A stretch of DNA of 59,512 nucleotides from Alicyclobacillus contaminans DSM 17975 (GTDB lineage: Bacteria > Bacillota > Bacilli > Alicyclobacillales > Alicyclobacillaceae): NCBI RefSeq assembly GCF_000429525.1, contig NZ_AUCA01000021.1:1-59512 (forward strand), read 5' to 3'. Of the stretch, positions 1-59,512 are shown piece after piece; position 1 is the stretch's first letter; every line of letters begins with the position of its first letter. The notes beneath the pieces are model-generated. The model was not told the origin of the DNA and made no database searches. It saw nothing but the letters and a program-made list of their open reading frames with translations. A program made the position numbers and the translations under genes.

Positions 1-248
1 CGTACAGACAGGGACGTGTGCGCATCCTTGTCGGCTTCCTGGACATGCACCGGGATAAAACGGGGTTGTGGCTCCGACGCCGACCGCTCCTGCGCTTCTG
101 CCTTAAACTTGCCCACCCAATACCACAGCTGGTGCTCCTTGATCTGGTGGGCAGCACACCACGCCGCGCCAGTTTGTCCACTGGCACGGAAATCCGCCAC
201 GCGGGCACGCCAAAGCTCACGAAGCTCTGCCAACTCGGCCTTCGTCAC
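1..248 (-). CDS. tnpA: IS66-family accessory protein TnpA (partial, continues past left edge)
   Basis: The minus strand from a GTG at 248-246 reads 82 residues with no stop and leaves the window. A strong GGAGGG ribosome site lies at 260-255, seven bases upstream. The start TKAELAELRELWRARV, then a helix-turn-helix with AAWCAAHQI and LWYWVGKFK, is typical of the small first protein of IS66 elements. This protein is needed for transposition and resembles the HTH part of IS3 OrfA. Overlapping plus-strand reading frames here are shadows. The rest of the element (tnpB, tnpC) should lie left of the window. Confidence 0.75.
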   Translation of the reverse strand, partial: MTKAELAELRELWRARVADFRASGQTGAAWCAAHQIKEHQLWYWVGKFKAEAQERSASEPQPRFIPVHVQEADKDAHTSLSV

Positions 249-346
249 GATGATCCCTCCATGATTGGATTCTGGGGGGATCATCTCGCAGAAGAGGGCC
301 TGGCGCTAGGTGTGCGCTATTTGACGCTCACGTGTCTTGCAGTTAC
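1..346 (-). mobile_element. IS66-family insertion sequence, terminal fragment cut by the window edge
   Basis: The element is recognised by its TnpA-like first gene, read leftwards off the window. Upstream of that gene the minus strand begins with GTAACTGC at 346-339; many IS66-family ends start with GTAA, so the element probably ends near 346. The target duplication and the other end are not visible. The family assignment rests on the protein; the exact terminus is inferred. Confidence 0.65.
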
Positions 347-756
347 ATGAAACAGCACGACTCATCAACTCCTGTCATCTGTTTATTCCCATTTTACCTT
401 TTTTACAATTCACATACTGCTGCAATCATCTCCAGTTACGAATGCCTGAAACACGCTGATTCAACGTCGGCGGGTGGGTCAAATCCGGATCGGCGGAATG
501 GGTCGAAACAAATCCGGCGTTGACACTCACCTCCGACAAAAGCATGATTTGACAAGCGCATTGCAGCTCGCGGTCCCCTTGAGGGGCTCCGCCCGAGGCG
601 GAAAAACCGCCAACTCAAGAGGCCTCACACAAAGGTGAAAAACGCCGGTACCGGACCGAAGGGAGGATAGAGCGGCACGGCCCTACGCAGCCGGGGTAGA
701 TCTGGTGGTAGCCTTCGTCAGGCGGAGCAAATCCGAACGTGAGCGGAGTGTTCGTG
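347..756. other. Gene-poor stretch, probable remnant DNA
   Basis: No convincing gene was found on either strand. At about 476-531 two similar blocks occur close together (gggtcaaatccgg and gggtcgaaacaaatccgg, followed by cgttgaca). The minus strand therefore shows TGTCAACGCCGGATTTG, resembling the repeated ends of IS21-family elements. From about 640 to 756 the plus strand has codon-like composition but no open frame with a start. Old transposon debris is the simplest reading, but this is weak. Confidence 0.3.
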
Positions 757-1152
757 TCAATACATCACTAAACTGTGGGCTTTAATGACTTGTACAATCT
801 GCTCGAATGTGTACTTGTGGTTCACCATATCCACCACAAAATCTTCGGCCTGTTTTTGAGCCATCGTAAATTTGTATCCGTTGTAAGAGAGAAATTGCAG
901 TAGTGCCAGAAAAGCTGTTCGTTTGTTGGCATTGTAGAAGATATGATTTAGTGCCAGTGACTCAAACAGTGCTGCGGCTTTCTCGAAAATCGTTGGGTAC
1001 GCATCTTTACCAAACGCAGATTGTTGTGGTCGAAACGCCGCCGAATTGAGTAACTCCGGAGATCTCACACCAGACTGTTCACTCGGCGAAAACTCCTGTA
1101 TCACGTACAGGTTGATGGCAATGATCTCTTCTTCGGTGAGATAGCGTATCAT
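757..1152 (-). CDS. Doc/Fic-family toxin of a toxin-antitoxin pair
   Basis: This is a 131-residue protein of the Doc (death-on-curing) branch of the Fic fold. The signature HIFYNANKR is at residues 70-78, with His70 as the catalytic base and Asn/Lys/Arg for nucleotide binding. GVRSPELLNSA (28-38) matches the Doc N-terminal motif. Classic Doc phosphorylates elongation factor Tu; other Fic proteins transfer AMP. The usual acidic residue after HxF is Asn here (HIFYNANKR against HxFxDxNKR), which also occurs in Doc-like proteins. The ATG at 1152 overlaps the antitoxin stop by four bases, so the pair is translationally coupled; only a weak GAAAG lies before it. The region looks AT-richer than the housekeeping genes, suggesting transfer. 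Confidence 0.85.
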   Translation of the reverse strand: MIRYLTEEEIIAINLYVIQEFSPSEQSGVRSPELLNSAAFRPQQSAFGKDAYPTIFEKAAALFESLALNHIFYNANKRTAFLALLQFLSYNGYKFTMAQKQAEDFVVDMVNHKYTFEQIVQVIKAHSLVMY

Positions 1153-1421
1153 CTATCTTTCAAGCCTTCAATCGTTTTCCGATATCGCTGAACATTCGCC
1201 TCTAAAACCTCAAAAAAGCGCGGGTCAAGACCTTGCGGAACTTTTGGTAGCTTACGAAGCACAATTTCACCTTCATTCTCATGTACAATGATTTCCACAT
1301 CATCACCGAGGTTTAAGTCAACTTTTTTTAGTGCCTCTTTCGTAAACGTCACACCCAGACTGTTCCCGATCTTCGTAATTTTCCTGTGTAAACGATCCAC
1401 TTTCATCGCCCCTATCGCCAC
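1149..1421 (-). CDS. AbrB/MazE-type antitoxin partner of the Doc toxin
   Basis: This is a 90-residue protein whose first 60 residues form an AbrB/SpoVT swapped-hairpin DNA-binding fold: RKITKIGNSLGVTFTKEAL, then LNLGDDVEIIV and GEIVLRK. The charged C-terminal third (about 61-90) is the likely toxin-neutralising part. The start is taken as GTG 1421-1419 because AGGAGG at 1435-1430 sits eight bases upstream. The ATG at 1406 would be 23 bases away. Such antitoxins usually repress their own operon. The family is clear; pairing with Doc rests on adjacency and overlap. Phd is the classical Doc antitoxin, so an AbrB-fold partner is a variant combination. Confidence 0.8.
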   Translation of the reverse strand: MAIGAMKVDRLHRKITKIGNSLGVTFTKEALKKVDLNLGDDVEIIVHENEGEIVLRKLPKVPQGLDPRFFEVLEANVQRYRKTIEGLKDR

Positions 1422-1443
1422 ACGTCTCTCCTCCTATCTTTAC

Positions 1444-1475
1444 GTTACTCAGTAACCGTTATACGTGTTATAACA
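1444..1475. promoter_or_regulatory. Two palindromes upstream of the toxin-antitoxin operon (candidate operators)
   Basis: GTTACTCAGTAAC at 1444-1456 has six-base arms around one base. TGTTATAACA at 1466-1475 is a perfect ten-base palindrome. Both lie 20-55 bases upstream of the antitoxin start in an AT-rich stretch, where autoregulation by an AbrB-type antitoxin is expected. Binding is inferred. Confidence 0.45.
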
Positions 1476-1655
1476 AACATAACAGTTTAACAGTGATTCT
1501 GTAAATATTATTTTGCCCCTTCTGGACAGGCAGAGCCGATGCCAAAGCGCAACGAAATGAAACAAAGTCCACAACAACATTCGTAATCATTTGCATCAGG
1601 AACTCGGACGATTGTCCAGGCTAGTCGAATCACGGAATTAACGCATAGCATGATG

Positions 1656-1829
1656 ATGCTGATATTGTTGGAAAGAAAAGCCCGGCTGTTTTCCAATAAA
1701 GAGGACAAGCAAAAAGACATCATTCAGGTGTTCGTTGAAAAAGTAACGGCCACTGACAACATCGATGACATTCGCATCAACATTGTAGTGACCGTTAGGT
1801 TTTTAACTGGTGTCGAGGACGGGACTTGA
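1656..1829 (+). pseudogene. Possible C-terminal remnant of a site-specific recombinase
   Basis: The plus strand from ATG 1656 reads 57 residues, with IIQVFVEKVTATDNIDDIRI followed by an alternating hydrophobic strand, and stops at 1827-1829. This resembles the end of serine recombinases (a coiled-coil tail, then a short beta segment). The stop and last codons lie inside the 3' end of tRNA-Leu, so the reading frame has run out of its own gene. No catalytic domain is visible upstream. Assignment is tentative; random open frame is the alternative. Confidence 0.35.
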
Positions 1830-1891
1830 ACCCGTACGGGAAACCCACACGCCCCTCAAACGTGCGCGTCTGCCAATTCCGCCACCCCGAC
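1808..1891 (-). tRNA. tRNA-Leu(GAG)
   Basis: On the minus strand the 5' acceptor GTCGGGG (1891-1885) pairs with CCTCGAC (1818-1812), followed by discriminator A and an encoded CCA at 1810-1808. The D arm contains TGGCGGAATTGGCAGACGCG. The anticodon stem CACGT/GCGTG encloses the loop TTGAGGG, giving anticodon GAG. The T arm has GGTTCAAGTCC. The long variable arm is typical of class II leucine tRNAs. Confidence 0.95.
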
Positions 1892-1988
1892 ATGATGGCT
1901 GACTGCCCGGCAGAGGACTTTCTATCGAGCAGTCAACGAATATGATTATACGAAGATCGACCCCATCTGTCAACCGCATAACCCCTGG

Positions 1989-2639
1989 TTATTTCGACCG
2001 ATCCTTCCACTGCGCGTCCGCCCCGTAAATACGCTTGTACAAGTCATAGTTGTAGAACACCCTGTCTACGAAATGCCGCGTCTCTCCCACGGGAATCCGG
2101 CTGATGGAGACCAACTGCCCATCCCAGGTTCCCGACGCCAACCATTGTTTGACGCGTTTGGGCCCCGCATTGTACGCAGCCACAGCGGCAACCTGATTGC
2201 CGTGAAACTGTTCCGTCAAGTAGTGAATGTACCAAGAGCCCAAGCGGATGTTCAACTCAGGCTGCGCCAAATCCTGATTCTGACTGCCGCGTCCATATCC
2301 CAAATCGGTGCCGGACTGCTGCATTTGAACCGCAATCCACTGCGCCGTATCCGGCATCAGCTGCATCAGGCCAATGGCTCCAGCGTGAGAAACATCCTCC
2401 GACTTGTATTTGCTCTCCACATGAATAACGCTCGCGACCAGCAGCGGATCCACCGAAGCCGTGTGCGCCGCGCTCTGGATGATGGACTGATAGCTGATGG
2501 GGTACATCCAGCGCCAAAACGTGTTGGACGTGATGAGACAGATGACGCCGAGCAGCAGGATGAACGAAATCAGGGTGCGCCGATTGAAGACCAAAATCGT
2601 TAGACTTCGCCCGCCGTGCTGTTGCGGAGAGTCCGCCAT
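1989..2639 (-). CDS. Membrane-anchored soluble-type lytic transglycosylase
   Basis: This 216-residue protein has one N-terminal membrane segment (about 22-40), then an SLT lysozyme-like domain. The catalytic Glu is in VIHVESKYKS (Glu75), followed by the family motif GAIGLMQLMPDTA (88-100) and AAYNAGP with a late tyrosine-rich end. It should cleave the glycan strand of peptidoglycan to 1,6-anhydro products outside the membrane. Its start lies inside coaE (40-base overlap), so it is the last gene of the polA-mutM-coaE run. Bacillus has a YtcD/YtaF-type gene near here; this SLT gene in the same place is known in related genera. Confidence 0.9.
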   Translation of the reverse strand: MADSPQQHGGRSLTILVFNRRTLISFILLLGVICLITSNTFWRWMYPISYQSIIQSAAHTASVDPLLVASVIHVESKYKSEDVSHAGAIGLMQLMPDTAQWIAVQMQQSGTDLGYGRGSQNQDLAQPELNIRLGSWYIHYLTEQFHGNQVAAVAAYNAGPKRVKQWLASGTWDGQLVSISRIPVGETRHFVDRVFYNYDLYKRIYGADAQWKDRSK

Positions 2640-3211
2640 ATGTGCGCCACCTGCTCTCTCGTTTCTTCTAGAGTTCCCCGGTTATCCACCACATAATCCG
2701 CCAGTTTCCGTTTCTCATCAATGGGCATCTGCGCTCGTATGCGTGCTCGGGCTTCCTCCTCCGTGAGACCGTCCCGCTGCATCAGACGGGCCAACTGGAG
2801 GTTTTCGTCCACATACACCAAGATCGTTGTATCGACCAGCCGGCGGGTTTCTCCTTCGAACAGCAACGGAACGTCCCAGACCACAGGCATGTTCGGGTGT
2901 TCCCGCAGATACGCCTCCGTCTCCCGGCGCATGCCCTCGCGGACCCTCGGATGCGTGATGGCGCTCAACCGCTGCAACGCAGCTTCGTTGTGAAAAACCA
3001 GCGCTCCGAGGGCGCGGCGATTGAGCGTACCGTCCGGCAGAAGCATGTCCTTGCCGAACGTCTCCACAATCTCACGCAGGCCTTCCGTTCCCGGCTCCAC
3101 CACGCGGCGCGCCCACACATCCGCGTCTACCACGTAGGCGCCGAGCCCGCGCAGCATGTTGGTGACTGTGCTCTTTCCACTGGCAATGCCGCCGGTCAAT
3201 CCCACAATCAC
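2600..3211 (-). CDS. coaE: Dephospho-CoA kinase
   Basis: Catalyses the last step of coenzyme A synthesis, ATP-dependent 3'-phosphorylation of dephospho-CoA, in the cytoplasm. The 203 residues match family length. GLTGGIASGKST (4-15) is the P-loop. The CoA-binding part contains DADVWARRVVEPG and HPRVREGM. VWDVPLLFEG and TILVYVD complete the NMP-kinase fold. The start is GTG 3211-3209, overlapping the mutM stop by four bases (GTGA). polA-mutM-coaE is the usual Firmicutes order. Confidence 0.95.
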   Translation of the reverse strand: MIVGLTGGIASGKSTVTNMLRGLGAYVVDADVWARRVVEPGTEGLREIVETFGKDMLLPDGTLNRRALGALVFHNEAALQRLSAITHPRVREGMRRETEAYLREHPNMPVVWDVPLLFEGETRRLVDTTILVYVDENLQLARLMQRDGLTEEEARARIRAQMPIDEKRKLADYVVDNRGTLEETREQVAHIWRTLRNSTAGEV

Positions 3212-4089
3212 GGCACGGACACCTCACCTTTCCCCGCGCGCTCCCGGACCGCCTCGTGTCGACGGGACTTCGGCTGACACAGCGGACACACGTGGGTCCC
3301 ACGTCCGGCGATGCGCAGTTTCACGATTTCCGATCCGCACGTCTGACAGGGCTGCCCCTGCCGCCCGTACACGTTCAACCGAATCTGAAATCCGCCATGC
3401 CTTCCGTATCCGTCCACGTACGTGCGAATGGAGCTTCCCCCTGCTTCTATCGCTTCCGTCAACACCTCACGAATGGCTTTGACCAATGTCTGTGCCTCCG
3501 CTCGCGTCAGCTGATGGGCAGGCCTTGCCGGGTGAATCCCCGCGCGAAACAGAGCCTCGTCGACGTAAATGTTGCCTAGACCGGCGAGCACAGCCTGGTC
3601 CAGCAGCACCGCCTTGATGGACGCTGTCCGCCGGTGCACGCGCCGATACAGTCCATCGTGATCCAGATCTTCGGAAAACGGTTCCGGTCCAAGGGCCAGC
3701 AGACCCTTGGGAAGCGGTTGACCGGGTTCTATCAAGTCCATCGTTCCAAACTGCCGGACGTCCCGATAGCGAAGTTCCGTATGGTCATCGAAGTGAAAGA
3801 TCACGTGCGTGTGCGGCGCGACCGGTTCATCCGCCGCAACCCAGAGATACTGGCCTTCCATGCGCAAATGGGATACCAGTGTGTACGGCGGTACGGAAAA
3901 CAACAGATATTTTCCCCGGCGCGACACCGATTGAATGGTGCATCCAGCCAATTCCGCCGCGAACCGGACGGTGTCGTCTGGCGTTCGGATAATCCGCGGC
4001 AGCCGAACATCCACCGATGCTATGGTTCGACCCACCACCATCGATTCCAGATTGCGGCGAACGTTCTCCACTTCCGGCAATTCAGGCAC
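3208..4089 (-). CDS. mutM: Formamidopyrimidine-DNA glycosylase
   Basis: Base-excision repair enzyme that removes 8-oxoguanine and formamidopyrimidines and then cleaves the strand. After initiator removal the protein starts with PELPEVE, giving the catalytic Pro and Glu. The C-terminal zinc finger is CQTCG...CPLC (about 250-275). The length (293 aa) is slightly above the usual 270-285 because of a basic tail after the finger. The start is GTG 4089-4087 with AGGAGG eight bases upstream. An 81-base gap separates it from polA, and it overlaps coaE by four bases. Confidence 0.96.
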   Translation of the reverse strand: MPELPEVENVRRNLESMVVGRTIASVDVRLPRIIRTPDDTVRFAAELAGCTIQSVSRRGKYLLFSVPPYTLVSHLRMEGQYLWVAADEPVAPHTHVIFHFDDHTELRYRDVRQFGTMDLIEPGQPLPKGLLALGPEPFSEDLDHDGLYRRVHRRTASIKAVLLDQAVLAGLGNIYVDEALFRAGIHPARPAHQLTRAEAQTLVKAIREVLTEAIEAGGSSIRTYVDGYGRHGGFQIRLNVYGRQGQPCQTCGSEIVKLRIAGRGTHVCPLCQPKSRRHEAVRERAGKGEVSVP

Positions 4090-4170
4090 AACTCATCCTC
4101 CTGTAACGAATCCACGGGCGGACCTGAACCGGCGCATTACCATCGTCCACATCCGTCCACGGGCTCATAT

Positions 4171-6825
4171 TCACTTGGCATCATACCAGGTGCCTCCCGC
4201 ATGAATGTCCACCTGCAGCGGCACGCTCAGCGCCATTGCATTCTCCATGTTGTCGCGCACCAAATCGGCCAGGGACTCCCGCTCCGCTTCCGGGCACTCA
4301 AAAATCAACTCATCGTGCACCTGAAGGAGCATGCGAGCCTGGAGGTCGGAACGCCGCAGCGCTTGATCAATATGCACCATGGCCAATTTGATGATGTCGG
4401 CGGCAGAACCCTGAATCGGCGTGTTCATGGCCGTTCGTTCCGCGAAACTCCTCAGGTTGAAATTTCGGCTGTGGATATCCGGTAAGTACCGGCGCCGATT
4501 CAACAGCGTGGTGACGTATCCCTGTCTACGCGCGGTTTCCACCACTTCTTCCATGTATCGGGCCACGCCCGGAAACTTGGCGAAATAGTCGCTGATGAAC
4601 TTCGCGGCCTCCGCTCGTGAGATGCCGAGATTCTGCGATAGGCCGTAGTCGCTGATGCCGTACACAATGCCAAAGTTGACCGCCTTGGCCTGACGGCGCA
4701 TCAGCGGGGTCACTTCATCCAAAGGCACGCCGAACACCGTGGCGGCTGTGCTCGTATGAATGTCCTGGTTGTTGCGAAACGCGTCAATCAGCGCTTCATC
4801 CCCGGATAGATGAGCGAGAATGCGCAGTTCAATCTGCGAATAGTCCGCCGACAAGATCACCCAGTCGTCATAGGAAGGTTCGAACACGCGCCGCAGTTTC
4901 CGACCTTCCTCCATACGGATGGGGATGTTCTGCAGGTTGGGCTCCGTGCTCGACAACCTGCCGGTGGCGGTGAGCGCCTGATGGAAACGGGTGTGCACGC
5001 GCTCCGTGTCGGGACGAACCACTTTCAGCAGCCCTTCTACGTAGGTGGACTGCAGCTTGCCCAATTGCCGATACTCGAGAATCTTTTCCACAATCTCGTG
5101 GTAAGGAGCCAGTTTCTCAAGGACATCCGCGCTGGTCGAATAGCCCGTCTTCGTCTTTTTCAGCGCGGGCAGCGCCAACTTGTCAAACAGGATCTCGCCC
5201 AGCTGCTTTGGGGAGTTGATGTTGAATTCTGTCCCGGCCAGCGCGTAGATCTCTTGTGTCAATTGTTGGAGCTGCGCGGACAACTCCTGCCCATACGCTT
5301 TCAACTTGTCCGTGTTCACGCGAAATCCGAGCAATTCCATGCGCGCGAGGCAGTACTCAAGCGGAATTTCCACGCGATAACACAGGTCATCCTGCTCCTG
5401 CGCCGACAACGCGTTGCCGAGATGCGCTTTCAACTCCGGCAGACAAGTCGCGAATCGCGCCAGGGATTCGGCGTAGTCCGGATCGCCAATCCGTGGGATG
5501 GACATGTGCCGCTGCAATTCACGCTGCACAATGTCGGCCAACGAAGACTCGCCATCACTTGGATTGAGCAGGTAGCCCGCCACCATGACGTCGAACCACG
5601 TACCATCCTCCGGCAGTGTGATGCCGTGCCCGTCGAGAAGGACAATCAACTGCTTCAGGTCGAAAACGACCTTCTCCAAATCGGACGACCAGAGGTCGCG
5701 CAGGTGCGTGACTGTCAGTTCATCGCCCAGCACCACCACCGCAGCTTGCCCCTTGCAGCCAAGGGCAAATCCCAACAGGTTGGCAGTATGGTAATCCTCA
5801 CTGTCGCAGATGGGCAAAACACCGATGGGATCTGCGGCCCGGCGAAGAAAGTCGGTCAAGGCGCCGGCGGTATTGATGCGCTGCACCGGCGTCCGTTCCT
5901 CCGGCGACGGCGGAGCGGCCTCTCCCCCTTCGTCCTGCGGCAAACGCTCCAGGAGAGACTTGAATCCCAATTTTTGAAACACCTTGCGAACCGGCTCAAC
6001 GGGCAGTCCACGATACGTCAAGTCGTCGAGCGTCCAAACGATGGGCGCATTGCGTTCAATGGTCGCCAATCGTTTCGAGACGAGCGCCAAATCCCGATGC
6101 TCGGACAGCCGCTCACGCAGCTTGGCCCCCGAGACTTCGTCCACGTGTTGCAGGACTTCTTCGACCGTGGGATAGGCCTGCAGCAGCTTCACCGCCGTTT
6201 TTTCGCCAACACCGGGCACTCCGGGAATATTGTCCGATGTATCTCCCATCAGGCCCTTCAAATCGATGATTTGAGCGGGAGACAGCCCATACCGCTCGCG
6301 CACCGCCGCTTCGGTGTAGTAGTCCACCTCGGTAATCCCCTTGCGGGTCAGCGCCGCGTGCACGTGATCCGACACGAGTTGCAGGAGGTCTTTGTCCCCG
6401 GACACAATCAGGGTGGGGATGCCCGCTTCATCCGCGACCCTGGACAAGGTGCCGATGATGTCATCCGCCTCGAAATTCGCCAGTTCCAATGCAGGAATTC
6501 CGAACGCAGCCAGCACCTCTTTCACCAGCGGAAACTGCTCCGACAACTCTGGTGGCGTCTTCTGCCGCGTTCCCTTGTATTCTTCGAACACCTCGTGGCG
6601 AAACGTCCGTTTCCCCGCGTCAAAAGCGACGGCCACGTGGGTGGGTTTCTCGTCTTGCAACATGCGCAGCAGCATCTGCGTAAAGCCGAAAACGGCGTTG
6701 GTGTAATGCCCTTCCGCATTGGAGAGCGGAGGCAGTGCAAAGAACGCCCGATATGTGATGCTGTTGCCATCAATGAGCATCAACTTGACAGTCGACTGGT
6801 CTTGATTGGACATAGGGCACCCCAT
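4171..6825 (-). CDS. polA: DNA polymerase I (probably without proofreading)
   Basis: The 884-residue family A polymerase fills gaps in repair and Okazaki fragment processing. Order: N-terminal 5'-3' flap nuclease (about 1-300; LMLIDGNSITYRAFFAL, FEADDIIGT, DNIPGVPGVG), a 3'-5' exonuclease-like domain (about 310-480), then the polymerase with motif A DYSQIELR, motif B RRQAKAVNFGIVYG and motif C QVHDELIFE. The exonuclease acidic motif (FDxE in E. coli) reads ICDSEDYH and the other metal ligands are not evident, as in the Bacillus enzymes that lack proofreading. The start is uncertain: ATG 6825 has no clear ribosome site, and ATG 6813 has only a weak GGGGTG. Confidence 0.96.
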   Translation of the reverse strand: MGCPMSNQDQSTVKLMLIDGNSITYRAFFALPPLSNAEGHYTNAVFGFTQMLLRMLQDEKPTHVAVAFDAGKRTFRHEVFEEYKGTRQKTPPELSEQFPLVKEVLAAFGIPALELANFEADDIIGTLSRVADEAGIPTLIVSGDKDLLQLVSDHVHAALTRKGITEVDYYTEAAVRERYGLSPAQIIDLKGLMGDTSDNIPGVPGVGEKTAVKLLQAYPTVEEVLQHVDEVSGAKLRERLSEHRDLALVSKRLATIERNAPIVWTLDDLTYRGLPVEPVRKVFQKLGFKSLLERLPQDEGGEAAPPSPEERTPVQRINTAGALTDFLRRAADPIGVLPICDSEDYHTANLLGFALGCKGQAAVVVLGDELTVTHLRDLWSSDLEKVVFDLKQLIVLLDGHGITLPEDGTWFDVMVAGYLLNPSDGESSLADIVQRELQRHMSIPRIGDPDYAESLARFATCLPELKAHLGNALSAQEQDDLCYRVEIPLEYCLARMELLGFRVNTDKLKAYGQELSAQLQQLTQEIYALAGTEFNINSPKQLGEILFDKLALPALKKTKTGYSTSADVLEKLAPYHEIVEKILEYRQLGKLQSTYVEGLLKVVRPDTERVHTRFHQALTATGRLSSTEPNLQNIPIRMEEGRKLRRVFEPSYDDWVILSADYSQIELRILAHLSGDEALIDAFRNNQDIHTSTAATVFGVPLDEVTPLMRRQAKAVNFGIVYGISDYGLSQNLGISRAEAAKFISDYFAKFPGVARYMEEVVETARRQGYVTTLLNRRRYLPDIHSRNFNLRSFAERTAMNTPIQGSAADIIKLAMVHIDQALRRSDLQARMLLQVHDELIFECPEAERESLADLVRDNMENAMALSVPLQVDIHAGGTWYDAK

Positions 6826-6916
6826 TCTGGGTGAAATTCAGCGGCACGCCGTGTGTCCGCCATACTGTCCCCATTGTAACACACCTGTGTCGTCGCCTTC
6901 CGTGACGGCTCAGACA

Positions 6917-6950
6917 CAAAAAAGACGCTGCCTCCAGAGGAAGCAGCGCC
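6917..6950 (-). terminator. Rho-independent terminator of the icd-mdh unit
   Basis: Read on the minus strand just after mdh: a 12-base stem (6950-6939 with 6935-6924, one mismatch near the loop), a TCT loop, then six T at 6923-6918. It separates mdh from polA. Confidence 0.85.
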
Positions 6951-6968
6951 CTATGATAAACCTTGGAT

Positions 6969-7913
6969 TCAGTGATTCGATTTCACGACGTTGATCACAT
7001 TGCGCACCGATTCCGCCGACTTGTCGAGCGCAGCCTTTTCCTCCGGCAGGAGATCGATTTCCACAATGCGTTCGATGCCGTTGCCCCCGAGGATGGTCGG
7101 AACGCCGAGGAACAAATCCTTGTAGCCAAACTCGCCTTCCAGCAGCGCAATGGCCGGCAGCAGGCGGCGCTTATCCTTCAAAATGGCTTCCGCCATCTGG
7201 GCCAGCGAAGCGCCCGGTGCATAGTACGCACTGCCGTTGCCGAGCAGGTTCACAATCTCGCCGCCGCCTTTGCGCGTCCGCTCCACGATGGCGTCGATGC
7301 GGTCTTTCGGCAGCAGCTTCTCAAGCGGAATACCGCCGACATAGGAGTACCGGATGAGCGGAACCATATCGTCGCCGTGAACGCCGAGCACGAAACCGGA
7401 CACATCCTCCACGGAGACGCTCAGTTCTTCCGCGACAAAGGTGCGGAACCGCGCGGTATCGAGCACGCCGGCCTGCCCAATCACGCGGTTCTTCGGGAAT
7501 CCGGACGCCTTGTACGCAACGTAGGTCATGGCGTCGACCGGATTGCTGAGGACAATCAGCACGGCGCTCGGCGAAAACTTGACCACCTGTTCCGTGACGG
7601 ACTTCACAATCCCCGCGTTGGTATTCACCAGGTCATCGCGGCTCATCCCCGGCTTACGAGCCACGCCGGCAGTGATGATGACCAGATCCGAATTGGCGGT
7701 GTCCTCGTAACTGGACGTTCCAATTATATGGACGTCCGATCCGACCACCGGCATGGCCTCGAGCATATCCAGGGCCTTGCCCTTGGTCGGGTTCTCCAGC
7801 TGCGGGATGTCGAGCAGCACCACATCGCCCAGTTCCTTCAACGCCAGCATCAGTGCGGTGGTGGCACCGGTGAAGCCGGCGCCAATCACAGAAATCTTCT
7901 TCCGTTTAATCAT
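6969..7913 (-). CDS. mdh: Malate dehydrogenase (lactate-dehydrogenase-like type)
   Basis: Oxidises malate to oxaloacetate with NAD in the TCA cycle. The 314 residues contain the NAD-binding loop [13 protein letters not shown] (9-21), substrate arginines in [22 protein letters not shown], and the catalytic histidine in [13 protein letters not shown] ribosome site GGGGAGG lies nine bases before ATG 7913. It follows icd on the same strand with a gap of about 100 bases, as in the Bacillus citZ-icd-mdh operon; no citrate synthase gene is present here. Confidence 0.96.
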
Positions 7914-8014
7914 TGTCTGTCCCTCCCCTTTCGCTGTTCAATCCATGGCGCGCGACCTGCCGGCGCGCCGCCTGGTCAGCGGCGGTACGGCAGGGGCGGT
8001 GTCCTTACCGCGAC

Positions 8015-9310
8015 TCAGAAATTCTCAATGATGGCTGTACCAAACTCGGACGTCTTGATTTCCGTCGCACCGTCCATCAGACGAGCGAAGTCGTAGGTCA
8101 CCGTCTTGTTGGCAATCGTCTTCTCCAACGCGCGCGTGATGAGGTCAGCCGCTTCCTGCCAGCCCATGTATTCAAACATCATGACGCCAGAGAGGATGAC
8201 AGATCCAGGATTTACTTTGTCCAACCCGGCATATTTCGGCGCCGTCCCGTGCGTCGCTTCGAACACCGCATGGCCAGTCACATAGTTGATGTTGGCCCCA
8301 GGCGCAATCCCGATGCCTCCAACCTGCGCGGCGAGCGCATCAGATATGTAGTCCCCGTTCAGGTTCAGCGTCGCAATCACGTCATATTCTGCCGGGCGGG
8401 TCAAAATCTGCTGCAGGAACGCGTCGGCAATGACGTCTTTCACAATCAACTTGCCGTTCTGCTCCGCGTCCTTCTGGGCGGCGTCCGCAGCTGCCTGGCC
8501 CTGTTCGGCCTTAATCCTGTCGTACTGAGCCCAGGTGAACACTTTGTCCGCGTACTCGCGCTCTGCCACCTCGTAGCCCCAATTTTTGAACGCGCCCTCG
8601 GTGAACTTCATGATGTTCCCCTTGTGCACCAGCGTCACACTCTTGCGTCCGTGGCGAAGCGCGTACTCAATGGCAGCCCGAACGAGGCGTTCCGATCCCT
8701 CGCGCGACACGGGTTTGATGCCAATGCCAGAGGTCTCCGGGAACCGAATCTTCTTGACGCCCATTTCCCGCTGCAAGAACTCAATCACCTTGCGCACTTC
8801 CGGCGTGCCTTCCTGCCACTCGACTCCGGCGTAAATATCTTCCGAGTTCTCGCGGAAAATGACCATATCCACAAGTTCCGGATGCTTGACCGGAGACGGG
8901 ACACCTTGGAAGTAGCGCACTGGACGCTGACATACGTAGAGGTCCAGTTCCTGGCGCAGTGCGACATTCAAGGAGCGAATTCCACCGCCCACCGGCGTGG
9001 TCAGCGGACCTTTGATACTGACGATGTACTCGGACAGCGCGGTGAGCGTGTCTTCCGGCAACCACTCACCAAATTGGTTGAATGCCTTTTCACCGGCGAA
9101 CACTTCATACCAGGCGATTTTCCGGCGGCCGCCGTAGGCCTTTTCCACGGCCGCATCAAACACCCGCTGCGATGCCGCCCAAATATCCGGCCCCGTGCCA
9201 TCTCCCTCAATGAAGGGGATAATCGGATTGTCCGGAACGTTCAACTTCCCATCGCGCAGCGTAATCGGTTCTCCGGCTGTCGGAGGCTGATACCGCTTGA
9301 ACTGTACCAT
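8015..9310 (-). CDS. icd: Isocitrate dehydrogenase (NADP-dependent)
   Basis: Converts isocitrate to 2-oxoglutarate and CO2. The 431 residues match bacterial [19 protein letters not shown] opens the nucleotide fold. The loop [20 protein letters not shown] carries the substrate serine that E. coli phosphorylates. [21 protein letters not shown] and [13 protein letters not shown] are the metal and cofactor regions. A strong AGGAGG is eight bases before ATG 9310. A promoter of its own is plausible in the 94-base gap after trpS (see the entry at 9373). Confidence 0.96.
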
Positions 9311-9372
9311 CCTGTCATCCTCCTCTGTCCCATCTGTCGACGCCTTGTCAAAACTTCAAAACACCACAAAAA

Positions 9373-9378
9373 ATCATA
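9373..9378 (-). promoter_or_regulatory. Candidate extended -10 promoter for icd-mdh
   Basis: The minus strand reads TGGTATGAT, a TGn-extended -10 (TATGAT at 9378-9373), about 65 bases before the icd start. No good -35 is seen at 17 bases. It would allow icd-mdh to be expressed apart from the T-box-controlled trpS. Confidence 0.35.
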
Positions 9379-9404
9379 CCACACTTGCCCACATGGTGCG
9401 AGAT

Positions 9405-10406
<1,002 letters not shown>

Positions 10407-10427
10407 TCATGCCCAACCATGTGCAAT

Positions 10428-10712
10428 AAAAAAACGCCTCATCCCGTAACTGGGACGGACGTTGTCCGCGGTGCCACCCAGCTTCGCATCCGTCGGTGGA
10501 TGCGCGCCTCTCCGCCGTTCGGTGAGAACCGAACGCAAGCCCGATAACGGAGGCAACCCGAGTCCCCCTACACACGCGGACAGCGCTTGCTGTCGCACGG
10601 TTCAAGGCACCGGCTCAGAGGTCCATTCCGCACGGTGACCATGCCGGATTCCACCCGCCCGGCTCTCTGGGATGGCAGTGCCATGCGTACTTTTCCTCAT
10701 CGCTGCCTTTGC
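10428..10712 (-). promoter_or_regulatory. Tryptophan T-box leader of trpS with attenuator
   Basis: The conserved T-box TGGGTGGCACCGCGG lies at 10480-10466 (minus). Stem I has the AGTA motif (GAGGAAAAGTACG, about 10698-10686). The specifier loop reads GAA-TGG-ACC with the tryptophan codon TGG at 10625-10623. The terminator stem lies at about 10463-10435, followed by seven T at 10434-10428. Uncharged tRNA-Trp pairing with GGCACC should favour the antiterminator and trpS transcription. The codon matches the gene. Confidence 0.92.
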
Positions 10713-10751
10713 CTGTCAACGGATGCCATCGCGACATCCCTTCAAGGGTTC

Positions 10752-10780
10752 AGTATAGCCCTTGGATGGCGTCTGCGCAA
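10752..10780 (-). promoter_or_regulatory. Promoter of the trpS T-box transcript
   Basis: On the minus strand TTGCGC (10780-10775), a 17-base spacer and TATACT (10757-10752). Transcription would start about 35 bases before stem I of the T-box. Confidence 0.65.
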
Positions 10781-10836
10781 TGCGGTACAGCTCAGTGAAC
10801 GGATCTCTCACCAGGCCCCGCTGCCAGCGACCACCG

Positions 10837-10870
10837 CCAGCAGCCCCGAGGCGCACCTCGGGGCTGCTGG
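10837..10870. terminator. Strong hairpin after the 97-aa gene
   Basis: Fifteen-base arms (10837-10851 with 10856-10870, CCAGCAGC...GCTGCTGG) close a four-base loop just past the stop of the 97-aa protein. No T-run follows on either strand, so it may act as an RNA-protecting hairpin or a weak terminator between this gene and the trpS promoter. Confidence 0.5.
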
Positions 10871-10888
10871 TGCCGAAGGTACTGCGAT

Positions 10889-11182
10889 TCAGCGCAGCAC
10901 GCGAGCCAGCTGCAGCATGGTTTTGATGGCCACCAGCACCGCCGCTGCGTAGTACCAGATGAGTACCAGGAAATGGGACGGGTCGAGCGTTGACAACAGC
11001 GACAACAGGATGAGCGGAAACACGTCGTACAATACCGGCTGCGTGAACGCGTTGGACAGCTGGGTGAGATCGGCAGAACCGCGCAGCGACGTGTACACCT
11101 GCACCAGGATGTTGAGGCCAATCAACGCCAGAACGACGAGCATGGTGATGTGCATGGCCATGTTTCCAGCAATGATGCCCAT
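10889..11182 (-). CDS. Small membrane protein of unknown function (97 aa)
   Basis: The protein has an N-terminal hydrophobic segment (about 8-30), then a hydrophilic stretch with TSLRGSADLTQLSN, and two more hydrophobic segments (about 50-64 and 70-90) ending in a basic tail. AAGGAGG lies seven bases before ATG 11182. I do not recognise the family. The gene sits alone between the trpS promoter and a decayed peptidase, and a strong hairpin follows it. Three-pass topology is predicted by eye. Confidence 0.7.
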   Translation of the reverse strand: MGIIAGNMAMHITMLVVLALIGLNILVQVYTSLRGSADLTQLSNAFTQPVLYDVFPLILLSLLSTLDPSHFLVLIWYYAAAVLVAIKTMLQLARVLR

Positions 11183-11243
11183 GAGAAAACCTCCTTGTGC
11201 TTGTCTCTATCTGCAGGATGAGTACACTGCAGACTATGACAAG

Positions 11244-12193
11244 TCACAGCAGGGCGTCGCGGCACTTGTCCAAGAACTCGACGGCTCGGCGGTACGCCTC
11301 CACTGCCCCATTGCCGGTTTCAGTGGTCTGGAACTGACTCAAGAAACGTGAACAGGTTCGACGGTCCGAAGATATCCACGCACGCTCGCCAGTACTCCGG
11401 ATGGCGGCCGTGCAGCAGCAGCGTCATGTACCCGCCGTAGCTGCCGCCGACGAGGAACAAGTTTGGAACGATCCGCCTTCCCCTGCCGAATCAGCCACTC
11501 CACGCCTTCCATGATGTCGAGGCGCGGTCCGTGCCCCCAGTCACGCTCCACCTGCTTGACGAACGTGGCGCCATAGCCGGTGCTGCCGCGGAAGTTTGGC
11601 GCGAAGAGGTTGTAACCGCGGCTCAACAGGTATTGGAAAAACGGTCGAAACGCCCGTCGCTCCGCAGCCTGTGGTCCTCCGTGCGGCCACACGACGGTGT
11701 ACCCGTGGGCGACGTCCGGCGGGTAACTGGCCCCGCCCGCGCCCTCGTACAACCGGATCTCCGTGTCGGTGGTGATGTCGTAGACGTATCCGTTCAGGAA
11801 CTGGTGGTTCTCCTTGTCGGACGCGTAATACACCCGGTTTCCGTCCTCCGACAACCCGGCGTAGAAGTGGCACCGCCCTGGCGCCTTGCACAGGTCCGCC
11901 GGGGCGCCGCCGTCGGGAGGAAGCAGATACAGCTGGACGTTTTCGTCGCCATCGTGATCAAAGCCGACCAGGATGTAGCGTCCGGCCGGATCGAACGCGA
12001 GACACGCCGGCGGTTGGTTCTAGTAGCTGAGCGGATACGGATACGTGTTGGGCAAGTCCATGCCCCACACGTTGTACTTCCCGTTCAGGTTCGTTGAAAA
12101 TGCCAGGCGACGCTCGTCTTGACTGACCGCGAAGGTGGTGATGGCGTACGTTCGGAAAAATTCTTCAATGTCCGGCCTCTGAAATGGTCGCAA
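11244..12193 (-). pseudogene. Prolyl-oligopeptidase family (S9) serine peptidase, decayed
   Basis: The start is a TTG at 12193-12191 with GGGAGG seven bases upstream, giving RPFQRPDIEEFFRTYAI. The beta-propeller part follows (VSQDERRLAFSTNL, FDHDGDENVQLYLLPP, VVWPHGGPQAAERRAF). Lesions: an in-frame TAG at 12022-12020 where homologues have Gln; one extra base near 11458 that shifts the frame just before the nucleophile motif, so VGGSYGGYMTLLL reads only in the next frame; and a deletion after VPDHWKPAM that removes the Asp/His half of the catalytic triad. The true C-terminal tail (EAYRRAVEFLDKC...) is still readable to a TGA at 11246-11244. Intact relatives are about 600 residues. Confidence 0.85.
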
Positions 12194-12212
12194 GGGGAAC
12201 CCTCCCAGTCGT

Positions 12213-12247
12213 AAAAAAAGTGGTTGTCGACCAGTCCCGACAACCAC
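12213..12247 (-). terminator. Rho-independent terminator after pyk
   Basis: Minus-strand stem GTGGTTGTCG (12247-12238) pairs with CGACAACCAC (12229-12220) around an eight-base loop and is followed by seven T (12219-12213). It ends the accD-pyk transcription run. Confidence 0.9.
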
Positions 12248-12265
12248 TTCATTCCACAATGCGCT

Positions 12266-14020
12266 TTACAATACCTGCGCGCGGCCGCGGTAGACCAGAC
12301 CGCGCTGCGGATCGACCGTAATCAACGCTCCGTCCGCAATGGCTCGGCTCGCTCCCTCGGCCCCGACAATCACCGGTTTGCCCATGGTTACGCCGACAAC
12401 CGCGGCGTGCGAGGTGAGGCCCCCTTCCTCGGTGATGACAGCGGCAGCGCGTTCCATGGCGGGCACCAGATCTTTGTCGGTCGCGTACGTGACGAGGATG
12501 TCGCCCGGCTGCACGCGCTGCAGGAGGTCAGCGTTCTGATTGGACACGACGGCCTTGCCGCTGACCGCCTGCTGACCGATGCCGGTGCCCTGGACCAGCA
12601 CCTCTCCGATGGTGTGAACCTTGATGAGATTGGTGGTACCGCGTTGGCCCACCGGCACCCCGGCAATAATCAACACCATTTCCCCGTGTTTCGCGTAGCC
12701 GGCGTCCAAGGCGCCCTGCACGGCCACTTCCAATACCTCGTCCGTGGTCGCCGATTCCGGTACAACGACCGGATACACGCCCCACACGACCGCCAATCGG
12801 CGCGCGACTTCCGGTTTGGGTGTGGCCGCCACGATGAACGTGTGCGGACGATGCTTGGACACCATGCGCGCGGTATGGCCGGACGTGGTGGCGGTGACAA
12901 TGGTTCCGACGCCCAGCTCGGCGGCCATGCTCTGAACCGCGTGGCCGATGACGTCGGTCACGGTCCGCTCCACATGCGTGACGTGGCGGTTGGACACCTC
13001 GTGGTTGGACAGAGCGCGCTCGGCGCGCACCGCAATCTGTGCCATGGTCTGGACCGACTCGAGCGGATACCGTCCCGCCGCCGTTTCGCCGCTGAGCATG
13101 ATGGCGTCGGTGCCGTCAAAAATGGCGTTGGCGACGTCGCTTGCTTCAGCCCGGGTCGGCCGGGGATTCCGCTGCATGGAGTCGAGCATCTGCGTGGCCG
13201 TGATGACCGGTTTGCCCGCCCGGTTGCACAGGCTGATCATCCGCTTCTGCGCCAGGGGGACTTCCTCCGTCGGAATTTCCACTCCCAAATCGCCGCGCGC
13301 TACCATGATGCCGTCCGCCACCTCGATGATTTCCTCGAGGCGTTCCATGCCTTCCTGCGTTTCAATCTTGGCGATGATGTCCGCTTCATAGTTGTATTCT
13401 TCGAGGATCTTCCGAACCTCGAAAATGTCCGCGGCCTTGCGCACGAACGATGCCGCGAACAGGTCGACGCCCTGTTGGATGCCGAACCGAATGTCGGCCT
13501 TGTCTTTCTCCGTGACCCCCGGGATGCGCAGAGTAACGCCGGGTACGTTGATGCCCTTTCGGTCCTTGAGGAGACCACCGTTGGTCACTCTGCAGATGAT
13601 GTCGTGCCCCTCAACCCGTTCCACCACCAGGCCTATCAGGCCATCGTCGATGCGGATGGGCGCGCCCGGATACACGTCTTCAACCAGGCCTTCGTACGAG
13701 ATGGACACGCGTTCCGCCGTGCCGTACTCCACGGGGTCAATGGTCAGGGTGATTTGGGCGCCTTCCACCAGTTCCACCTGACCGCCCTCAATTTTCCCGG
13801 TGCGAATTTTCGGACCCTTGATGTCCAGCATGATGGCCACGTGCTTGCCGACTTCGGCCGCCGCTTCGCGAATGCGGCGAATCCGCGTTTCGTGTTCCTC
13901 ATAGGTGCCGTGGGAAAAATTCAACCGCGCGACGTCCATGCCGGCCTGAATCAGTGCTCTCAGCATTTCCGGAGACTCACTGGCTGGTCCGATGGTACAA
14001 ACGATTTTTGTCCTACGCAT
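12266..14020 (-). CDS. pyk: Pyruvate kinase with C-terminal PEP-utilizer-like domain
   Basis: Last step of glycolysis: phosphoenolpyruvate plus ADP to pyruvate plus ATP. It starts RRTKIVCTIGPASES. The catalytic lysine is in IIAKIETQEG, the metal site in MVARGDLGVEIP, then PVITATQMLDSM and GTDAIMLSGETA. At 584 residues it is longer than the E. coli type because of an extra swivelling domain (about 475-584) with GGLTSHAAVVGVTMGKP, as in Bacillus/Geobacillus enzymes. AAAGGGGA precedes ATG 14020. It lies 53 bases after pfkA. Confidence 0.97.
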   Translation of the reverse strand: MRRTKIVCTIGPASESPEMLRALIQAGMDVARLNFSHGTYEEHETRIRRIREAAAEVGKHVAIMLDIKGPKIRTGKIEGGQVELVEGAQITLTIDPVEYGTAERVSISYEGLVEDVYPGAPIRIDDGLIGLVVERVEGHDIICRVTNGGLLKDRKGINVPGVTLRIPGVTEKDKADIRFGIQQGVDLFAASFVRKAADIFEVRKILEEYNYEADIIAKIETQEGMERLEEIIEVADGIMVARGDLGVEIPTEEVPLAQKRMISLCNRAGKPVITATQMLDSMQRNPRPTRAEASDVANAIFDGTDAIMLSGETAAGRYPLESVQTMAQIAVRAERALSNHEVSNRHVTHVERTVTDVIGHAVQSMAAELGVGTIVTATTSGHTARMVSKHRPHTFIVAATPKPEVARRLAVVWGVYPVVVPESATTDEVLEVAVQGALDAGYAKHGEMVLIIAGVPVGQRGTTNLIKVHTIGEVLVQGTGIGQQAVSGKAVVSNQNADLLQRVQPGDILVTYATDKDLVPAMERAAAVITEEGGLTSHAAVVGVTMGKPVIVGAEGASRAIADGALITVDPQRGLVYRGRAQVL

Positions 14021-14073
14021 ACATAAATCCCCTTTGAATCATTCGTTTCACCCGGTGGTCACGCCGCCAGGTG

Positions 14074-15057
<984 letters not shown>

Positions 15058-15130
15058 TCACGTGGCCCAAGTTTCGCCATCATCAATCCTGTCCCTCAGG
15101 GACAAAAAAAGTCCCGCAACTCACAAATGC

Positions 15131-15154
15131 AGTGCCCACCCGCGGGTGGGCACT
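15131..15154. terminator. Perfect 24-base palindrome directly after accA
   Basis: Arms AGTGCCCACCCG/CGGGTGGGCACT make a 12-pair hairpin starting one base after the accA stop. A run of seven T on the minus strand follows about 20 bases later (15110-15104), so termination may be partial. It may also stabilise the acc messenger. Confidence 0.6.
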
Positions 15155-15155
15155 C

Positions 15156-16112
15156 CTACCGTTCTGTGTAGATCCCCATATCCCTGTACTTATGGTACCG
15201 CGCCTCCACCAGTTCAGCAATAGGGATCTGCATAAGTTCTGTTAAGCTTTCCAACACTTTCTCCTTGACGGTTTCCACCATCGCCTGCGGATTGTGCTGC
15301 GCACCGCCGTACGGTTCCTCCAGCAGTTCGTCGGCAATCCCCAGTTCCACCAGGTCCCTCGCGGTGATGCGCATGCTCTCCGCCGCGCGCGGTCCCTGGG
15401 AACTGTCCTTCCACAGGATGGCGGCCGCCGACTCCGGCGCGATGACGGAGTACCAGGCGTATTGCAGGACGTAGATGCGGTCGGTGACACCAATGCCGAG
15501 CGCGCCGCCACTGCCGCCTTCGCCAATCACAAACGACAGAGTTGGCACTTTCAAGCCCGCCATCACCCGAAGGTTCATCGCAATGGCCTCGCTGATCCCG
15601 CGCTCCTCCGCGGTCATCCCCGGATACGCGCCCTTGGTATCGATGAAGAACACCACGGGCCGCCCAAATTTCTCCGCCTGCTGCATCAAGCGCAGGGCTT
15701 TCCGATAGCCCTCGGGATTGGCCATGCCGAAATTGCGGTAGATGTTGTCCTTCGTATCCTTGCCTTTCTGATGCCCGATGATGGTCACCGGTTTGTCGCC
15801 AATCAAGCCGATGCCCCCGATGATGGCCGGATCGTCCCGAAAGTTCCGATCTCCGTGAAGCTCGACAAACTCCGTGCAAATGCCCCGAATGAAGTCGAGC
15901 GTCGTGGGCCGTCCCGGCTGCCGCGCCAACTGCACCTGCTGCCAGGGCGTTAGTTGAGAGTACACGGACTCCGTCAGTTCGGCCAGCCGATCCTCCAGCT
16001 TTTGCAGCTCCCCGGACAAATCCAGGCCGCTGCTGGCCATGAAGCGCCGCAGCTCGTCAATCTTTTGCTTCAGTTCCACAATCGGGCGTTCAAAATCCAG
16101 TTCATTGGCCAT
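15156..16112 (-). CDS. accA: Acetyl-CoA carboxylase carboxyltransferase, alpha subunit
   Basis: With AccD it moves the carboxyl group from biotin to acetyl-CoA to make malonyl-CoA for fatty acid synthesis. ATG 16112 gives 318 residues starting [15 protein letters not shown]; the reading frame extends further upstream but has no homology there. The coiled N-terminus is followed by the crotonase-fold carboxyltransferase ([36 protein letters not shown]). GGGGGTGG precedes the start, which overlaps the end of accD by 11 bases. Confidence 0.96.
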
Positions 16113-16998
16113 CGGTCCACCCCCTCGCCGCGTGCACGCGCAGAACTGTGGCCAGTGTGCTTCGCAACTCCTTGCGCGGAACCACCATATCAATCATTCC
16201 GTGTTTTAACATAAACTCCGCGGTCTGAAAGTCGTCGGGAAGCTTTTGGCGAATCGTCTGCTCAATCACGCGGCGCCCGGCAAATCCGAACAGAGCCCCC
16301 GGCTCAGCGATGATGACGTCGCCGAGACTGGCGAAGCTCGCGCTCACGCCGCCGGTGGTTGGATGGGTGATGACGGAGATGAACAGCACCCCCGCATGGT
16401 GCATCTTTTCCAACACCGCACTGGTTTTGGCCATCTGCATCAGGGAAAGGATGCCTTCCTGCATGCGCGCTCCGCCGGACGCCGTGAACAACACCAGCGG
16501 CGTCCGGTGTTCGAGCGCCCACTCCATGGCCCGCGCCAGTTTTTCACCGACTGCGGAGCCCATGCTCCCCATGATGAAACGGCTGTCCATGACGCCCACC
16601 ACAACCGGCATCCCCTCAATTTTTCCGGAGCCGGTGACCGCGCCTTCGCGAAGCCCGGTTTTCTCCTGCGCCAGGCGAATTTTCTCCAGGTAGCCCGGGA
16701 ACCCCAGCGGGTTCTCCGAGGAGACGGTGGCATCGAACTCCTCGAATGTCCCCTCATCCAAGGTCAGCTCAATCCGCGTGGGCGCGTCCACCGGAAAGTG
16801 GTACCCGCAGTTGGGACAGGTGTATATGTTCTTCTGCAGCTCCCGCGCAATCAGAATGGTACCGCAGGCGCTGCACTTGTTCACCAGTCCCTCCGGAATG
16901 GTGTCCTTGACGGTCTCCGCCGCTTCCGGCTGCGGACGCTGCGGTTGCTGACCGATGGTTGCGTAATGTCGTTTTTTGTAAAACAAGTCCCTTAACAC
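16102..16998 (-). CDS. accD: Acetyl-CoA carboxylase carboxyltransferase, beta subunit
   Basis: Partner of AccA. The N-terminal zinc ribbon has Cys at 42, 45, 61 and 64 (CSAC...CPNC), followed by the carboxyltransferase fold ([51 protein letters not shown]). 298 residues, usual length. The start is GTG 16998 with GAGGTG upstream. accD-accA-pfkA-pyk on one strand is the Bacillus arrangement; the malic enzyme gene often found before accD in Bacillus is absent. Confidence 0.96.
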
Positions 16999-17021
16999 CT
17001 TGTCACCTCATCGTCCACGCG

Positions 17022-17234
17022 TCAACCTTGACCATGTTGGTCAAAGGACGAGTGGAGCACCTCGTTCAACACTTCCTGGACCTCGTCCAATTCCGCCTCG
17101 GGCACCAGGATCTCATGCTGCTGCTTGGCCACATTGGTTTGACGAACTTTGACCAGGAACCCTTCTTCCACCAACCTGTCGCGAATTTGTTCCGCTTGTT
17201 TGGCCGACTGGGCGATATAGATCACGGTCCACAT
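17022..17234 (-). CDS. Conserved small protein of unknown function (70 aa)
   Basis: The frame is open to 17309, but ATG 17234 with AGGGAGAAG upstream gives a compact start WTVIYIAQSAKQAEQIRDRL. The protein looks like a ferredoxin-fold signal-transduction-like (DUF2007-type) module: strand, helix, then VEEGFLVKVRQT, then EILVPEAELDEVQEVLNEVL. It contains no catalytic residues I recognise. It lies 23 bases upstream of accD in the same run, so it is probably cotranscribed with the carboxylase. Confidence 0.75.
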   Translation of the reverse strand: MWTVIYIAQSAKQAEQIRDRLVEEGFLVKVRQTNVAKQQHEILVPEAELDEVQEVLNEVLHSSFDQHGQG

Positions 17235-17318
17235 GGTCTTCTCTCCCTGTGACACATTGGTCTTCCGTGTCGCTTCTGAAATCATATCACAGTGTCCACA
17301 TCGCGCCAAACAGATCCG

Positions 17319-17888
17319 CTAGACGTCGGTTTCGTCCACATCCGCATCCGCCGCGTACGATTTGACACCATGCTGATGGGCCAGTCGCGCGGCGGCTGAG
17401 GCCGCCACGCCCGCCACCAAATCGTCGAGAAACACGTGAATTTGCGTCTGGTGATTGTTCAATTTTCCGAGGACGCCGAGTTTGATTTTGTCCAGGTAGC
17501 CGAAATTGGTCAGTCCAATCGATCCGTACACGTTGGTGATGGCCAGCGCCAAGATTTCGTCCACGCCGTACAGCGGCTCATCCTGTTCCATGATGGACTG
17601 CAGCGGTTCCGGCAGCGCCTTTTGTTCCGCCAACATATCGAGCGCCACACCGGTGTAAATGGCGTGCTGCACCTCCCGCTTGCGCAGTACGTGCTCCACA
17701 TTCTCCACACAATCTTCAAGGCGCAATTGATCATAGTAGGGGCGCTGCAGTTCGTACACAATCTCCGCGATATCGCGGACGGTCACGCCCCGCGATGCCA
17801 ACCACTGAATCACTGTCGAAGCCATGCCCATCCGATCCGCCGCCGCTGCGGCGACCGGCCACCTCCCCCGCCAGGTGTCCTCTTGCAT
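17319..17888 (-). CDS. Phosphatidylglycerophosphatase A-like protein (YutG type)
   Basis: The 189-residue protein matches the PgpA/YutG family: VRDIAEIVYELQRPYY, then AIYTGVALDMLAEQKALPEP, DEPLYGVDEILALAITNVYGSIGLTNFGYLDK, and the C-terminal FLDDLVAGVAASAAARL. PgpA removes phosphate from phosphatidylglycerol phosphate. The YutG type is cytosolic and less hydrophobic, and its true substrate is less certain. The start is taken as ATG 17888; only a modest AAGGAC lies upstream. It follows dnaE after 88 bases. Confidence 0.8.
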   Translation of the reverse strand: MQEDTWRGRWPVAAAAADRMGMASTVIQWLASRGVTVRDIAEIVYELQRPYYDQLRLEDCVENVEHVLRKREVQHAIYTGVALDMLAEQKALPEPLQSIMEQDEPLYGVDEILALAITNVYGSIGLTNFGYLDKIKLGVLGKLNNHQTQIHVFLDDLVAGVAASAAARLAHQHGVKSYAADADVDETDV

Positions 17889-17976
17889 ACACCGTTTGTC
17901 CTTTTCAAACTACGGAACCAAGCTTCGAAATATGCGTGGCCGCGCGGCATCCGGTTGCACCGCCGCACCCGCGAAT

Positions 17977-20958
17977 TCACGACGGCGCGGGTGCGCGCCC
18001 CGCCTTCACGTTGCCGAGACCCACCAATTCCTCCAGCGCCGCGATGAGCTCCGGTGTCAGCGTCACGTGCCATCGCGGCTGCAGAATGCGCAATTTGCGA
18101 GTGTCTGTATCAAACAACGCCACCGGCATATCCCCGGGATGCTGCTGCAGAATTTCTCGGATCCGGCCGAGACCGGCGCGGCCGAGCGCCGCCGTGTGGC
18201 GGATGAACAGCATCTGCGCCGCGGATTCGTGCGGGCTGCCGAAATCCAGCGCCAAACCGACATTTTTCCCGAGATCTGCGGTTTGATAGGCCTCCTCCAG
18301 AATGTCCCGAGCCGCATCCGGGCCCGTTCCCTGCGGCAGCAGATCCGCAAACGCCCCCGCCAGAAGCAGGCTCTCCACCGCCTTGCGGTTGCAGGCCCTG
18401 CTGTTGACGCGGCGCAGGAAATCGGCGAGCGAGGTGAACGCGCCGTCCGCGCGCGCCGCAATGATGGCTTCCACCGCACCGCGTCCGACGTTGCGAACGC
18501 TGAGCAAACCGGATTCAATGACGTCGTCGGCGACTGCGGTGAACGTCGCCTGGCTGGTCTGAACGTTCGGCGGTGTCACCCGAATCCCGTGTTGCTTGGC
18601 AATGCGCATGTACTCCCGCGTCTTCACCGCATCTCCCATGGCCAGCGTCAGCAGGGACGCCAGAAAATCCGGTGTGTGATGGGCCCGCAGATACGCCGTC
18701 CGATAGGCCAGCACAGCGTACGCGGCCGCGTGGGAACGGTTAAATCCGTAGTCCGCGAAGCGCACAATCAGGTCGTACACGTGGTTGGCCACCTCGTGGT
18801 CGTAGCCTTTGCGCAGGCACCCTTCCACAAAGCGGGATCGCTCCGCGTCCAACACATCCCGCTTCTTTTTGCCAACCGCACGCCGCAGCAGATCCGCCTG
18901 TCCCAACGAGAAGCCGGCCATGCGCGACGCAATCTGCATGATTTGCTCTTGGTACACAATCACCCCGTACGTGTCGCGCAAAATCGGCTCCAGATCCGCA
19001 TGCGGATACGTCACCGGAACGCGTCCATGCTTCGCCGCGATGAATGTTGGAATATTCTCCATGGGGCCCGGGCGATACAGGGCATTGACCGCCACCAGGT
19101 CGTCCAGGCGGCTGGGCCGCAAGTCTCTCAGCACCCGTCGCATGCCGCCGGATTCCATTTGAAAGCAGCCCTCCGTTTCCCCGCGCGACAGCATTTGAAA
19201 CGTTTTTGGATCGTCCTCCGGCACGCGCCGCCAGTCAATGCTTCGGCCGGTCCGCCGCCGCACACTGTCCACACAGGCGTCTATCAAGGTCAGTGTGCGC
19301 AGGCCGAGAAAATCCATCTTCATCAACCCGAGCGCTTCTACATCGTCCATGGCGTACTGCGTCACCGGCGTCCCTTCCGCCCCCGGCTGGAGCGGCACCA
19401 AATCGGTCAGAGGTTCTGGCGCAATCACCACGCCCGCCGCATGCACCGACGTGTGTCGCGGAAACCCCTCAATGCCCCGAGCCGTCTGCCACACCTGGCG
19501 CGCCTGCGGTGAAGTTCTCAAGAATTCTGCAATCGTCGGCGCTTCCGCGTACGCCTGTTCGAGCGTCATCCCCGGATGCGACGGAATAGCGCGCGCCAAC
19601 TGATCCACCACCCTGGCGTCTACCTTCAGCACCCGACCGGCGTCCCGGATGGCGGCACGCGCCGCCAACGTTCCGAAGGTGCCAATCTGCGCCACTTTGT
19701 CCGCGCCGTAGCGCTGAACCACATATTGAATCACTTCATTGCGCCGTTCAAACTCAAAATCCGTGTCAATATCCGGCCAGGACACGCGCTCCGGATTCAA
19801 AAACCGCTCGAACAGCAGATTGTGCCGAAGCGGATCGACATCGGTGATACGCAGGGCGTAGGCGACCAAACTGCCTGCGGCGGACCCACGGCCGGGTCCT
19901 GTGGAAATGCCCTGCTTATGGGCGTGGCGGATAAAGTCGGCGACCACCAGAAAGTAATCGCTGTAGCCGAGCCGCGAGATCACGGACAGCTCGTAGTCGA
20001 GTCGCTCGCGGACCTCCGGCGTCAAGCCGCCGTATCGTTTTTCCGCGCCGACTTCCGCGGCCCGCCGCAACACCGCGTCCGCAGACTCGCCCGCCGGCGT
20101 GGGATAACGCGGTAGCCGCAATTGCCCAAGCGGCAACTCCACGCGGCACATGTCGGCCACCACCCGCGTGTTCTCGACGGCCTCGGGCAGATGCGTGAAC
20201 CGCCGCACCATCTCTTCGGGAGCGGCGAAATCATAGCGTTCGCCCTGCAGCAGGCGCGGGTTGGGATGCCCGTCTAGCTGTGCCAACACGCGCTGAATCG
20301 GTGCATCATCCGCCGTCAGATAATGGACGTCATTGGTGGCCACCATCGGAATTCCCGTGGATCTGGCGAAGCGAACCAAAGCGGGCAGGCCGCGCCGCTC
20401 CTCGGGAATGGCGTGGTCCTGGATGTCGACGTACACGTCGCCGCGAGGCATGGCGTCGAGCCACAGGTTCAGCCAATGTTCCGCGGCGTCCGCGTTGCCC
20501 GCAGCGAAGCGGCGGAGAATTTCCGATTCTCCGCCGCCGATGAGCGCAATGACATCCTCGCGATGAGACTGGAGTTCGGAGAATGTCACGAAGGGTTGAC
20601 GCGTTCGCGATTGCGCCAAACTGACCAAACGGACCAGAGACTGATATCCGCGAAACGTTTTGGCCAGCAGCACCGCTTCATCGGCGCTAGGACTACCCAC
20701 TCTCCCCTGTTCCAACGCCTCGGCATGCTCGTCCATCGCAACGGTGAGTTGGACGCCGAGAATCGGACGAATGCCGGCCGCCAGCGCCTGACGGTAGAAG
20801 GACACACTGCCGTACATGGCGTTGGTGTCCGTCACGGCCACCGCGTCCATCCCCATTTCCCGGCAGGCCTTCAACAATTCGGCCAACCGCACCGCGCCCT
20901 CCCGAAGAGAGTATTCGCTGTGCACATGCAAATGGACAAACGACGACACCCGGATCAC
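17977..20958 (-). CDS. dnaE: DNA polymerase III alpha subunit (DnaE type)
   Basis: In Firmicutes with PolC, DnaE extends primers before handing over to PolC. The PHP domain opens with FVHLHVHSEYSLREG; catalytic aspartates are in WPDIDTDFEFERR; the fingers and helix-hairpin region follow (LGLMKMDFLGLRTL, QEQIMQIASRMAGFS, GFNRSHAAAYAVLAYRTAYL). 993 residues is short against the usual 1,100-1,170: after the helix-hairpin-helix (AVESLLLAGAFADLLPQ) the OB-fold and tail region is reduced to about 100 residues. GTG 20958 overlaps the upstream stop by four bases (GTGA). Confidence 0.96.
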   Translation of the reverse strand: MIRVSSFVHLHVHSEYSLREGAVRLAELLKACREMGMDAVAVTDTNAMYGSVSFYRQALAAGIRPILGVQLTVAMDEHAEALEQGRVGSPSADEAVLLAKTFRGYQSLVRLVSLAQSRTRQPFVTFSELQSHREDVIALIGGGESEILRRFAAGNADAAEHWLNLWLDAMPRGDVYVDIQDHAIPEERRGLPALVRFARSTGIPMVATNDVHYLTADDAPIQRVLAQLDGHPNPRLLQGERYDFAAPEEMVRRFTHLPEAVENTRVVADMCRVELPLGQLRLPRYPTPAGESADAVLRRAAEVGAEKRYGGLTPEVRERLDYELSVISRLGYSDYFLVVADFIRHAHKQGISTGPGRGSAAGSLVAYALRITDVDPLRHNLLFERFLNPERVSWPDIDTDFEFERRNEVIQYVVQRYGADKVAQIGTFGTLAARAAIRDAGRVLKVDARVVDQLARAIPSHPGMTLEQAYAEAPTIAEFLRTSPQARQVWQTARGIEGFPRHTSVHAAGVVIAPEPLTDLVPLQPGAEGTPVTQYAMDDVEALGLMKMDFLGLRTLTLIDACVDSVRRRTGRSIDWRRVPEDDPKTFQMLSRGETEGCFQMESGGMRRVLRDLRPSRLDDLVAVNALYRPGPMENIPTFIAAKHGRVPVTYPHADLEPILRDTYGVIVYQEQIMQIASRMAGFSLGQADLLRRAVGKKKRDVLDAERSRFVEGCLRKGYDHEVANHVYDLIVRFADYGFNRSHAAAYAVLAYRTAYLRAHHTPDFLASLLTLAMGDAVKTREYMRIAKQHGIRVTPPNVQTSQATFTAVADDVIESGLLSVRNVGRGAVEAIIAARADGAFTSLADFLRRVNSRACNRKAVESLLLAGAFADLLPQGTGPDAARDILEEAYQTADLGKNVGLALDFGSPHESAAQMLFIRHTAALGRAGLGRIREILQQHPGDMPVALFDTDTRKLRILQPRWHVTLTPELIAALEELVGLGNVKAGRAPAPS

Positions 20959-22262
20959 CTCTCCAGCATCTGAGTCGTCAACAGAGCTTTGGCCATCTGT
21001 TCGGCGCCGGAGTACACTTCGACATCCACCTTTGCAAACCGACGGCCAAAGTCGAGCAGACGCGCCCGCACCTCAATGCGCGTGTCCACCGCCATGGGCT
21101 TCATGAAGTACAAGGTCACGTTGTCGACGACCATATCCACCTTGCGGTTGCGCTGCACGCAGAGCACCGCGCTGTGTTCAATCAGCGTCGTCAGAGGCCC
21201 CATGGCGAGCGTACCGACCGCTCCCGTCATCTGTGCGCTCACATCCCCAACCAGGGACAGGCTCTTGTCCTCATTCCACACTTCCTCGAATCCCGCAATC
21301 ACCATTCCTTCGACGGTCTCCCCGACCTGAGGCTGGCGGTTCATCAACTGCAACGCCTTGATGACATCCTGGCGGCTGACCACGCCGACCAGCTTCCGAT
21401 TGGTGACCACCGGCAACAGTTCAATGCCTTCCCACACCATCTTGTGGGCCGCCGAGGCAATCGGCGTCTTCGGGGACACCACGTGCACCTGGCGGGACAT
21501 GAGCGGCTCAATGTCGTCATTCGGGTGGGCCTCCGCGACATCGCGCGCCGTGAGAATCCCGACCAGCCGCCCATCGTCGTCCACCACGGGCAGCCGCGCG
21601 TGACCTGTGCGCTCCACCATCGCCAGGTAATCTCGCACCTTCTTCCCACGCTCAATCACCGCCAACTGTTGGTTGACGAGCATGTCTTCCACAAACAGAA
21701 TATCTTTCTTAATCAGCCGATCATAAATGGCGCGGTTGATCATCGCCGCGGTGGTGAATGTGTCATACGTGCAGGAGATAATCGGCAGATGTTGATCATT
21801 TGCCAACTGCTGGACTTCTTCCGACGCCTCGAACCCGCCGGTGATGAGAACGGCTGCCCCGTGTTCCAGGGACATTTTCTGGACCAACTCTCGGTTTCCG
21901 ACAATCATCAGGCTGCCCGGTTCAATGTAGCGCGTGGCAGCCTCCAGCTGCATCGCGCCAATGACAAACTTGTGCAGCGTCTTGTGCAGACCATCCCGCC
22001 CGCCGAGCACGGTGCCATCCACGATGTTGACCACCTCGGCAAACGTCAGACGCTCGATGTTTTTCTTCTGCTGCCGTTCAATCCGGACCGTCCCGATACG
22101 GTCCATGGAACTCACCAGTCCCTGGGACTCCGCTTCCTTGATGGCGCGATAGGCCGTCCCTTCGCTCACATGCAGCGCTTTCGCGACTTGGCGAACGCTG
22201 ATTTTGGTGCCTATCGGCAGCGACTCTATGTATTTGACGATTTGTTCATGTTTTGTACTCAT
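20955..22262 (-). CDS. ytoI: YtoI-like regulator with HTH, DRTGG, CBS pair and hotdog domains
   Basis: 436 residues from ATG 22262, chosen over the longer frame because GGAGGA lies six to seven bases upstream. Order: winged HTH (about 1-60; SVRQVAKALHVSEGTAYRAIKEAE), DRTGG domain (about 80-190), two CBS motifs (about 195-310; RLPVVDDDGRLVGILTARD and LLPVVTNRKLVGVVSRQD), and a C-terminal thioesterase-type hotdog domain. CBS and DRTGG domains usually sense adenylates or other nucleotides. Bacillus ytoI lies in the same place upstream of dnaE. Its target is unknown. Confidence 0.88.
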   Translation of the reverse strand: MSTKHEQIVKYIESLPIGTKISVRQVAKALHVSEGTAYRAIKEAESQGLVSSMDRIGTVRIERQQKKNIERLTFAEVVNIVDGTVLGGRDGLHKTLHKFVIGAMQLEAATRYIEPGSLMIVGNRELVQKMSLEHGAAVLITGGFEASEEVQQLANDQHLPIISCTYDTFTTAAMINRAIYDRLIKKDILFVEDMLVNQQLAVIERGKKVRDYLAMVERTGHARLPVVDDDGRLVGILTARDVAEAHPNDDIEPLMSRQVHVVSPKTPIASAAHKMVWEGIELLPVVTNRKLVGVVSRQDVIKALQLMNRQPQVGETVEGMVIAGFEEVWNEDKSLSLVGDVSAQMTGAVGTLAMGPLTTLIEHSAVLCVQRNRKVDMVVDNVTLYFMKPMAVDTRIEVRARLLDFGRRFAKVDVEVYSGAEQMAKALLTTQMLER

Positions 22263-22431
22263 GAATCGTCCTCCACGACTTGATCCGAAGCCAACAAATT
22301 CATTATACACGAGGGGGGGGCATGCCAATGGCCTGCGCCGGCTACCCTGTATTGAAGCGATGCCGCCCAAAGGCCGCCAACGCCTTTGTCGGCCCGTTCC
22401 GCGCGGCACAGTGAAAGGAGCGCACACATCG

Positions 22432-23328
22432 GTGGACACACGTTCCGCTCGCAGCAAACTGTCTGTTGATTACTGGATGGCCCCGACCGGTCATCCACTG
22501 TGGACATTTTTCGTCCGCATCGCAATCATTCTGATTGGTTGTTTTGTCGGCGCCGTATCCGTCAACAGTTTTCTGGTGCCCGCACATATTCTCGCCGGCG
22601 GCATCACCGGTTTTGCGCAGATGATCACTCACTTTACCCACTGGCCGCTCGGCACACTCTATTTCGCCTTCAATATTCCGCTGTTCATCCTCGGCTGGCG
22701 AGACCTCGGCAAGCGGTTCATTCTGCTCACCGGCATCGGCATCCTCGGCTTTTCTCTGTTCACCGACGTCGTGCATATTCATTTCAACCTTCCATCCGAT
22801 CCGCTCTTGGTCGCGCTCTACGGCGGCGTCCTCGGCGGTGTATCGAGCGGACTCATCCTACGCGTCGGCGGCAGCGCCGGCGGTACGGACATCCTCAGCC
22901 TGGCCCTCAATCGCCGAACGGGCAAAAGCGTCGGCTCCGTCTCTTTCGCCATCAACGTGGTCATTGTCCTTCTGTCCATGACAGTGTTCGGCGTCGCCGC
23001 AGGTTTGTATACTCTGGTGTCCATGTACGCGACGTCACGCGTGATGAACGCGCTCATGCATTATCAAAACCGCAAAACCGCGATGATTGTGAGCACCAAA
23101 GCGGACGCCATCGCCGAAGCCATCGGCCGGCACCTCAACCGGGGCTGCACGTTCATCGAGGGTTCCGGTGGGTATACCCGCTCCCCGCTCGGCGTCCTGA
23201 TGTGCGCCTTGACCAGCATTGAGGTCGGCGAACTGAAGGCCCTGTGCAGTGCGGTGGATCCGAAGGCATTCGTCATCATTCTCGACACGACGGAAGTGTA
23301 CGGCCATTTCCGCAACCTGACATCCTAA
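22432..23328 (+). CDS. YitT-family membrane protein with C-terminal DUF2179
   Basis: 298 residues from GTG 22432, with AAAGGAG eleven bases upstream; the frame continues upstream but reads as unlikely protein. Five to six membrane segments (about 20-190; IAIILIGCFVGAVSVNSFLVPAHILAGGITG split over two helices), with the family motif GGSAGGTDILSLALNR. A soluble C-terminal ferredoxin-like domain follows (IAEAIGRHLNRGCTFIEG). Function is unknown; distant relatives are considered transporters. It is divergent from ytoI. Confidence 0.88.
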   Translation: MDTRSARSKLSVDYWMAPTGHPLWTFFVRIAIILIGCFVGAVSVNSFLVPAHILAGGITGFAQMITHFTHWPLGTLYFAFNIPLFILGWRDLGKRFILLTGIGILGFSLFTDVVHIHFNLPSDPLLVALYGGVLGGVSSGLILRVGGSAGGTDILSLALNRRTGKSVGSVSFAINVVIVLLSMTVFGVAAGLYTLVSMYATSRVMNALMHYQNRKTAMIVSTKADAIAEAIGRHLNRGCTFIEGSGGYTRSPLGVLMCALTSIEVGELKALCSAVDPKAFVIILDTTEVYGHFRNLTS

Positions 23329-23476
23329 CGGCAAAGTGCGGGGAAGTGAGGGCGCATCGGTATATTTCGAGACTCTTTGGTCCATACCAAAAGCGTAGGA
23401 AGTTTGCACATCCGCAGGCGGCCATGGCGTTCATGCAGTACTGTGGATGCGCGAAATAGAACGAGGAGGATTTCCG

Positions 23477-23695
23477 ATGCGCTATATCCCTTCCACTTTA
23501 GTGATTGCCATTTTATCGCTCATTCTCGCGTGTTGGCCCGGTGTCCAGTCGTGGGCGGAGACGGGGCCTGTCCAACACTTCTTGACCCACTGGCTGTATC
23601 TGTTGGCCGGCGCCATGGTGGGACTGCAGACAGCCCGCTGGGCTCATGGACAATTGGCGCCCCAGACCTTGGATGAAGGGGGTGTCAGTTCATGA
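23477..23695 (+). CDS. Small membrane protein with an HxxxH motif (72 aa)
   Basis: GAGGAGG precedes ATG 23477. The protein has an N-terminal signal-anchor-like segment (about 4-20), then QHFLTHWLYLLAGAMVGLQ, a second hydrophobic helix opening with His-x3-His. The stop overlaps the next start (ATGA). I do not recognise the family with certainty; the layout resembles one half of a DUF1404-like integral membrane protein. The next gene encodes a matching half, so they probably form a complex. Confidence 0.7.
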   Translation: MRYIPSTLVIAILSLILACWPGVQSWAETGPVQHFLTHWLYLLAGAMVGLQTARWAHGQLAPQTLDEGGVSS

Positions 23696-23907
23696 AGCGG
23701 ACTATCGGACAAGCTTCCCTGCTCTGCTATTTGGGCGCCGCACTCCTCATCATGTGCTACTTCCCCGGACTGCAGGAGAGCACGGAGTCCATTCGATTCC
23801 TGCATGCGCTCTGGCATGTCGCGCTGTTTGTCGGAGCCGCGTGCCTCGTGTACGGCATCGAAACACTGCGCAGTTACGCGCGGCGTTACCGGCGCCTCAT
23901 TCAGTAA
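23692..23907 (+). CDS. Small membrane protein with a second HxxxH motif (71 aa)
   Basis: ATG 23692 overlaps the preceding stop by four bases. A first hydrophobic helix (about 7-24) is followed by FLHALWHVALFVGAACLVYG, another helix with His-x3-His at its start, then a basic tail SYARRYRRL. The parallel with the upstream protein suggests two homologous halves of one four-helix membrane unit, possibly binding haem or metal through the four histidines. That last step is inference. Confidence 0.7.
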   Translation: MKRTIGQASLLCYLGAALLIMCYFPGLQESTESIRFLHALWHVALFVGAACLVYGIETLRSYARRYRRLIQ

Positions 23908-23932
23908 ACGCACGTGCTCCGCATCACCCGCG

Positions 23933-23969
23933 AGCGAGGGTCCTGTGGTACACCACACGGACCCTCGCT
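23933..23969 (+). terminator. Long hairpin after the HxxxH pair
   Basis: An 11-base outer stem (23933-23943 with 23959-23969) continues into an inner TGTGGT/ACCACA stem, 25 bases after the second gene. A short T-rich stretch (cacgtttt) follows. It likely ends the two-gene transcript. Confidence 0.65.
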
Positions 23970-24070
23970 TCACGTTTTCGGCAAAGATGACCGAATGCCG
24001 ACCCTCAGATCAGCCCCGGCGCCTCCGAAACTATGAAATGGATGTTGGAGATGCAAGGGAGGAGAAGCCA

Positions 24071-24349
24071 GTGAAGCGACGGATTTGCGCAGCATGGATA
24101 CCAGCCATGACCGGATTGATCTTGGCCACCGCCTGCGGTCACCCGGCTGCCGCGCCTACGCCAACCCCTTCGCCGGCGACAGCAACGAACGCTCCGTCGC
24201 GGTCAGGGTCACAGACGCCTCCACCTGCGCCGACGTCCATGGCACACACCCACGCACAGCATCCATCCACTGCCGCTGCCGACAGCGCACGGAAATCAGC
24301 ACAGAACAACATGAATCAATTGATGAACGTCATCCAGGCGCTGCACTAG
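24071..24349 (+). CDS. Putative lipoprotein, Pro/Thr/Ala- and His-rich (92 aa)
   Basis: Start GTG 24071 with GGGAGGAG upstream. A signal peptide (KRRICAAWIPAMTGLILATAC) ends in a plausible lipobox with Cys at about residue 22. The mature part is a Pro/Thr/Ser linker, then HTHAQHP and a short amphipathic end NNMNQLMNVIQALH. It would be tethered to the outer face of the membrane. Family unknown. The ending resembles FFQALH in the next protein. The histidine cluster could bind metal, but that is speculative. Confidence 0.65.
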   Translation: MKRRICAAWIPAMTGLILATACGHPAAAPTPTPSPATATNAPSRSGSQTPPPAPTSMAHTHAQHPSTAAADSARKSAQNNMNQLMNVIQALH

Positions 24350-24412
24350 CATTCGATGGATGCATTTGCACGCGGCGTGTGCCGCAGACAGCATCAGCAA
24401 GGAGGGTACATC

Positions 24413-25204
24413 ATGAAATCCATCACTCGTACAATCTCCGCACTCGCGTTGGGCGCAAGTCTGACCGTCCCCACAGTGTTCAGCAACGGCGTGGTGTACG
24501 CGGATGAGCTGCATGGGAACGCCCACGTGAACATCTCCGGATGCGCGACGGCAAAGGGCGCTTCGAAAGCCGATGTGGAGCAGTTTTTCCAAGCGCTTCA
24601 CATGAAATTTGCCAAGGGCCACGCACCGGAAAATACTACCTCCCACCATGCGAAAGCCAGTGACACAACGAAAGGCAAACCGGCGCAAGCGCAGCAAAGC
24701 GCGGCAGTTCAGGCGGAGTGGACGCAGTTGCAGAAGGCGCTGCAGCAGTTGCATCAGGACCTGACCACTGAACAAGCGGCGAAGCAGGCGCTTGTCAAAG
24801 CCGGTCAAGCGTACGTGCAGGTCATGAAACAGGCGCTGTCGAGCGGCAACGCGGCATTGATTCAAAGCGCCAATCAGGAGATTCAGTCCGTTCTTTCGCA
24901 ATTAAAGCAAGCCCTGAGCGAGCAGCGTGCAGAGGACAGCGCAGTGCAAACCTCCACAACGGAAGGTCAAAAGGGAGACCTCACCCGCGCCATCCAAGCC
25001 ATCGAAGCAGCGGACGCCCGGGTCAAGCAAAAAACCGCAGCCATTCAGTCCGCCACGACAAAGCTGCAAACATTGACTCAATCGTTGGAGCATCAGTTGT
25101 CCAGTACCGGGTCCGACAGCAGCGGGAACACGAGCAGCAACACAGGCGCCACCACGTCCGTGGACAACACCGGCAATGTCACCGTCCAGGTGAGCAACGG
25201 CTGA
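24413..25204 (+). CDS. Secreted Gln/Ala-rich coiled-coil protein (263 aa)
   Basis: AAGGAGG lies eight bases before ATG 24413. A signal peptide with AxA-type site (VVYADE, cleavage about residue 31) leads to a mature protein with one cysteine (ISGCATAKG), His-rich patches (GHAPENTTSHH), and a long helical region (about 95-235) with Gln/Ala/Leu/Lys heptads. The Ser/Gly/Thr/Asn tail is disordered. No enzyme motif is seen. It may be a cell-surface or envelope-stress protein. Family not recognised. Confidence 0.7.
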   Translation: MKSITRTISALALGASLTVPTVFSNGVVYADELHGNAHVNISGCATAKGASKADVEQFFQALHMKFAKGHAPENTTSHHAKASDTTKGKPAQAQQSAAVQAEWTQLQKALQQLHQDLTTEQAAKQALVKAGQAYVQVMKQALSSGNAALIQSANQEIQSVLSQLKQALSEQRAEDSAVQTSTTEGQKGDLTRAIQAIEAADARVKQKTAAIQSATTKLQTLTQSLEHQLSSTGSDSSGNTSSNTGATTSVDNTGNVTVQVSNG

Positions 25205-25237
25205 TTGCCCGGGCCATGCTGTGGACTCTCTCATCAT

Positions 25238-25267
25238 AAAAAAGTACCGCCTGTGTGACCAGGCGGT
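25238..25267 (-). terminator. Minus-strand terminator for cysK
   Basis: ACCGCCTG (25267-25260) pairs with CAGGCGGT (25253-25246) and six T follow at 25243-25238. It lies about 160 bases past the cysK stop, beyond the plus-strand terminator at 25328. Confidence 0.65.
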
Positions 25268-25327
25268 GCGCAAACGCGCGAATTGGGGTTAGGTACAGTG
25301 TAGGTCGCTGCTACACACTCCCAGTGT

Positions 25328-25375
25328 AAACGGTCCATGCAGTTTTGGCATGGGCCGTTTGTCCTATCTTTTTTT
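25328..25375 (+). terminator. Plus-strand terminator for the secreted coiled-coil gene
   Basis: Thirteen-pair stem (25328-25340 with 25348-25360, one G-T pair), seven-base loop, then seven T at 25369-25375 after an eight-base gap. It lies 123 bases past the stop, so the convergent transcripts overlap. Confidence 0.65.
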
Positions 25376-25428
25376 AAGTTCCGATTAAAAACCCTGCACC
25401 CGTGAATTCCAGTATTAGGAGTTTGTGT

Positions 25429-26352
25429 TCATCGCGCAAACAAATCGGAGGACAGGTAGCGCTCGCCGGTATCCGGCGCAATGGCCAGGACGCGGGCGTC
25501 CTTGGGCAGGGACTTGGCAATCTCGACCGCAAAATGGGCAGACGCCGCACCCGACGCCCCCACCAAAATTCCCTCTTCCGCAGCCAGTCGACGGGCCATT
25601 CGCTCTGCATCCGCGTCTTCAATCAACAAGATCTTGTCGTAGATGGACCGGTTGAGCACTTTAGGAATAAACCCAGGGCCTGTTCCCGGAATTTTGTGCG
25701 GTCCCGGTTTGCCGCCGGACAACACGGGAGAACCGGCCGGTTCCACCACGTAAATTTTCAATCCGGGAATGCGTTCCTTCAACACTTCTCCCGTGCCTGT
25801 GACGGTGCCGCCGGTGCCGGCGGTGCAACACAACACATCCAGCTTGCCATCGAACGCGTCGTAGATCTCCACGGCGGTGGTGCCACGGTGCGCATCGGGG
25901 TTAGCCGGATTCTCAAACTGCATGGGAATGAATGAATCCGGAATCTCGGCCGCGATTCGGTTCGCTTCGTCAATCGCGCCCTGCATGCGCAGCGCAGCGG
26001 GCGTCAAGTGTACTTCGGCACCGTACGCTCGAAGAATTTTCACGCGTTCCTCCGTCGCGTTGTCGGGCATCGTGATGATACACCGGTATCCACGTGCCGC
26101 ACAGACCATGGCCAGGCCAATCCCCGTGTTTCCGGATGTGGGCTCTATCACGGTGGTTTGTCCTGGGGTGAGCTTGCCCGCCTGTTCTGCCTGGCGAATC
26201 ATTTCGTACGCCGCCCGGTCTTTCACACTGCCACCTGGATTGAACGACTCCAGTTTCATGTAAACAGCGGCCCCGTCCGGTGATGCTACCCGATTCAGGC
26301 GCACAACCGGCGTATTCCCAATCAAATCCAAAACGGAATCAACGACTTTCAT
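25429..26352 (-). CDS. cysK: Cysteine synthase A (O-acetylserine sulfhydrylase)
   Basis: PLP enzyme making cysteine from O-acetylserine and sulfide. 307 residues from ATG 26352 (GGAG nine bases upstream). Lys44 in GGSVKDRAAYEM is the PLP lysine, PTSGNTGIG is the phosphate/substrate loop, and AGTGGTVTGTGEVL is the second PLP loop. The serine acetyltransferase (cysE) lies far away at 52571. It is divergent from the rhodanese gene, suggesting linked sulfur metabolism. Confidence 0.95.
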   Translation of the reverse strand: MKVVDSVLDLIGNTPVVRLNRVASPDGAAVYMKLESFNPGGSVKDRAAYEMIRQAEQAGKLTPGQTTVIEPTSGNTGIGLAMVCAARGYRCIITMPDNATEERVKILRAYGAEVHLTPAALRMQGAIDEANRIAAEIPDSFIPMQFENPANPDAHRGTTAVEIYDAFDGKLDVLCCTAGTGGTVTGTGEVLKERIPGLKIYVVEPAGSPVLSGGKPGPHKIPGTGPGFIPKVLNRSIYDKILLIEDADAERMARRLAAEEGILVGASGAASAHFAVEIAKSLPKDARVLAIAPDTGERYLSSDLFAR

Positions 26353-26484
26353 ACATTCACACTCCGTTTCTGTCACGCCCCATCCTCTGATATCACCGTC
26401 AAGCATGGCACACTCCGTCCGCGCCTGCAAGGTTGTCCGGAAACAAGAATTGCATCGAATTTCAGAGTTTCCCGAACATCCCTC

Positions 26485-26517
26485 TTGAAATTTTCAAAGA
26501 AAACACGTACATTATAC
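26485..26517 (+). promoter_or_regulatory. Candidate promoter of the sulfurtransferase gene
   Basis: TTGAAA at 26485-26490 is followed by an AT-rich region with TACATT (26508-26513, 17-base spacing) or TTATAC (26512-26517). The start codon lies about 60 bases downstream. Confidence 0.4.
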
Positions 26518-26574
26518 CATGAAAACAGGTCGGAAAACACAGCATTGACCCGTTTGAGAAGAGGAGGCATTCAC

Positions 26575-27411
26575 ATGGCAGAATGGAATCATGACGTGCT
26601 GGTTTCCACCGATTGGGTGGCTGCACACAAGGGAGACTCCAACGTCCGGTTGGTCGAAGTAGACGTGGACACCAGCGCATACGAATCCGGGCACATTGAG
26701 GGGGCCATCGCATGGAACTGGACCACACAGTTGAATGATCAGATTCGCCGCGACATTCTCAGCAAACAACAGTTGGAACAGCTGCTGAGCCAGTCGGGCA
26801 TCACGCCTGACACACTCATCATTCTGTACGGAGACAACAACAACTGGTTCGCGGCGTACGCGTACTGGCAGTTGAAGATCTACGGCCACGGTCCGGTGAA
26901 ACTGATAAACGGCGGTCGCAAGAAGTGGGAAGTCGAGGGGCGCCCGTTTGTGAAGGAAGTTCCGACCGTTCAGCCCACCCAGTACGTCGCGAAGGAAGCG
27001 GACCTGTCCATCCGCGCTCGGCAGGCCGACGTCCTGGCGGCCATTGGTGCGGCGGGCACCGCCTTGGTCGACGTCCGCAGCCCGCAGGAGTACTCGGGCG
27101 AAGTGATTGCGCCGCCTGGCATGACGGAGACCGCGCAGCGCGGCGGACACATTCCGAGCGCCGTGAACGTGCCCTGGGCGAAAGCCGTGGATGAAGACGG
27201 CACCTTCAAGTCTGAGGACGAGTTGCGGCAATTGTACAACCCTCTCGGGGTCACACCGGACAAAGAGGTCATCACGTATTGCCGGATTGGGGAACGTTCC
27301 GCTCACACTTGGTTTGTCCTTCAGGAATTGCTGGGGTTCCCAAAGGTGCGCAACTACGACGGCAGCTGGACCGAGTGGGGCAGCATGGTTGGAACGCCCA
27401 TTGAGCGGTGA
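26575..27411 (+). CDS. Two-domain thiosulfate sulfurtransferase (rhodanese)
   Basis: 278 residues from ATG 26575 with GAGGAGG upstream. The N-terminal rhodanese domain (about 8-125) has Asp where the catalytic Cys would be (LYGDNNNW, residues 85-92), so it is structural. The C-terminal domain (about 145-278) has LVDVRSPQEYSGE and the active loop CRIGERS with Cys236. It moves sulfane sulfur from thiosulfate to cyanide or another acceptor. Cytoplasmic; no signal peptide. It is divergent from cysK and overlaps the next gene by four bases. Confidence 0.92.
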   Translation: MAEWNHDVLVSTDWVAAHKGDSNVRLVEVDVDTSAYESGHIEGAIAWNWTTQLNDQIRRDILSKQQLEQLLSQSGITPDTLIILYGDNNNWFAAYAYWQLKIYGHGPVKLINGGRKKWEVEGRPFVKEVPTVQPTQYVAKEADLSIRARQADVLAAIGAAGTALVDVRSPQEYSGEVIAPPGMTETAQRGGHIPSAVNVPWAKAVDEDGTFKSEDELRQLYNPLGVTPDKEVITYCRIGERSAHTWFVLQELLGFPKVRNYDGSWTEWGSMVGTPIER

Positions 27412-27803
27412 CCGGCATGGCGACATGGCAACGCGTGACGGATATCCCCATCGCCAAGCAGCTCTACAATGAAGTTGCGGACGGACGTTCCGCCGACAAG
27501 GCCCAGTTGTTCTTCACCGCCTCGGTGTTGAACAAATACCGGGAGAGCGGATCATACAAGATCATTCGCACCGACACCTCGGGCCGTTTGAGCCACCCGG
27601 GCGTATGGAGCGTGGATTTCGGCATCAGCGGGGAAGATGATACCCTCGTACACATTCCGGTGACCGCCCTGGTGCACAAAATTCCGGAGACGGAGCGGGA
27701 ACATTGGCTATCACACATGATCACACTTCCGGTCAGTGAAAACTTCCTCAAAGGGTTGATTCGTCCGGGATGCTTGGACGACGGTGACATCCGGGCCTGG
27801 TGA
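27408..27803 (+). CDS. Unknown protein coupled to the rhodanese (131 aa)
   Basis: The GTG at 27408 overlaps the rhodanese stop (GTGA), so translation is coupled; ATG 27417 is an alternative. The protein looks globular and soluble: LYNEVADGRSADKAQLFFTA, then a strand-rich centre (SYKIIRTDTSGRLSHPGVWSVDFGISG, DTLVHIPVTALVHKIP). It has two cysteines at most and no motif I recognise. The fusion-like coupling suggests a job in the same sulfur pathway, perhaps as acceptor or regulator. Real gene likely; function unknown. Confidence 0.7.
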   Translation: MTGMATWQRVTDIPIAKQLYNEVADGRSADKAQLFFTASVLNKYRESGSYKIIRTDTSGRLSHPGVWSVDFGISGEDDTLVHIPVTALVHKIPETEREHWLSHMITLPVSENFLKGLIRPGCLDDGDIRAW

Positions 27804-27838
27804 CCCGGCGGCAGACATCTATCAGCCCATGACACGAA

Positions 27839-27893
27839 GCGGCGGACCCCAGGGTGGTGTGCATTCCACCGAGCGGAGGTCCGCCGCGCGCTT
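27839..27893. terminator. Long GC-rich hairpin between convergent genes
   Basis: GCGGCGGACC near 27839-27848 and GGTCCGCCGC near 27878-27890 can pair around a loop of about 30 bases that itself contains ggtgg/ccacc. No T-run is present. It probably blocks read-through between the 131-aa gene and the M20 amidohydrolase. Confidence 0.4.
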
Positions 27894-27909
27894 GACCGCG
27901 GGTCCACGT

Positions 27910-29085
27910 TCACCGATGGGCTTCCAGCCATGCCAACGCAGCGTGAACAAACACCTCGCTGGTCACCTTCAACATCCGCTCGTCCACATCGAACGACGGG
28001 TGGTGCCAGCCATGAGGCTTGCCAGTTCCCACCCAGAAGAAACAGCCGGGCAAATGTTGCTGATACACCGCGAAGTCCTCTCCCGCGAGCGTCGGCTCAG
28101 CCTCCACCACGTTTTGCGCGCCGACCACCGCTGCGGCACTCTCGGCCATCAACTGCGCCAACCGGGCGTCGTTCACCAAGCAGGGAAGCTGTCGCTCATA
28201 CTCGATATCCGCCGTGGCCCCGTAGGCCTGGACGGTGTTCAACACAAACTCCTTCAGCCGCTGCTCCACCACGTCCTGTGCGGACGGCTGCAGACAGCGC
28301 ACCGTTCCCTCAACCACAGCTTCTCCCGGAATGACATTGCGCGCCGTCCCCGCATGGAACATCCCCACCGTCACCACCACCGAGTCGAGAGGAGACACCG
28401 CACGACTCACCACGTGCTGCAGCCCCGCGACCAGATTGGCCGCGACGAGGATGGGATCGACCGTGAACTGCGGAACCGCGGCGTGGCCGCCGACCCCTCG
28501 CACCACAATGCGAAACTCGTCGACGCTGCCCATCAACGGCCCTGCCTTCACGCCAATTTTTCCAAACTCCAAGAGCGGATTGTTGTGCTCGCCGAGAATG
28601 GCGCCGACCTGAAAATCGCGCAGTACGCCGGTGTCGAGGATGGCTTGCGCGCCCACCCCCAGTTCCTCCGCCGGTTGAAAGACAAACAGGATGGTCCCTG
28701 CAAAGGATGACGCACTATCCGCGACCTGTTTGGCCAGGCGCGCCGCGCCAAGCACACACGCTGTGTGAAAATCGTGGCCGCAGGCGTGCATGGTGCCCGC
28801 AATTTTCGACGCGTAGGGCAGTCCCGTCTGCTCCTCAATGGGCAGGGCGTCAATGTCCGCCCGCACCGCCACGCACGGGCCGCGATGGCGGCCGCGCACC
28901 ACAGCCAAAACACCTGTGGACAACGGGTAGTCGAGCCGTTCAATGCCATGCGCGTCCAGATACGCCACGATGCGGCGCGTGGTTTCCACCTCTTCCAGCC
29001 CGACTTCCGGATACTGGTGCAACGTGCGGCGAACTTCAATTAATTCATCCACCCATGCACTGGGTAACGTGTATTGCGTTGTCAC
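27910..29085 (-). CDS. M20-family metal-dependent amidohydrolase
   Basis: 391 residues; removes acyl groups from N-acyl amino acids (aminoacylase/hippurate hydrolase type). RRTLHQYPEVGLEE opens the catalytic domain. Metal ligands are in GTMHACGHDFHTA and FQPAEELGVGAQ, with a later ligand near GEHNNPL. A dimerisation domain sits in the middle (about 185-300). It starts 73 bases past the end of the XRE-cupin regulator gene on the same strand, so the two may share a transcript. Substrate cannot be read from sequence. Confidence 0.88.
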   Translation of the reverse strand: MTTQYTLPSAWVDELIEVRRTLHQYPEVGLEEVETTRRIVAYLDAHGIERLDYPLSTGVLAVVRGRHRGPCVAVRADIDALPIEEQTGLPYASKIAGTMHACGHDFHTACVLGAARLAKQVADSASSFAGTILFVFQPAEELGVGAQAILDTGVLRDFQVGAILGEHNNPLLEFGKIGVKAGPLMGSVDEFRIVVRGVGGHAAVPQFTVDPILVAANLVAGLQHVVSRAVSPLDSVVVTVGMFHAGTARNVIPGEAVVEGTVRCLQPSAQDVVEQRLKEFVLNTVQAYGATADIEYERQLPCLVNDARLAQLMAESAAAVVGAQNVVEAEPTLAGEDFAVYQQHLPGCFFWVGTGKPHGWHHPSFDVDERMLKVTSEVFVHAALAWLEAHR

Positions 29086-29158
29086 GGATGACTCCTCCTT
29101 TCGCAGGTGTGGTTTAGATTGCTGCGCGGTGATATTGGCGGCCCCGGCCGCGTTCTCG

Positions 29159-29716
29159 TCACACTGGATAGAACAGCGCGAGATGCGCCTCGCACACTTC
29201 CGGGCCTGGATTGTGATAGTCGTGCGTGACGTCGCCGGGAAACTGGAGGGTGTCGCCCGCGGCCAGCCGATAGGCCTGAAGGTCCACCGTCACATCCATC
29301 TGCCCGCTGAACACGGTGATGTTTTCCACAATCCCGGGTGGATGCGCCTCGGCCAGCCGGTGTGCTCCCGGCAGCAGGCGCAGCCGATACAGCTCCACCC
29401 GTCCGTCGGAGGACGTGCACGTACTGTACACCTGGTATCTGCCCTCGTCCTCCAACACGGCCATCTGATCCGCCGCCGTGGTCACGCGCGCAGGCGCAGA
29501 CAGCGGTCCGAGGAAGGTGGTGAACGGCACGTTGAGACCGGCCGCGATTTTCCACAGCGTGGCGACGGTGGGATTGGACGCCCCGCGTTCAATTTGGGCC
29601 AGCATGGGCTTGCTGACATCGGTTCGCTGAGCCAGTGCATCCAGACTCAGGTTCCTGCGCTGCCGCAGTTCTCGAAGGCGCTGACCAATTCGTTGCGAAA
29701 GGATCTCCCGTTCCAT
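29159..29716 (-). CDS. XRE-family regulator with C-terminal cupin
   Basis: 185 residues from ATG 29716, favoured by AGGA seven bases upstream (the TTG at 29731 would add five residues). The HTH (about 5-60; LSLDALAQRTDVSKPMLAQIERG) is followed by a cupin (about 105-180; EAHPPGIVENITVFSG, AGDTLQFPGDVTHDYHN). Such proteins sense small carboxylates or amino acid derivatives. It is divergent from azlCD with a short AT-rich intergenic, as AzlB is linked to azlCD in Bacillus. Regulation of azlCD is inferred from this layout. Confidence 0.88.
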   Translation of the reverse strand: MEREILSQRIGQRLRELRQRRNLSLDALAQRTDVSKPMLAQIERGASNPTVATLWKIAAGLNVPFTTFLGPLSAPARVTTAADQMAVLEDEGRYQVYSTCTSSDGRVELYRLRLLPGAHRLAEAHPPGIVENITVFSGQMDVTVDLQAYRLAAGDTLQFPGDVTHDYHNPGPEVCEAHLALFYPV

Positions 29717-29743
29717 CTTGTGTCCTGCCAATCGTTTAAGATA

Positions 29744-29755
29744 TTATACATATAA
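29744..29755. promoter_or_regulatory. Palindrome in the regulator/azlC intergenic region
   Basis: TTATACATATAA: five-base arms TTATA/TATAA around CA, in an AT-rich 76-base region between the divergent genes. It overlaps where promoters for both directions should lie, making it a candidate operator of the XRE-cupin protein. Confidence 0.4.
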
Positions 29756-29792
29756 ATTTTATAACATACAGAACAGAAAGGAAACTGCGGCG

Positions 29793-30575
29793 ATGAATGC
29801 GCAAACCACTTCATCCAGGTCACTGGCCGCCTCCCCACACGGGGTGCGCGATTTCGCACAGGCCTGTGCAGATGCTGTACCGCTGACGGTCAGCGTGTTC
29901 GTGTACGGTATGGCGTACGGTGCGTTGGCGCACAGCGCGAACCACCTGAGCGTGTGGCGAACCCTATCGCTGTCCTGCTTCCTGTTCGCCGGCGCGTCCC
30001 AGTTCACGGTGCTGTCCCTGCTTCAGCAGAGCGCGCCTCTCTTTGTCATCGTCAGCAGCGTCTTTCTGTTGAACGCGCGACAGATTCTGTACGGCCTCAC
30101 GCTGGGCCCACACCTGCGCGACCTATCGTGGCGACAACTGGTGCCATTGGCGCACGGGCTCACCGATGAGAGCTACAGTGTGACCATCACAGCGGCGTAC
30201 CGGCGACCGTTGACTGTCGCCTACTTCGCTGGCGCCGGCGCGTCCGTGTTCGTTCCGTGGCAGGTCAGCACGCTGCTCGGCTACGCGCTCGGAGGATTCA
30301 TCCATCATCCGGAAACCTTTGGTCTCGATTTCGCCTACATCGGCGCGTTCATCGGCCTGTTGGTCGCGCAGTGGTATTCCCCCCGGCGCTTTGTAGCCGG
30401 CCTCCTGTCGCTGCTCGTTGCGGCTGCGGCCAGCCGCTTCGGCGGCACCACGAGCGCGGTCATTTGCGGCGCGGTCACCGCGTTCCTGTGCGGATTCACG
30501 GCGCCTGCCGCCGATGCTGGCTCCGTGGCGGCATCGGCATCGCCGACGCCAAAACACCGAAAGGAGGGGTCCTGA
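29793..30575 (+). CDS. azlC: Branched-chain amino acid exporter subunit AzlC
   Basis: 260 residues from ATG 29793 with AAAGGAA upstream. Large subunit of the LIV-E-type exporter; VSVFVYGMAYGALAHSA, FLFAGASQFTVLSLL and LLNARQILYGL are the family motifs, with several membrane helices. With AzlD it exports leucine, isoleucine, valine or analogues. It is directly followed by azlD (TGA then GTG with no gap). Confidence 0.93.
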   Translation: MNAQTTSSRSLAASPHGVRDFAQACADAVPLTVSVFVYGMAYGALAHSANHLSVWRTLSLSCFLFAGASQFTVLSLLQQSAPLFVIVSSVFLLNARQILYGLTLGPHLRDLSWRQLVPLAHGLTDESYSVTITAAYRRPLTVAYFAGAGASVFVPWQVSTLLGYALGGFIHHPETFGLDFAYIGAFIGLLVAQWYSPRRFVAGLLSLLVAAAASRFGGTTSAVICGAVTAFLCGFTAPAADAGSVAASASPTPKHRKEGS

Positions 30576-30890
30576 GTGTCCACATCGACATTCGTGTGGC
30601 TTGTGGTCCTGGTGTCCATCGCCACCTACGCCACGCGCTTCCCGTCTCTCGTCCTCAGCCGCCGCGTCCGCGTCACACCGCGGTTGCAACAGGGGCTGCA
30701 GTTTGTTCCTATCGGCGTGTTTGCGGCGATGGTGGCGCCGTCCGTGGCACAGCACGCACTGCCTGGCCACACGGACATCGCGTTCCTCGTCGCCGTCTGC
30801 GTCGCCTTTGCCGTCGCGTTCTGGACAAAAAATCCGCTCTGGCCCATGTTGGCGGGCACCGTCACCGCGGCCCTGCTGCGACTGCTCTGA
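30576..30890 (+). CDS. azlD: Branched-chain amino acid exporter subunit AzlD
   Basis: 104 residues from GTG 30576, immediately after the azlC stop, with AAAGGAGGGG upstream inside azlC. Family motifs ATYATRFPSLVL and LQFVPIGVFAAMVAPS lie in four predicted helices. Small partner of AzlC in the membrane. Confidence 0.92.
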   Translation: MSTSTFVWLVVLVSIATYATRFPSLVLSRRVRVTPRLQQGLQFVPIGVFAAMVAPSVAQHALPGHTDIAFLVAVCVAFAVAFWTKNPLWPMLAGTVTAALLRLL

Positions 30891-30910
30891 AGCGCAACGG
30901 ACCAGCGCGC

Positions 30911-30937
30911 AAAAGGCGGGCCGTCACCGACCCGCCT
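30911..30937 (-). terminator. Terminator of the amino acid ABC operon
   Basis: Minus-strand AGGCGGG (30937-30931) pairs with CCCGCCT (30920-30914) and four T follow (30914-30911). It stands between convergent azlD and the ATPase gene. Confidence 0.55.
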
Positions 30938-30940
30938 CCG

Positions 30941-31705
30941 TCACAACGCCTCTTCCCGCGCGTGCAAATCTCGCAGAAACCGCCGCGTCCGTTCCGACTG
31001 GGGCTGCTCAAACAATTGCTTCGGCGGCCCCTGTTCCACAATCTTTCCGTCTTCCATAAAGATCACCCTATCCGCCACGCGTCTCGCAAACGCCATCTCG
31101 TGCGTGACGAGCACCATCGTCATGCCATCCTGCGCCAACTGTTGAATCACCTGCAGGACCTCGCCGACCAGCTCCGGATCGAGCGCTGATGTGGGTTCGT
31201 CCAACAAGAGGACCTCCGGTTCCATCGCCAGCGCTCGGGCAATGGCGACGCGCTGCTGCTGGCCGCCTGACAGTTTGGACGGATACACGTCCGCTTTGTC
31301 TCGCAATCCAATTTTATCCAACAACGCATAGGCTCGCTCGGTGGCTTCCCGCCGCTCGATGCCCTTGACGTGAACGGGCGCCTCAATGATGTTCTGCAGA
31401 GCGGTCAGGTGCGGAAACAGATGAAACCGTTGAAACACCATGCCCAAGCGCACGCGCTGCCGAGCCAGCTCCTTCTTGCGGCGGCTGAGTGGCTCCCCAA
31501 GCAACTCGATGCTGCCTCCGGTCGCCTGCTCCAATCCATTGAAGCAGCGCAGCAATGTGGATTTGCCCGATCCGCTCGGGCCGATGATGGCAATCACTTC
31601 GCCGCGGTGCACCTCGATGTCCACGCCGCGCAGCACCTGCAGGGAGCCGAATGACTTTTCCACCCCCACGCCGCGCAGCACCACTTCCTGCGTCACCTGT
31701 GCCAT
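30941..31705 (-). CDS. Polar amino acid ABC transporter, ATP-binding protein
   Basis: 254 residues from ATG 31705; the frame extends upstream only as a shadow of the permease. Walker [11 protein letters not shown]-loop [12 protein letters not shown], signature [15 protein letters not shown], Walker [15 protein letters not shown]-loop VTHEMAF. GlnQ/ArtM-type ATPase. The start overlaps the permease stop by one base (TGATG), so the three-gene operon is coupled. Confidence 0.95.
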
Positions 31706-32358
31706 CAGCTGCGCACCTCCAGCCGCCGTTCGATATAGCGAGAAATGAACACAATGACGGACGTCATGAACAAGTAGAACAGCGCCGCGGTGATATACGT
31801 CTGCATGGGCTTGAATGTGGCCGACGCAATCATCTGACCCTGGCGCAGAAGTTCCGTCAACGACATCACGGAGACCAGCGACGAGTCTTTCAGCAACGCC
31901 ACGAACTCGTTCACAAGCGGAGGCAGCAAGCGCCGGTAGGCCTGTGGAAAAATGATGCGCCGCATCGCCAAGCCGTACCGCATCCCCAGCGATTCCGCCG
32001 CCTCCATCTGTCCGGGATCTATAGACTGGATACCGGCGCGCACAATTTCCGCAATATAAGCCCCCGAATTGATGCCGAGCGCCAGAATCCCGGAAACAAA
32101 CGGGCTCAACTGAATCCCCACCTGCGGGAGTCCATCGTAAATGATGAGGATCTGGACGAGCAGCGGCGTGCCACGGATGACCCAGGTGTAGATCCATCCA
32201 ATCCAAGACAGCACCGGCAGGCGCGAGATGTTCATCAACGCGGCAATGACGCCGAGCACCAACCCGAGGAGCAGGCCGCACACGGTCACCTCAACCGTGA
32301 CGGCCATCCCCTGCAAGAAGAAAGGAAAGAACTTCTGAACGAATTGAATATAGTTCAT
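31705..32358 (-). CDS. Polar amino acid ABC transporter, permease
   Basis: 217 residues, HisMQ/GlnP family with about five helices. The coupling-helix motif is [35 protein letters not shown] is the typical second-helix region. It lies 18 bases after the binding-protein gene. Likely forms a homodimer with two ATPases. Confidence 0.94.
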
Positions 32359-32376
32359 GCGCTCGCGTCTCCGCCT

Positions 32377-33249
32377 TTACTTTTGACCAAACCAGTAGGT
32401 GTAAATCTTGTCGTACGTACCGTCGGCCTTCATTTGATTCAACGCGTCCTGCAAGCTCTTTTCCAAAGACTGTTCATCCTTCCGGATGCCGATGCCAACC
32501 GGGAGCGAATCCAGCGTCTGGCCGACAATCTTGTAATTGTCCGGTTGCAGATTCACGTAATAACGGGCCACCGCTTCATCAACCACGGCGGCGTCCAGGC
32601 GTCCGTTCGCCAGGTCTTGAAATGCGTCCGGGAACGTGTTGTAGCGCTTCACGGTGATGGCCTTGTCCTTGCTCAACAGATCGTCACTGGTCGTGGCAAT
32701 CTGCACGCCCACCGTCTTCCCTTCGAGATCTTTCAGGGATTGAATGTTCGCAGTGCTGTTCTTTTTCACCACAATCGCCTGTCCCCAGCTGCCGTAGTCC
32801 ACGAAATCAATCTGCTTGCGCCGTTCCGCAGTGTCATTCATGGAGGAAATGATGATGTCATACTTGTCTGATGTCAGCCCAGCGATAATGCCGTCCCATT
32901 GCGTCGGTTTCCAAACAATGTCCTTGTGCAGATATTTGGAGAGAGCGTCGCCGAGGTCCACGTCAAATCCAACCAGCTTGGTCGGGTCGCTCGGGTCCAT
33001 GTACTCCATTGGCGGATACGTATTGTCCGTGGCGATGACAATTTTGTCCGCGCTCGGTGTTGCGTTCGGATCGACCTTCGCGGTCAATCCGATGGCGCTG
33101 GTTTTTTCAGCCGTCTGCGATCCGGTGGAGTTCGTGGCGCCCCCCGCGCCTGCGGTATTCGAGGTCGATGCGCCGCAGCCTGCGAGGGCGGTGGTCGTCA
33201 GTACCCCAAGAACCGCCATTGTCATCCATCTCTTTTTCAATTGACCCAC
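32377..33249 (-). CDS. Polar amino acid ABC transporter, binding lipoprotein
   Basis: 290 residues. The signal peptide ends in a lipobox LAGC with Cys25. The SBP type-3 fold follows: IVIATDNTYPPMEYMDPSD, LVGFDVDLGDAL, WDGIIAGLTSDKYDIIISSM, KTVGVQIATTS, DAAVVDEAVARYYV. Arginine, cystine or glutamine are possible ligands. Adjacency to argR and the ArgR-box-like sites upstream favour arginine or a related basic amino acid. Confidence 0.92.
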   Translation of the reverse strand: MGQLKKRWMTMAVLGVLTTTALAGCGASTSNTAGAGGATNSTGSQTAEKTSAIGLTAKVDPNATPSADKIVIATDNTYPPMEYMDPSDPTKLVGFDVDLGDALSKYLHKDIVWKPTQWDGIIAGLTSDKYDIIISSMNDTAERRKQIDFVDYGSWGQAIVVKKNSTANIQSLKDLEGKTVGVQIATTSDDLLSKDKAITVKRYNTFPDAFQDLANGRLDAAVVDEAVARYYVNLQPDNYKIVGQTLDSLPVGIGIRKDEQSLEKSLQDALNQMKADGTYDKIYTYWFGQK

Positions 33250-33280
33250 TCCGTTTCATATGGTTCAACCATAGTTTGTA

Positions 33281-33331
33281 TGCATCATCATGCATGAATA
33301 ATCATAGCAGAAAAAACAAAAAGCAGATCAA
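33281..33331 (-). promoter_or_regulatory. Promoter with ARG-box-like operators for the ABC operon
   Basis: Minus strand TTGATC (33331-33326), 19-base spacer, TATGAT (33306-33301). Two half-matches to the ArgR consensus TGAAT-N4-ATTCA lie on it: TGCATCATCATGCA at 33281-33294, a palindrome, and TGAATAATCATAGC at 33295-33308. ArgR bound here would cover the -10 region. The boxes and promoter are read from sequence; binding is inferred. Confidence 0.55.
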
Positions 33332-33381
33332 CAGACCTGCTCAAAATGAACTACTATTTTTATCCTGTTTTTCCCGTTCAA

Positions 33382-33407
33382 AGAGAGGCGGGGATGCGCC
33401 CCGCCTC
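33382..33407 (-). terminator. Hairpin after argR
   Basis: Minus-strand GAGGCGGGG (33407-33399) pairs with CCCCGCCTC (33393-33385) around a five-base loop, followed by TCTTTG. It separates argR from the ABC operon promoter. Confidence 0.6.
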
Positions 33408-33428
33408 ATACCGTCTTTCGAATGTTGT

Positions 33429-33875
33429 TCACTGGGCGCGGGACAACCAGCGCTCCACATGCTCCGCCGCCGCATCGTCCGGCGTCACCAACAACAGGGT
33501 GTCATCTCCCGCCAGGGTGCCAAGCACTTCGCGCGGCCCCATGGCGTCGAGCATCGCGGCAATCGCGTGAGCGTTGCCAGGCAACACCTTCAGGACAATC
33601 AGATTTCCAGCGCGTGCCAATGAGACAAACACATCGGACAGCCTGCGAAGGAACGCATCCGGACTCACGGGCACCGAAGCGGCCGGTATGGCGTATTTGT
33701 AGCGACCGTTCGAGCCAACCACTTTGATCAATTGCAATTCCTTGATGTCGCGCGAAATCGTGGCCTGGGTGACGTGAAATCCCTCTTCTTCGAGCGCCTG
33801 CACCAGCTCTTCCTGGGTTTCAATGTCTCGCTGACTGATGATTTCTTTGATTTTAATGTGCCTTCTGTCTTTCAA
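33429..33875 (-). CDS. argR: Arginine repressor ArgR/AhrC
   Basis: 148 residues from a TTG at 33875-33873, preceded by GGGAGG seven bases upstream; the open frame further upstream is a shadow of lepB. The N-terminal winged HTH contains IKEIISQRDIETQEELVQALEEEG and VTQATISRDIKEL. The C-terminal hexamer and arginine-binding domain has GNAHAIAAMLDAMG and GTLAGDDTLLLVTPD. It regulates arginine synthesis, breakdown and uptake; the ABC operon downstream is a likely target. Confidence 0.95.
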   Translation of the reverse strand: MKDRRHIKIKEIISQRDIETQEELVQALEEEGFHVTQATISRDIKELQLIKVVGSNGRYKYAIPAASVPVSPDAFLRRLSDVFVSLARAGNLIVLKVLPGNAHAIAAMLDAMGPREVLGTLAGDDTLLLVTPDDAAAEHVERWLSRAQ

Positions 33876-33889
33876 ACCAATGCCTCCCG

Positions 33890-34429
33890 TCAGTGAATCG
33901 GCCCGGCTTTGGAGATGGGCCAAATGACATAGTCGGCGCGGCCAATGATGCTTGAGGCCGGAACGTACTTGTGAATCCAATATCGGCTGTCCGACGAATC
34001 GTTGCGATTGTCTCCCAGCATGAAGTAGTGGCCCGCGGGCACATGGTACGACGACTGGGGTCCGCTCACGGTAGGTTGTGTAATGTACGGCTCATTCAAC
34101 AGTTTCCCGTTGACGTACACTTTGCCATCTTTGAACGTGATGGTGTCTCCGGGCAGGCCGATGATGCGTTTGACGTAGATTTCGCTCGGATCGTCCGGAA
34201 AACGAAACAGGACCACCTCGCCGCGATACGGTTTCGCAAACTCGGTCTCCAGGTGATTCACGAAAATGTAGCACGGATCCGGGATGGTGGGATACATGGA
34301 CGACGTGGGGACGATGGCGAAACTCACAACCCAGGTCATAATCCCCTTGGCCACCAGGCAGCCGATGGCGATGGGCCAAATCCAGCCCCAGATGCCTTTG
34401 ACCCACGACTTCTTGCTCGATTCGTTCAT
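33890..34429 (-). CDS. lepB: Signal peptidase I
   Basis: 179 residues, one N-terminal membrane helix (about 16-38), catalytic Ser44 in PTSSMYPTI and Lys87 in YVKRIIGLPGD, then GDNRNDSSDSR. Small Gram-positive (SipS) type. It cleaves signal peptides outside the membrane. GGAGGG precedes ATG 34429. argR follows after 14 bases. Confidence 0.95.
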   Translation of the reverse strand: MNESSKKSWVKGIWGWIWPIAIGCLVAKGIMTWVVSFAIVPTSSMYPTIPDPCYIFVNHLETEFAKPYRGEVVLFRFPDDPSEIYVKRIIGLPGDTITFKDGKVYVNGKLLNEPYITQPTVSGPQSSYHVPAGHYFMLGDNRNDSSDSRYWIHKYVPASSIIGRADYVIWPISKAGPIH

Positions 34430-34501
34430 CTCGTTCCCTCCACCCAGTTGTTTCCGTTCAGCAGGGTCACGTTACAGTATGACCGAGCCGATGGCCAAAT
34501 G

Positions 34502-35470
34502 CTAGTCGCCGGTCGGCGCCAGCCGACGATGCAGCCGCGGCGCAATCCAGGCGCAGGCCGCCCCCAATGCCGCGCCCGCCAAGTCGTCGCACAGGTAGTG
34601 AAAACGCAAATACAGCGTGGCAAACACGATGATGGCGGCCAGCGGAATATACACCACAGCCAGCCATCGCCGGTACCGCCAGATGTACACCGCCATCAGC
34701 ACAGACAACGCGGTGTGCAAACTCGGAAAGCAGTCCCTGGCAATGGTCAGCCTGTCCCAGGTGAAGTGCGGTGCGATGTCGCCCACGGGCACGGAAAACG
34801 GATATGTGTAGCCCGGACCAATCACTGGGACGACCACGTAGCACAGATACCCAATATAAAATGCCAGCAGGGACGCAAACACATACTCGGAAACGGCCGC
34901 GCGGTGGGCGGTCAACAGCAACACCAGCGTGGCAAACAACAGCCAGAACCAGCTTACGTAAGCACCTGTCATCACATGGGTCAGCCACGGGTGAATCAGT
35001 GGTGCCAACCATTCCCCGGCCTGACGCCCACCGAGCAGGGTGGCATCGGCGCGCTGGAGCAGCGCGTCGTCAATCCCCGGATGCAGTACCGGTACGTAAA
35101 AATTGACGACGCGGAAGACAATCAACAAAATGCAGTACGCGACAAACACGCGCACCACGAACAGGTACTCGGAAAGCGGACGCCGCCAACCCTGTGGGCG
35201 CAGCCACCGCCAGGCCAGCACCGCCCCCGCGCCGACCATCAGCGCCCATGGTACAAAGCGCAGGTATATTCCACTCACCATCCACAGCACATGCCAGTGA
35301 TACTGCGGTTGACCGACCAACTTGTCCAATGCCCGGCCGTCGCCAAAAAAGACGCCCGTCGCGAGCGCCGAGGCCATCAGACCAAGCCATTCGAAAGGCA
35401 ACAGGTGCGGCCTGGCAAAGGAGTGCCGTCGCGCCGTTCCTGCGGCGGGCCGTAATGCCCCTGATTTCAC
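34502..35470 (-). CDS. PAP2-family membrane phosphatase
   Basis: 322 residues with about six to seven membrane helices and a disordered N-terminus. Of the three PAP2 motifs, the second (DCFPSLHTALS) and third (RFHYLCDDLAGAALG) are clear; the catalytic histidines are the ones in these motifs. It likely dephosphorylates lipid phosphates or acts as an inositol-phosphate-type transferase at the membrane. The start GTG 35470 is followed within the frame by ATG 35374. Confidence 0.85.
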   Translation of the reverse strand: MKSGALRPAAGTARRHSFARPHLLPFEWLGLMASALATGVFFGDGRALDKLVGQPQYHWHVLWMVSGIYLRFVPWALMVGAGAVLAWRWLRPQGWRRPLSEYLFVVRVFVAYCILLIVFRVVNFYVPVLHPGIDDALLQRADATLLGGRQAGEWLAPLIHPWLTHVMTGAYVSWFWLLFATLVLLLTAHRAAVSEYVFASLLAFYIGYLCYVVVPVIGPGYTYPFSVPVGDIAPHFTWDRLTIARDCFPSLHTALSVLMAVYIWRYRRWLAVVYIPLAAIIVFATLYLRFHYLCDDLAGAALGAACAWIAPRLHRRLAPTGD

Positions 35471-35603
35471 TGTTCACCGCTCCTGTCCAGTTTCACTTCG
35501 ATTCTTGATAGTAACACACCATCCGAAACGTGAACAGTCACCGAACCGCGGCGCGTGCCGAAGCGTGATACAATGATGCTATGGGAAGGAGTGTGAACGT
35601 CCG

Positions 35604-36878
35604 ATGGACGCCCGGATTCTGCATATTGATATGAACGCGTTTTACTGCTCATGTCACGCCGCAGCCAATCCAGAGGCGTATCGGGGACGTCCCACGGCCG
35701 TCGCGGGCAGTCCGGAAACCCGCCACGGCGTGGTCGTGACCGCCAGCTACGAAGCGCGGCGCATGGGGGTCCGCGCCACCATGACCACGGCGGAGGCGCT
35801 TCGACACTGTCCGTCACTGATACTCATCCACCCGGACTTCCACCTGTATCGATCTTACGCGCGGCGCGTGTTTCGCTTGATTCGCGAGTACACGCCGCTC
35901 GTGCAGGTGTACAGCATTGACGAGTGCTTCGCCGACGTGACCGGCAGCCGCCAATTCGGTACGCCGAGGGAGATTGCGGAGACCATTCAGAGACGGATTC
36001 TGCAAGAATTGGACCTTCCGTGTTCCATCGGGATTGGCTGGAACAAATTCATCGCCAAAATGGCCAGCGACTTAAAAAAGCCGCTGGGAATTACGGAAAT
36101 CCAACGCGAAGCGCTCGCGGAGGTGATCTGGCCGCTGCCGATTGGTCAAATGTTCGGGGTCGGCCGCAAGACCGCCCAGTTGCTCGAACGGCTGCGAGTT
36201 CACACCATCGGCGACCTGGCCCGCGCCGATGCGGAGACCTTGCACCGCCATCTGGGCCGCCGCGGCCTGGAACTGCTTCGGCGGGCGCGGGGGGAGGATG
36301 ACTCGCCGGTTTCGCCGGAGCCAGAGCCGCTCAAAAGCATTGGCCATTCCATCACGTTGGCGCACGACGTGGTGGACACGGACGAGCTGTGCACCGTCCT
36401 GCTCAACCTGGCGGACCAAGTGGGGCGACGCGTGCGCCGCCACCGGCTGGTTGGACGCACCGTCCAACTCACCATCCGCTACGCGAATCGCGAGACCATT
36501 ACACGCGCCCGCACACTGGAGACGACCACCTGCGTCACCGAGAAGATCTACGAAACCGCTCGGGATCTCCTGCTCCAGCACCGTACGCCGGGCCGGGCCG
36601 TGCGGTTGCTCGGTGTCAGCCTCGGGCAGCTGACCTCTGCCGACGAGTCTCGACGTTCTGTGCAGCTTTCCCTGTTCCCCAATCCGGCGGAGTCGGTGGA
36701 TGCGCAGCGAGACATCAAGTTGCAGCGATTGGATGAAGTGACAGATCATCTGAGAAACAAGTTCGGAGAAGACATCGTGCTGCGGGGAAGGATGTTGGTG
36801 AACCACGAGAGCAATCAACTTCGGAACCGACAAATTCGGGGAACTTCCTTGCAAAAGGACAATCTGCGGACGGACTGA
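35604..36878 (+). CDS. dinB: DNA polymerase IV (Y family)
   Basis: 424 residues. Translesion polymerase: catalytic Asp9 in HIDMN, Asp106-Glu107 in YSIDECFADV, and the helix-hairpin-helix GVGRKTAQLLE. The little-finger domain lies at about 235-350. The C-terminus (RQIRGTSLQKDN) carries no clear clamp motif, although VQLSLFPN (about 369-376) is a good QLxLF beta-clamp site. AAGGAG lies about 14 bases before ATG. No LexA box seen in the 133-base upstream region. Confidence 0.95.
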   Translation: MDARILHIDMNAFYCSCHAAANPEAYRGRPTAVAGSPETRHGVVVTASYEARRMGVRATMTTAEALRHCPSLILIHPDFHLYRSYARRVFRLIREYTPLVQVYSIDECFADVTGSRQFGTPREIAETIQRRILQELDLPCSIGIGWNKFIAKMASDLKKPLGITEIQREALAEVIWPLPIGQMFGVGRKTAQLLERLRVHTIGDLARADAETLHRHLGRRGLELLRRARGEDDSPVSPEPEPLKSIGHSITLAHDVVDTDELCTVLLNLADQVGRRVRRHRLVGRTVQLTIRYANRETITRARTLETTTCVTEKIYETARDLLLQHRTPGRAVRLLGVSLGQLTSADESRRSVQLSLFPNPAESVDAQRDIKLQRLDEVTDHLRNKFGEDIVLRGRMLVNHESNQLRNRQIRGTSLQKDNLRTD

Positions 36879-36893
36879 GAGGAGGTGTTGGCG

Positions 36894-37007
36894 ATGACTG
36901 GTCATGGAGAATTGATGAACGGCGCGCTCGATCCGATTGTCACCATCATCCTCTGCGTGATCTGCGCCATCGGACTGGTCGCTTGGACGGCGCGGCGGTC
37001 CCCGTGA
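36894..37007 (+). CDS. Small membrane protein (37 aa)
   Basis: ATG 36894 with GGAGG nine bases upstream, 15 bases after dinB. The 37 residues have a hydrophilic start (MTGHGELMNGALD) and one membrane helix (IVTIILCVICAIGLVAW), ending in basic TARRSP. It is a probable translated small protein coupled to dinB; function unknown. Confidence 0.55.
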   Translation: MTGHGELMNGALDPIVTIILCVICAIGLVAWTARRSP

Positions 37008-37082
37008 TGATGGGACGCTGCCCTGCGCACGTTCGGAAGGATATCGCCGTCCCGCACGCAGGGATTCGTTCGATGACTTCCG

Positions 37083-37382
37083 TCACAGGGCGCGCCGCCG
37101 GAGCCCGCGCTCCCGACCCGGTACCGCCGGACGCTGCGCGGGACGCAGTTCGCCCTCGGCCAACTGATGTCCGCGTTCGCGGTCGGCGCCAACCAAAAAG
37201 TACAGATTGGACGCAATGGCGAGCGCCGCAAACAGGATCCAGACCATGGAGAACGTACCGGCCACGCCCGGCGCGAGTGCGGGAATTCGGGGAATTCCGT
37301 ACACCGCGAGCGCCAGCGCCGCGGCCGCGTAAACCAAAGCCCGGCGCCGCGGAGCAGGTACATACCGCATTTTCCGCCTCAT
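37083..37382 (-). CDS. Small membrane protein of unknown function (99 aa)
   Basis: AAAGGGG lies seven to eight bases before ATG 37382. A basic N-terminus is followed by two helices (about 14-33 and 42-64), then a charged cytoplasmic tail rich in Arg and Glu. No family recognised. The high-GC composition makes chance open frames common here, but the ribosome site and clean hydrophobic pattern support it. Confidence 0.55.
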   Translation of the reverse strand: MRRKMRYVPAPRRRALVYAAAALALAVYGIPRIPALAPGVAGTFSMVWILFAALAIASNLYFLVGADRERGHQLAEGELRPAQRPAVPGRERGLRRRAL

Positions 37383-37516
37383 GTCCCAATCCCCTTTCCT
37401 GATGACAGTTCACTGTATGCACGCCCCGCGTCAGGTATGTCCACCCGATGCATAGCCAGCCAGGCGGCGCGGCATGTTAAATAGCGCAGTGATCAGTCGC
37501 ACAAGGGGGGACGAAC

Positions 37517-37768
37517 ATGGATACGCTCGACAACTTCGAACGGTGGAAAGAATTCCTCGGCAGCCAGGTGGATAAGGCTCAGGCGATGGGCATTTCCAAC
37601 GAGAGGATTACGGAAGTCGCCGCAAAACTGGGCGATTATTTGGCGAAGAAGGTCGATCCGCGCAACGAACAGGAGCGTCTGCTCAAGCAGTTGTGGGACA
37701 GCGCCAACGATGACGAACAACGGACGCTGGCATCCCTGATGGTGAAGATGACGGATAAAGCCCACTGA
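37517..37768 (+). CDS. DUF3243 protein (83 aa)
   Basis: Small helical protein: FERWKEFLGSQVDKAQAMGIS, AAKLGDYLAKKVDPRNEQERLLKQLWDSA, then ASLMVKM. This pattern is the DUF3243 family, found in spore-forming Bacilli; role unknown. AAGGGGGG precedes ATG 37517. It is monocistronic with its own terminator. Confidence 0.85.
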   Translation: MDTLDNFERWKEFLGSQVDKAQAMGISNERITEVAAKLGDYLAKKVDPRNEQERLLKQLWDSANDDEQRTLASLMVKMTDKAH

Positions 37769-37806
37769 TTGGGAACACAAGCAACAGAGGGCCCACACCC
37801 CTGTCA

Positions 37807-37828
37807 GGGGCCGGTGACGGCCCCTTTT
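37807..37828 (+). terminator. Rho-independent terminator of the DUF3243 gene
   Basis: GGGGCCG (37807-37813) pairs with CGGCCCC (37818-37824), GTGA loop, then four T (37825-37828). Confidence 0.75.
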
Positions 37829-37842
37829 GCGCAGGATGATTC

Positions 37843-38529
37843 TCACACTTCCAGCGATTCTCCGGGTCTCAGAACGGTTCCACGAATCCCTTTCTCCGAC
37901 AATGCCGCGACGAACGCGTCCGGATCTTGGCGGATGAGGTCGAACGTATTGTAATGCATGGGCACCACGTGTTTGGCGCGCGTCCACTCCGCCGCGAGCA
38001 GCGCATCCTCCGGACCCATGGTGAAGTTGTCGCCAATCGGCAGCAGCGCGAGATCGATGGAATGAAGCTCGCCAATCAACTTCATATCGCCGAACAGCGC
38101 CGTATCTCCCGCATGATAGAGCGTCTTGCCATCCATCGTGAGCAGGATGCCCGCCGGATTGCCGGCATTGGCAATGGTCCCGTCCGGCAGGTCGAGTCCA
38201 GAGCCGTGGAACGCCAGCGTGAGTTTGACGGTGCCGAACGGAAACGACCATTTGCCCCCCAAGTGCATGGGGTGCACCTGGCAACCGCGACTGCCGAAAT
38301 ACATCGCCAATTCGTTCGGTGCCACCACCGTCGCGCCGTTCGCCTTAGCAATCGCTTCCGCGTCCGCGATGTGATCCCCATGCCCGTGTGTGAGCAATAC
38401 AGCCTCAACCCGGATGTCTTCGGGCTTCGCCACCGCCAGGGGGTTCCCGCTGAGGAACGGATCCATCACCACGCGATGGCTCCCGCTCTCGACCACAAAA
38501 CAGGATTGGCCATGGTACGTCACCTTCAT
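37843..38529 (-). CDS. UPF0173 metal-dependent hydrolase (YtkL type)
   Basis: 228 residues from ATG 38529. The start KVTYHGQSCFVVE fits family starts; the longer frames to 38541/38559 have poor ribosome spacing. It has the metallo-beta-lactamase fold with HGHGDH as metal ligands, GDTALFGDMK, and the C-terminal MHYNTFDLI. Substrate unknown. In Bacillus this gene lies near dnaE; here it has moved. Confidence 0.92.
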   Translation of the reverse strand: MKVTYHGQSCFVVESGSHRVVMDPFLSGNPLAVAKPEDIRVEAVLLTHGHGDHIADAEAIAKANGATVVAPNELAMYFGSRGCQVHPMHLGGKWSFPFGTVKLTLAFHGSGLDLPDGTIANAGNPAGILLTMDGKTLYHAGDTALFGDMKLIGELHSIDLALLPIGDNFTMGPEDALLAAEWTRAKHVVPMHYNTFDLIRQDPDAFVAALSEKGIRGTVLRPGESLEV

Positions 38530-38617
38530 CCCATATCCCATCCTTTCTGAATTGGACATCTACCCTTTTCTATTATAGAGAGTTTTCCTAAATCCGAAGC
38601 CTCGGGGCCTGAATCCT

Positions 38618-38647
38618 TTGTCGCAATTCCAGCGGATTCGCTATACT
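38618..38647 (+). promoter_or_regulatory. Promoter of the XRE gene at 38715
   Basis: TTGTCG (38618-38623), 18-base spacer, TATACT (38642-38647), about 65 bases before the start. Confidence 0.6.
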
Positions 38648-38714
38648 TAGTCCTGACATCCATCCGTGAACGCGCGTGTGTTCGCACATACCGAGCATCG
38701 AGGGGGTATCACCA

Positions 38715-39173
38715 TTGAGCCTTGGGGAAACAATTGCCTCACTGCGGAAGGCGCATGGCTGGACGCAGGCTCGACTGGCGGCGTTGACCGGTATATCGTC
38801 CAGCGCCATCGCCATGTACGAAACCAACCGGCGTCATCCGGACGCACAGGCATTGGCAAAATTGGCGGAAGTGTTCGGCGTCAGCACGGCTGATCTGCTG
38901 ACATCCTCCTCTGCCAACCAACCACAGCCAAAGCCTCAGCCGCAGCCCAAAACGTCGGCCACCGCGCCCCCGGCATCTGACCATGCAGGCCCCATCACGG
39001 CCACGGCAGGCAGCACCACGTTTCAACTCAGTCGCGAAGAGGCGCGCGTCATCCTGTTCTTACGGATGAATCCGCGCGCCCGGGCCTTTTTTGAATCCTA
39101 CATGCTATCCGATGACAACAGGCGTGCGCAGTTGGAGCGCACATGGAAGATCATCAACGACTTTCAACCGTAG
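38715..39173 (+). CDS. XRE-family regulator with Pro/Gln linker (152 aa)
   Basis: Start TTG 38715 with GAGGGGG eight bases upstream. An HTH (about 2-60; LRKAHGWTQARLAALTGISSSAIAMYETNRRHP) is followed by a linker of repeated PQPKP units, then a C-terminal helical domain (about 100-152; SREEARVILFLRMNPRARAFFESYML). The C-terminal part is not an effector domain I know. It stands alone, convergent with the PBP gene. Confidence 0.85.
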   Translation: MSLGETIASLRKAHGWTQARLAALTGISSSAIAMYETNRRHPDAQALAKLAEVFGVSTADLLTSSSANQPQPKPQPQPKTSATAPPASDHAGPITATAGSTTFQLSREEARVILFLRMNPRARAFFESYMLSDDNRRAQLERTWKIINDFQP

Positions 39174-39179
39174 TCCGGA

Positions 39180-41786
39180 TCACTGCTGCCCCGGCCCCCC
39201 GGTTGTGTTGCCGGCGTTTCCACCGGGTGTGACGGGATTGATGGTGTTGCCAGTTCCCGTCCCCTGATTCGTGCCTCCGGCACCTCCGGCACCTCCGGCA
39301 TCTCCGGTTCCTCCGGAACCCCCTGTGGTGGGTTGACCACCCGTCCCGGTCCCTCCAGTACCGCCGGTGGGACCACCGATCCCAGGCGAAGTTCCGCCGG
39401 GGCCGGGAGAATTCACCGTGCCGCCGCCGACTGTGCCCGAAACGTTACCCGTGGTGTTGCCGACGGTATTTCCCGTGTTTCCCAAACCGCCCGCTCCCTC
39501 GGTCTGTCCCGGGAGCGTCTGGGTGTCATTCTGCAGGGTCACCGTCTTCGAGACCGACGGCGTCAACACGTTCCCCGAACTGTCCACCGCCTCCACCACG
39601 TACGTGTAGGTCATGCCCGGCTGGACCGATCCGTCCGTGAGCGTCAACTGGTTAGTCTCTCCAATCACCGTGTAGTTTGGATCATTCGGTCCCGTGGGCG
39701 CCGGCGGCGTGCTTCCCGGCGGGTAGCCGGCGGACCGCTTGACGATAAAGTTCACCTGTCCTTGCATGGTCGACGTCCAGGCCAGCTCGAGGGCGTGAAT
39801 CGTCGCGTCCCACTGGAGGGTCAGGCCGCTGACCGGCGTCTGCGTTGGCTGGGTGGACGTGGTCGTATCTCCGCCAAAGTTGAAGTGCTGCGGCGTCTCT
39901 CCCGCCGTGGCCAGTCGCGCAATGTCTCCGAAAATCTTCGCGCACTGCGCCGATGGCGTTCCGGTCAAGTGATGTTCCGCGTCCGGGTTGTCGTACGCGA
40001 TGTAGATGGAGCCTACCATATTCGGCGTATAACCGTCGAACCAGGCGTTCTTGATCCACTCCTGGTGCGCACCGTTCAACGTCGCATCGTACTGAATGGT
40101 CCCTGTCTTCCCGGCAACATCCCATCCAGGCACCTGAGCGTTGGTCCCGGTGCCGTATTGCACAACGCCTTCCAACATCTGCGTCATGGTGGCCGCAGTC
40201 TGAGCGGACACCACGCGCTTGGCGGCCGGTTGATAGCTGTAGATGGTCTCGCCGGCGGCGTTCACCACTTTGTTGATCAGGTGAACCTGTTCCTGCACCC
40301 CGCCGTCCGCGTACACCTCGTACGCCGCCGCCATCTCCATCGGGCTCACCGCCACCGTCCCGAGCGCATTGGCCAACCCATTTTGTCTGTCAGCGTCCGT
40401 GAACGTCAGCCCGAACCGCTCGGCGTACGAAATGGCGTTGTCCAGCCCCACCTGCTTCAGCAGCCAGACCGCCGCCACGTTCTGCGACGTCGCCAGGGCG
40501 TACTTCATGGTCGGGTGCGCCGGCGCACTCGCTCCGTCATCGTTTCTCGGCGTATACGGGTTGCTGCTCGTTCCGAAGTTCTGCGGCGTATTGTCGAGGA
40601 TGGAATCCGGTCCCCACTTGCCGCTGTCCACCGCAGCGCCGTATTCCAAAATCGGCTTGATGGAGCTGCCCGCCTGTTGCTTCGCATAGATTCGGTCATA
40701 GCCGCGATACGTGAAACCCTGTTTGCGGCTGCCCGCCCCGCCGAGAATTCCTCCGGTCGTCGGATCCACAAACAGCGCCGCGCCCTGCACCACGGTGCCG
40801 CTGGTGGGGCCGGGGAAGTCACCGTTGTAGTTGGTGCTCCAGAAGACCTGGTCGATGGCCGACTGGACCTTCGGGTCCAAGGTCGTGTAGATCTTCAAGC
40901 CACCCTGCAGCAGCTCTTCCGTACTCACGCCGATGTTGCTGTTATCGGCGTAATCAAACAGGAAATTCGTGAACAGCGGATGCGTGTCCCACGGATCTCC
41001 CGGCTCCGAGTGATACGTCAACTTCCCAATCGGCTGCTGTTCCGCTTCTTTCGCCGCCGCCTCCGTGATGTACCCGTATTTCGCCATTGCCTCCAGCACC
41101 TCGTTGCGGCGCTTGAGCGCGGCCTGCGGATGCTTGATGGGATCATACGCCGACGGTGCCTGCGGCAGCCCCGCCAGCAGCGCGGCTTGAGCCAGCGTCA
41201 ATTGGTCGGGGTTCTTGGCGATGTCAATGCCGAAGTAGTGATACGCGGCCTGCTTGACCCCGACGCTGTTCTCGCCGAGGAAGACGCGATTGAGGTACAT
41301 CGCGAGAATCTCTTCCTTGGTGAAGTACCGGTCAATCTGCACGCCGAGCACAATTTGTTGAAACTTGCGGGAGAACGTCTTCTTGTCGGTCAGATAGACA
41401 ATCTTCGCAAGCTGTTCCTGAATGGTGCTGCCCCCCTGCGCGTAGCTGCCCGACCACAGGTCCACGAACGCCGAGCGCAGCAGCCCTTTGATATCGATGC
41501 TCGATCCGTCCCAATAGTTGTGGTCCTCAATTGCCACCACTGCGTTGCGAAGGTTGGCGGGGATTTGGTTGTACGACAGGTCATCCGCCCCCTGCGACGC
41601 GATGGTCATATACACGTTGCCGTTGCGGTCGTACACTTCCGTCGGCTGACTGGTCCTCGTCAGCTTCGAGGCGTCAAACGGCGTCAATTCGACCGCGGCC
41701 ACGAACACCACGACGAATAGCACAATCGCCGCCACAATCAGTAGAAACGAACGAAGAAACAACTTCCGCCAAATGGTCTTGGTCAT
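39180..41786 (-). CDS. Class A penicillin-binding protein with FnIII and Gly-rich tail
   Basis: 868 residues, PBP1A type: cytoplasmic start, one membrane helix (about 10-32), glycosyltransferase 51 domain (about 60-235; VAIEDHNYWDGSSIDIKGLLR, STIQEQLAK, ILAMYLNRVFLGENSVG), then the transpeptidase (SSIKP, SQN, KTGT). After about residue 630 come a fibronectin-III-like domain and a low-complexity Gly/Thr/Pro tail of about 110 residues. It builds and cross-links peptidoglycan. In the GT51 motif the usual ExxFxxHxG reads EDHNYWDGS, a divergent form. Expressed alone. Confidence 0.94.
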   Translation of the reverse strand: MTKTIWRKLFLRSFLLIVAAIVLFVVVFVAAVELTPFDASKLTRTSQPTEVYDRNGNVYMTIASQGADDLSYNQIPANLRNAVVAIEDHNYWDGSSIDIKGLLRSAFVDLWSGSYAQGGSTIQEQLAKIVYLTDKKTFSRKFQQIVLGVQIDRYFTKEEILAMYLNRVFLGENSVGVKQAAYHYFGIDIAKNPDQLTLAQAALLAGLPQAPSAYDPIKHPQAALKRRNEVLEAMAKYGYITEAAAKEAEQQPIGKLTYHSEPGDPWDTHPLFTNFLFDYADNSNIGVSTEELLQGGLKIYTTLDPKVQSAIDQVFWSTNYNGDFPGPTSGTVVQGAALFVDPTTGGILGGAGSRKQGFTYRGYDRIYAKQQAGSSIKPILEYGAAVDSGKWGPDSILDNTPQNFGTSSNPYTPRNDDGASAPAHPTMKYALATSQNVAAVWLLKQVGLDNAISYAERFGLTFTDADRQNGLANALGTVAVSPMEMAAAYEVYADGGVQEQVHLINKVVNAAGETIYSYQPAAKRVVSAQTAATMTQMLEGVVQYGTGTNAQVPGWDVAGKTGTIQYDATLNGAHQEWIKNAWFDGYTPNMVGSIYIAYDNPDAEHHLTGTPSAQCAKIFGDIARLATAGETPQHFNFGGDTTTSTQPTQTPVSGLTLQWDATIHALELAWTSTMQGQVNFIVKRSAGYPPGSTPPAPTGPNDPNYTVIGETNQLTLTDGSVQPGMTYTYVVEAVDSSGNVLTPSVSKTVTLQNDTQTLPGQTEGAGGLGNTGNTVGNTTGNVSGTVGGGTVNSPGPGGTSPGIGGPTGGTGGTGTGGQPTTGGSGGTGDAGGAGGAGGTNQGTGTGNTINPVTPGGNAGNTTGGPGQQ
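39271..39320. repeat. Short tandem repeat in the PBP tail coding region
   Basis: About five copies of a nine-base unit (cacctccgg and close variants) encode the Gly-Gly-Ala/Gly repeats near the PBP C-terminus. Unit number could vary between strains by slippage. Confidence 0.7.
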
Positions 41787-41947
41787 GTAATGTCACCTCA
41801 TGTACAGACATCCCACCCGGACCGCCGTCAGGCGGTAACAGCGGCCACTATGGACATAGTACGTGTTCTGCGGACAGAAATGTAGGGGTGTTTTCCGAAC
41901 GTTTGCTGACGATTTTTCCGTGACATCGTAGCAAATGGCTGGAAAAC

Positions 41948-41976
41948 TTGAGCTTGACGCCGGTTTTTGCTACACT
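41948..41976 (+). promoter_or_regulatory. Promoter of the ileS T-box transcript
   Basis: TTGAGC (41948-41953), 17-base spacer, TACACT (41971-41976). It starts a leader of about 380 bases. Confidence 0.6.
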
Positions 41977-41989
41977 GTCAGGCAGATCC

Positions 41990-42295
41990 GAATTGACGTG
42001 AAAACCTTGGAAAAGGTCGAGTAACAGCCAAACGCGCTGGTCCAGAGAGTGGGGGATGGTGGAAACCCATCCAGCCGAGGCTGCGAAAATCCCCTTGGAG
42101 GTGCCTGTACAACCTTCGTCGATGGCGAAGCAGTAATGCAGGTCGGGACTCTCCCGTTACAGAGAGGCGGACGACGGCAAGTCGGAATGCGGCATGCACT
42201 TCGTCCGGCAGATGGAGTGCAACCTTTGTTGCGCTAAGTTGGGTGGTACAGCGGGATGACACTCGCCCCTTCGCGGAGGGGCGGGTTTTTCTTTT
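41990..42295 (+). promoter_or_regulatory. Isoleucine T-box leader of ileS
   Basis: Stem I has GAGTAAC (the AGTA element) at about 42018 and the apical AGAGAGTGG/GGTGG. The specifier loop has GCGAAA-ATC-CCC with the isoleucine codon ATC at 42089-42091. The T-box TTGGGTGGTACAGCGGG lies at 42239-42255. The terminator stem (42261-42270 with 42277-42286) is followed by tttttctttt. Uncharged tRNA-Ile should promote antitermination. The gap from 41787 to 41947 holds no gene. Confidence 0.92.
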
Positions 42296-42367
42296 GAGCG
42301 AACGGCGCGCAACGCCTCGCGCTCCCGACAATCCGCAAACATGTCCAGTATCAGGAGGAGAGACAGG

Positions 42368-45300
42368 ATGGCGCTCAAACGCGTGGACGCCAAAGAATCC
42401 GCACGAGAACGCGAACAGCGGGTTCTGTCGTTCTGGAAGGAACACAACGTCTTTCAACGGAGCGAGCAACAGCGAGAAGGCAATCCGGAATGGGTGTTTT
42501 ATGAAGGGCCGCCGACCGCCAACGGCAAGCCCCACCCCGGCCACGTGCTGACACGGGTCATCAAGGATGTGTATCCGCGTTACCGGACCATGAAGGGATA
42601 TCACGTGCAGCGCAAGGCCGGATGGGACACCCACGGTCTGCCAGTGGAAATCGAGATTGAAAAGAAATTCGGCATCAGCGGGAAGAAGCAGATTCAGGCG
42701 TTCGGCGTGGAGCGGTTCATTCAGGAGTGCCGCAACAGCGTGTTCACTTATGAAGAGATGTGGCGCAACATGTCCGAACGGCTCGGCTACTGGGTAGACC
42801 TCGACAACCCGTACATGACGCTCTCCGACGATTACATTGAATCGGTGTGGCACCTGTTGAAACAAATCTTTGACAAAGGCTACCTGTACAAAGGACACCG
42901 TGTGAGCCCGTACTGCCCGCACTGCGAGACCACACTCTCCAGCCACGAGGTGGCGCAGGGCTACAAGGACGTCAAAGACCTTTCCGTCACGGCGAAATTC
43001 CGTGTGCTGAACGGAAATGTGGATGGCCGGACCACGTATATCCTGGCCTGGACCACAACGCCCTGGACGCTGCCGTCCAACGTGGCGCTGGCCGTCCATC
43101 CCGACTTGGAATACGTGCTCATCCACAGCACCGCGCACAACGAGAACTACTGGGTGGCCAAAGACCTGCAGCACAAGTTCCTGCAGGAAGGCGACGCCAT
43201 CCTGGAGACCAAGCGGGGACGGGACCTGGCGGGCATCTCGTACGAACCCGTGTTCCCGTACGTCAACTCGCTGCCCGGCAAGAAACACGTGGTGATTCTG
43301 TCCGGCCACGTCACGGCGGAGTCTGGCACGGGCATTGTCCACATGGCTCCCGCGTTCGGTGAGGACGACTACCGCGTATGCCGCGAGAACGACATGGTTT
43401 TCTGCAACTTTGTCGACCTCACGGGCCACTTCACCGAGGACGTGACGGAGTTCGCCGGCCGCTTCGTGAAAGACGATGCGACCAACGTGGATATCGTCAA
43501 GTACCTGGCAAGCCACGGGACGCTGTACGACAAACACCGCCACGAACACGCGTATCCGCATTGCTGGCGCTGTGACACGCCGTTGCTGTACTACGCGATT
43601 GACAGCTGGTTTATTCAGACCACCGCGGTCAAACAACAGATGATTGAGAATTCCCGGGGCGTCCATTGGATTCCGGAACACATCCGGGACGGACGCATGG
43701 GCAACTTCCTGGAAAACATGATTGACTGGAACCTGTCGCGCAGCCGCTACTGGGGAACACCGCTGCCCGTCTGGGTGTGTAATCAGTGCGGGCACCAGCA
43801 CTGCGTCGGATCGAAAGCGGAACTCCAATCGTTGGCCGGCAAGCTTCCGCCGGAACTGCACAAACCGTACATTGATGAACTCACCTGGTCGTGCGCGTGC
43901 GGCGGCACCATGCAGCGGGTGCCGGAGGTGATTGATGCGTGGTTTGATTCCGGCAGCATGCCGTTCGCGCAGCTGCACTATCCGTTCGAGAATCAGGACG
44001 AGTTCAAGCGGCGCTTCCCGGCGGATTACATCTCTGAAGCCATCGATCAGACGCGCGGTTGGTTCTACAGTCTGCTCGCCGTCTCGACGCTCGTCACGGG
44101 TCAGGCGCCGTACAAGAACGTGGTCGTCATGGGACACGTGCTGGACGAGGACGGAAAGAAGATGTCGAAGTCGAAGGGGAACGTGATTGATCCGTTCGAA
44201 GCCCTGGACATGCACGGCGCGGACGCGCTGCGTTTCTACTTCCTGTCGAACACGCAGCCGTGGAATTCACAGCGCTTCTACCACAAGGCGGTTGCGGAGA
44301 GCAAAGGCAAGTACATCGACCTGCTGCAGAACGTGCACGCGTTTTACGCGCTGTACGCGGATATCGACGGGTTCAATCCGAGTCAGCATCAGGTGCCGGT
44401 CGCGGAACGGCCGCTGATGGACCGCTGGATGCTGTCCCGCCTGCATGAGACGATTGCGCGCGTGGACGCCTGCATCGAACAGTACGACGCCACCACCGCT
44501 GCGCGGACACTCCAGGATTTGGTCACGGACCTCTCAACCTGGTACGTGCGCCGCAACAGAGATCGATTCTGGGCGAGCGGCATGGACAAGGACAAGACGG
44601 CGGCCTTCCTGACGCTGTACGAATGCCTGTCCACCATTGCCCTGCTGACGGCGCCGCTGACGCCGTTCATCGCGGAAGAACTGTACCAGAATATCGTGCG
44701 GTCGGCTTTCCCTGAATCGCCCGTGAGCGTACACCTGTGTGACTTCCCGAAAGCCAATCCGGCGTACGTGGACAAGGACCTGTTGGCGGAAATGGCGGAT
44801 GTGCTGAGCGTGGTCGAGGCGGGGCGGCACCTGCGAAACGAAGCGAAGATCAAGACGCGCCAGCCTTTGTCCAAACTGTACGTTCCAGTGGACAAACAGG
44901 CCGTGCTGGAAAAGTTCCGCGACGTGATTGAGGACGAACTGAACGTGAAGGCCATCGCCTTCGTGCATCTGCACGAGGTTGCGACACCAGAGCTGTATCT
45001 GAACCTGAAAGCGGTCGGACAGGCGTATGGAAAACTGGTGCCCGTGCTCAATCAGGCGGCCAAACGGGCGACGCCGGAACAGATTCAGGCGTTCATGGAA
45101 CACGGTGAAGTGGAACTGGAAGGGAAGCCCATCACGCGGGAGCACGCGGAACTCCGTTATCACCCGAGTTTCCCCGGCGTGATTGAGGTATCCGGCCGCC
45201 TATTCGTGGGACTGAACACGGAACTGACGAACGAGTTGGTGGAAGAAGGGTACGTTCGTGAATTGATTTCCAAGATGCAAATGATGCGCAAAGAAGTCAA

Positions 45301-45493
45301 TTACAACGTGACCGACCATGTCACGTTCGCCGTATCCGGAGACCCTCTGGTGCTGGACATCCTCCGCCGCAACGCGTCTCACATTCAGAATGTGGTGTTG
45401 GTCCGCGAGTTCATTTACGGCGAGAGCACCGGCGACCTCACCAAGGACTGGGATGTGAACGGCAAGTCGGTGACGATGACGGTGAAGCGGTAA
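42368..45493 (+). CDS. ileS: Isoleucyl-tRNA synthetase, type 2-like
   Basis: 1,041 residues from ATG 42368 with AGGAGGAG upstream. Class I synthetase: HIGH motif as PHPGH in YEGPPTANGKPHPGHVL, editing domain with WTTTPWTLPSN, KMSKS in DEDGKKMSKSKGN, then the anticodon domain and a long C-terminal part. The motif region and length resemble the eukaryote-like type 2 enzymes, which tend to resist mupirocin, rather than type 1 bacterial IleRS (HIGH with YANGNIHIGHALN). The tail lacks the C-terminal zinc cysteines typical of type 1. Confidence 0.95.
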   Translation: MALKRVDAKESAREREQRVLSFWKEHNVFQRSEQQREGNPEWVFYEGPPTANGKPHPGHVLTRVIKDVYPRYRTMKGYHVQRKAGWDTHGLPVEIEIEKKFGISGKKQIQAFGVERFIQECRNSVFTYEEMWRNMSERLGYWVDLDNPYMTLSDDYIESVWHLLKQIFDKGYLYKGHRVSPYCPHCETTLSSHEVAQGYKDVKDLSVTAKFRVLNGNVDGRTTYILAWTTTPWTLPSNVALAVHPDLEYVLIHSTAHNENYWVAKDLQHKFLQEGDAILETKRGRDLAGISYEPVFPYVNSLPGKKHVVILSGHVTAESGTGIVHMAPAFGEDDYRVCRENDMVFCNFVDLTGHFTEDVTEFAGRFVKDDATNVDIVKYLASHGTLYDKHRHEHAYPHCWRCDTPLLYYAIDSWFIQTTAVKQQMIENSRGVHWIPEHIRDGRMGNFLENMIDWNLSRSRYWGTPLPVWVCNQCGHQHCVGSKAELQSLAGKLPPELHKPYIDELTWSCACGGTMQRVPEVIDAWFDSGSMPFAQLHYPFENQDEFKRRFPADYISEAIDQTRGWFYSLLAVSTLVTGQAPYKNVVVMGHVLDEDGKKMSKSKGNVIDPFEALDMHGADALRFYFLSNTQPWNSQRFYHKAVAESKGKYIDLLQNVHAFYALYADIDGFNPSQHQVPVAERPLMDRWMLSRLHETIARVDACIEQYDATTAARTLQDLVTDLSTWYVRRNRDRFWASGMDKDKTAAFLTLYECLSTIALLTAPLTPFIAEELYQNIVRSAFPESPVSVHLCDFPKANPAYVDKDLLAEMADVLSVVEAGRHLRNEAKIKTRQPLSKLYVPVDKQAVLEKFRDVIEDELNVKAIAFVHLHEVATPELYLNLKAVGQAYGKLVPVLNQAAKRATPEQIQAFMEHGEVELEGKPITREHAELRYHPSFPGVIEVSGRLFVGLNTELTNELVEEGYVRELISKMQMMRKEVNYNVTDHVTFAVSGDPLVLDILRRNASHIQNVVLVREFIYGESTGDLTKDWDVNGKSVTMTVKR

Positions 45494-45502
45494 TGTGAGA
45501 AG

Positions 45503-45547
45503 CCCGGTGTCCGCGGACCCCGCCGGGTCCCGAACACCGGGTTTTTT
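45503..45547 (+). terminator. Rho-independent terminator of ileS
   Basis: CCCGGTGT (45503-45510) pairs with ACACCGGG (45534-45541) around a GC-rich loop that can itself pair, then six T (45542-45547). Confidence 0.85.
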
Positions 45548-45649
45548 GTGCGCCCAGGCATCAGTAGCCCGCTGCGCCGTAGGGCACAGCACGAAGATGA
45601 TGAGGAACACGACCGCCCAACGCGTGTACCCACCGAACGCTCCGTACAT
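45548..45649 (-). CDS. Possible YjcZ-like small membrane protein (uncertain end)
   Basis: ATG 45649 on the minus strand follows GGAGGGGGTGATGTC, an excellent ribosome site. The start MYGAFGGYTRWAVVFLIIFV resembles YjcZ/sporulation small proteins (Met, Gly-rich start, one helix). The frame has no stop until 45200, running antisense through the ileS terminator and 3' end, so the protein is either abnormally long or frameshifted. The end given covers only the plausible part. Confidence 0.3.
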
Positions 45650-45767
45650 GACATCACCCCCTCCGTTGGTCATGGAACAGCCTATGCGTTCTCATGTCCG
45701 ATGGAAGGGGTGTTTGTCTTCGCCACGGAATGGCGCCGTACCGAAGCATCTCCCAGAACGAGCCGCC

Positions 45768-46241
45768 TCAGCCCCGCAGCACTCGCGCCAAGTTCGCCAT
45801 CTCAATCGCCGTGGTGGCCGCTTCCCAGCCTTTGTTGCCCGCTTTCGTACCGGCCCGTTCAATCGCCTGCTCGATGGTGTCCGTGGTCAGCACTCCGAAA
45901 ATGGTCGGCGTGTCGGTGGTCAAGGACAGGGTCGCCACTCCTTTTGCCACCTCGCTCGCCACATAATCAAAGTGCGGGGTCGATCCGCGAATCACCGCCC
46001 CCAGCGCAATCACAGCGTCATACTGCCCGGAGACGGCCATCTGTTTGGCCGCAAACGGAATCTCAAACGCGCCCGGAACCCAGGCGACCGTCACATCCTC
46101 CTCCGCTGCACCATGCCGCTTCAACGCGTCCAGCGCGCCGGACAGCAGCCGGGACGTGATGAATTCGTTAAACCGCCCCACCACAATGCCTATCTTCAAT
46201 CCCTGCGCAATCAGATGCCCTTCCAATGTACGTACGCCCAT
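45768..46241 (-). CDS. ribH: 6,7-dimethyl-8-ribityllumazine synthase
   Basis: 157 residues from ATG 46241 with AAAGGAG seven bases upstream. Joins the ribityl-uracil amine with dihydroxybutanone phosphate. [26 protein letters not shown] and [17 protein letters not shown] are the substrate loops with catalytic His. Last gene of the rib operon. Confidence 0.96.
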
Positions 46242-46349
46242 TACAGCCACTCCTTTCGCGCGAAGCGCGTTGTTGATTGAATTCACGCCGCGTGCGTCCC
46301 GCCCCCAGTGACCACCGGTGACGGCGGCTCACACAGCGCTCTGCCGTGG

Positions 46350-47546
46350 TCACAGATGCAACAGATGCCCCATCTTCTCTTTCTTCGTCAATAAATATCG
46401 CTCGTTGTGCGGATTTCTCTCCACTTCCAACGGCACGCGTTCCACCACCGTCAGACCGTGCCCCTCAATGCCTCGGACTTTCCTCGGGTTGTTGGTCAAC
46501 AAACGCATGCTGCGCACGCCAAGGTCGTACAAAATTTGCGCGCCAATCCCGTAGTCGCGAAGGTCCGGCGGAAATCCCAGCTGCCGGTTGGCTTCCACCG
46601 TGTCCGCCCCCTGCTCCTGGAGCGCATAGGCGCGAATTTTGTTCAGCAAGCCAATGCCGCGGCCCTCCTGCCGCAGGTAAAGCAGCACGCCTTTCCCCGC
46701 GGCCTCAATCTGCCGAAGCGCCGCGTGCAGCTGCGGTCCGCAGTCGCAGCGCAGACTGCCGAAGGCGTCGCCGGTCAGGCATTCGGAGTGAACCCGAACC
46801 AGCGTTGGCGCACCGTCCATCTCTCCCTTGACGAGCGCGATGTGCTCCTTGTCGTCCAACTGGTTGGTGTAGACCACCGCGCGAAACGTTCCGAACGCGG
46901 TCGGCAATTCCGCCTCCGCCGCCCGCTCCACCAAGACCTCCGTCCGCTTGCGATACGCAATCAAATCCGCGATGGAGATGATTTTCAAACCATGCGTGCG
47001 CGCAATGTGCTCCAACTGCGGCAAACGCGCCATCGTACCGTCCTCGTTAAGCACTTCGCAGATCACCCCCACCTCCGGTGCTCCGCACAGCCGAGCGAGA
47101 TCCACCGCGGCTTCGGTGTGACCGGCTCGGCGCAGAACGCCGCCCGGTTTTGCAATCAACGGGAAAATGTGCCCCGGTTTGCGGAAGTGCTCCGGCCGGC
47201 TATCCTCCGCCACGATGGCTGCCACCGTCTGTGCACGCTCAATGGCGGAAATCCCGGTGTGGGTTGCCGCGTGATCAATCGACACGGTGAACGCTGTGCC
47301 GTAGCTGTCGGTGTTATGCTCGACCATGGCTGAAAGCCCCAGACGCTCCGCCCGTTCGGCCGTGATGGGCACGCACAGCAGGCCGCGGCCGTGAGTAATC
47401 ATAAAGTTGATGACCGACGCATCTGTCCGGCTGCCAAGGGCGACAAAGTCTCCTTCATTTTCGCGGTCCTCGTCGTCCACGACGATGACCACCTTGCCCT
47501 GCCGCAGATCCGCGAGCGCCTCTTCTATCTTGTTCAACACGTCCAT
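46350..47546 (-). CDS. ribBA: Bifunctional DHBP synthase / GTP cyclohydrolase II
   Basis: 398 residues. The N-terminal half (about 1-200) is dihydroxybutanone phosphate synthase ([26 protein letters not shown]). The C-terminal half is GTP cyclohydrolase II with zinc Cys in [20 protein letters not shown] and [16 protein letters not shown] 47546 directly abuts the GGGAGGG site; the GTG at 47540 (two codons later) has better spacing and may be the true start. Supplies both precursors of riboflavin. Confidence 0.96.
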
Positions 47547-47587
47547 CCCTCCCTGTTCACGCCTCCCGTGCTCGGTCGTCCCCTCCG

Positions 47588-48253
47588 TTAGGCGAATCCG
47601 TACTTGCGCAGGGTCTCCAGCGAGAGGCCTCCATCGCCGACCGAGTCACCTTCGTTCACGGGCGTCCTTGTGGAAAGAAGTTTCTCCACATACTTTGCGA
47701 CCATATCGCATTCCAGGTTCACACGCTGGCCTTCCCGCGCAGCGGCCAGTGTGGTGTGCACGCCGGTGTGCGGAATGATGGAGAGACGAAAACTGGTGTC
47801 CGCCACGTCCATCACGGTCAGGCTGACGCCATCCACGCAGATGGCCCCTTTTTCCACCACATAGCGCATCAAGGGTCTCGGGGCCGAAACCGTCAGGATG
47901 GTCGCCAGCCCTTCGGGGCGCACGGCGCGAATGGTGCCCACGCCGTCCACGTGGCCCGACACCAGGTGGCCGCCCAGTCGGTCTCCGACCCTGAGGGCCC
48001 GCTCCAAGTTGACGGGCGCGCCCATCGCCAGACTCCCCAAATTGGTTCGGCGCATCGTTTCCGGCACGGCATCCACCACAAAGTCGGACTCAGAGAACGT
48101 CACCACCGTCAAGCAGACACCGTTCACCGCAATGCTGTCGCCGACCTGAACATCGGTCAAGATTTTTTGGGCAGCGATGCGGAGATGCGCGCTTCGCTGT
48201 TCCCAGACCACCGCACTGAGTGTTCCCACTTCTTCTACGAGTCCTGTGAACAC
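47588..48253 (-). CDS. ribE: Riboflavin synthase, alpha chain
   Basis: 221 residues from GTG 48253 with GGAGGAGG six bases upstream; the frame before this is antisense-like noise from ribD. Two lumazine-binding barrels ([35 protein letters not shown]). Forms riboflavin from two lumazines. It overlaps the end of ribD by 19 bases. Confidence 0.95.
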
Positions 48254-49377
48254 GCCGTTTCCTCCTCCCGCTCCCACGGGTGGCGCAGCCATCCGGTCAC
48301 GCGCAGATCCTCTCCAACAACGCCCCATTCGACATCCTTGAGTTGCATCGCTTCGCCCATGGACGCGGGCACGGGGCCGGATAACGCGGAAATGCCCTGT
48401 CCCAACAGTTTGGGCGCCACGTAGTACACGACCTTGTCCACCATTCCCTGCGCCAACAGCGACGAGACCAAAGCCTGCCCGCCTTCGACCAACAGGCTGG
48501 TCAGCCCCCGTCGCCCGAGGTCCGCGAGCGCGTCTTCCACCCGCACGCGTCCCGCCTCGTCTGCGGCCACCGGCACCAGTTCCGCGCCGGCGGCTTCGAG
48601 GGCGGCCGCCCGCTGCGGATAGGTGTCCCGCGCCGCGGCCGTACAGTACACCAGCACCTCTCCCGGTTGCCGCAGGAGGACGGCGTCGGCGGGCATTCGC
48701 AGCGTCGAGTCGAACACCACGCGGCACGGTTGATGTGCGGGCACTTCCGAATCGCTGCGGACGGTCAGTCGCGGGTTGTCCGCGAGCACAGTGCCAATGC
48801 CCACAGCGATGGCCGCAACTTGCCGACGCAATGATTGCACCTCCGCGCGCGCCGCCGGTCCGGTGACGTATTGGCTGTGCCCGGTTGGCGCGGCAATCCG
48901 CCCGTCCAACGTCGCCGCGCACTTCCAGATGACCAATGGCCGGCTCCATCTCCGCCACGTCAGATAGGCTGCATTTTGCCGGGCGGCCTCCGCTGCCAGT
49001 ACACCCACGTCCACCGTGATTCCGGCTTCCCGAAGCCGTTGAATGCCCGCGCCGGACACTGCCGGATTTGGATCTGTGAGAGCAACCACCACGCGGCTGA
49101 CCCCCGCCTCAATCAGGGCGTCGCAACACGGCGGAGTTCGTCCATGGTGACTGCACGGTTCCAGCGTCACATAGACGGTGGCGTGAGCTGCCCGATGTCC
49201 CGCCATCCGCAGGGCATGCACCTCGGCATGCGGGGTCCCCGCCTTCAGGTGTGCGCCGAATCCAACCACTTCTCCCTGCTGTACCACCACAGCTCCCACC
49301 ACCGGATTGGGTGCGGTCTGCCCCTGCCCGGCTTCGGCAAGCCGCAGCGCCATTCGCATCCATTGTTCGTCGTTCAT
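48235..49377 (-). CDS. ribD: Bifunctional pyrimidine deaminase / reductase
   Basis: 380 residues from ATG 49377 (GGGGGTG upstream). The N-terminal deaminase has the zinc motif HAEVHAL and PCSHHGRTPPCCDAL. The C-terminal reductase has ATLDGRIA, GIGTVLADNPRLTVR and LLVEGGQALVSSLL. First enzyme gene of the operon ribD-ribE-ribBA-ribH, under the FMN riboswitch. Confidence 0.96.
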   Translation of the reverse strand: MNDEQWMRMALRLAEAGQGQTAPNPVVGAVVVQQGEVVGFGAHLKAGTPHAEVHALRMAGHRAAHATVYVTLEPCSHHGRTPPCCDALIEAGVSRVVVALTDPNPAVSGAGIQRLREAGITVDVGVLAAEAARQNAAYLTWRRWSRPLVIWKCAATLDGRIAAPTGHSQYVTGPAARAEVQSLRRQVAAIAVGIGTVLADNPRLTVRSDSEVPAHQPCRVVFDSTLRMPADAVLLRQPGEVLVYCTAAARDTYPQRAAALEAAGAELVPVAADEAGRVRVEDALADLGRRGLTSLLVEGGQALVSSLLAQGMVDKVVYYVAPKLLGQGISALSGPVPASMGEAMQLKDVEWGVVGEDLRVTGWLRHPWEREEETACSQDS

Positions 49378-49401
49378 GGCACACCCCCGCTGTACAGCAA
49401 A

Positions 49402-49425
49402 GCCCCGAAGCAGATGCTCCGGGGC
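49402..49425 (-). terminator. Terminator-like hairpin between the RFN element and ribD
   Basis: Minus-strand GCCCCGGAG (49425-49417) pairs with CTTCGGGGC (49410-49402), loop CATCTG, followed by TTTGC only. It lies 118 bases after the RFN core and 25 bases before ribD, fitting the expression platform of the riboswitch. Confidence 0.6.
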
Positions 49426-49542
49426 ACAGCAATCCGAAATTGACACGTGCGTCTTTTCGCGTATGGACCGTGGAGCGCCACCCGTACAAAGATACGCCCA
49501 ACCGTCGGCTCCACACTCGCCAAGCCGGTGTCGCATTCCATC

Positions 49543-49685
49543 CTTCTTTCATCCGGACTATACCGTCGGCACTGGATTCTCACCAGTTCGTGCCGCATCG
49601 CTGCGGCTCGTGGGCTTCGCATCGCACAGGCGTGCGTCACCACCGATCGGGAATTGGCACTAGGCCTCACCCTGCCCCGAAGGAA
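49543..49685 (-). promoter_or_regulatory. FMN riboswitch (RFN element)
   Basis: The minus strand carries the conserved blocks in order: CTTCGGGGCAGGGTGAGG (49682-49665), CCAATTCCCGATCGG, AAGCCCACGAGC, GAACTGGTGAGAATCC, GCCGACGGTATAGTCCGGATG and AAGAAGGATGG (to 49543). FMN binding should reduce expression of the rib operon. The platform continues to about 49402. Confidence 0.94.
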
Positions 49686-49705
49686 TTATCGATTCAATTG
49701 GATTC

Positions 49706-49734
49706 ATCATATACAATGCGCGAGGCACAAGCAA
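49706..49734 (-). promoter_or_regulatory. Promoter of the rib operon
   Basis: Minus strand TTGCTT (49734-49729), 17-base spacer, TATGAT (49711-49706), about 15-20 bases before the RFN element. Confidence 0.65.
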
Positions 49735-49773
49735 GCAAACGTCCCTGTCAACGCCTGCGACGCCGCCCACTGG

Positions 49774-50013
49774 TCAGGACATCCTGTCATACTCCGGAAC
49801 CCCGGGCCAGAGCGCGAGCGCCTCCGTGCCATATCCCCCATTCCAGTACGACGGCGTGTAGATGACAATCCCGACCTCCAACCACAGGGATTCCCGGTGT
49901 TCCCAGTAGTACGACACCGTGCCAATCACTCGGTCTTCCGGGGTTGCGTTGGCCCAGCGAGCGCAACCAAGCAACCGATGTCTCCGCGCTTTGCCAAGAC
50001 GTTTCACATTCAT
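49774..50013 (-). pseudogene. Fragment of a GNAT acetyltransferase
   Basis: The minus strand reads VIGTVSYYWEHRESLWLEVG then IVIYTPSYWNGGYGTEALAL, the middle of a RimJ/RimL-like GNAT domain with the acetyl-CoA loop GGYGTEAL. The rest of the C-terminal half is missing (the frame runs WPGVPEYDRMS and stops), and the N-terminus (from ATG 50013) is too short. It is a remnant. The 74 bases between its start and the TATAAT at 50135 carry no gene. Confidence 0.6.
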
Positions 50014-50129
50014 GACAAGACTACCACATCCCGGCATATTTCTGAACGTTTGCGCGAGAGGTTCCGTGCGGTCAGCCCGCATAGGTCGCCCGGATTGCAT
50101 CGCGCATCGGGATGTCGCGGAATTTTGGG

Positions 50130-50135
50130 TATAAT
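50130..50135 (+). promoter_or_regulatory. Candidate promoter of the KimA leader transcript
   Basis: A perfect TATAAT at 50130-50135 on the plus strand; no convincing -35 at 16-18 bases. It would give a leader of about 340 bases before the transporter gene. Confidence 0.45.
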
Positions 50136-50139
50136 TCTG

Positions 50140-50479
50140 ACCCTGGCTGCACACACTTTACACTGAAAAAAGGCATCCTCGTACCTCGAAGACGCCAATC
50201 GGCATGCGCAGGTGCGAGGAGGGCCTTTTACTTGTTTACCAGCAGAGAAAAGCCACGCTTGAGCAAGCTACGCGGATTGCTGTTATGATTCAGCGCCGCC
50301 GCTGCGAATACAGGCTGGAATTCCACGCGAATGGTCATTGCGCGGCAAAAAACGCCATTGCAGGTCACCTTCTGTGTAAGCTACAGTTTTTCCGTTATCC
50401 ATACCAGAGAACGGGTGGCGGTTTATTTCGAAAAGCCGCTGGACCCGACAATGTTGCGAGGACTGGAGACTGAGAAACC
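50140..50479 (+). promoter_or_regulatory. Long structured leader upstream of the KimA-like gene
   Basis: The stretch has no gene. Near its start (50165-50232) a long hairpin forms: a ten-pair stem TCCTCGTACC/GGTGCGAGGA extended by AAGGC/GCCTT, followed by CTTTTAC. A second region around 50290-50360 has several GC-rich complementary segments. This may be an attenuator controlling the transporter. The conserved blocks of the known ydaO-type c-di-AMP riboswitch were searched by eye and not found. Function is unproven. Confidence 0.4.
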
Positions 50480-52357
50480 GTGCACACCCTGAAACGTTGG
50501 ATTTTGGGCCGACCCTTGAAGACGAGGGAAAACCAGCATGTGAAGATTGGCGTGTTACGGGGCATGGCCATCATGACACCGGATGCGTTGTCCAGTGTCG
50601 CGTACGCCACGGATCAGATGGAAATGATTCTCGCCATCCTCATCGGGGCAGCCAGTGCGAAAGCGTACATCAGCAACGTTCTGGGCTATTCTCTGCTGGG
50701 GACGTTGCTCATCATCGGGCTGGCCTTTTTGCTGTTTTTCGCATATCGGAATATTATTCAGTATTACCCGATGGGCGGCGGCGCCTACTCCATCGGCATG
50801 AATTCTCTGGGAAAAATATGGGGGCTGTCCGCGGCGGCCACGTTGATTGTGGGGTACACCCTGACCGTCGCCGTCTCCATTGCCGCCGGCGTGGACGCTG
50901 TGGGCCCCGTGCTTCCCTTCGTGGGTCATCACAAGCTTTTGTTCAACGTGCTGCTGACGCTGGCGATTATGATTGTCAACTTGCGTGGAACCGGGGAGTC
51001 AGCCAATGTCTTCGTCCCCTTCACGTACCTGTTTGTCGCCAGCATCGTCCTGATTGGCATCACGGCCATCGTGAAAGGCCTGATGGACCCAGCGTCCATT
51101 CACGTTCCAAGCGCTGCGGGCATGCAGGCAGTGCAGGGCATGTCGCTGTTCCTGTTTCTGAAAATGTTCGCCAATGGATGCAGTGCGCTGACCGGCGTGG
51201 AGGCTGTCTCCAACTCGGTTCCGGTGTTCAAGGAACCATCGGCCAAGCGGGCCCAGTACACACTGCTGGTGCTGGTATGCACGCTGTCCGTCCTGTTTCT
51301 CGTGGTATCCGGTGTCGCGCTGGTGCATGGGTTAACCTACAATCCGGAAGTGCCGCTCATCAACCAGGAGGCCATGCAGCTGTTTGGCACGCACGGCGTG
51401 GGCTACGCGCTGACGGTCGTGGTGTCGCTGGCCACCATGTGCATCCTCATCATCGCGGCCAACACGGCGTTCACCGGTTGTCCCGCCCTGTGGTCGACCA
51501 TGGCTCGGGACGGCTACATGCCGCGATGGATGCTGCAGAAGGGCGATCGGCTCGTGTACAGCAACGGCATCGTCTTTCTGACGGTGATTTCCCTGTTGTT
51601 GACCATCGCTTTTGACGCGAAAGTGAACCGGCTGATTCCGCTGTATTCCGTCAGCGTGTTTTACACATTCTCCATTTCGCAGATGGGAATGTTCGTACGC
51701 ATTATCCGTGAGCGGAGAAAAAACTGGCCCGTCAAATCGCTGTTCACGCTGTTCGGCGTGCTGATGACCATGGCCGCTTGCCTGACGTTCCTCATCACGC
51801 GTTTCTTCGACGGCGCATGGCTGGTGTTGGTGTGCATTCCGCTGATGGTTGTGATGTTCGTGAAGGTGCACCAACACTACGAGGAAGTTCGCGCACAGTT
51901 GAAATACGATTTCTCTGAACCGCTGTGCACCGAGGAACCGGGGATTACCATCGTCCCCATTGCGTCTGTGAACAAAGCGTCGGTCAACGCGCTGCGGTAC
52001 GCTGCGAGCAACTTCAAGAACGTCATCGCAGTGACGGTCGTCACCAGCGATTCGGAAGCAGAAATGCGGCGCATGACCGATAAGATTGAGCAGGATTGGG
52101 CTCGTCTGCAGACGGATATTCGCCTGATTGTCATCCACTCGCAGTACCGTGCCGTCGCGAAGCGGTTGCAGCGATTTGTTCAATACGAATTGAACCGATA
52201 CCGACCGGAAAACATCACCATCGTCATACCGCAGTTCATCACGCACAAATGGTGGCACAAACTCCTCCACAACAAGACGGGCGGCCTGTTGATGGCCTGG
52301 CTCGTGTTGAACCAATCGGTCAAAGTGGTGGCCGTGCCGTACCGACTGAGCAAGTGA
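50480..52357 (+). CDS. kimA: KimA-like potassium/amino acid transporter of the APC family
   Basis: 625 residues from GTG 50480 (GGAG eleven bases upstream). RWILGRPLKTRENQHVK and MTPDALSSVAYATDQMEMIL match the start of B. subtilis KimA (YdaO), a high-affinity potassium importer of the APC superfamily. About 12 membrane helices span residues 30-460, and a cytosolic C-terminal domain (about 470-625) follows, the part that binds c-di-AMP in KimA. KimA genes in Bacilli often have c-di-AMP riboswitches; here a different leader is seen. An amino acid transporter is the alternative. Confidence 0.82.
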   Translation: MHTLKRWILGRPLKTRENQHVKIGVLRGMAIMTPDALSSVAYATDQMEMILAILIGAASAKAYISNVLGYSLLGTLLIIGLAFLLFFAYRNIIQYYPMGGGAYSIGMNSLGKIWGLSAAATLIVGYTLTVAVSIAAGVDAVGPVLPFVGHHKLLFNVLLTLAIMIVNLRGTGESANVFVPFTYLFVASIVLIGITAIVKGLMDPASIHVPSAAGMQAVQGMSLFLFLKMFANGCSALTGVEAVSNSVPVFKEPSAKRAQYTLLVLVCTLSVLFLVVSGVALVHGLTYNPEVPLINQEAMQLFGTHGVGYALTVVVSLATMCILIIAANTAFTGCPALWSTMARDGYMPRWMLQKGDRLVYSNGIVFLTVISLLLTIAFDAKVNRLIPLYSVSVFYTFSISQMGMFVRIIRERRKNWPVKSLFTLFGVLMTMAACLTFLITRFFDGAWLVLVCIPLMVVMFVKVHQHYEEVRAQLKYDFSEPLCTEEPGITIVPIASVNKASVNALRYAASNFKNVIAVTVVTSDSEAEMRRMTDKIEQDWARLQTDIRLIVIHSQYRAVAKRLQRFVQYELNRYRPENITIVIPQFITHKWWHKLLHNKTGGLLMAWLVLNQSVKVVAVPYRLSK

Positions 52358-52368
52358 ACATTTCTGTA

Positions 52369-52401
52369 ACCGAGACCTGCCGACAAACGGCAGGTCTCGG
52401 T
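52369..52401 (+). terminator. Strong hairpin after kimA
   Basis: A 14-base perfect stem (52369-52382 with 52388-52401) around ACAAA, twelve bases after the stop. Only gtatttc follows, so T-run is weak, but the stem is very stable. Confidence 0.7.
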
Positions 52402-52445
52402 GTATTTCTGGCGCACCAAGTGCTCCATCACCGAGAGAATGGAAG

Positions 52446-52492
52446 AAACACGACGGAGACCACGGCCAACATCTGCCGCAGTCTCCGCCGTG
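52446..52492 (-). terminator. Terminator of cysE
   Basis: Minus-strand CACGGCGGAGAC (52492-52481) pairs with GTCTCCGTCGTG (52460-52449), followed by TTTCTTCC. It faces the kimA hairpin in the convergent gap. Confidence 0.65.
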
Positions 52493-52570
52493 AATTGAGC
52501 GCCATCGGACGAGTGGCAACGCCTCGCCCGGGCACACTCTGCACAGCCAGCCAAGGTCGAGGGTTCAGCC

Positions 52571-53437
52571 TCAGCGACTCCGCTTGGTGGTGACCACGCT
52601 TTCCGTCTGATAAATCACCTTGGAATGCGGTGGCACGCTCTCCGTCACCCAGGCATTGCTGCCGATGACGCTGTCGTGCCCTATCACCGTATCCCCACCC
52701 AGCACCGTGGCGTTTGAGTAGAGAATGACGTTGTCTTCCACCGTCGGGTGACGCTTGGTCTTGCGCACCATGAAGCCGGCTTCGTCGCGCGGAAAGAACA
52801 GCGCGCCGAGCGTAACCCCTTGATAGATCTTCACATTGTTCCCGACCACTGCCGTCTCGCCAATGACAATACCGGTTCCGTGGTCAATCATAATGCCTCG
52901 GCCGAGCGTGGCGCCCGGATGAATTTCAATCCCCGTCAATCGATGCGCGTATTCCGTCATCATCCGCGGCAGCAGCGGTACGTCCAACTGATGCACAACG
53001 TGGGCAATCCGGTACACCATCAGCGCAATCAGCCCCGGATACGTAAGGATGATCTCATCGTAACCGGTCGCGGCCGGATCTCCGTTGTAGGTGGCCACAA
53101 TGTCTTCGTACATCAACTGTTGCAGCGTCGGAAACCACTGAATCACCTCATCCGCCTTTTCCTCGGCGAAGCGGGCGGAGTCAGGGGTGGAGTCCTTCTC
53201 AAAGCAGGCCTGATAGACTGCGCGGTGAATCTGACTGGCCAGCACGGCGTGCAGTTTATCAATGCACTCCGAGACTGTCGCCGTCTCGCTGGGCTTGAAA
53301 TAATTTGGAAACAACACCCAGCGAATGGCTTCAATCATGCGTTCAATCTGACTGGTCTCCGGATGGCAGGAACGCCCGGGAAACCAATCGCGACTCTGTT
53401 CCTGCAATTTGCGGGCAATCAAGTCCCGGTTCGGCAC
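52571..53437 (-). CDS. cysE: Serine O-acetyltransferase
   Basis: 288 residues from GTG 53437. Makes O-acetylserine for CysK. N-terminal helices (about 1-160) are followed by a left-handed beta-helix of hexapeptide repeats (IHPGATLGRGIMIDHGTGIVIGE split over turns, NVKIYQGVTLGA, NVILYSNATVLGGDTVIG) with catalytic Asp-His in IDHGTG. The longer N-terminus resembles the EpsC type. It is far from cysK and divergent from the Fur-family gene. Confidence 0.92.
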   Translation of the reverse strand: MPNRDLIARKLQEQSRDWFPGRSCHPETSQIERMIEAIRWVLFPNYFKPSETATVSECIDKLHAVLASQIHRAVYQACFEKDSTPDSARFAEEKADEVIQWFPTLQQLMYEDIVATYNGDPAATGYDEIILTYPGLIALMVYRIAHVVHQLDVPLLPRMMTEYAHRLTGIEIHPGATLGRGIMIDHGTGIVIGETAVVGNNVKIYQGVTLGALFFPRDEAGFMVRKTKRHPTVEDNVILYSNATVLGGDTVIGHDSVIGSNAWVTESVPPHSKVIYQTESVVTTKRSR

Positions 53438-53544
53438 CGCTCATTCTCCTCCCTTGGAGCCTGCTGCGACGCACCATTTGACACGCCGCGTTCCAGGAGT
53501 GTAGATTGCAGATGAGGTCTCTGACTGTACAAGGAGGGGTGACG

Positions 53545-53970
53545 ATGGACAAACAGACCATTGTGAAGCTGCTGCATCAGCAGAACTTCCGGCTCACCAG
53601 AGAGCGAGAAGCCCTGCTGGATCTGTTTGTTCAAAGCGACAAGATGTACACCCCGGCGCAGTGGCATGCGCTCGCCCAACAGGCGAACGTGCAAATTGGG
53701 CTAACCACAGTATACCGACTGCTTGAAGTGCTGACAAAGGTCGGCTTGGCGACCCCTTTTCTTGTTGAGGGTAGCATCTACTACGCGTTTTGTGAAGGCC
53801 ACCATCATCACCATTTTGTGTGCTTGCAATGTCATGCGGTGGAGGATCTGTACGAGTGTCCAAACATCCCGTCTCCCCCGCAAGGGTGCCGCATTGAACA
53901 GCACAAGTTGGACCTGTTCGGCACCTGCGAACAGTGTCAGCAAAAAAAATCCCCGTATTCCCACCACTGA
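53545..53970 (+). CDS. Fur-family metal-responsive repressor
   Basis: 141 residues from ATG 53545 with AAGGAGG upstream. An N-terminal winged HTH (LTREREALLDLF, GLTTVYRLLEVL) is followed by the metal-binding domain GHHHHHFVCLQC (His86-90, Cys93/96) and a second pair CEQC (Cys128/131) for structural zinc. This fits Fur or Zur; the sensor type cannot be decided. It is convergent with mntH, which suggests a metal-homeostasis neighbourhood. Confidence 0.9.
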   Translation: MDKQTIVKLLHQQNFRLTREREALLDLFVQSDKMYTPAQWHALAQQANVQIGLTTVYRLLEVLTKVGLATPFLVEGSIYYAFCEGHHHHHFVCLQCHAVEDLYECPNIPSPPQGCRIEQHKLDLFGTCEQCQQKKSPYSHH

Positions 53971-54052
53971 TCCGGAACACGGAGAATTATGACCAAATCC
54001 ACACACGTCACCCCATCGCGGACGCATCCTGCGCCGTCCACAGAGGCGGGTT

Positions 54053-55345
54053 TCACACGCTCATCCACAGATACACGCCATTGAGCGCCAGGATGCAGCA
54101 CGCAATCACCAACGCCAGCGCGGTCATCCACCGCGCGTTGACCAATCGGCCCATCACGGACCGGCGGCTGGTGAAATAAATCAGCGTGATGACCGGCGCC
54201 GGCAGTGCCAGACTGAGGACCACCTGGCTCAATACCAACGTTTGCGTGGGATTGATCCCCATGGCCACCACAATGACCGTCGGCAGCATGGTGACCACCC
54301 GCCGCACCCAGACGGGAATCTGAAAGCCCACGAAGCCCTGCATGATGAGCTGCCCCGCCATCGTGCCAACGGCCGAACTCGACAAGCCGGACGCCAGCAG
54401 GGAGATCAAGAACACGGCGGACGCGGCGCCTCCGAGGAGCGGCGTCAACGTATGGTACGCCACGGTAATGTCGGCAATGTCCGTCTGACCGTGATGGTGA
54501 AACACCGATGCCGACATGTACATGATGGCCATATTCACCAGCCCTGCGCCGACCATGGCCAGCACCACATCCAACCTCTGATACCGGTAAATCCGGACCG
54601 TTTCGTCGGCTGTCCTCGACGGAACCCGGTTTTGCGTCAGTCCGGAATGCAGGTAAATGGCATGGGGCATCACGGTTGCGCCAATGATGCCGACTACGAG
54701 CATCACGCTGTCGTGATTGCCAATCCACGGAGTGACCGCGTGAATGGCTACCTCCGACCAATCCGGTCCCGAAAATATCGTCTCCAGCAGATAGCAGAGC
54801 GCAATCACCCCGAGCAGTGCTCCGATGAACATCTCAATCGGCCGAAACCCGAGCCGATCCATCGCCAAGATGGCCATCGTCGCCAGCGCCGTCACCAGAG
54901 TCGCCATCAGCAGCGGGATGTGACACAGTAAATTCAGGGCCAAACTGGCGCCGAGAAACTCCGCCAAATCGGTGGCCATGGCGGCAACCTCTGAAATGAT
55001 CCAGAGGATGACGTTGACCCAGACCGGGAAGTGCTCTCTGCACAGTTCCGGCAGGTTCCGCCCCGTGGCGATGCCCAATTTGGCCGACAGATTCTGCAGC
55101 ACCATCGCCATCAGATTGGCAAGCACCACCACCCACAACAACTGATATCCAAATTCCGATCCGCTCTGGATGTTGGTGGCGAAATTGCCCGGATCGACAT
55201 ACGCTATCGCCGCAATCAGCGCTGGCCCGAGAAACGGCAGAACCGACTTCAGCCCCCGCTGCCTGCCGTCGAGCACGCGCTGCGCCTGGGCCACCGCACG
55301 CAGATCCGCCCGGCGTGGACGCGGCGTTGTCGTTGCTTGGCTCAT
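54053..55345 (-). CDS. mntH: NRAMP-type manganese/divalent metal transporter
   Basis: 430 residues from ATG 55345, preceded by GGGAGGGGGG. Proton-coupled Mn(II)/Fe(II) importer with 11 or so helices. The metal-site motif DPGN is at 51-54 (AAIAYVDPGNFATNIQSG) and the second motif is VMPHAIYLHS (about 228-237). A probable MntR-type operator lies upstream. Confidence 0.95.
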   Translation of the reverse strand: MSQATTTPRPRRADLRAVAQAQRVLDGRQRGLKSVLPFLGPALIAAIAYVDPGNFATNIQSGSEFGYQLLWVVVLANLMAMVLQNLSAKLGIATGRNLPELCREHFPVWVNVILWIISEVAAMATDLAEFLGASLALNLLCHIPLLMATLVTALATMAILAMDRLGFRPIEMFIGALLGVIALCYLLETIFSGPDWSEVAIHAVTPWIGNHDSVMLVVGIIGATVMPHAIYLHSGLTQNRVPSRTADETVRIYRYQRLDVVLAMVGAGLVNMAIMYMSASVFHHHGQTDIADITVAYHTLTPLLGGAASAVFLISLLASGLSSSAVGTMAGQLIMQGFVGFQIPVWVRRVVTMLPTVIVVAMGINPTQTLVLSQVVLSLALPAPVITLIYFTSRRSVMGRLVNARWMTALALVIACCILALNGVYLWMSV

Positions 55346-55409
55346 CCGCTCCCCCCTCCCTTCACGCAAAGATTATCCATAGGCAACATTTTTTCGTTCG
55401 AGACAATTT

Positions 55410-55425
55410 GTTTCCCCAGGGAAAC
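55410..55425. promoter_or_regulatory. MntR-like operator upstream of mntH
   Basis: GTTTCCCCAGGGAAAC: seven-base arms GTTTCCC/GGGAAAC around CA, about 65 bases before mntH. It matches the DtxR/MntR-type pattern seen before Bacillus mntH (TTTGCCTTAAGGAAAC). No mntR gene is in the window. Binding is inferred. Confidence 0.6.
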
Positions 55426-55538
55426 TTTTCTGCATTCATTATATGACACGGACGCGCAAAAGTGAATGGAAAGTGCAGGGCGGACGATGGGCGTCAAGGT
55501 GTATAATGAGTTGATAACGTGACGAAGGAGGTCCGAAC

Positions 55539-56918
55539 ATGGCCGATTACGACCAGTACCTGCGCGAACATCGCAATCAACACCTGGAAACTCTCTTCAC
55601 TTTTCTCCGTTTTCCCAGTATCAGCACCTTGCCTGAACACGCGGACGACGTTCGCCGGTGCGCTGAATTTTTGGCAGATCAACTGCGCCAGCTCGGATTT
55701 GAGCACGTGTCATTGATGGAAACTCCGGGTCACCCGGTGGTATACGCCGACTGGTTGCACGCTCCTGGAAAACCGACCGTTCTGGTGTACGGACACTACG
55801 ATGTACAGCCGGTCGATCCGCTCGAACTCTGGGACACACCGCCCTTCGAACCGACGGTACGCGGGAATCAGTTGTACGCGCGCGGATCGAGCGACGATAA
55901 GGGCCAGGTGTTCATGCATCTGAAAGCGTTCGAAGCGTTGTGGAAAACCACTGGATCTTTGCCGGTCAACGTGAAGTTCTGCCTGGAAGGCGAAGAGGAA
56001 ATCGGAAGCCGACACCTGCCGGCCCTGTTGGAACAGCACAAGGACAAGTTTGCCGCAGATATTGTGGTCATCTCCGACACCACCATGCTGGGACCCAACC
56101 AACCGAGCGTCTGCTACGGTCTGCGCGGATTGACCAGCCTGCAAATTGATGTGAAAGGTGCCAACACGGACCTTCACTCCGGACTCTACGGCGGCGGTGT
56201 CCAAAATGCCGTACACGCGCTCGTGCAACTGTTGGCTTCGCTGCACGATCCGGACGGCCGCGTGCTGGTGGAGGGCTTTTACGATGAGGTTGTTCCCCTG
56301 ACTGCGGATGAACGCGAGGCGTTCCGCGCATTGTCGTTTGACGAGGACAGACTGGCGAAGGAATTGGGCGTCCCCGAACTGTTCGGAGAAGCGGGCTTCA
56401 GCTATCTGGAACGGACATGGGCGCGGCCCACACTGGAAATCAACGGGGTGTACGGTGGATTTCAGGGCGCCGGCACGAAGACGGTCATCCCCAACGAGGC
56501 CCACGCCAAAATCACCTGCCGCCTCGTCCCCAACCAAGATCCGGTGCGGATTCAGTCCCTCATCGAACAGCATGTCCTCGCCAACTGTCCGCCGGGTGTC
56601 ACGGTCGCGGTGCAGCGGTTTGACGCGGGTCGGCCCTACGTTACACCCTTCCACCACCCGGCCATCCAATGGGCGGCCAAAGCGTACGAGCAGGCGTACG
56701 GCGTGCCCGCGGCCTTCACGCGGATGGGCGGATCGATTGGCGTGGTAGAAACGTTCGACCGTGTGCTCAAGGCGCCGGTGGTCCTGATGGGATTTGGACT
56801 CAGCGACGAAAACTTCCACGCGCCCAACGAGCACTTTTCCCTGGACAACTTCGACAAGGGCCTGCGCGTTCTCTGCAACTACTGGCTGGGATTGGACGCG
56901 GCGCTGCAGCAGGGATGA
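55539..56918 (+). CDS. M20-family dipeptidase
   Basis: 459 residues from ATG 55539 with GAAGGAGG upstream and a TATAAT (55502-55507) before it. Metal ligands are in YGHYDVQPV, GSSDDKGQ, EGEEEIGSRHL and ISDTTMLG. A lid/dimerisation domain occupies the middle (about 190-390). It belongs to the M20 group of carnosinase-like and cytosolic non-specific dipeptidases; cleaves dipeptides. The length is normal. Confidence 0.92.
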   Translation: MADYDQYLREHRNQHLETLFTFLRFPSISTLPEHADDVRRCAEFLADQLRQLGFEHVSLMETPGHPVVYADWLHAPGKPTVLVYGHYDVQPVDPLELWDTPPFEPTVRGNQLYARGSSDDKGQVFMHLKAFEALWKTTGSLPVNVKFCLEGEEEIGSRHLPALLEQHKDKFAADIVVISDTTMLGPNQPSVCYGLRGLTSLQIDVKGANTDLHSGLYGGGVQNAVHALVQLLASLHDPDGRVLVEGFYDEVVPLTADEREAFRALSFDEDRLAKELGVPELFGEAGFSYLERTWARPTLEINGVYGGFQGAGTKTVIPNEAHAKITCRLVPNQDPVRIQSLIEQHVLANCPPGVTVAVQRFDAGRPYVTPFHHPAIQWAAKAYEQAYGVPAAFTRMGGSIGVVETFDRVLKAPVVLMGFGLSDENFHAPNEHFSLDNFDKGLRVLCNYWLGLDAALQQG

Positions 56919-56947
56919 ACCCAGCGAATCCGCAGCGCCAATGCGTA

Positions 56948-56978
56948 AAGGGTGCGGAACTGCCTGTTCTGCACCCTT
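56948..56978 (+). terminator. Hairpin after the dipeptidase gene
   Basis: AAGGGTGC (56948-56955) pairs with GCACCCTT (56971-56978) and is followed by a short attctg. Likely shared terminator of the dipeptidase and the convergent codY. Confidence 0.45.
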
Positions 56979-57048
56979 ATTCTGTAGGTATGCATGTCAG
57001 CGAAAACGGGCGGTTGCGGGCCGTTTCTGGCAACCCGTCGGCGGCGTA

Positions 57049-57831
57049 TCAGCGCTCGAACTGACGCTGAATTTCTTCCTCCACAAACGGGTTCAGTACG
57101 CGCAAATGCGTTCCTTTCATGCCCAATGAACGGCTCTCAATCGTACCCGCGCTCTCCAGCTTGCGAATACTGTTCACGATGACCGAGCGGGTCACGCCGT
57201 GTTCATCGGCAATCTGACTGCTCACGACAATTCCGTCCGGCGAGTCCTTCACCGCGTCCATCAGATACTTCGCCGCCTGCAACTCGGAAAAACTGAGCGA
57301 ATCCACCGCGAGGTGGGCCAGCGCACGCAACCGGCTCTCTTCTTCCTTATGTTGTTGGCGCGAATGAACGATTTCCAACGCGACAATCGTCGCACTGTAC
57401 TCGGCGAGCACGAGGTCTTCTTCATCAAAAGGACCTTTGGTTCGCGCAAAGACGAGCGTTCCCTGCCGCTCACGCCCTGCAATCACAGGGACAATCGTGA
57501 TGTTCTTGGAGCGGAACGACTCGTTCTCTTCAGGAGAAAAGACGTAGAACGCCTCTTTGTCCTCCAAATTCGCCACCGTCTGCTCAATGCGCAGCAGATG
57601 CTTGTTGAAATCCCCCGGGAAGCGTTCTTCCACCGTCAGAATGTTGACCCATTCCTCGGTCAGCGCGTGCTCGTGCACACCGTATCCGAGAATCTTGCCT
57701 TTGCGCCCGACGATATATACGTTGGATTCCATCATCTTACTGAGAAATTGGGCGATGTCATTGAAATCCACATGATGACTCGAAGTTCTCAAGATTTGCC
57801 CAAGTTCCTGCACTTTTTGCAGCAGTTTCAC
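57049..57831 (-). CDS. codY: GTP- and branched-chain-amino-acid-sensing repressor CodY
   Basis: 260 residues from GTG 57831 with TTAGGAGT nine bases upstream. The N-terminal GAF domain binds isoleucine/valine (about 1-155; LLQKVQELGQILRTSS, ILGYGVHEHAL). The C-terminal winged HTH is VVSSQIADEHGVTRSVIVN then SIRKLESAGTIESRSLGMKG. It controls nutrient-limitation genes, and azlCD or the transporters here could be targets. In Bacillus codY follows clpYQ; here it stands alone. Confidence 0.96.
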   Translation of the reverse strand: MKLLQKVQELGQILRTSSHHVDFNDIAQFLSKMMESNVYIVGRKGKILGYGVHEHALTEEWVNILTVEERFPGDFNKHLLRIEQTVANLEDKEAFYVFSPEENESFRSKNITIVPVIAGRERQGTLVFARTKGPFDEEDLVLAEYSATIVALEIVHSRQQHKEEESRLRALAHLAVDSLSFSELQAAKYLMDAVKDSPDGIVVSSQIADEHGVTRSVIVNSIRKLESAGTIESRSLGMKGTHLRVLNPFVEEEIQRQFER

Positions 57832-58004
57832 AACATCGACTCCTAACCCTGCGTTTTCATTTGTTTGTCATTGTCCATCCCCAGGTGTATAGGCCGCACC
57901 GCCCACGACATACTCTATCACATTCTGACGAGCGAACCCACCTTCGTACTTTCAAACATTTTATAACTTTTATCTTTAGTGTGTCCAAAATACCGAGCGA
58001 ATTA

Positions 58005-58649
58005 TCACCCACGCTTGATAATCCGCGAGACCAGTACCAGCCCATGCATGAGACGCAGCGATTCGGTGACCTCCGCCCGAAGCGCCGCGACCTGTCTGGA
58101 AAGTCCGGCCTCATCTACGCCACCGTGTCTGGCGGCTGCCGTGGCGAACGCCAACAGGCTCTCCCGGTCAAAGTCGCGCAGCCGCGCTTCGTCGCAGTAT
58201 TGTTGCCCTGTCCAGGGATTTAGGGAGACCGACGGATTGAGCAAAATGACTTCCCCTCCCGGTTTCACCACACGGATGAATTCGGACAGCGCCAGTTCCG
58301 GGCGGCGCAGCAGAAACAGCAGATTGACGCAGATGGCCTTGTCGAAGTGATCGTCGCTGAACGGCAAGTTGAGCACATCGCCAAGCACGAAATCGGCGTT
58401 GTCCAGTTCATGGTCTTCGGCGTTCAGCCGCGCCCTCTGCAGCATGGGTTCATCCGCGTCCAACCCGGTCACCCACCGAACGCGCTGTGCCAACTGCAAC
58501 AAGAACCTTCCGGCGCCACAACCCGCGTCCAGCACCACGTCGCTATCGCGCAACCCCACCCAGTGAATCAGCGTGCGCTGCAAATCCAGCTGCCATTCCA
58601 CCTGTCCCAGCATATCGAAAAAGTCGACCGCATCCTTCGCCCCGTACAT
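58005..58649 (-). CDS. Class I SAM-dependent methyltransferase
   Basis: 214 residues from ATG 58649 (GGGAGGAG upstream; the frame to 58724 has worse support). SAM-binding motif VVLDAGCGAGRFLLQLA, then VTGLDADEPMLQRAR, ADFVLGDVLNLPFSDDHFDKAICVNLL, and LSEFIRVVKPGGEVILLNP. Methyltransf_11 fold. Substrate unknown. Confidence 0.9.
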   Translation of the reverse strand: MYGAKDAVDFFDMLGQVEWQLDLQRTLIHWVGLRDSDVVLDAGCGAGRFLLQLAQRVRWVTGLDADEPMLQRARLNAEDHELDNADFVLGDVLNLPFSDDHFDKAICVNLLFLLRRPELALSEFIRVVKPGGEVILLNPSVSLNPWTGQQYCDEARLRDFDRESLLAFATAAARHGGVDEAGLSRQVAALRAEVTESLRLMHGLVLVSRIIKRG

Positions 58650-58757
58650 TCCATTCTCCTCCCATCCACTCATATGGTTGTCCACAATCACATATGGATG
58701 ATGAATAACATGTGAAAGAGACAACCACGCCCGGCCCAGCGCAGGAGGTATCGTCCG

Positions 58758-59206
58758 ATGAGCGGCACCGTTGAATGGTTTCTCTGCATCCTGGCCGCGT
58801 CGTTCTTTTTTCCGTCGCCCTCAGCCATATCCCGTTGCTGCGGGTGCCCACCGCAATCGGCTACCTACTGTTTGGCGTGATTCTGCAGGCCGACCCCATG
58901 CCGCTTCCGACGGAATTCATGCATCTGCTGTCCACTCTTGGCGCCATCGGTCTGTACGTCCTCATGTTCATTTCCGGTCTGGAAATCGATGTAACGCGCA
59001 CACACGTCCGGTCCGACAGCGGAGTTCCACTCCTGCGTGTGGCTCTGTTCATGTTCTGCGCCACGTTGCTGCTCAGTTTTTCCGCGTCCTGGGTTTTGGT
59101 GCACGCCGCTACAGTGGGCGCCAACCCGTGGATGCTCACGCTGCTGTTCGCCACATCTTCACTCGGCGTCATCGTCCCGGTCCTCGAAGAAGCGGGCGCG
59201 TATTGA
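58758..59206 (+). pseudogene. Cation/proton antiporter (CPA2 type), frameshifted and truncated
   Basis: ATG 58758 with AGGAGG upstream reads SGTVEWFLCILAASFFF. At a run of six T (58806-58811) the frame is lost; one more T would join it to SVALSHIPLLRVPTAIGYLL, then TLGAIGLYVLMFISGLEID and LLFATSSLGVIVPVLEEAG, the start of a KefB/NhaA-like antiporter. The last codons and the stop at 59206 come from an insertion sequence. About 150 of the expected 390 or more residues remain. Either the shift or the insertion would inactivate it. Confidence 0.8.
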
Positions 59207-59512
59207 ACCCCACATTGTCAAGACAGATGGGATGGCTTTTAAGAAAGAGATGATAGATTTACAATTCAGATAAAAACCGTCTCACGCTGCGTTCTGTTGC
59301 ATTTTCCAGTTTCTGAATTCCGACGGTGACCGATAACCTAGTGCGGAATGAGGTCGGTCCGTGTTGTAAAAGTGAATGTATGACTCGATCGCCGCTTTCG
59401 CCTCGGTAAAGCTGCTGTATTCTTGCAGCCAGACCTCCTCCTCCTTCAGCGACCGGAAGAATCGCTCGATGTATCCGTCAGCATCGGGGTTGTTGTAACC
59501 CGTCCGCTCGTG
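59204..59512 (-). mobile_element. IS3-family insertion sequence, right part outside the window
   Basis: The left terminus TGAACCCCACATTG at 59204 fits IS3-type ends beginning with TG and lies at the point where the antiporter frame becomes non-homologous. The transposase is read leftwards and enters from the right edge. The stretch 59204-59281 between terminus and stop codon holds no gene. Confidence 0.8.
59282..59512 (-). CDS. IS3-family transposase OrfB, C-terminal part (partial)
   Basis: The minus strand reads 76 residues to a TGA at 59284-59282: DADGYIERFFRSLKEEEVW, then SYIHFYNTDRPHSALGYRSPSEF. This is the end of the rve integrase core, whose final catalytic Glu is in the SLKEE stretch (DDE motif). 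The N-terminal part lies beyond the window. Confidence 0.88.
   Translation of the reverse strand, partial: HERTGYNNPDADGYIERFFRSLKEEEVWLQEYSSFTEAKAAIESYIHFYNTDRPHSALGYRSPSEFRNWKMQQNAA

Follow-up and report, generated by a model that had tools for sequence, protein, structure and literature searches.

Two small overlapping genes, here called A and B, form one unit that is carried side by side in nearly all the genomes of its bacterial family that were examined, and their products, judged by profile-profile comparison, are homologous to each other, a relationship newly seen here. Both lie in the window, the whole stretch of 59,512 nucleotides that was analysed (contig NZ_AUCA01000021.1 of Alicyclobacillus contaminans DSM 17975, from a genome of 3.27 Mb). 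Together they make a 143-residue, two-gene membrane unit with four histidines, which would offer a small target for work on metal binding by His-box hairpins. The explanation that best accounts for the whole, to which about an even chance is given, is a pair of duplicated hairpins that share a four-histidine metal site and handle copper or another metal for respiration.

The features of the locus are collected in Table 1. The coordinates, overlap, sizes, strand and ribosome sites recorded in the initial annotation were all confirmed, as were its H-x3-H motifs, HFLTH at residues 34-38 of A and HALWH at residues 38-42 of B. Purine-rich sites precede the starts of all four genes, each of which is on the plus strand. 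The likely ribosome-binding site of B forms part of the codons for the conserved GVSS tail of A, and may be the reason why that tail is conserved. The hairpin that had been noted near 23933 was found again at 23931-23970 (-32.8 kcal/mol, z -5.7, with none of 200 shuffles as good); it is absent from the listing of the consensus terminator scan. No match over the gathering threshold was obtained with Rfam between 22000 and 26600. A yitT gene (PF02588) is located directly upstream of A at 22432-23328 on the same strand, and co-transcription with A and B is possible.

Table 1. Positions of the genes and signals of the locus in the window.
Feature	Positions	Strand	Description or basis
Likely ribosome-binding site of A (gaggagga)	23463..23470	+	sequence
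Gene A	23477..23695	+	72 aa, two-helix membrane hairpin; AlphaFold model
Likely ribosome-binding site of B (gggggtg), inside the 3' end of A	23678..23684	+	sequence
Gene B	23692..23907	+	71 aa, two-helix membrane hairpin; A homologue; ATGA overlap with A
Strong terminator-like hairpin between A/B and C/D	~23931..23970	+	folding, z -5.7
Gene C	24071..24349	+	92-aa low-complexity lipoprotein, GTG start
Gene D	24413..25204	+	263-aa secreted coiled-coil protein

Homologues were searched for in 61 genomes including the source genome, which yielded A in 33 and B in 31, every B being directly 3' of its A; all matches fell within the source family (33 of 37 genomes) and none in the 24 relatives outside it. 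A second search of the family, employing a profile of 20 joined A+B pairs, located the two genes next to each other in 37 of 41 genomes, the remaining four being two of genus g2 and two of genus g13; a match in G002 (E 0.04, in a 493-aa frame) was left out of this count. In a sample of 398 genomes of the phylum, for which no more than ten candidates per genome were scored so that distant relatives can be missed, the only match was the source genome itself (0 of the 397 others, which include some of the 24 outside relatives). A and B overlap by ATGA or GTGA in 37 of 37 pairs (33 of 33 loci read, and 4 of 4 further ones from coordinates) and are separate proteins of 71-80 and 63-73 aa, respectively, in 33 genomes. 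The surroundings of the pair, with neighbouring families named by Pfam and some of the 33 loci cut by contig ends, include dnaE at 31 of 33 loci, a CBS/DRTGG gene at 32, yitT at 29 and a cysK-type gene at 31, and as they are largely kept the pair has been inherited in place. No metal, oxidase or redox gene adjoins it. Values of dN/dS were 0.06-0.31 for A (8 usable of 11 pairs) and 0.03-0.32 for B (9 usable of 11 pairs), leaving out the A values of both pairs that involve G024 and the saturated comparisons that gave no ratio (A and B of G000/G001, and B of G018/G024). All usable pairs are well below 1, and A and B are thus under purifying selection, which together with conservation across the family argues that the pair is more than a chance arrangement. 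Among the publications listed by literature searches, none deals with it, judged by titles and abstract openings.

The A and B profiles were aligned by hhalign over 52 columns (E 8.6e-6, probability 83%), free of gaps through the proline and the H-x3-H motif and with one two-residue gap later. Segment-wise shuffling of the columns, repeated 400 times, never reached the score of 32.5 (mean 11.6, sd 2.7, maximum 23.5), and with the B profile reversed the score was 11.2. The proposal of the initial annotation that A and B are two halves of one unit was thereby upheld by their occurrence together in the family, their shared overlap and their mutual homology. Adjacent, overlapping genes with homologous products were found, as in a tandem-duplicated split pair, and the homology suggests that A and B probably form a heterodimer that arose by tandem duplication and has a four-histidine metal site at the outer face. 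In small multidrug resistance pairs of the EbrAB/YkkCD type, too, neighbouring genes encode small membrane proteins that are homologous and for which heterodimers are expected; these have four helices each and are not known to have His boxes, and no small multidrug resistance family is among the A/B matches listed.

Residues W20, P21, W26, H34, H38, G45 and G49 of A and Y13, P25, H42 and R60 of B are invariant in 33 of 33 sequences, and H38 of B is kept in 32 of 33. Across the 37 pairs both histidines of A and the second of B are always present and the first of B is present in 36, the four further pairs having all four; conservation of the histidines among homologues, set beforehand as a check on the initial annotation, was accordingly observed. 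The only change in the 37 pairs is to glutamate in G007 (FEAMWH; L091 6766-6984). Glutamate is also a metal ligand, and the replacement would fit a metal ion or a proton site better than a ligand of haem. A proline stands 13 residues ahead of the first histidine in 33 of 33 A and 22 of 33 B sequences, and 11 residues ahead in the other 11 B sequences. Each chain modelled alone by AlphaFold gave a helical hairpin whose loop contains a short helix (mean pLDDT 85.8 for A and 80.5 for B). Counts of positive residues suggest that both ends of each hairpin are inside and the His-box loop outside: for B, mean K+R is 0.9 in the loop and 2.2 and 3.2 at the two ends, and for A, for which the indication is less clear, 0.0 in the loop and 0.9 and 1.4 at the ends. 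In A the C-terminal tail is acidic, with D+E at 3.7 and K+R at 1.4, which makes its placing inside less sure. The joined A+B profile matched no solved structure by sequence at E values up to 10, and Foldseek returned nothing at E <= 0.001 for either hairpin, as expected for a bare hairpin.

B was aligned without gaps to a profile of 41 CtaG sequences over 36 columns covering helices 4-5, with the proline and H-x3-H in register (score 29.6; 0 of 400 shuffles as good), and the P value, also given as E, went from 0.0012 with 9 CtaG sequences to 1.4e-4 with 41. A alone scored 19.6, which 7 of 400 shuffles equalled and which is no clear match; it aligned to CtaG helices 4-5, not 2-3, and more weakly still to the isolated 2-3 hairpin (11.9). 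The two hairpins of CtaG did not match each other (8.7). The pattern Pro-x12-H-x3-H is found in both hairpins of only 15 of the 41 CtaG sequences (18 with a relaxed pattern), and in 33 of 33 A and 22 of 33 B sequences with the one glutamate counted. With loop bounds placed on one sequence, K+R over the 41 CtaG sequences is 2.6-3.6 for the loops TM1-2, 3-4 and 5-6 and 0.27 for each of TM2-3 and TM4-5. CtaG and A/B would have in common two hairpins with their ends inside by charge, an outer loop, and histidines at the start of the helix that leads back inwards. However, CtaG consists of 6-9 helices in one chain (PMC8239418), whereas A/B has 2+2 helices in two genes, and CtaG has an invariant outer-side aspartate (B. 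subtilis D249; PMC8239418), whereas A/B contains no invariant aspartate. The joined A+B sequence reached 15.9 bits against PF09678, under the Pfam cut-off of 27.7, and Pfam Caa3_CtaG matches were obtained for 6 of 20 A/B members (best E 7e-4). As family score, helix number and invariant aspartate all differ, membership of CtaG was rejected, and a likeness in layout and motif is claimed instead. Moreover, B scores equally against the zinc motif of haemolysin III (29.5 over 17 columns with a profile of 15 sequences, HAxWH in register), so that convergence towards a His helix may account for its match to CtaG. A scored 16.0 against the haemolysin III profile, over 10 columns elsewhere.

These results can be assembled into the following scheme. 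A single two-helix hairpin would have been duplicated in tandem to give A and B, as their homology indicates, and the two would probably be made together by coupled translation, to which the conserved ATGA/GTGA overlap points. From the charge counts, the termini of each hairpin would be cytoplasmic and its short acidic loop would lie outside, the helix after the loop opening with H-x3-H. The pair would most likely pack as a four-helix bundle with pseudo-twofold symmetry, and the H-x3-H motifs of the two halves would together make up a single four-histidine metal site near the outer face. Tentatively, the likeliest job of such a site might be the handling, on the outer side of the membrane, of copper or some other transition metal in support of the respiratory chain. 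The model for that job is the proposal for Caa3_CtaG, whose candidate copper ligands are likewise on the outer side according to PMC8239418, which also states that no structure and no paralog of caa3_CtaG was known as of 2021; in PMC9145763, the conserved histidines and one aspartate of CtaG are said to be possible metal ligands.

Among guesses at the function, copper handling for respiration is put first on two grounds. Of the two resemblances, the one to CtaG, with its outer-side candidate copper ligands (PMC8239418, PMC9145763 and PMC13344008), is the longer, and 25 of 33 A/B genomes give no match to the PF09678 CtaG profile whereas all 37 carry at least one COX1. The 33 are those searched without the genomes of the four further pairs, and incomplete assemblies are counted among the 25 (e.g. 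G014 at 62% and G010 at 85%). A stronger version makes A/B the first minimal CtaG relative: the copper-binding core of four helices would be divided between two homologous genes and would do the work of CtaG where, as in many genomes of the Alicyclobacillus family, haem-copper oxidases are present and no CtaG is detectable. This version is considered improbable; a relation to CtaG, if real, would reduce an oxidase assembly factor to its functional core. The B. subtilis CtaG is needed for caa3 and not for aa3 (PMC9145763), so its absence need not be filled. In addition, COX1 is present and A/B absent in G002, G013 and G023, the first two of which are also without a CtaG match, and oxidases therefore occur without both. 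Separately, CtaG was seen within ~6 kb of a lower-scoring COX1 (352-363 bits, against ~500-544 for the main type) at seven places in the family (G007:C122, G009:C102, G018:C19, two in G021:C1, G024:C1 and G027:C133), which suggests that CtaG may go with a particular type of oxidase.

Another candidate is a small b-type cytochrome, with haem bound by histidines on two helices that face each other and serving electron transfer at or across the membrane; in its favour are the four conserved histidines, close to where two membrane helices begin, and the haem-copper oxidases of the host bacteria. This reading is judged improbable: two histidines only four residues apart in a single helix (i and i+4) are at odds with b561, in which the two haems are widely spaced, one histidine is replaced by glutamate in G007, no redox gene adjoins the pair, and no cytochrome b or b561 family is among the joined-pair or NCBIfam matches or the best 25 of 41 Pfam families. 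The A/B family is known for acidophiles, and the restriction of the genes to that one family (37 of 41 genomes, against 0 of 24 outside relatives and 0 of 397 in the phylum sample), together with a change from histidine to glutamate that would retain a proton site, would also be in keeping with outer-face histidines that serve an acid-adapted membrane as pH sensor or as proton site, their protonation altering the packing of the hairpins or their action on a partner. The exact H-x3-H in both halves would, however, resemble metal geometry, and there is no known partner, so that a pH sensor is thought unlikely.

The haemolysin III score of B, as high as that against CtaG, would also be compatible with A/B being part of a CREST-type zinc membrane enzyme (ceramidase or PAQR/haemolysin III) with an HxxxH helix. 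Ceramidase is the commonest weak Pfam match (11 of 20 members, best E 2.4e-4), and an NCBIfam hlyIII match was obtained for 1 of 20 members (E 0.0015). Haemolysin III and PAQR proteins (PF03006) have seven helices and the PAQR site is on the cytoplasmic side. In common with them B has the HAxWH helix, but its match is short at 17 residues and A has none there, the other motifs of a seven-helix protein cannot fit in four helices, and the A/B site would be on the outer side by charge. The Pfam HlyIII profile itself matched 3 of 20 members with a best E of 0.034, and reversed A/B sequences (10 of 20 members) reach a Pfam E of 4.3e-5. A zinc enzyme of this type is consequently regarded as very unlikely, and the four-histidine metal site remains the preferred reading.

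The same reversed-sequence control places DUF1404 and the other single-sequence Pfam and NCBIfam matches in the background, and all of them were rejected. A relation to DUF1404 (PF07185), suggested by the initial annotation, did not hold up: compared with A/B as single sequences, it gave 16.6 bits (E 0.0067, below the cut-off of 29.4) for the joined A+B over residues 12-131. Its profile found nothing in the 61 genomes of relatives; the family is present in Sulfolobus acidocaldarius, and the literature search retrieved no publication on it. DUF420/CtaM (PF04238) is similarly a small polytopic membrane protein tied to oxidase copper (PMC13344008 and PMC9145763). It did not match the A/B profiles (12.1 and 12.7), and occurs in 35 of 37 family genomes, including G002, G013 and G023, which are without A/B.

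Genes C and D were followed across the same loci with a scan of the 3.6 kb that follow B for genes that have a ribosome site and whose products have a hydrophobic start; single misses are possible, as the D gene of G022 was missed by the scan and found otherwise. By reading, C has a lipobox (LATAC) and the motif HTHAQHP, and D has a signal peptide and a coiled coil. A C-type lipoprotein follows B in 6 of 33 loci and a D-type secreted protein in 17 of 33; 11 of these 17 D proteins are homologous to that of the window at E <= 1e-3, and the other 6 (genus g5) were assigned by position and likeness. The C-type proteins have a conserved C-terminal ending, AQ-x2-VNQLVNAINQLH, and the segment of D common to its relatives is at about residues 106-226. 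Of the sequence features singled out in the initial annotation, HTHAQHP is indeed present in C but occurs in the window's C only, among 8 C sequences, and the QALH segment of D is absent from the other D sequences examined; neither feature carries weight.

A single envelope system of all four genes, with C and D serving A/B from outside, would agree with the gene order in the window, where both come after A/B, and with the D-type genes at 17 of 33 loci. It is nonetheless highly improbable: by the scan, A/B has no C at 27 of 33 loci and no D at 16, two C-D pairs of G016 and D genes of G008 and G015 show no linkage to A/B, and a strong hairpin stands between A/B and C/D. The functional link of four genes put forward initially was rejected on co-occurrence. 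As C and D are often missing at A/B and C-D pairs are found elsewhere, the two look like a recurrent two-gene secreted module, apart from A/B, and the four genes noted in the window would then represent two modules, not one. In G016 a gene for a C-like lipoprotein is directly upstream of one for a D-like secreted coiled-coil protein, twice and away from A/B (L243, G016:C1:199500-208500, at 4096-5708; and L244, G016:C1:3773500-3782500, at 4468-5944). D genes are located elsewhere in the genome in G008 and G015 as well, and that of G008 (L242, G008:C1:1187000-1196500, at 4288-5820) encodes a 511-aa relative in which the coiled-coil domain of D is matched twice.
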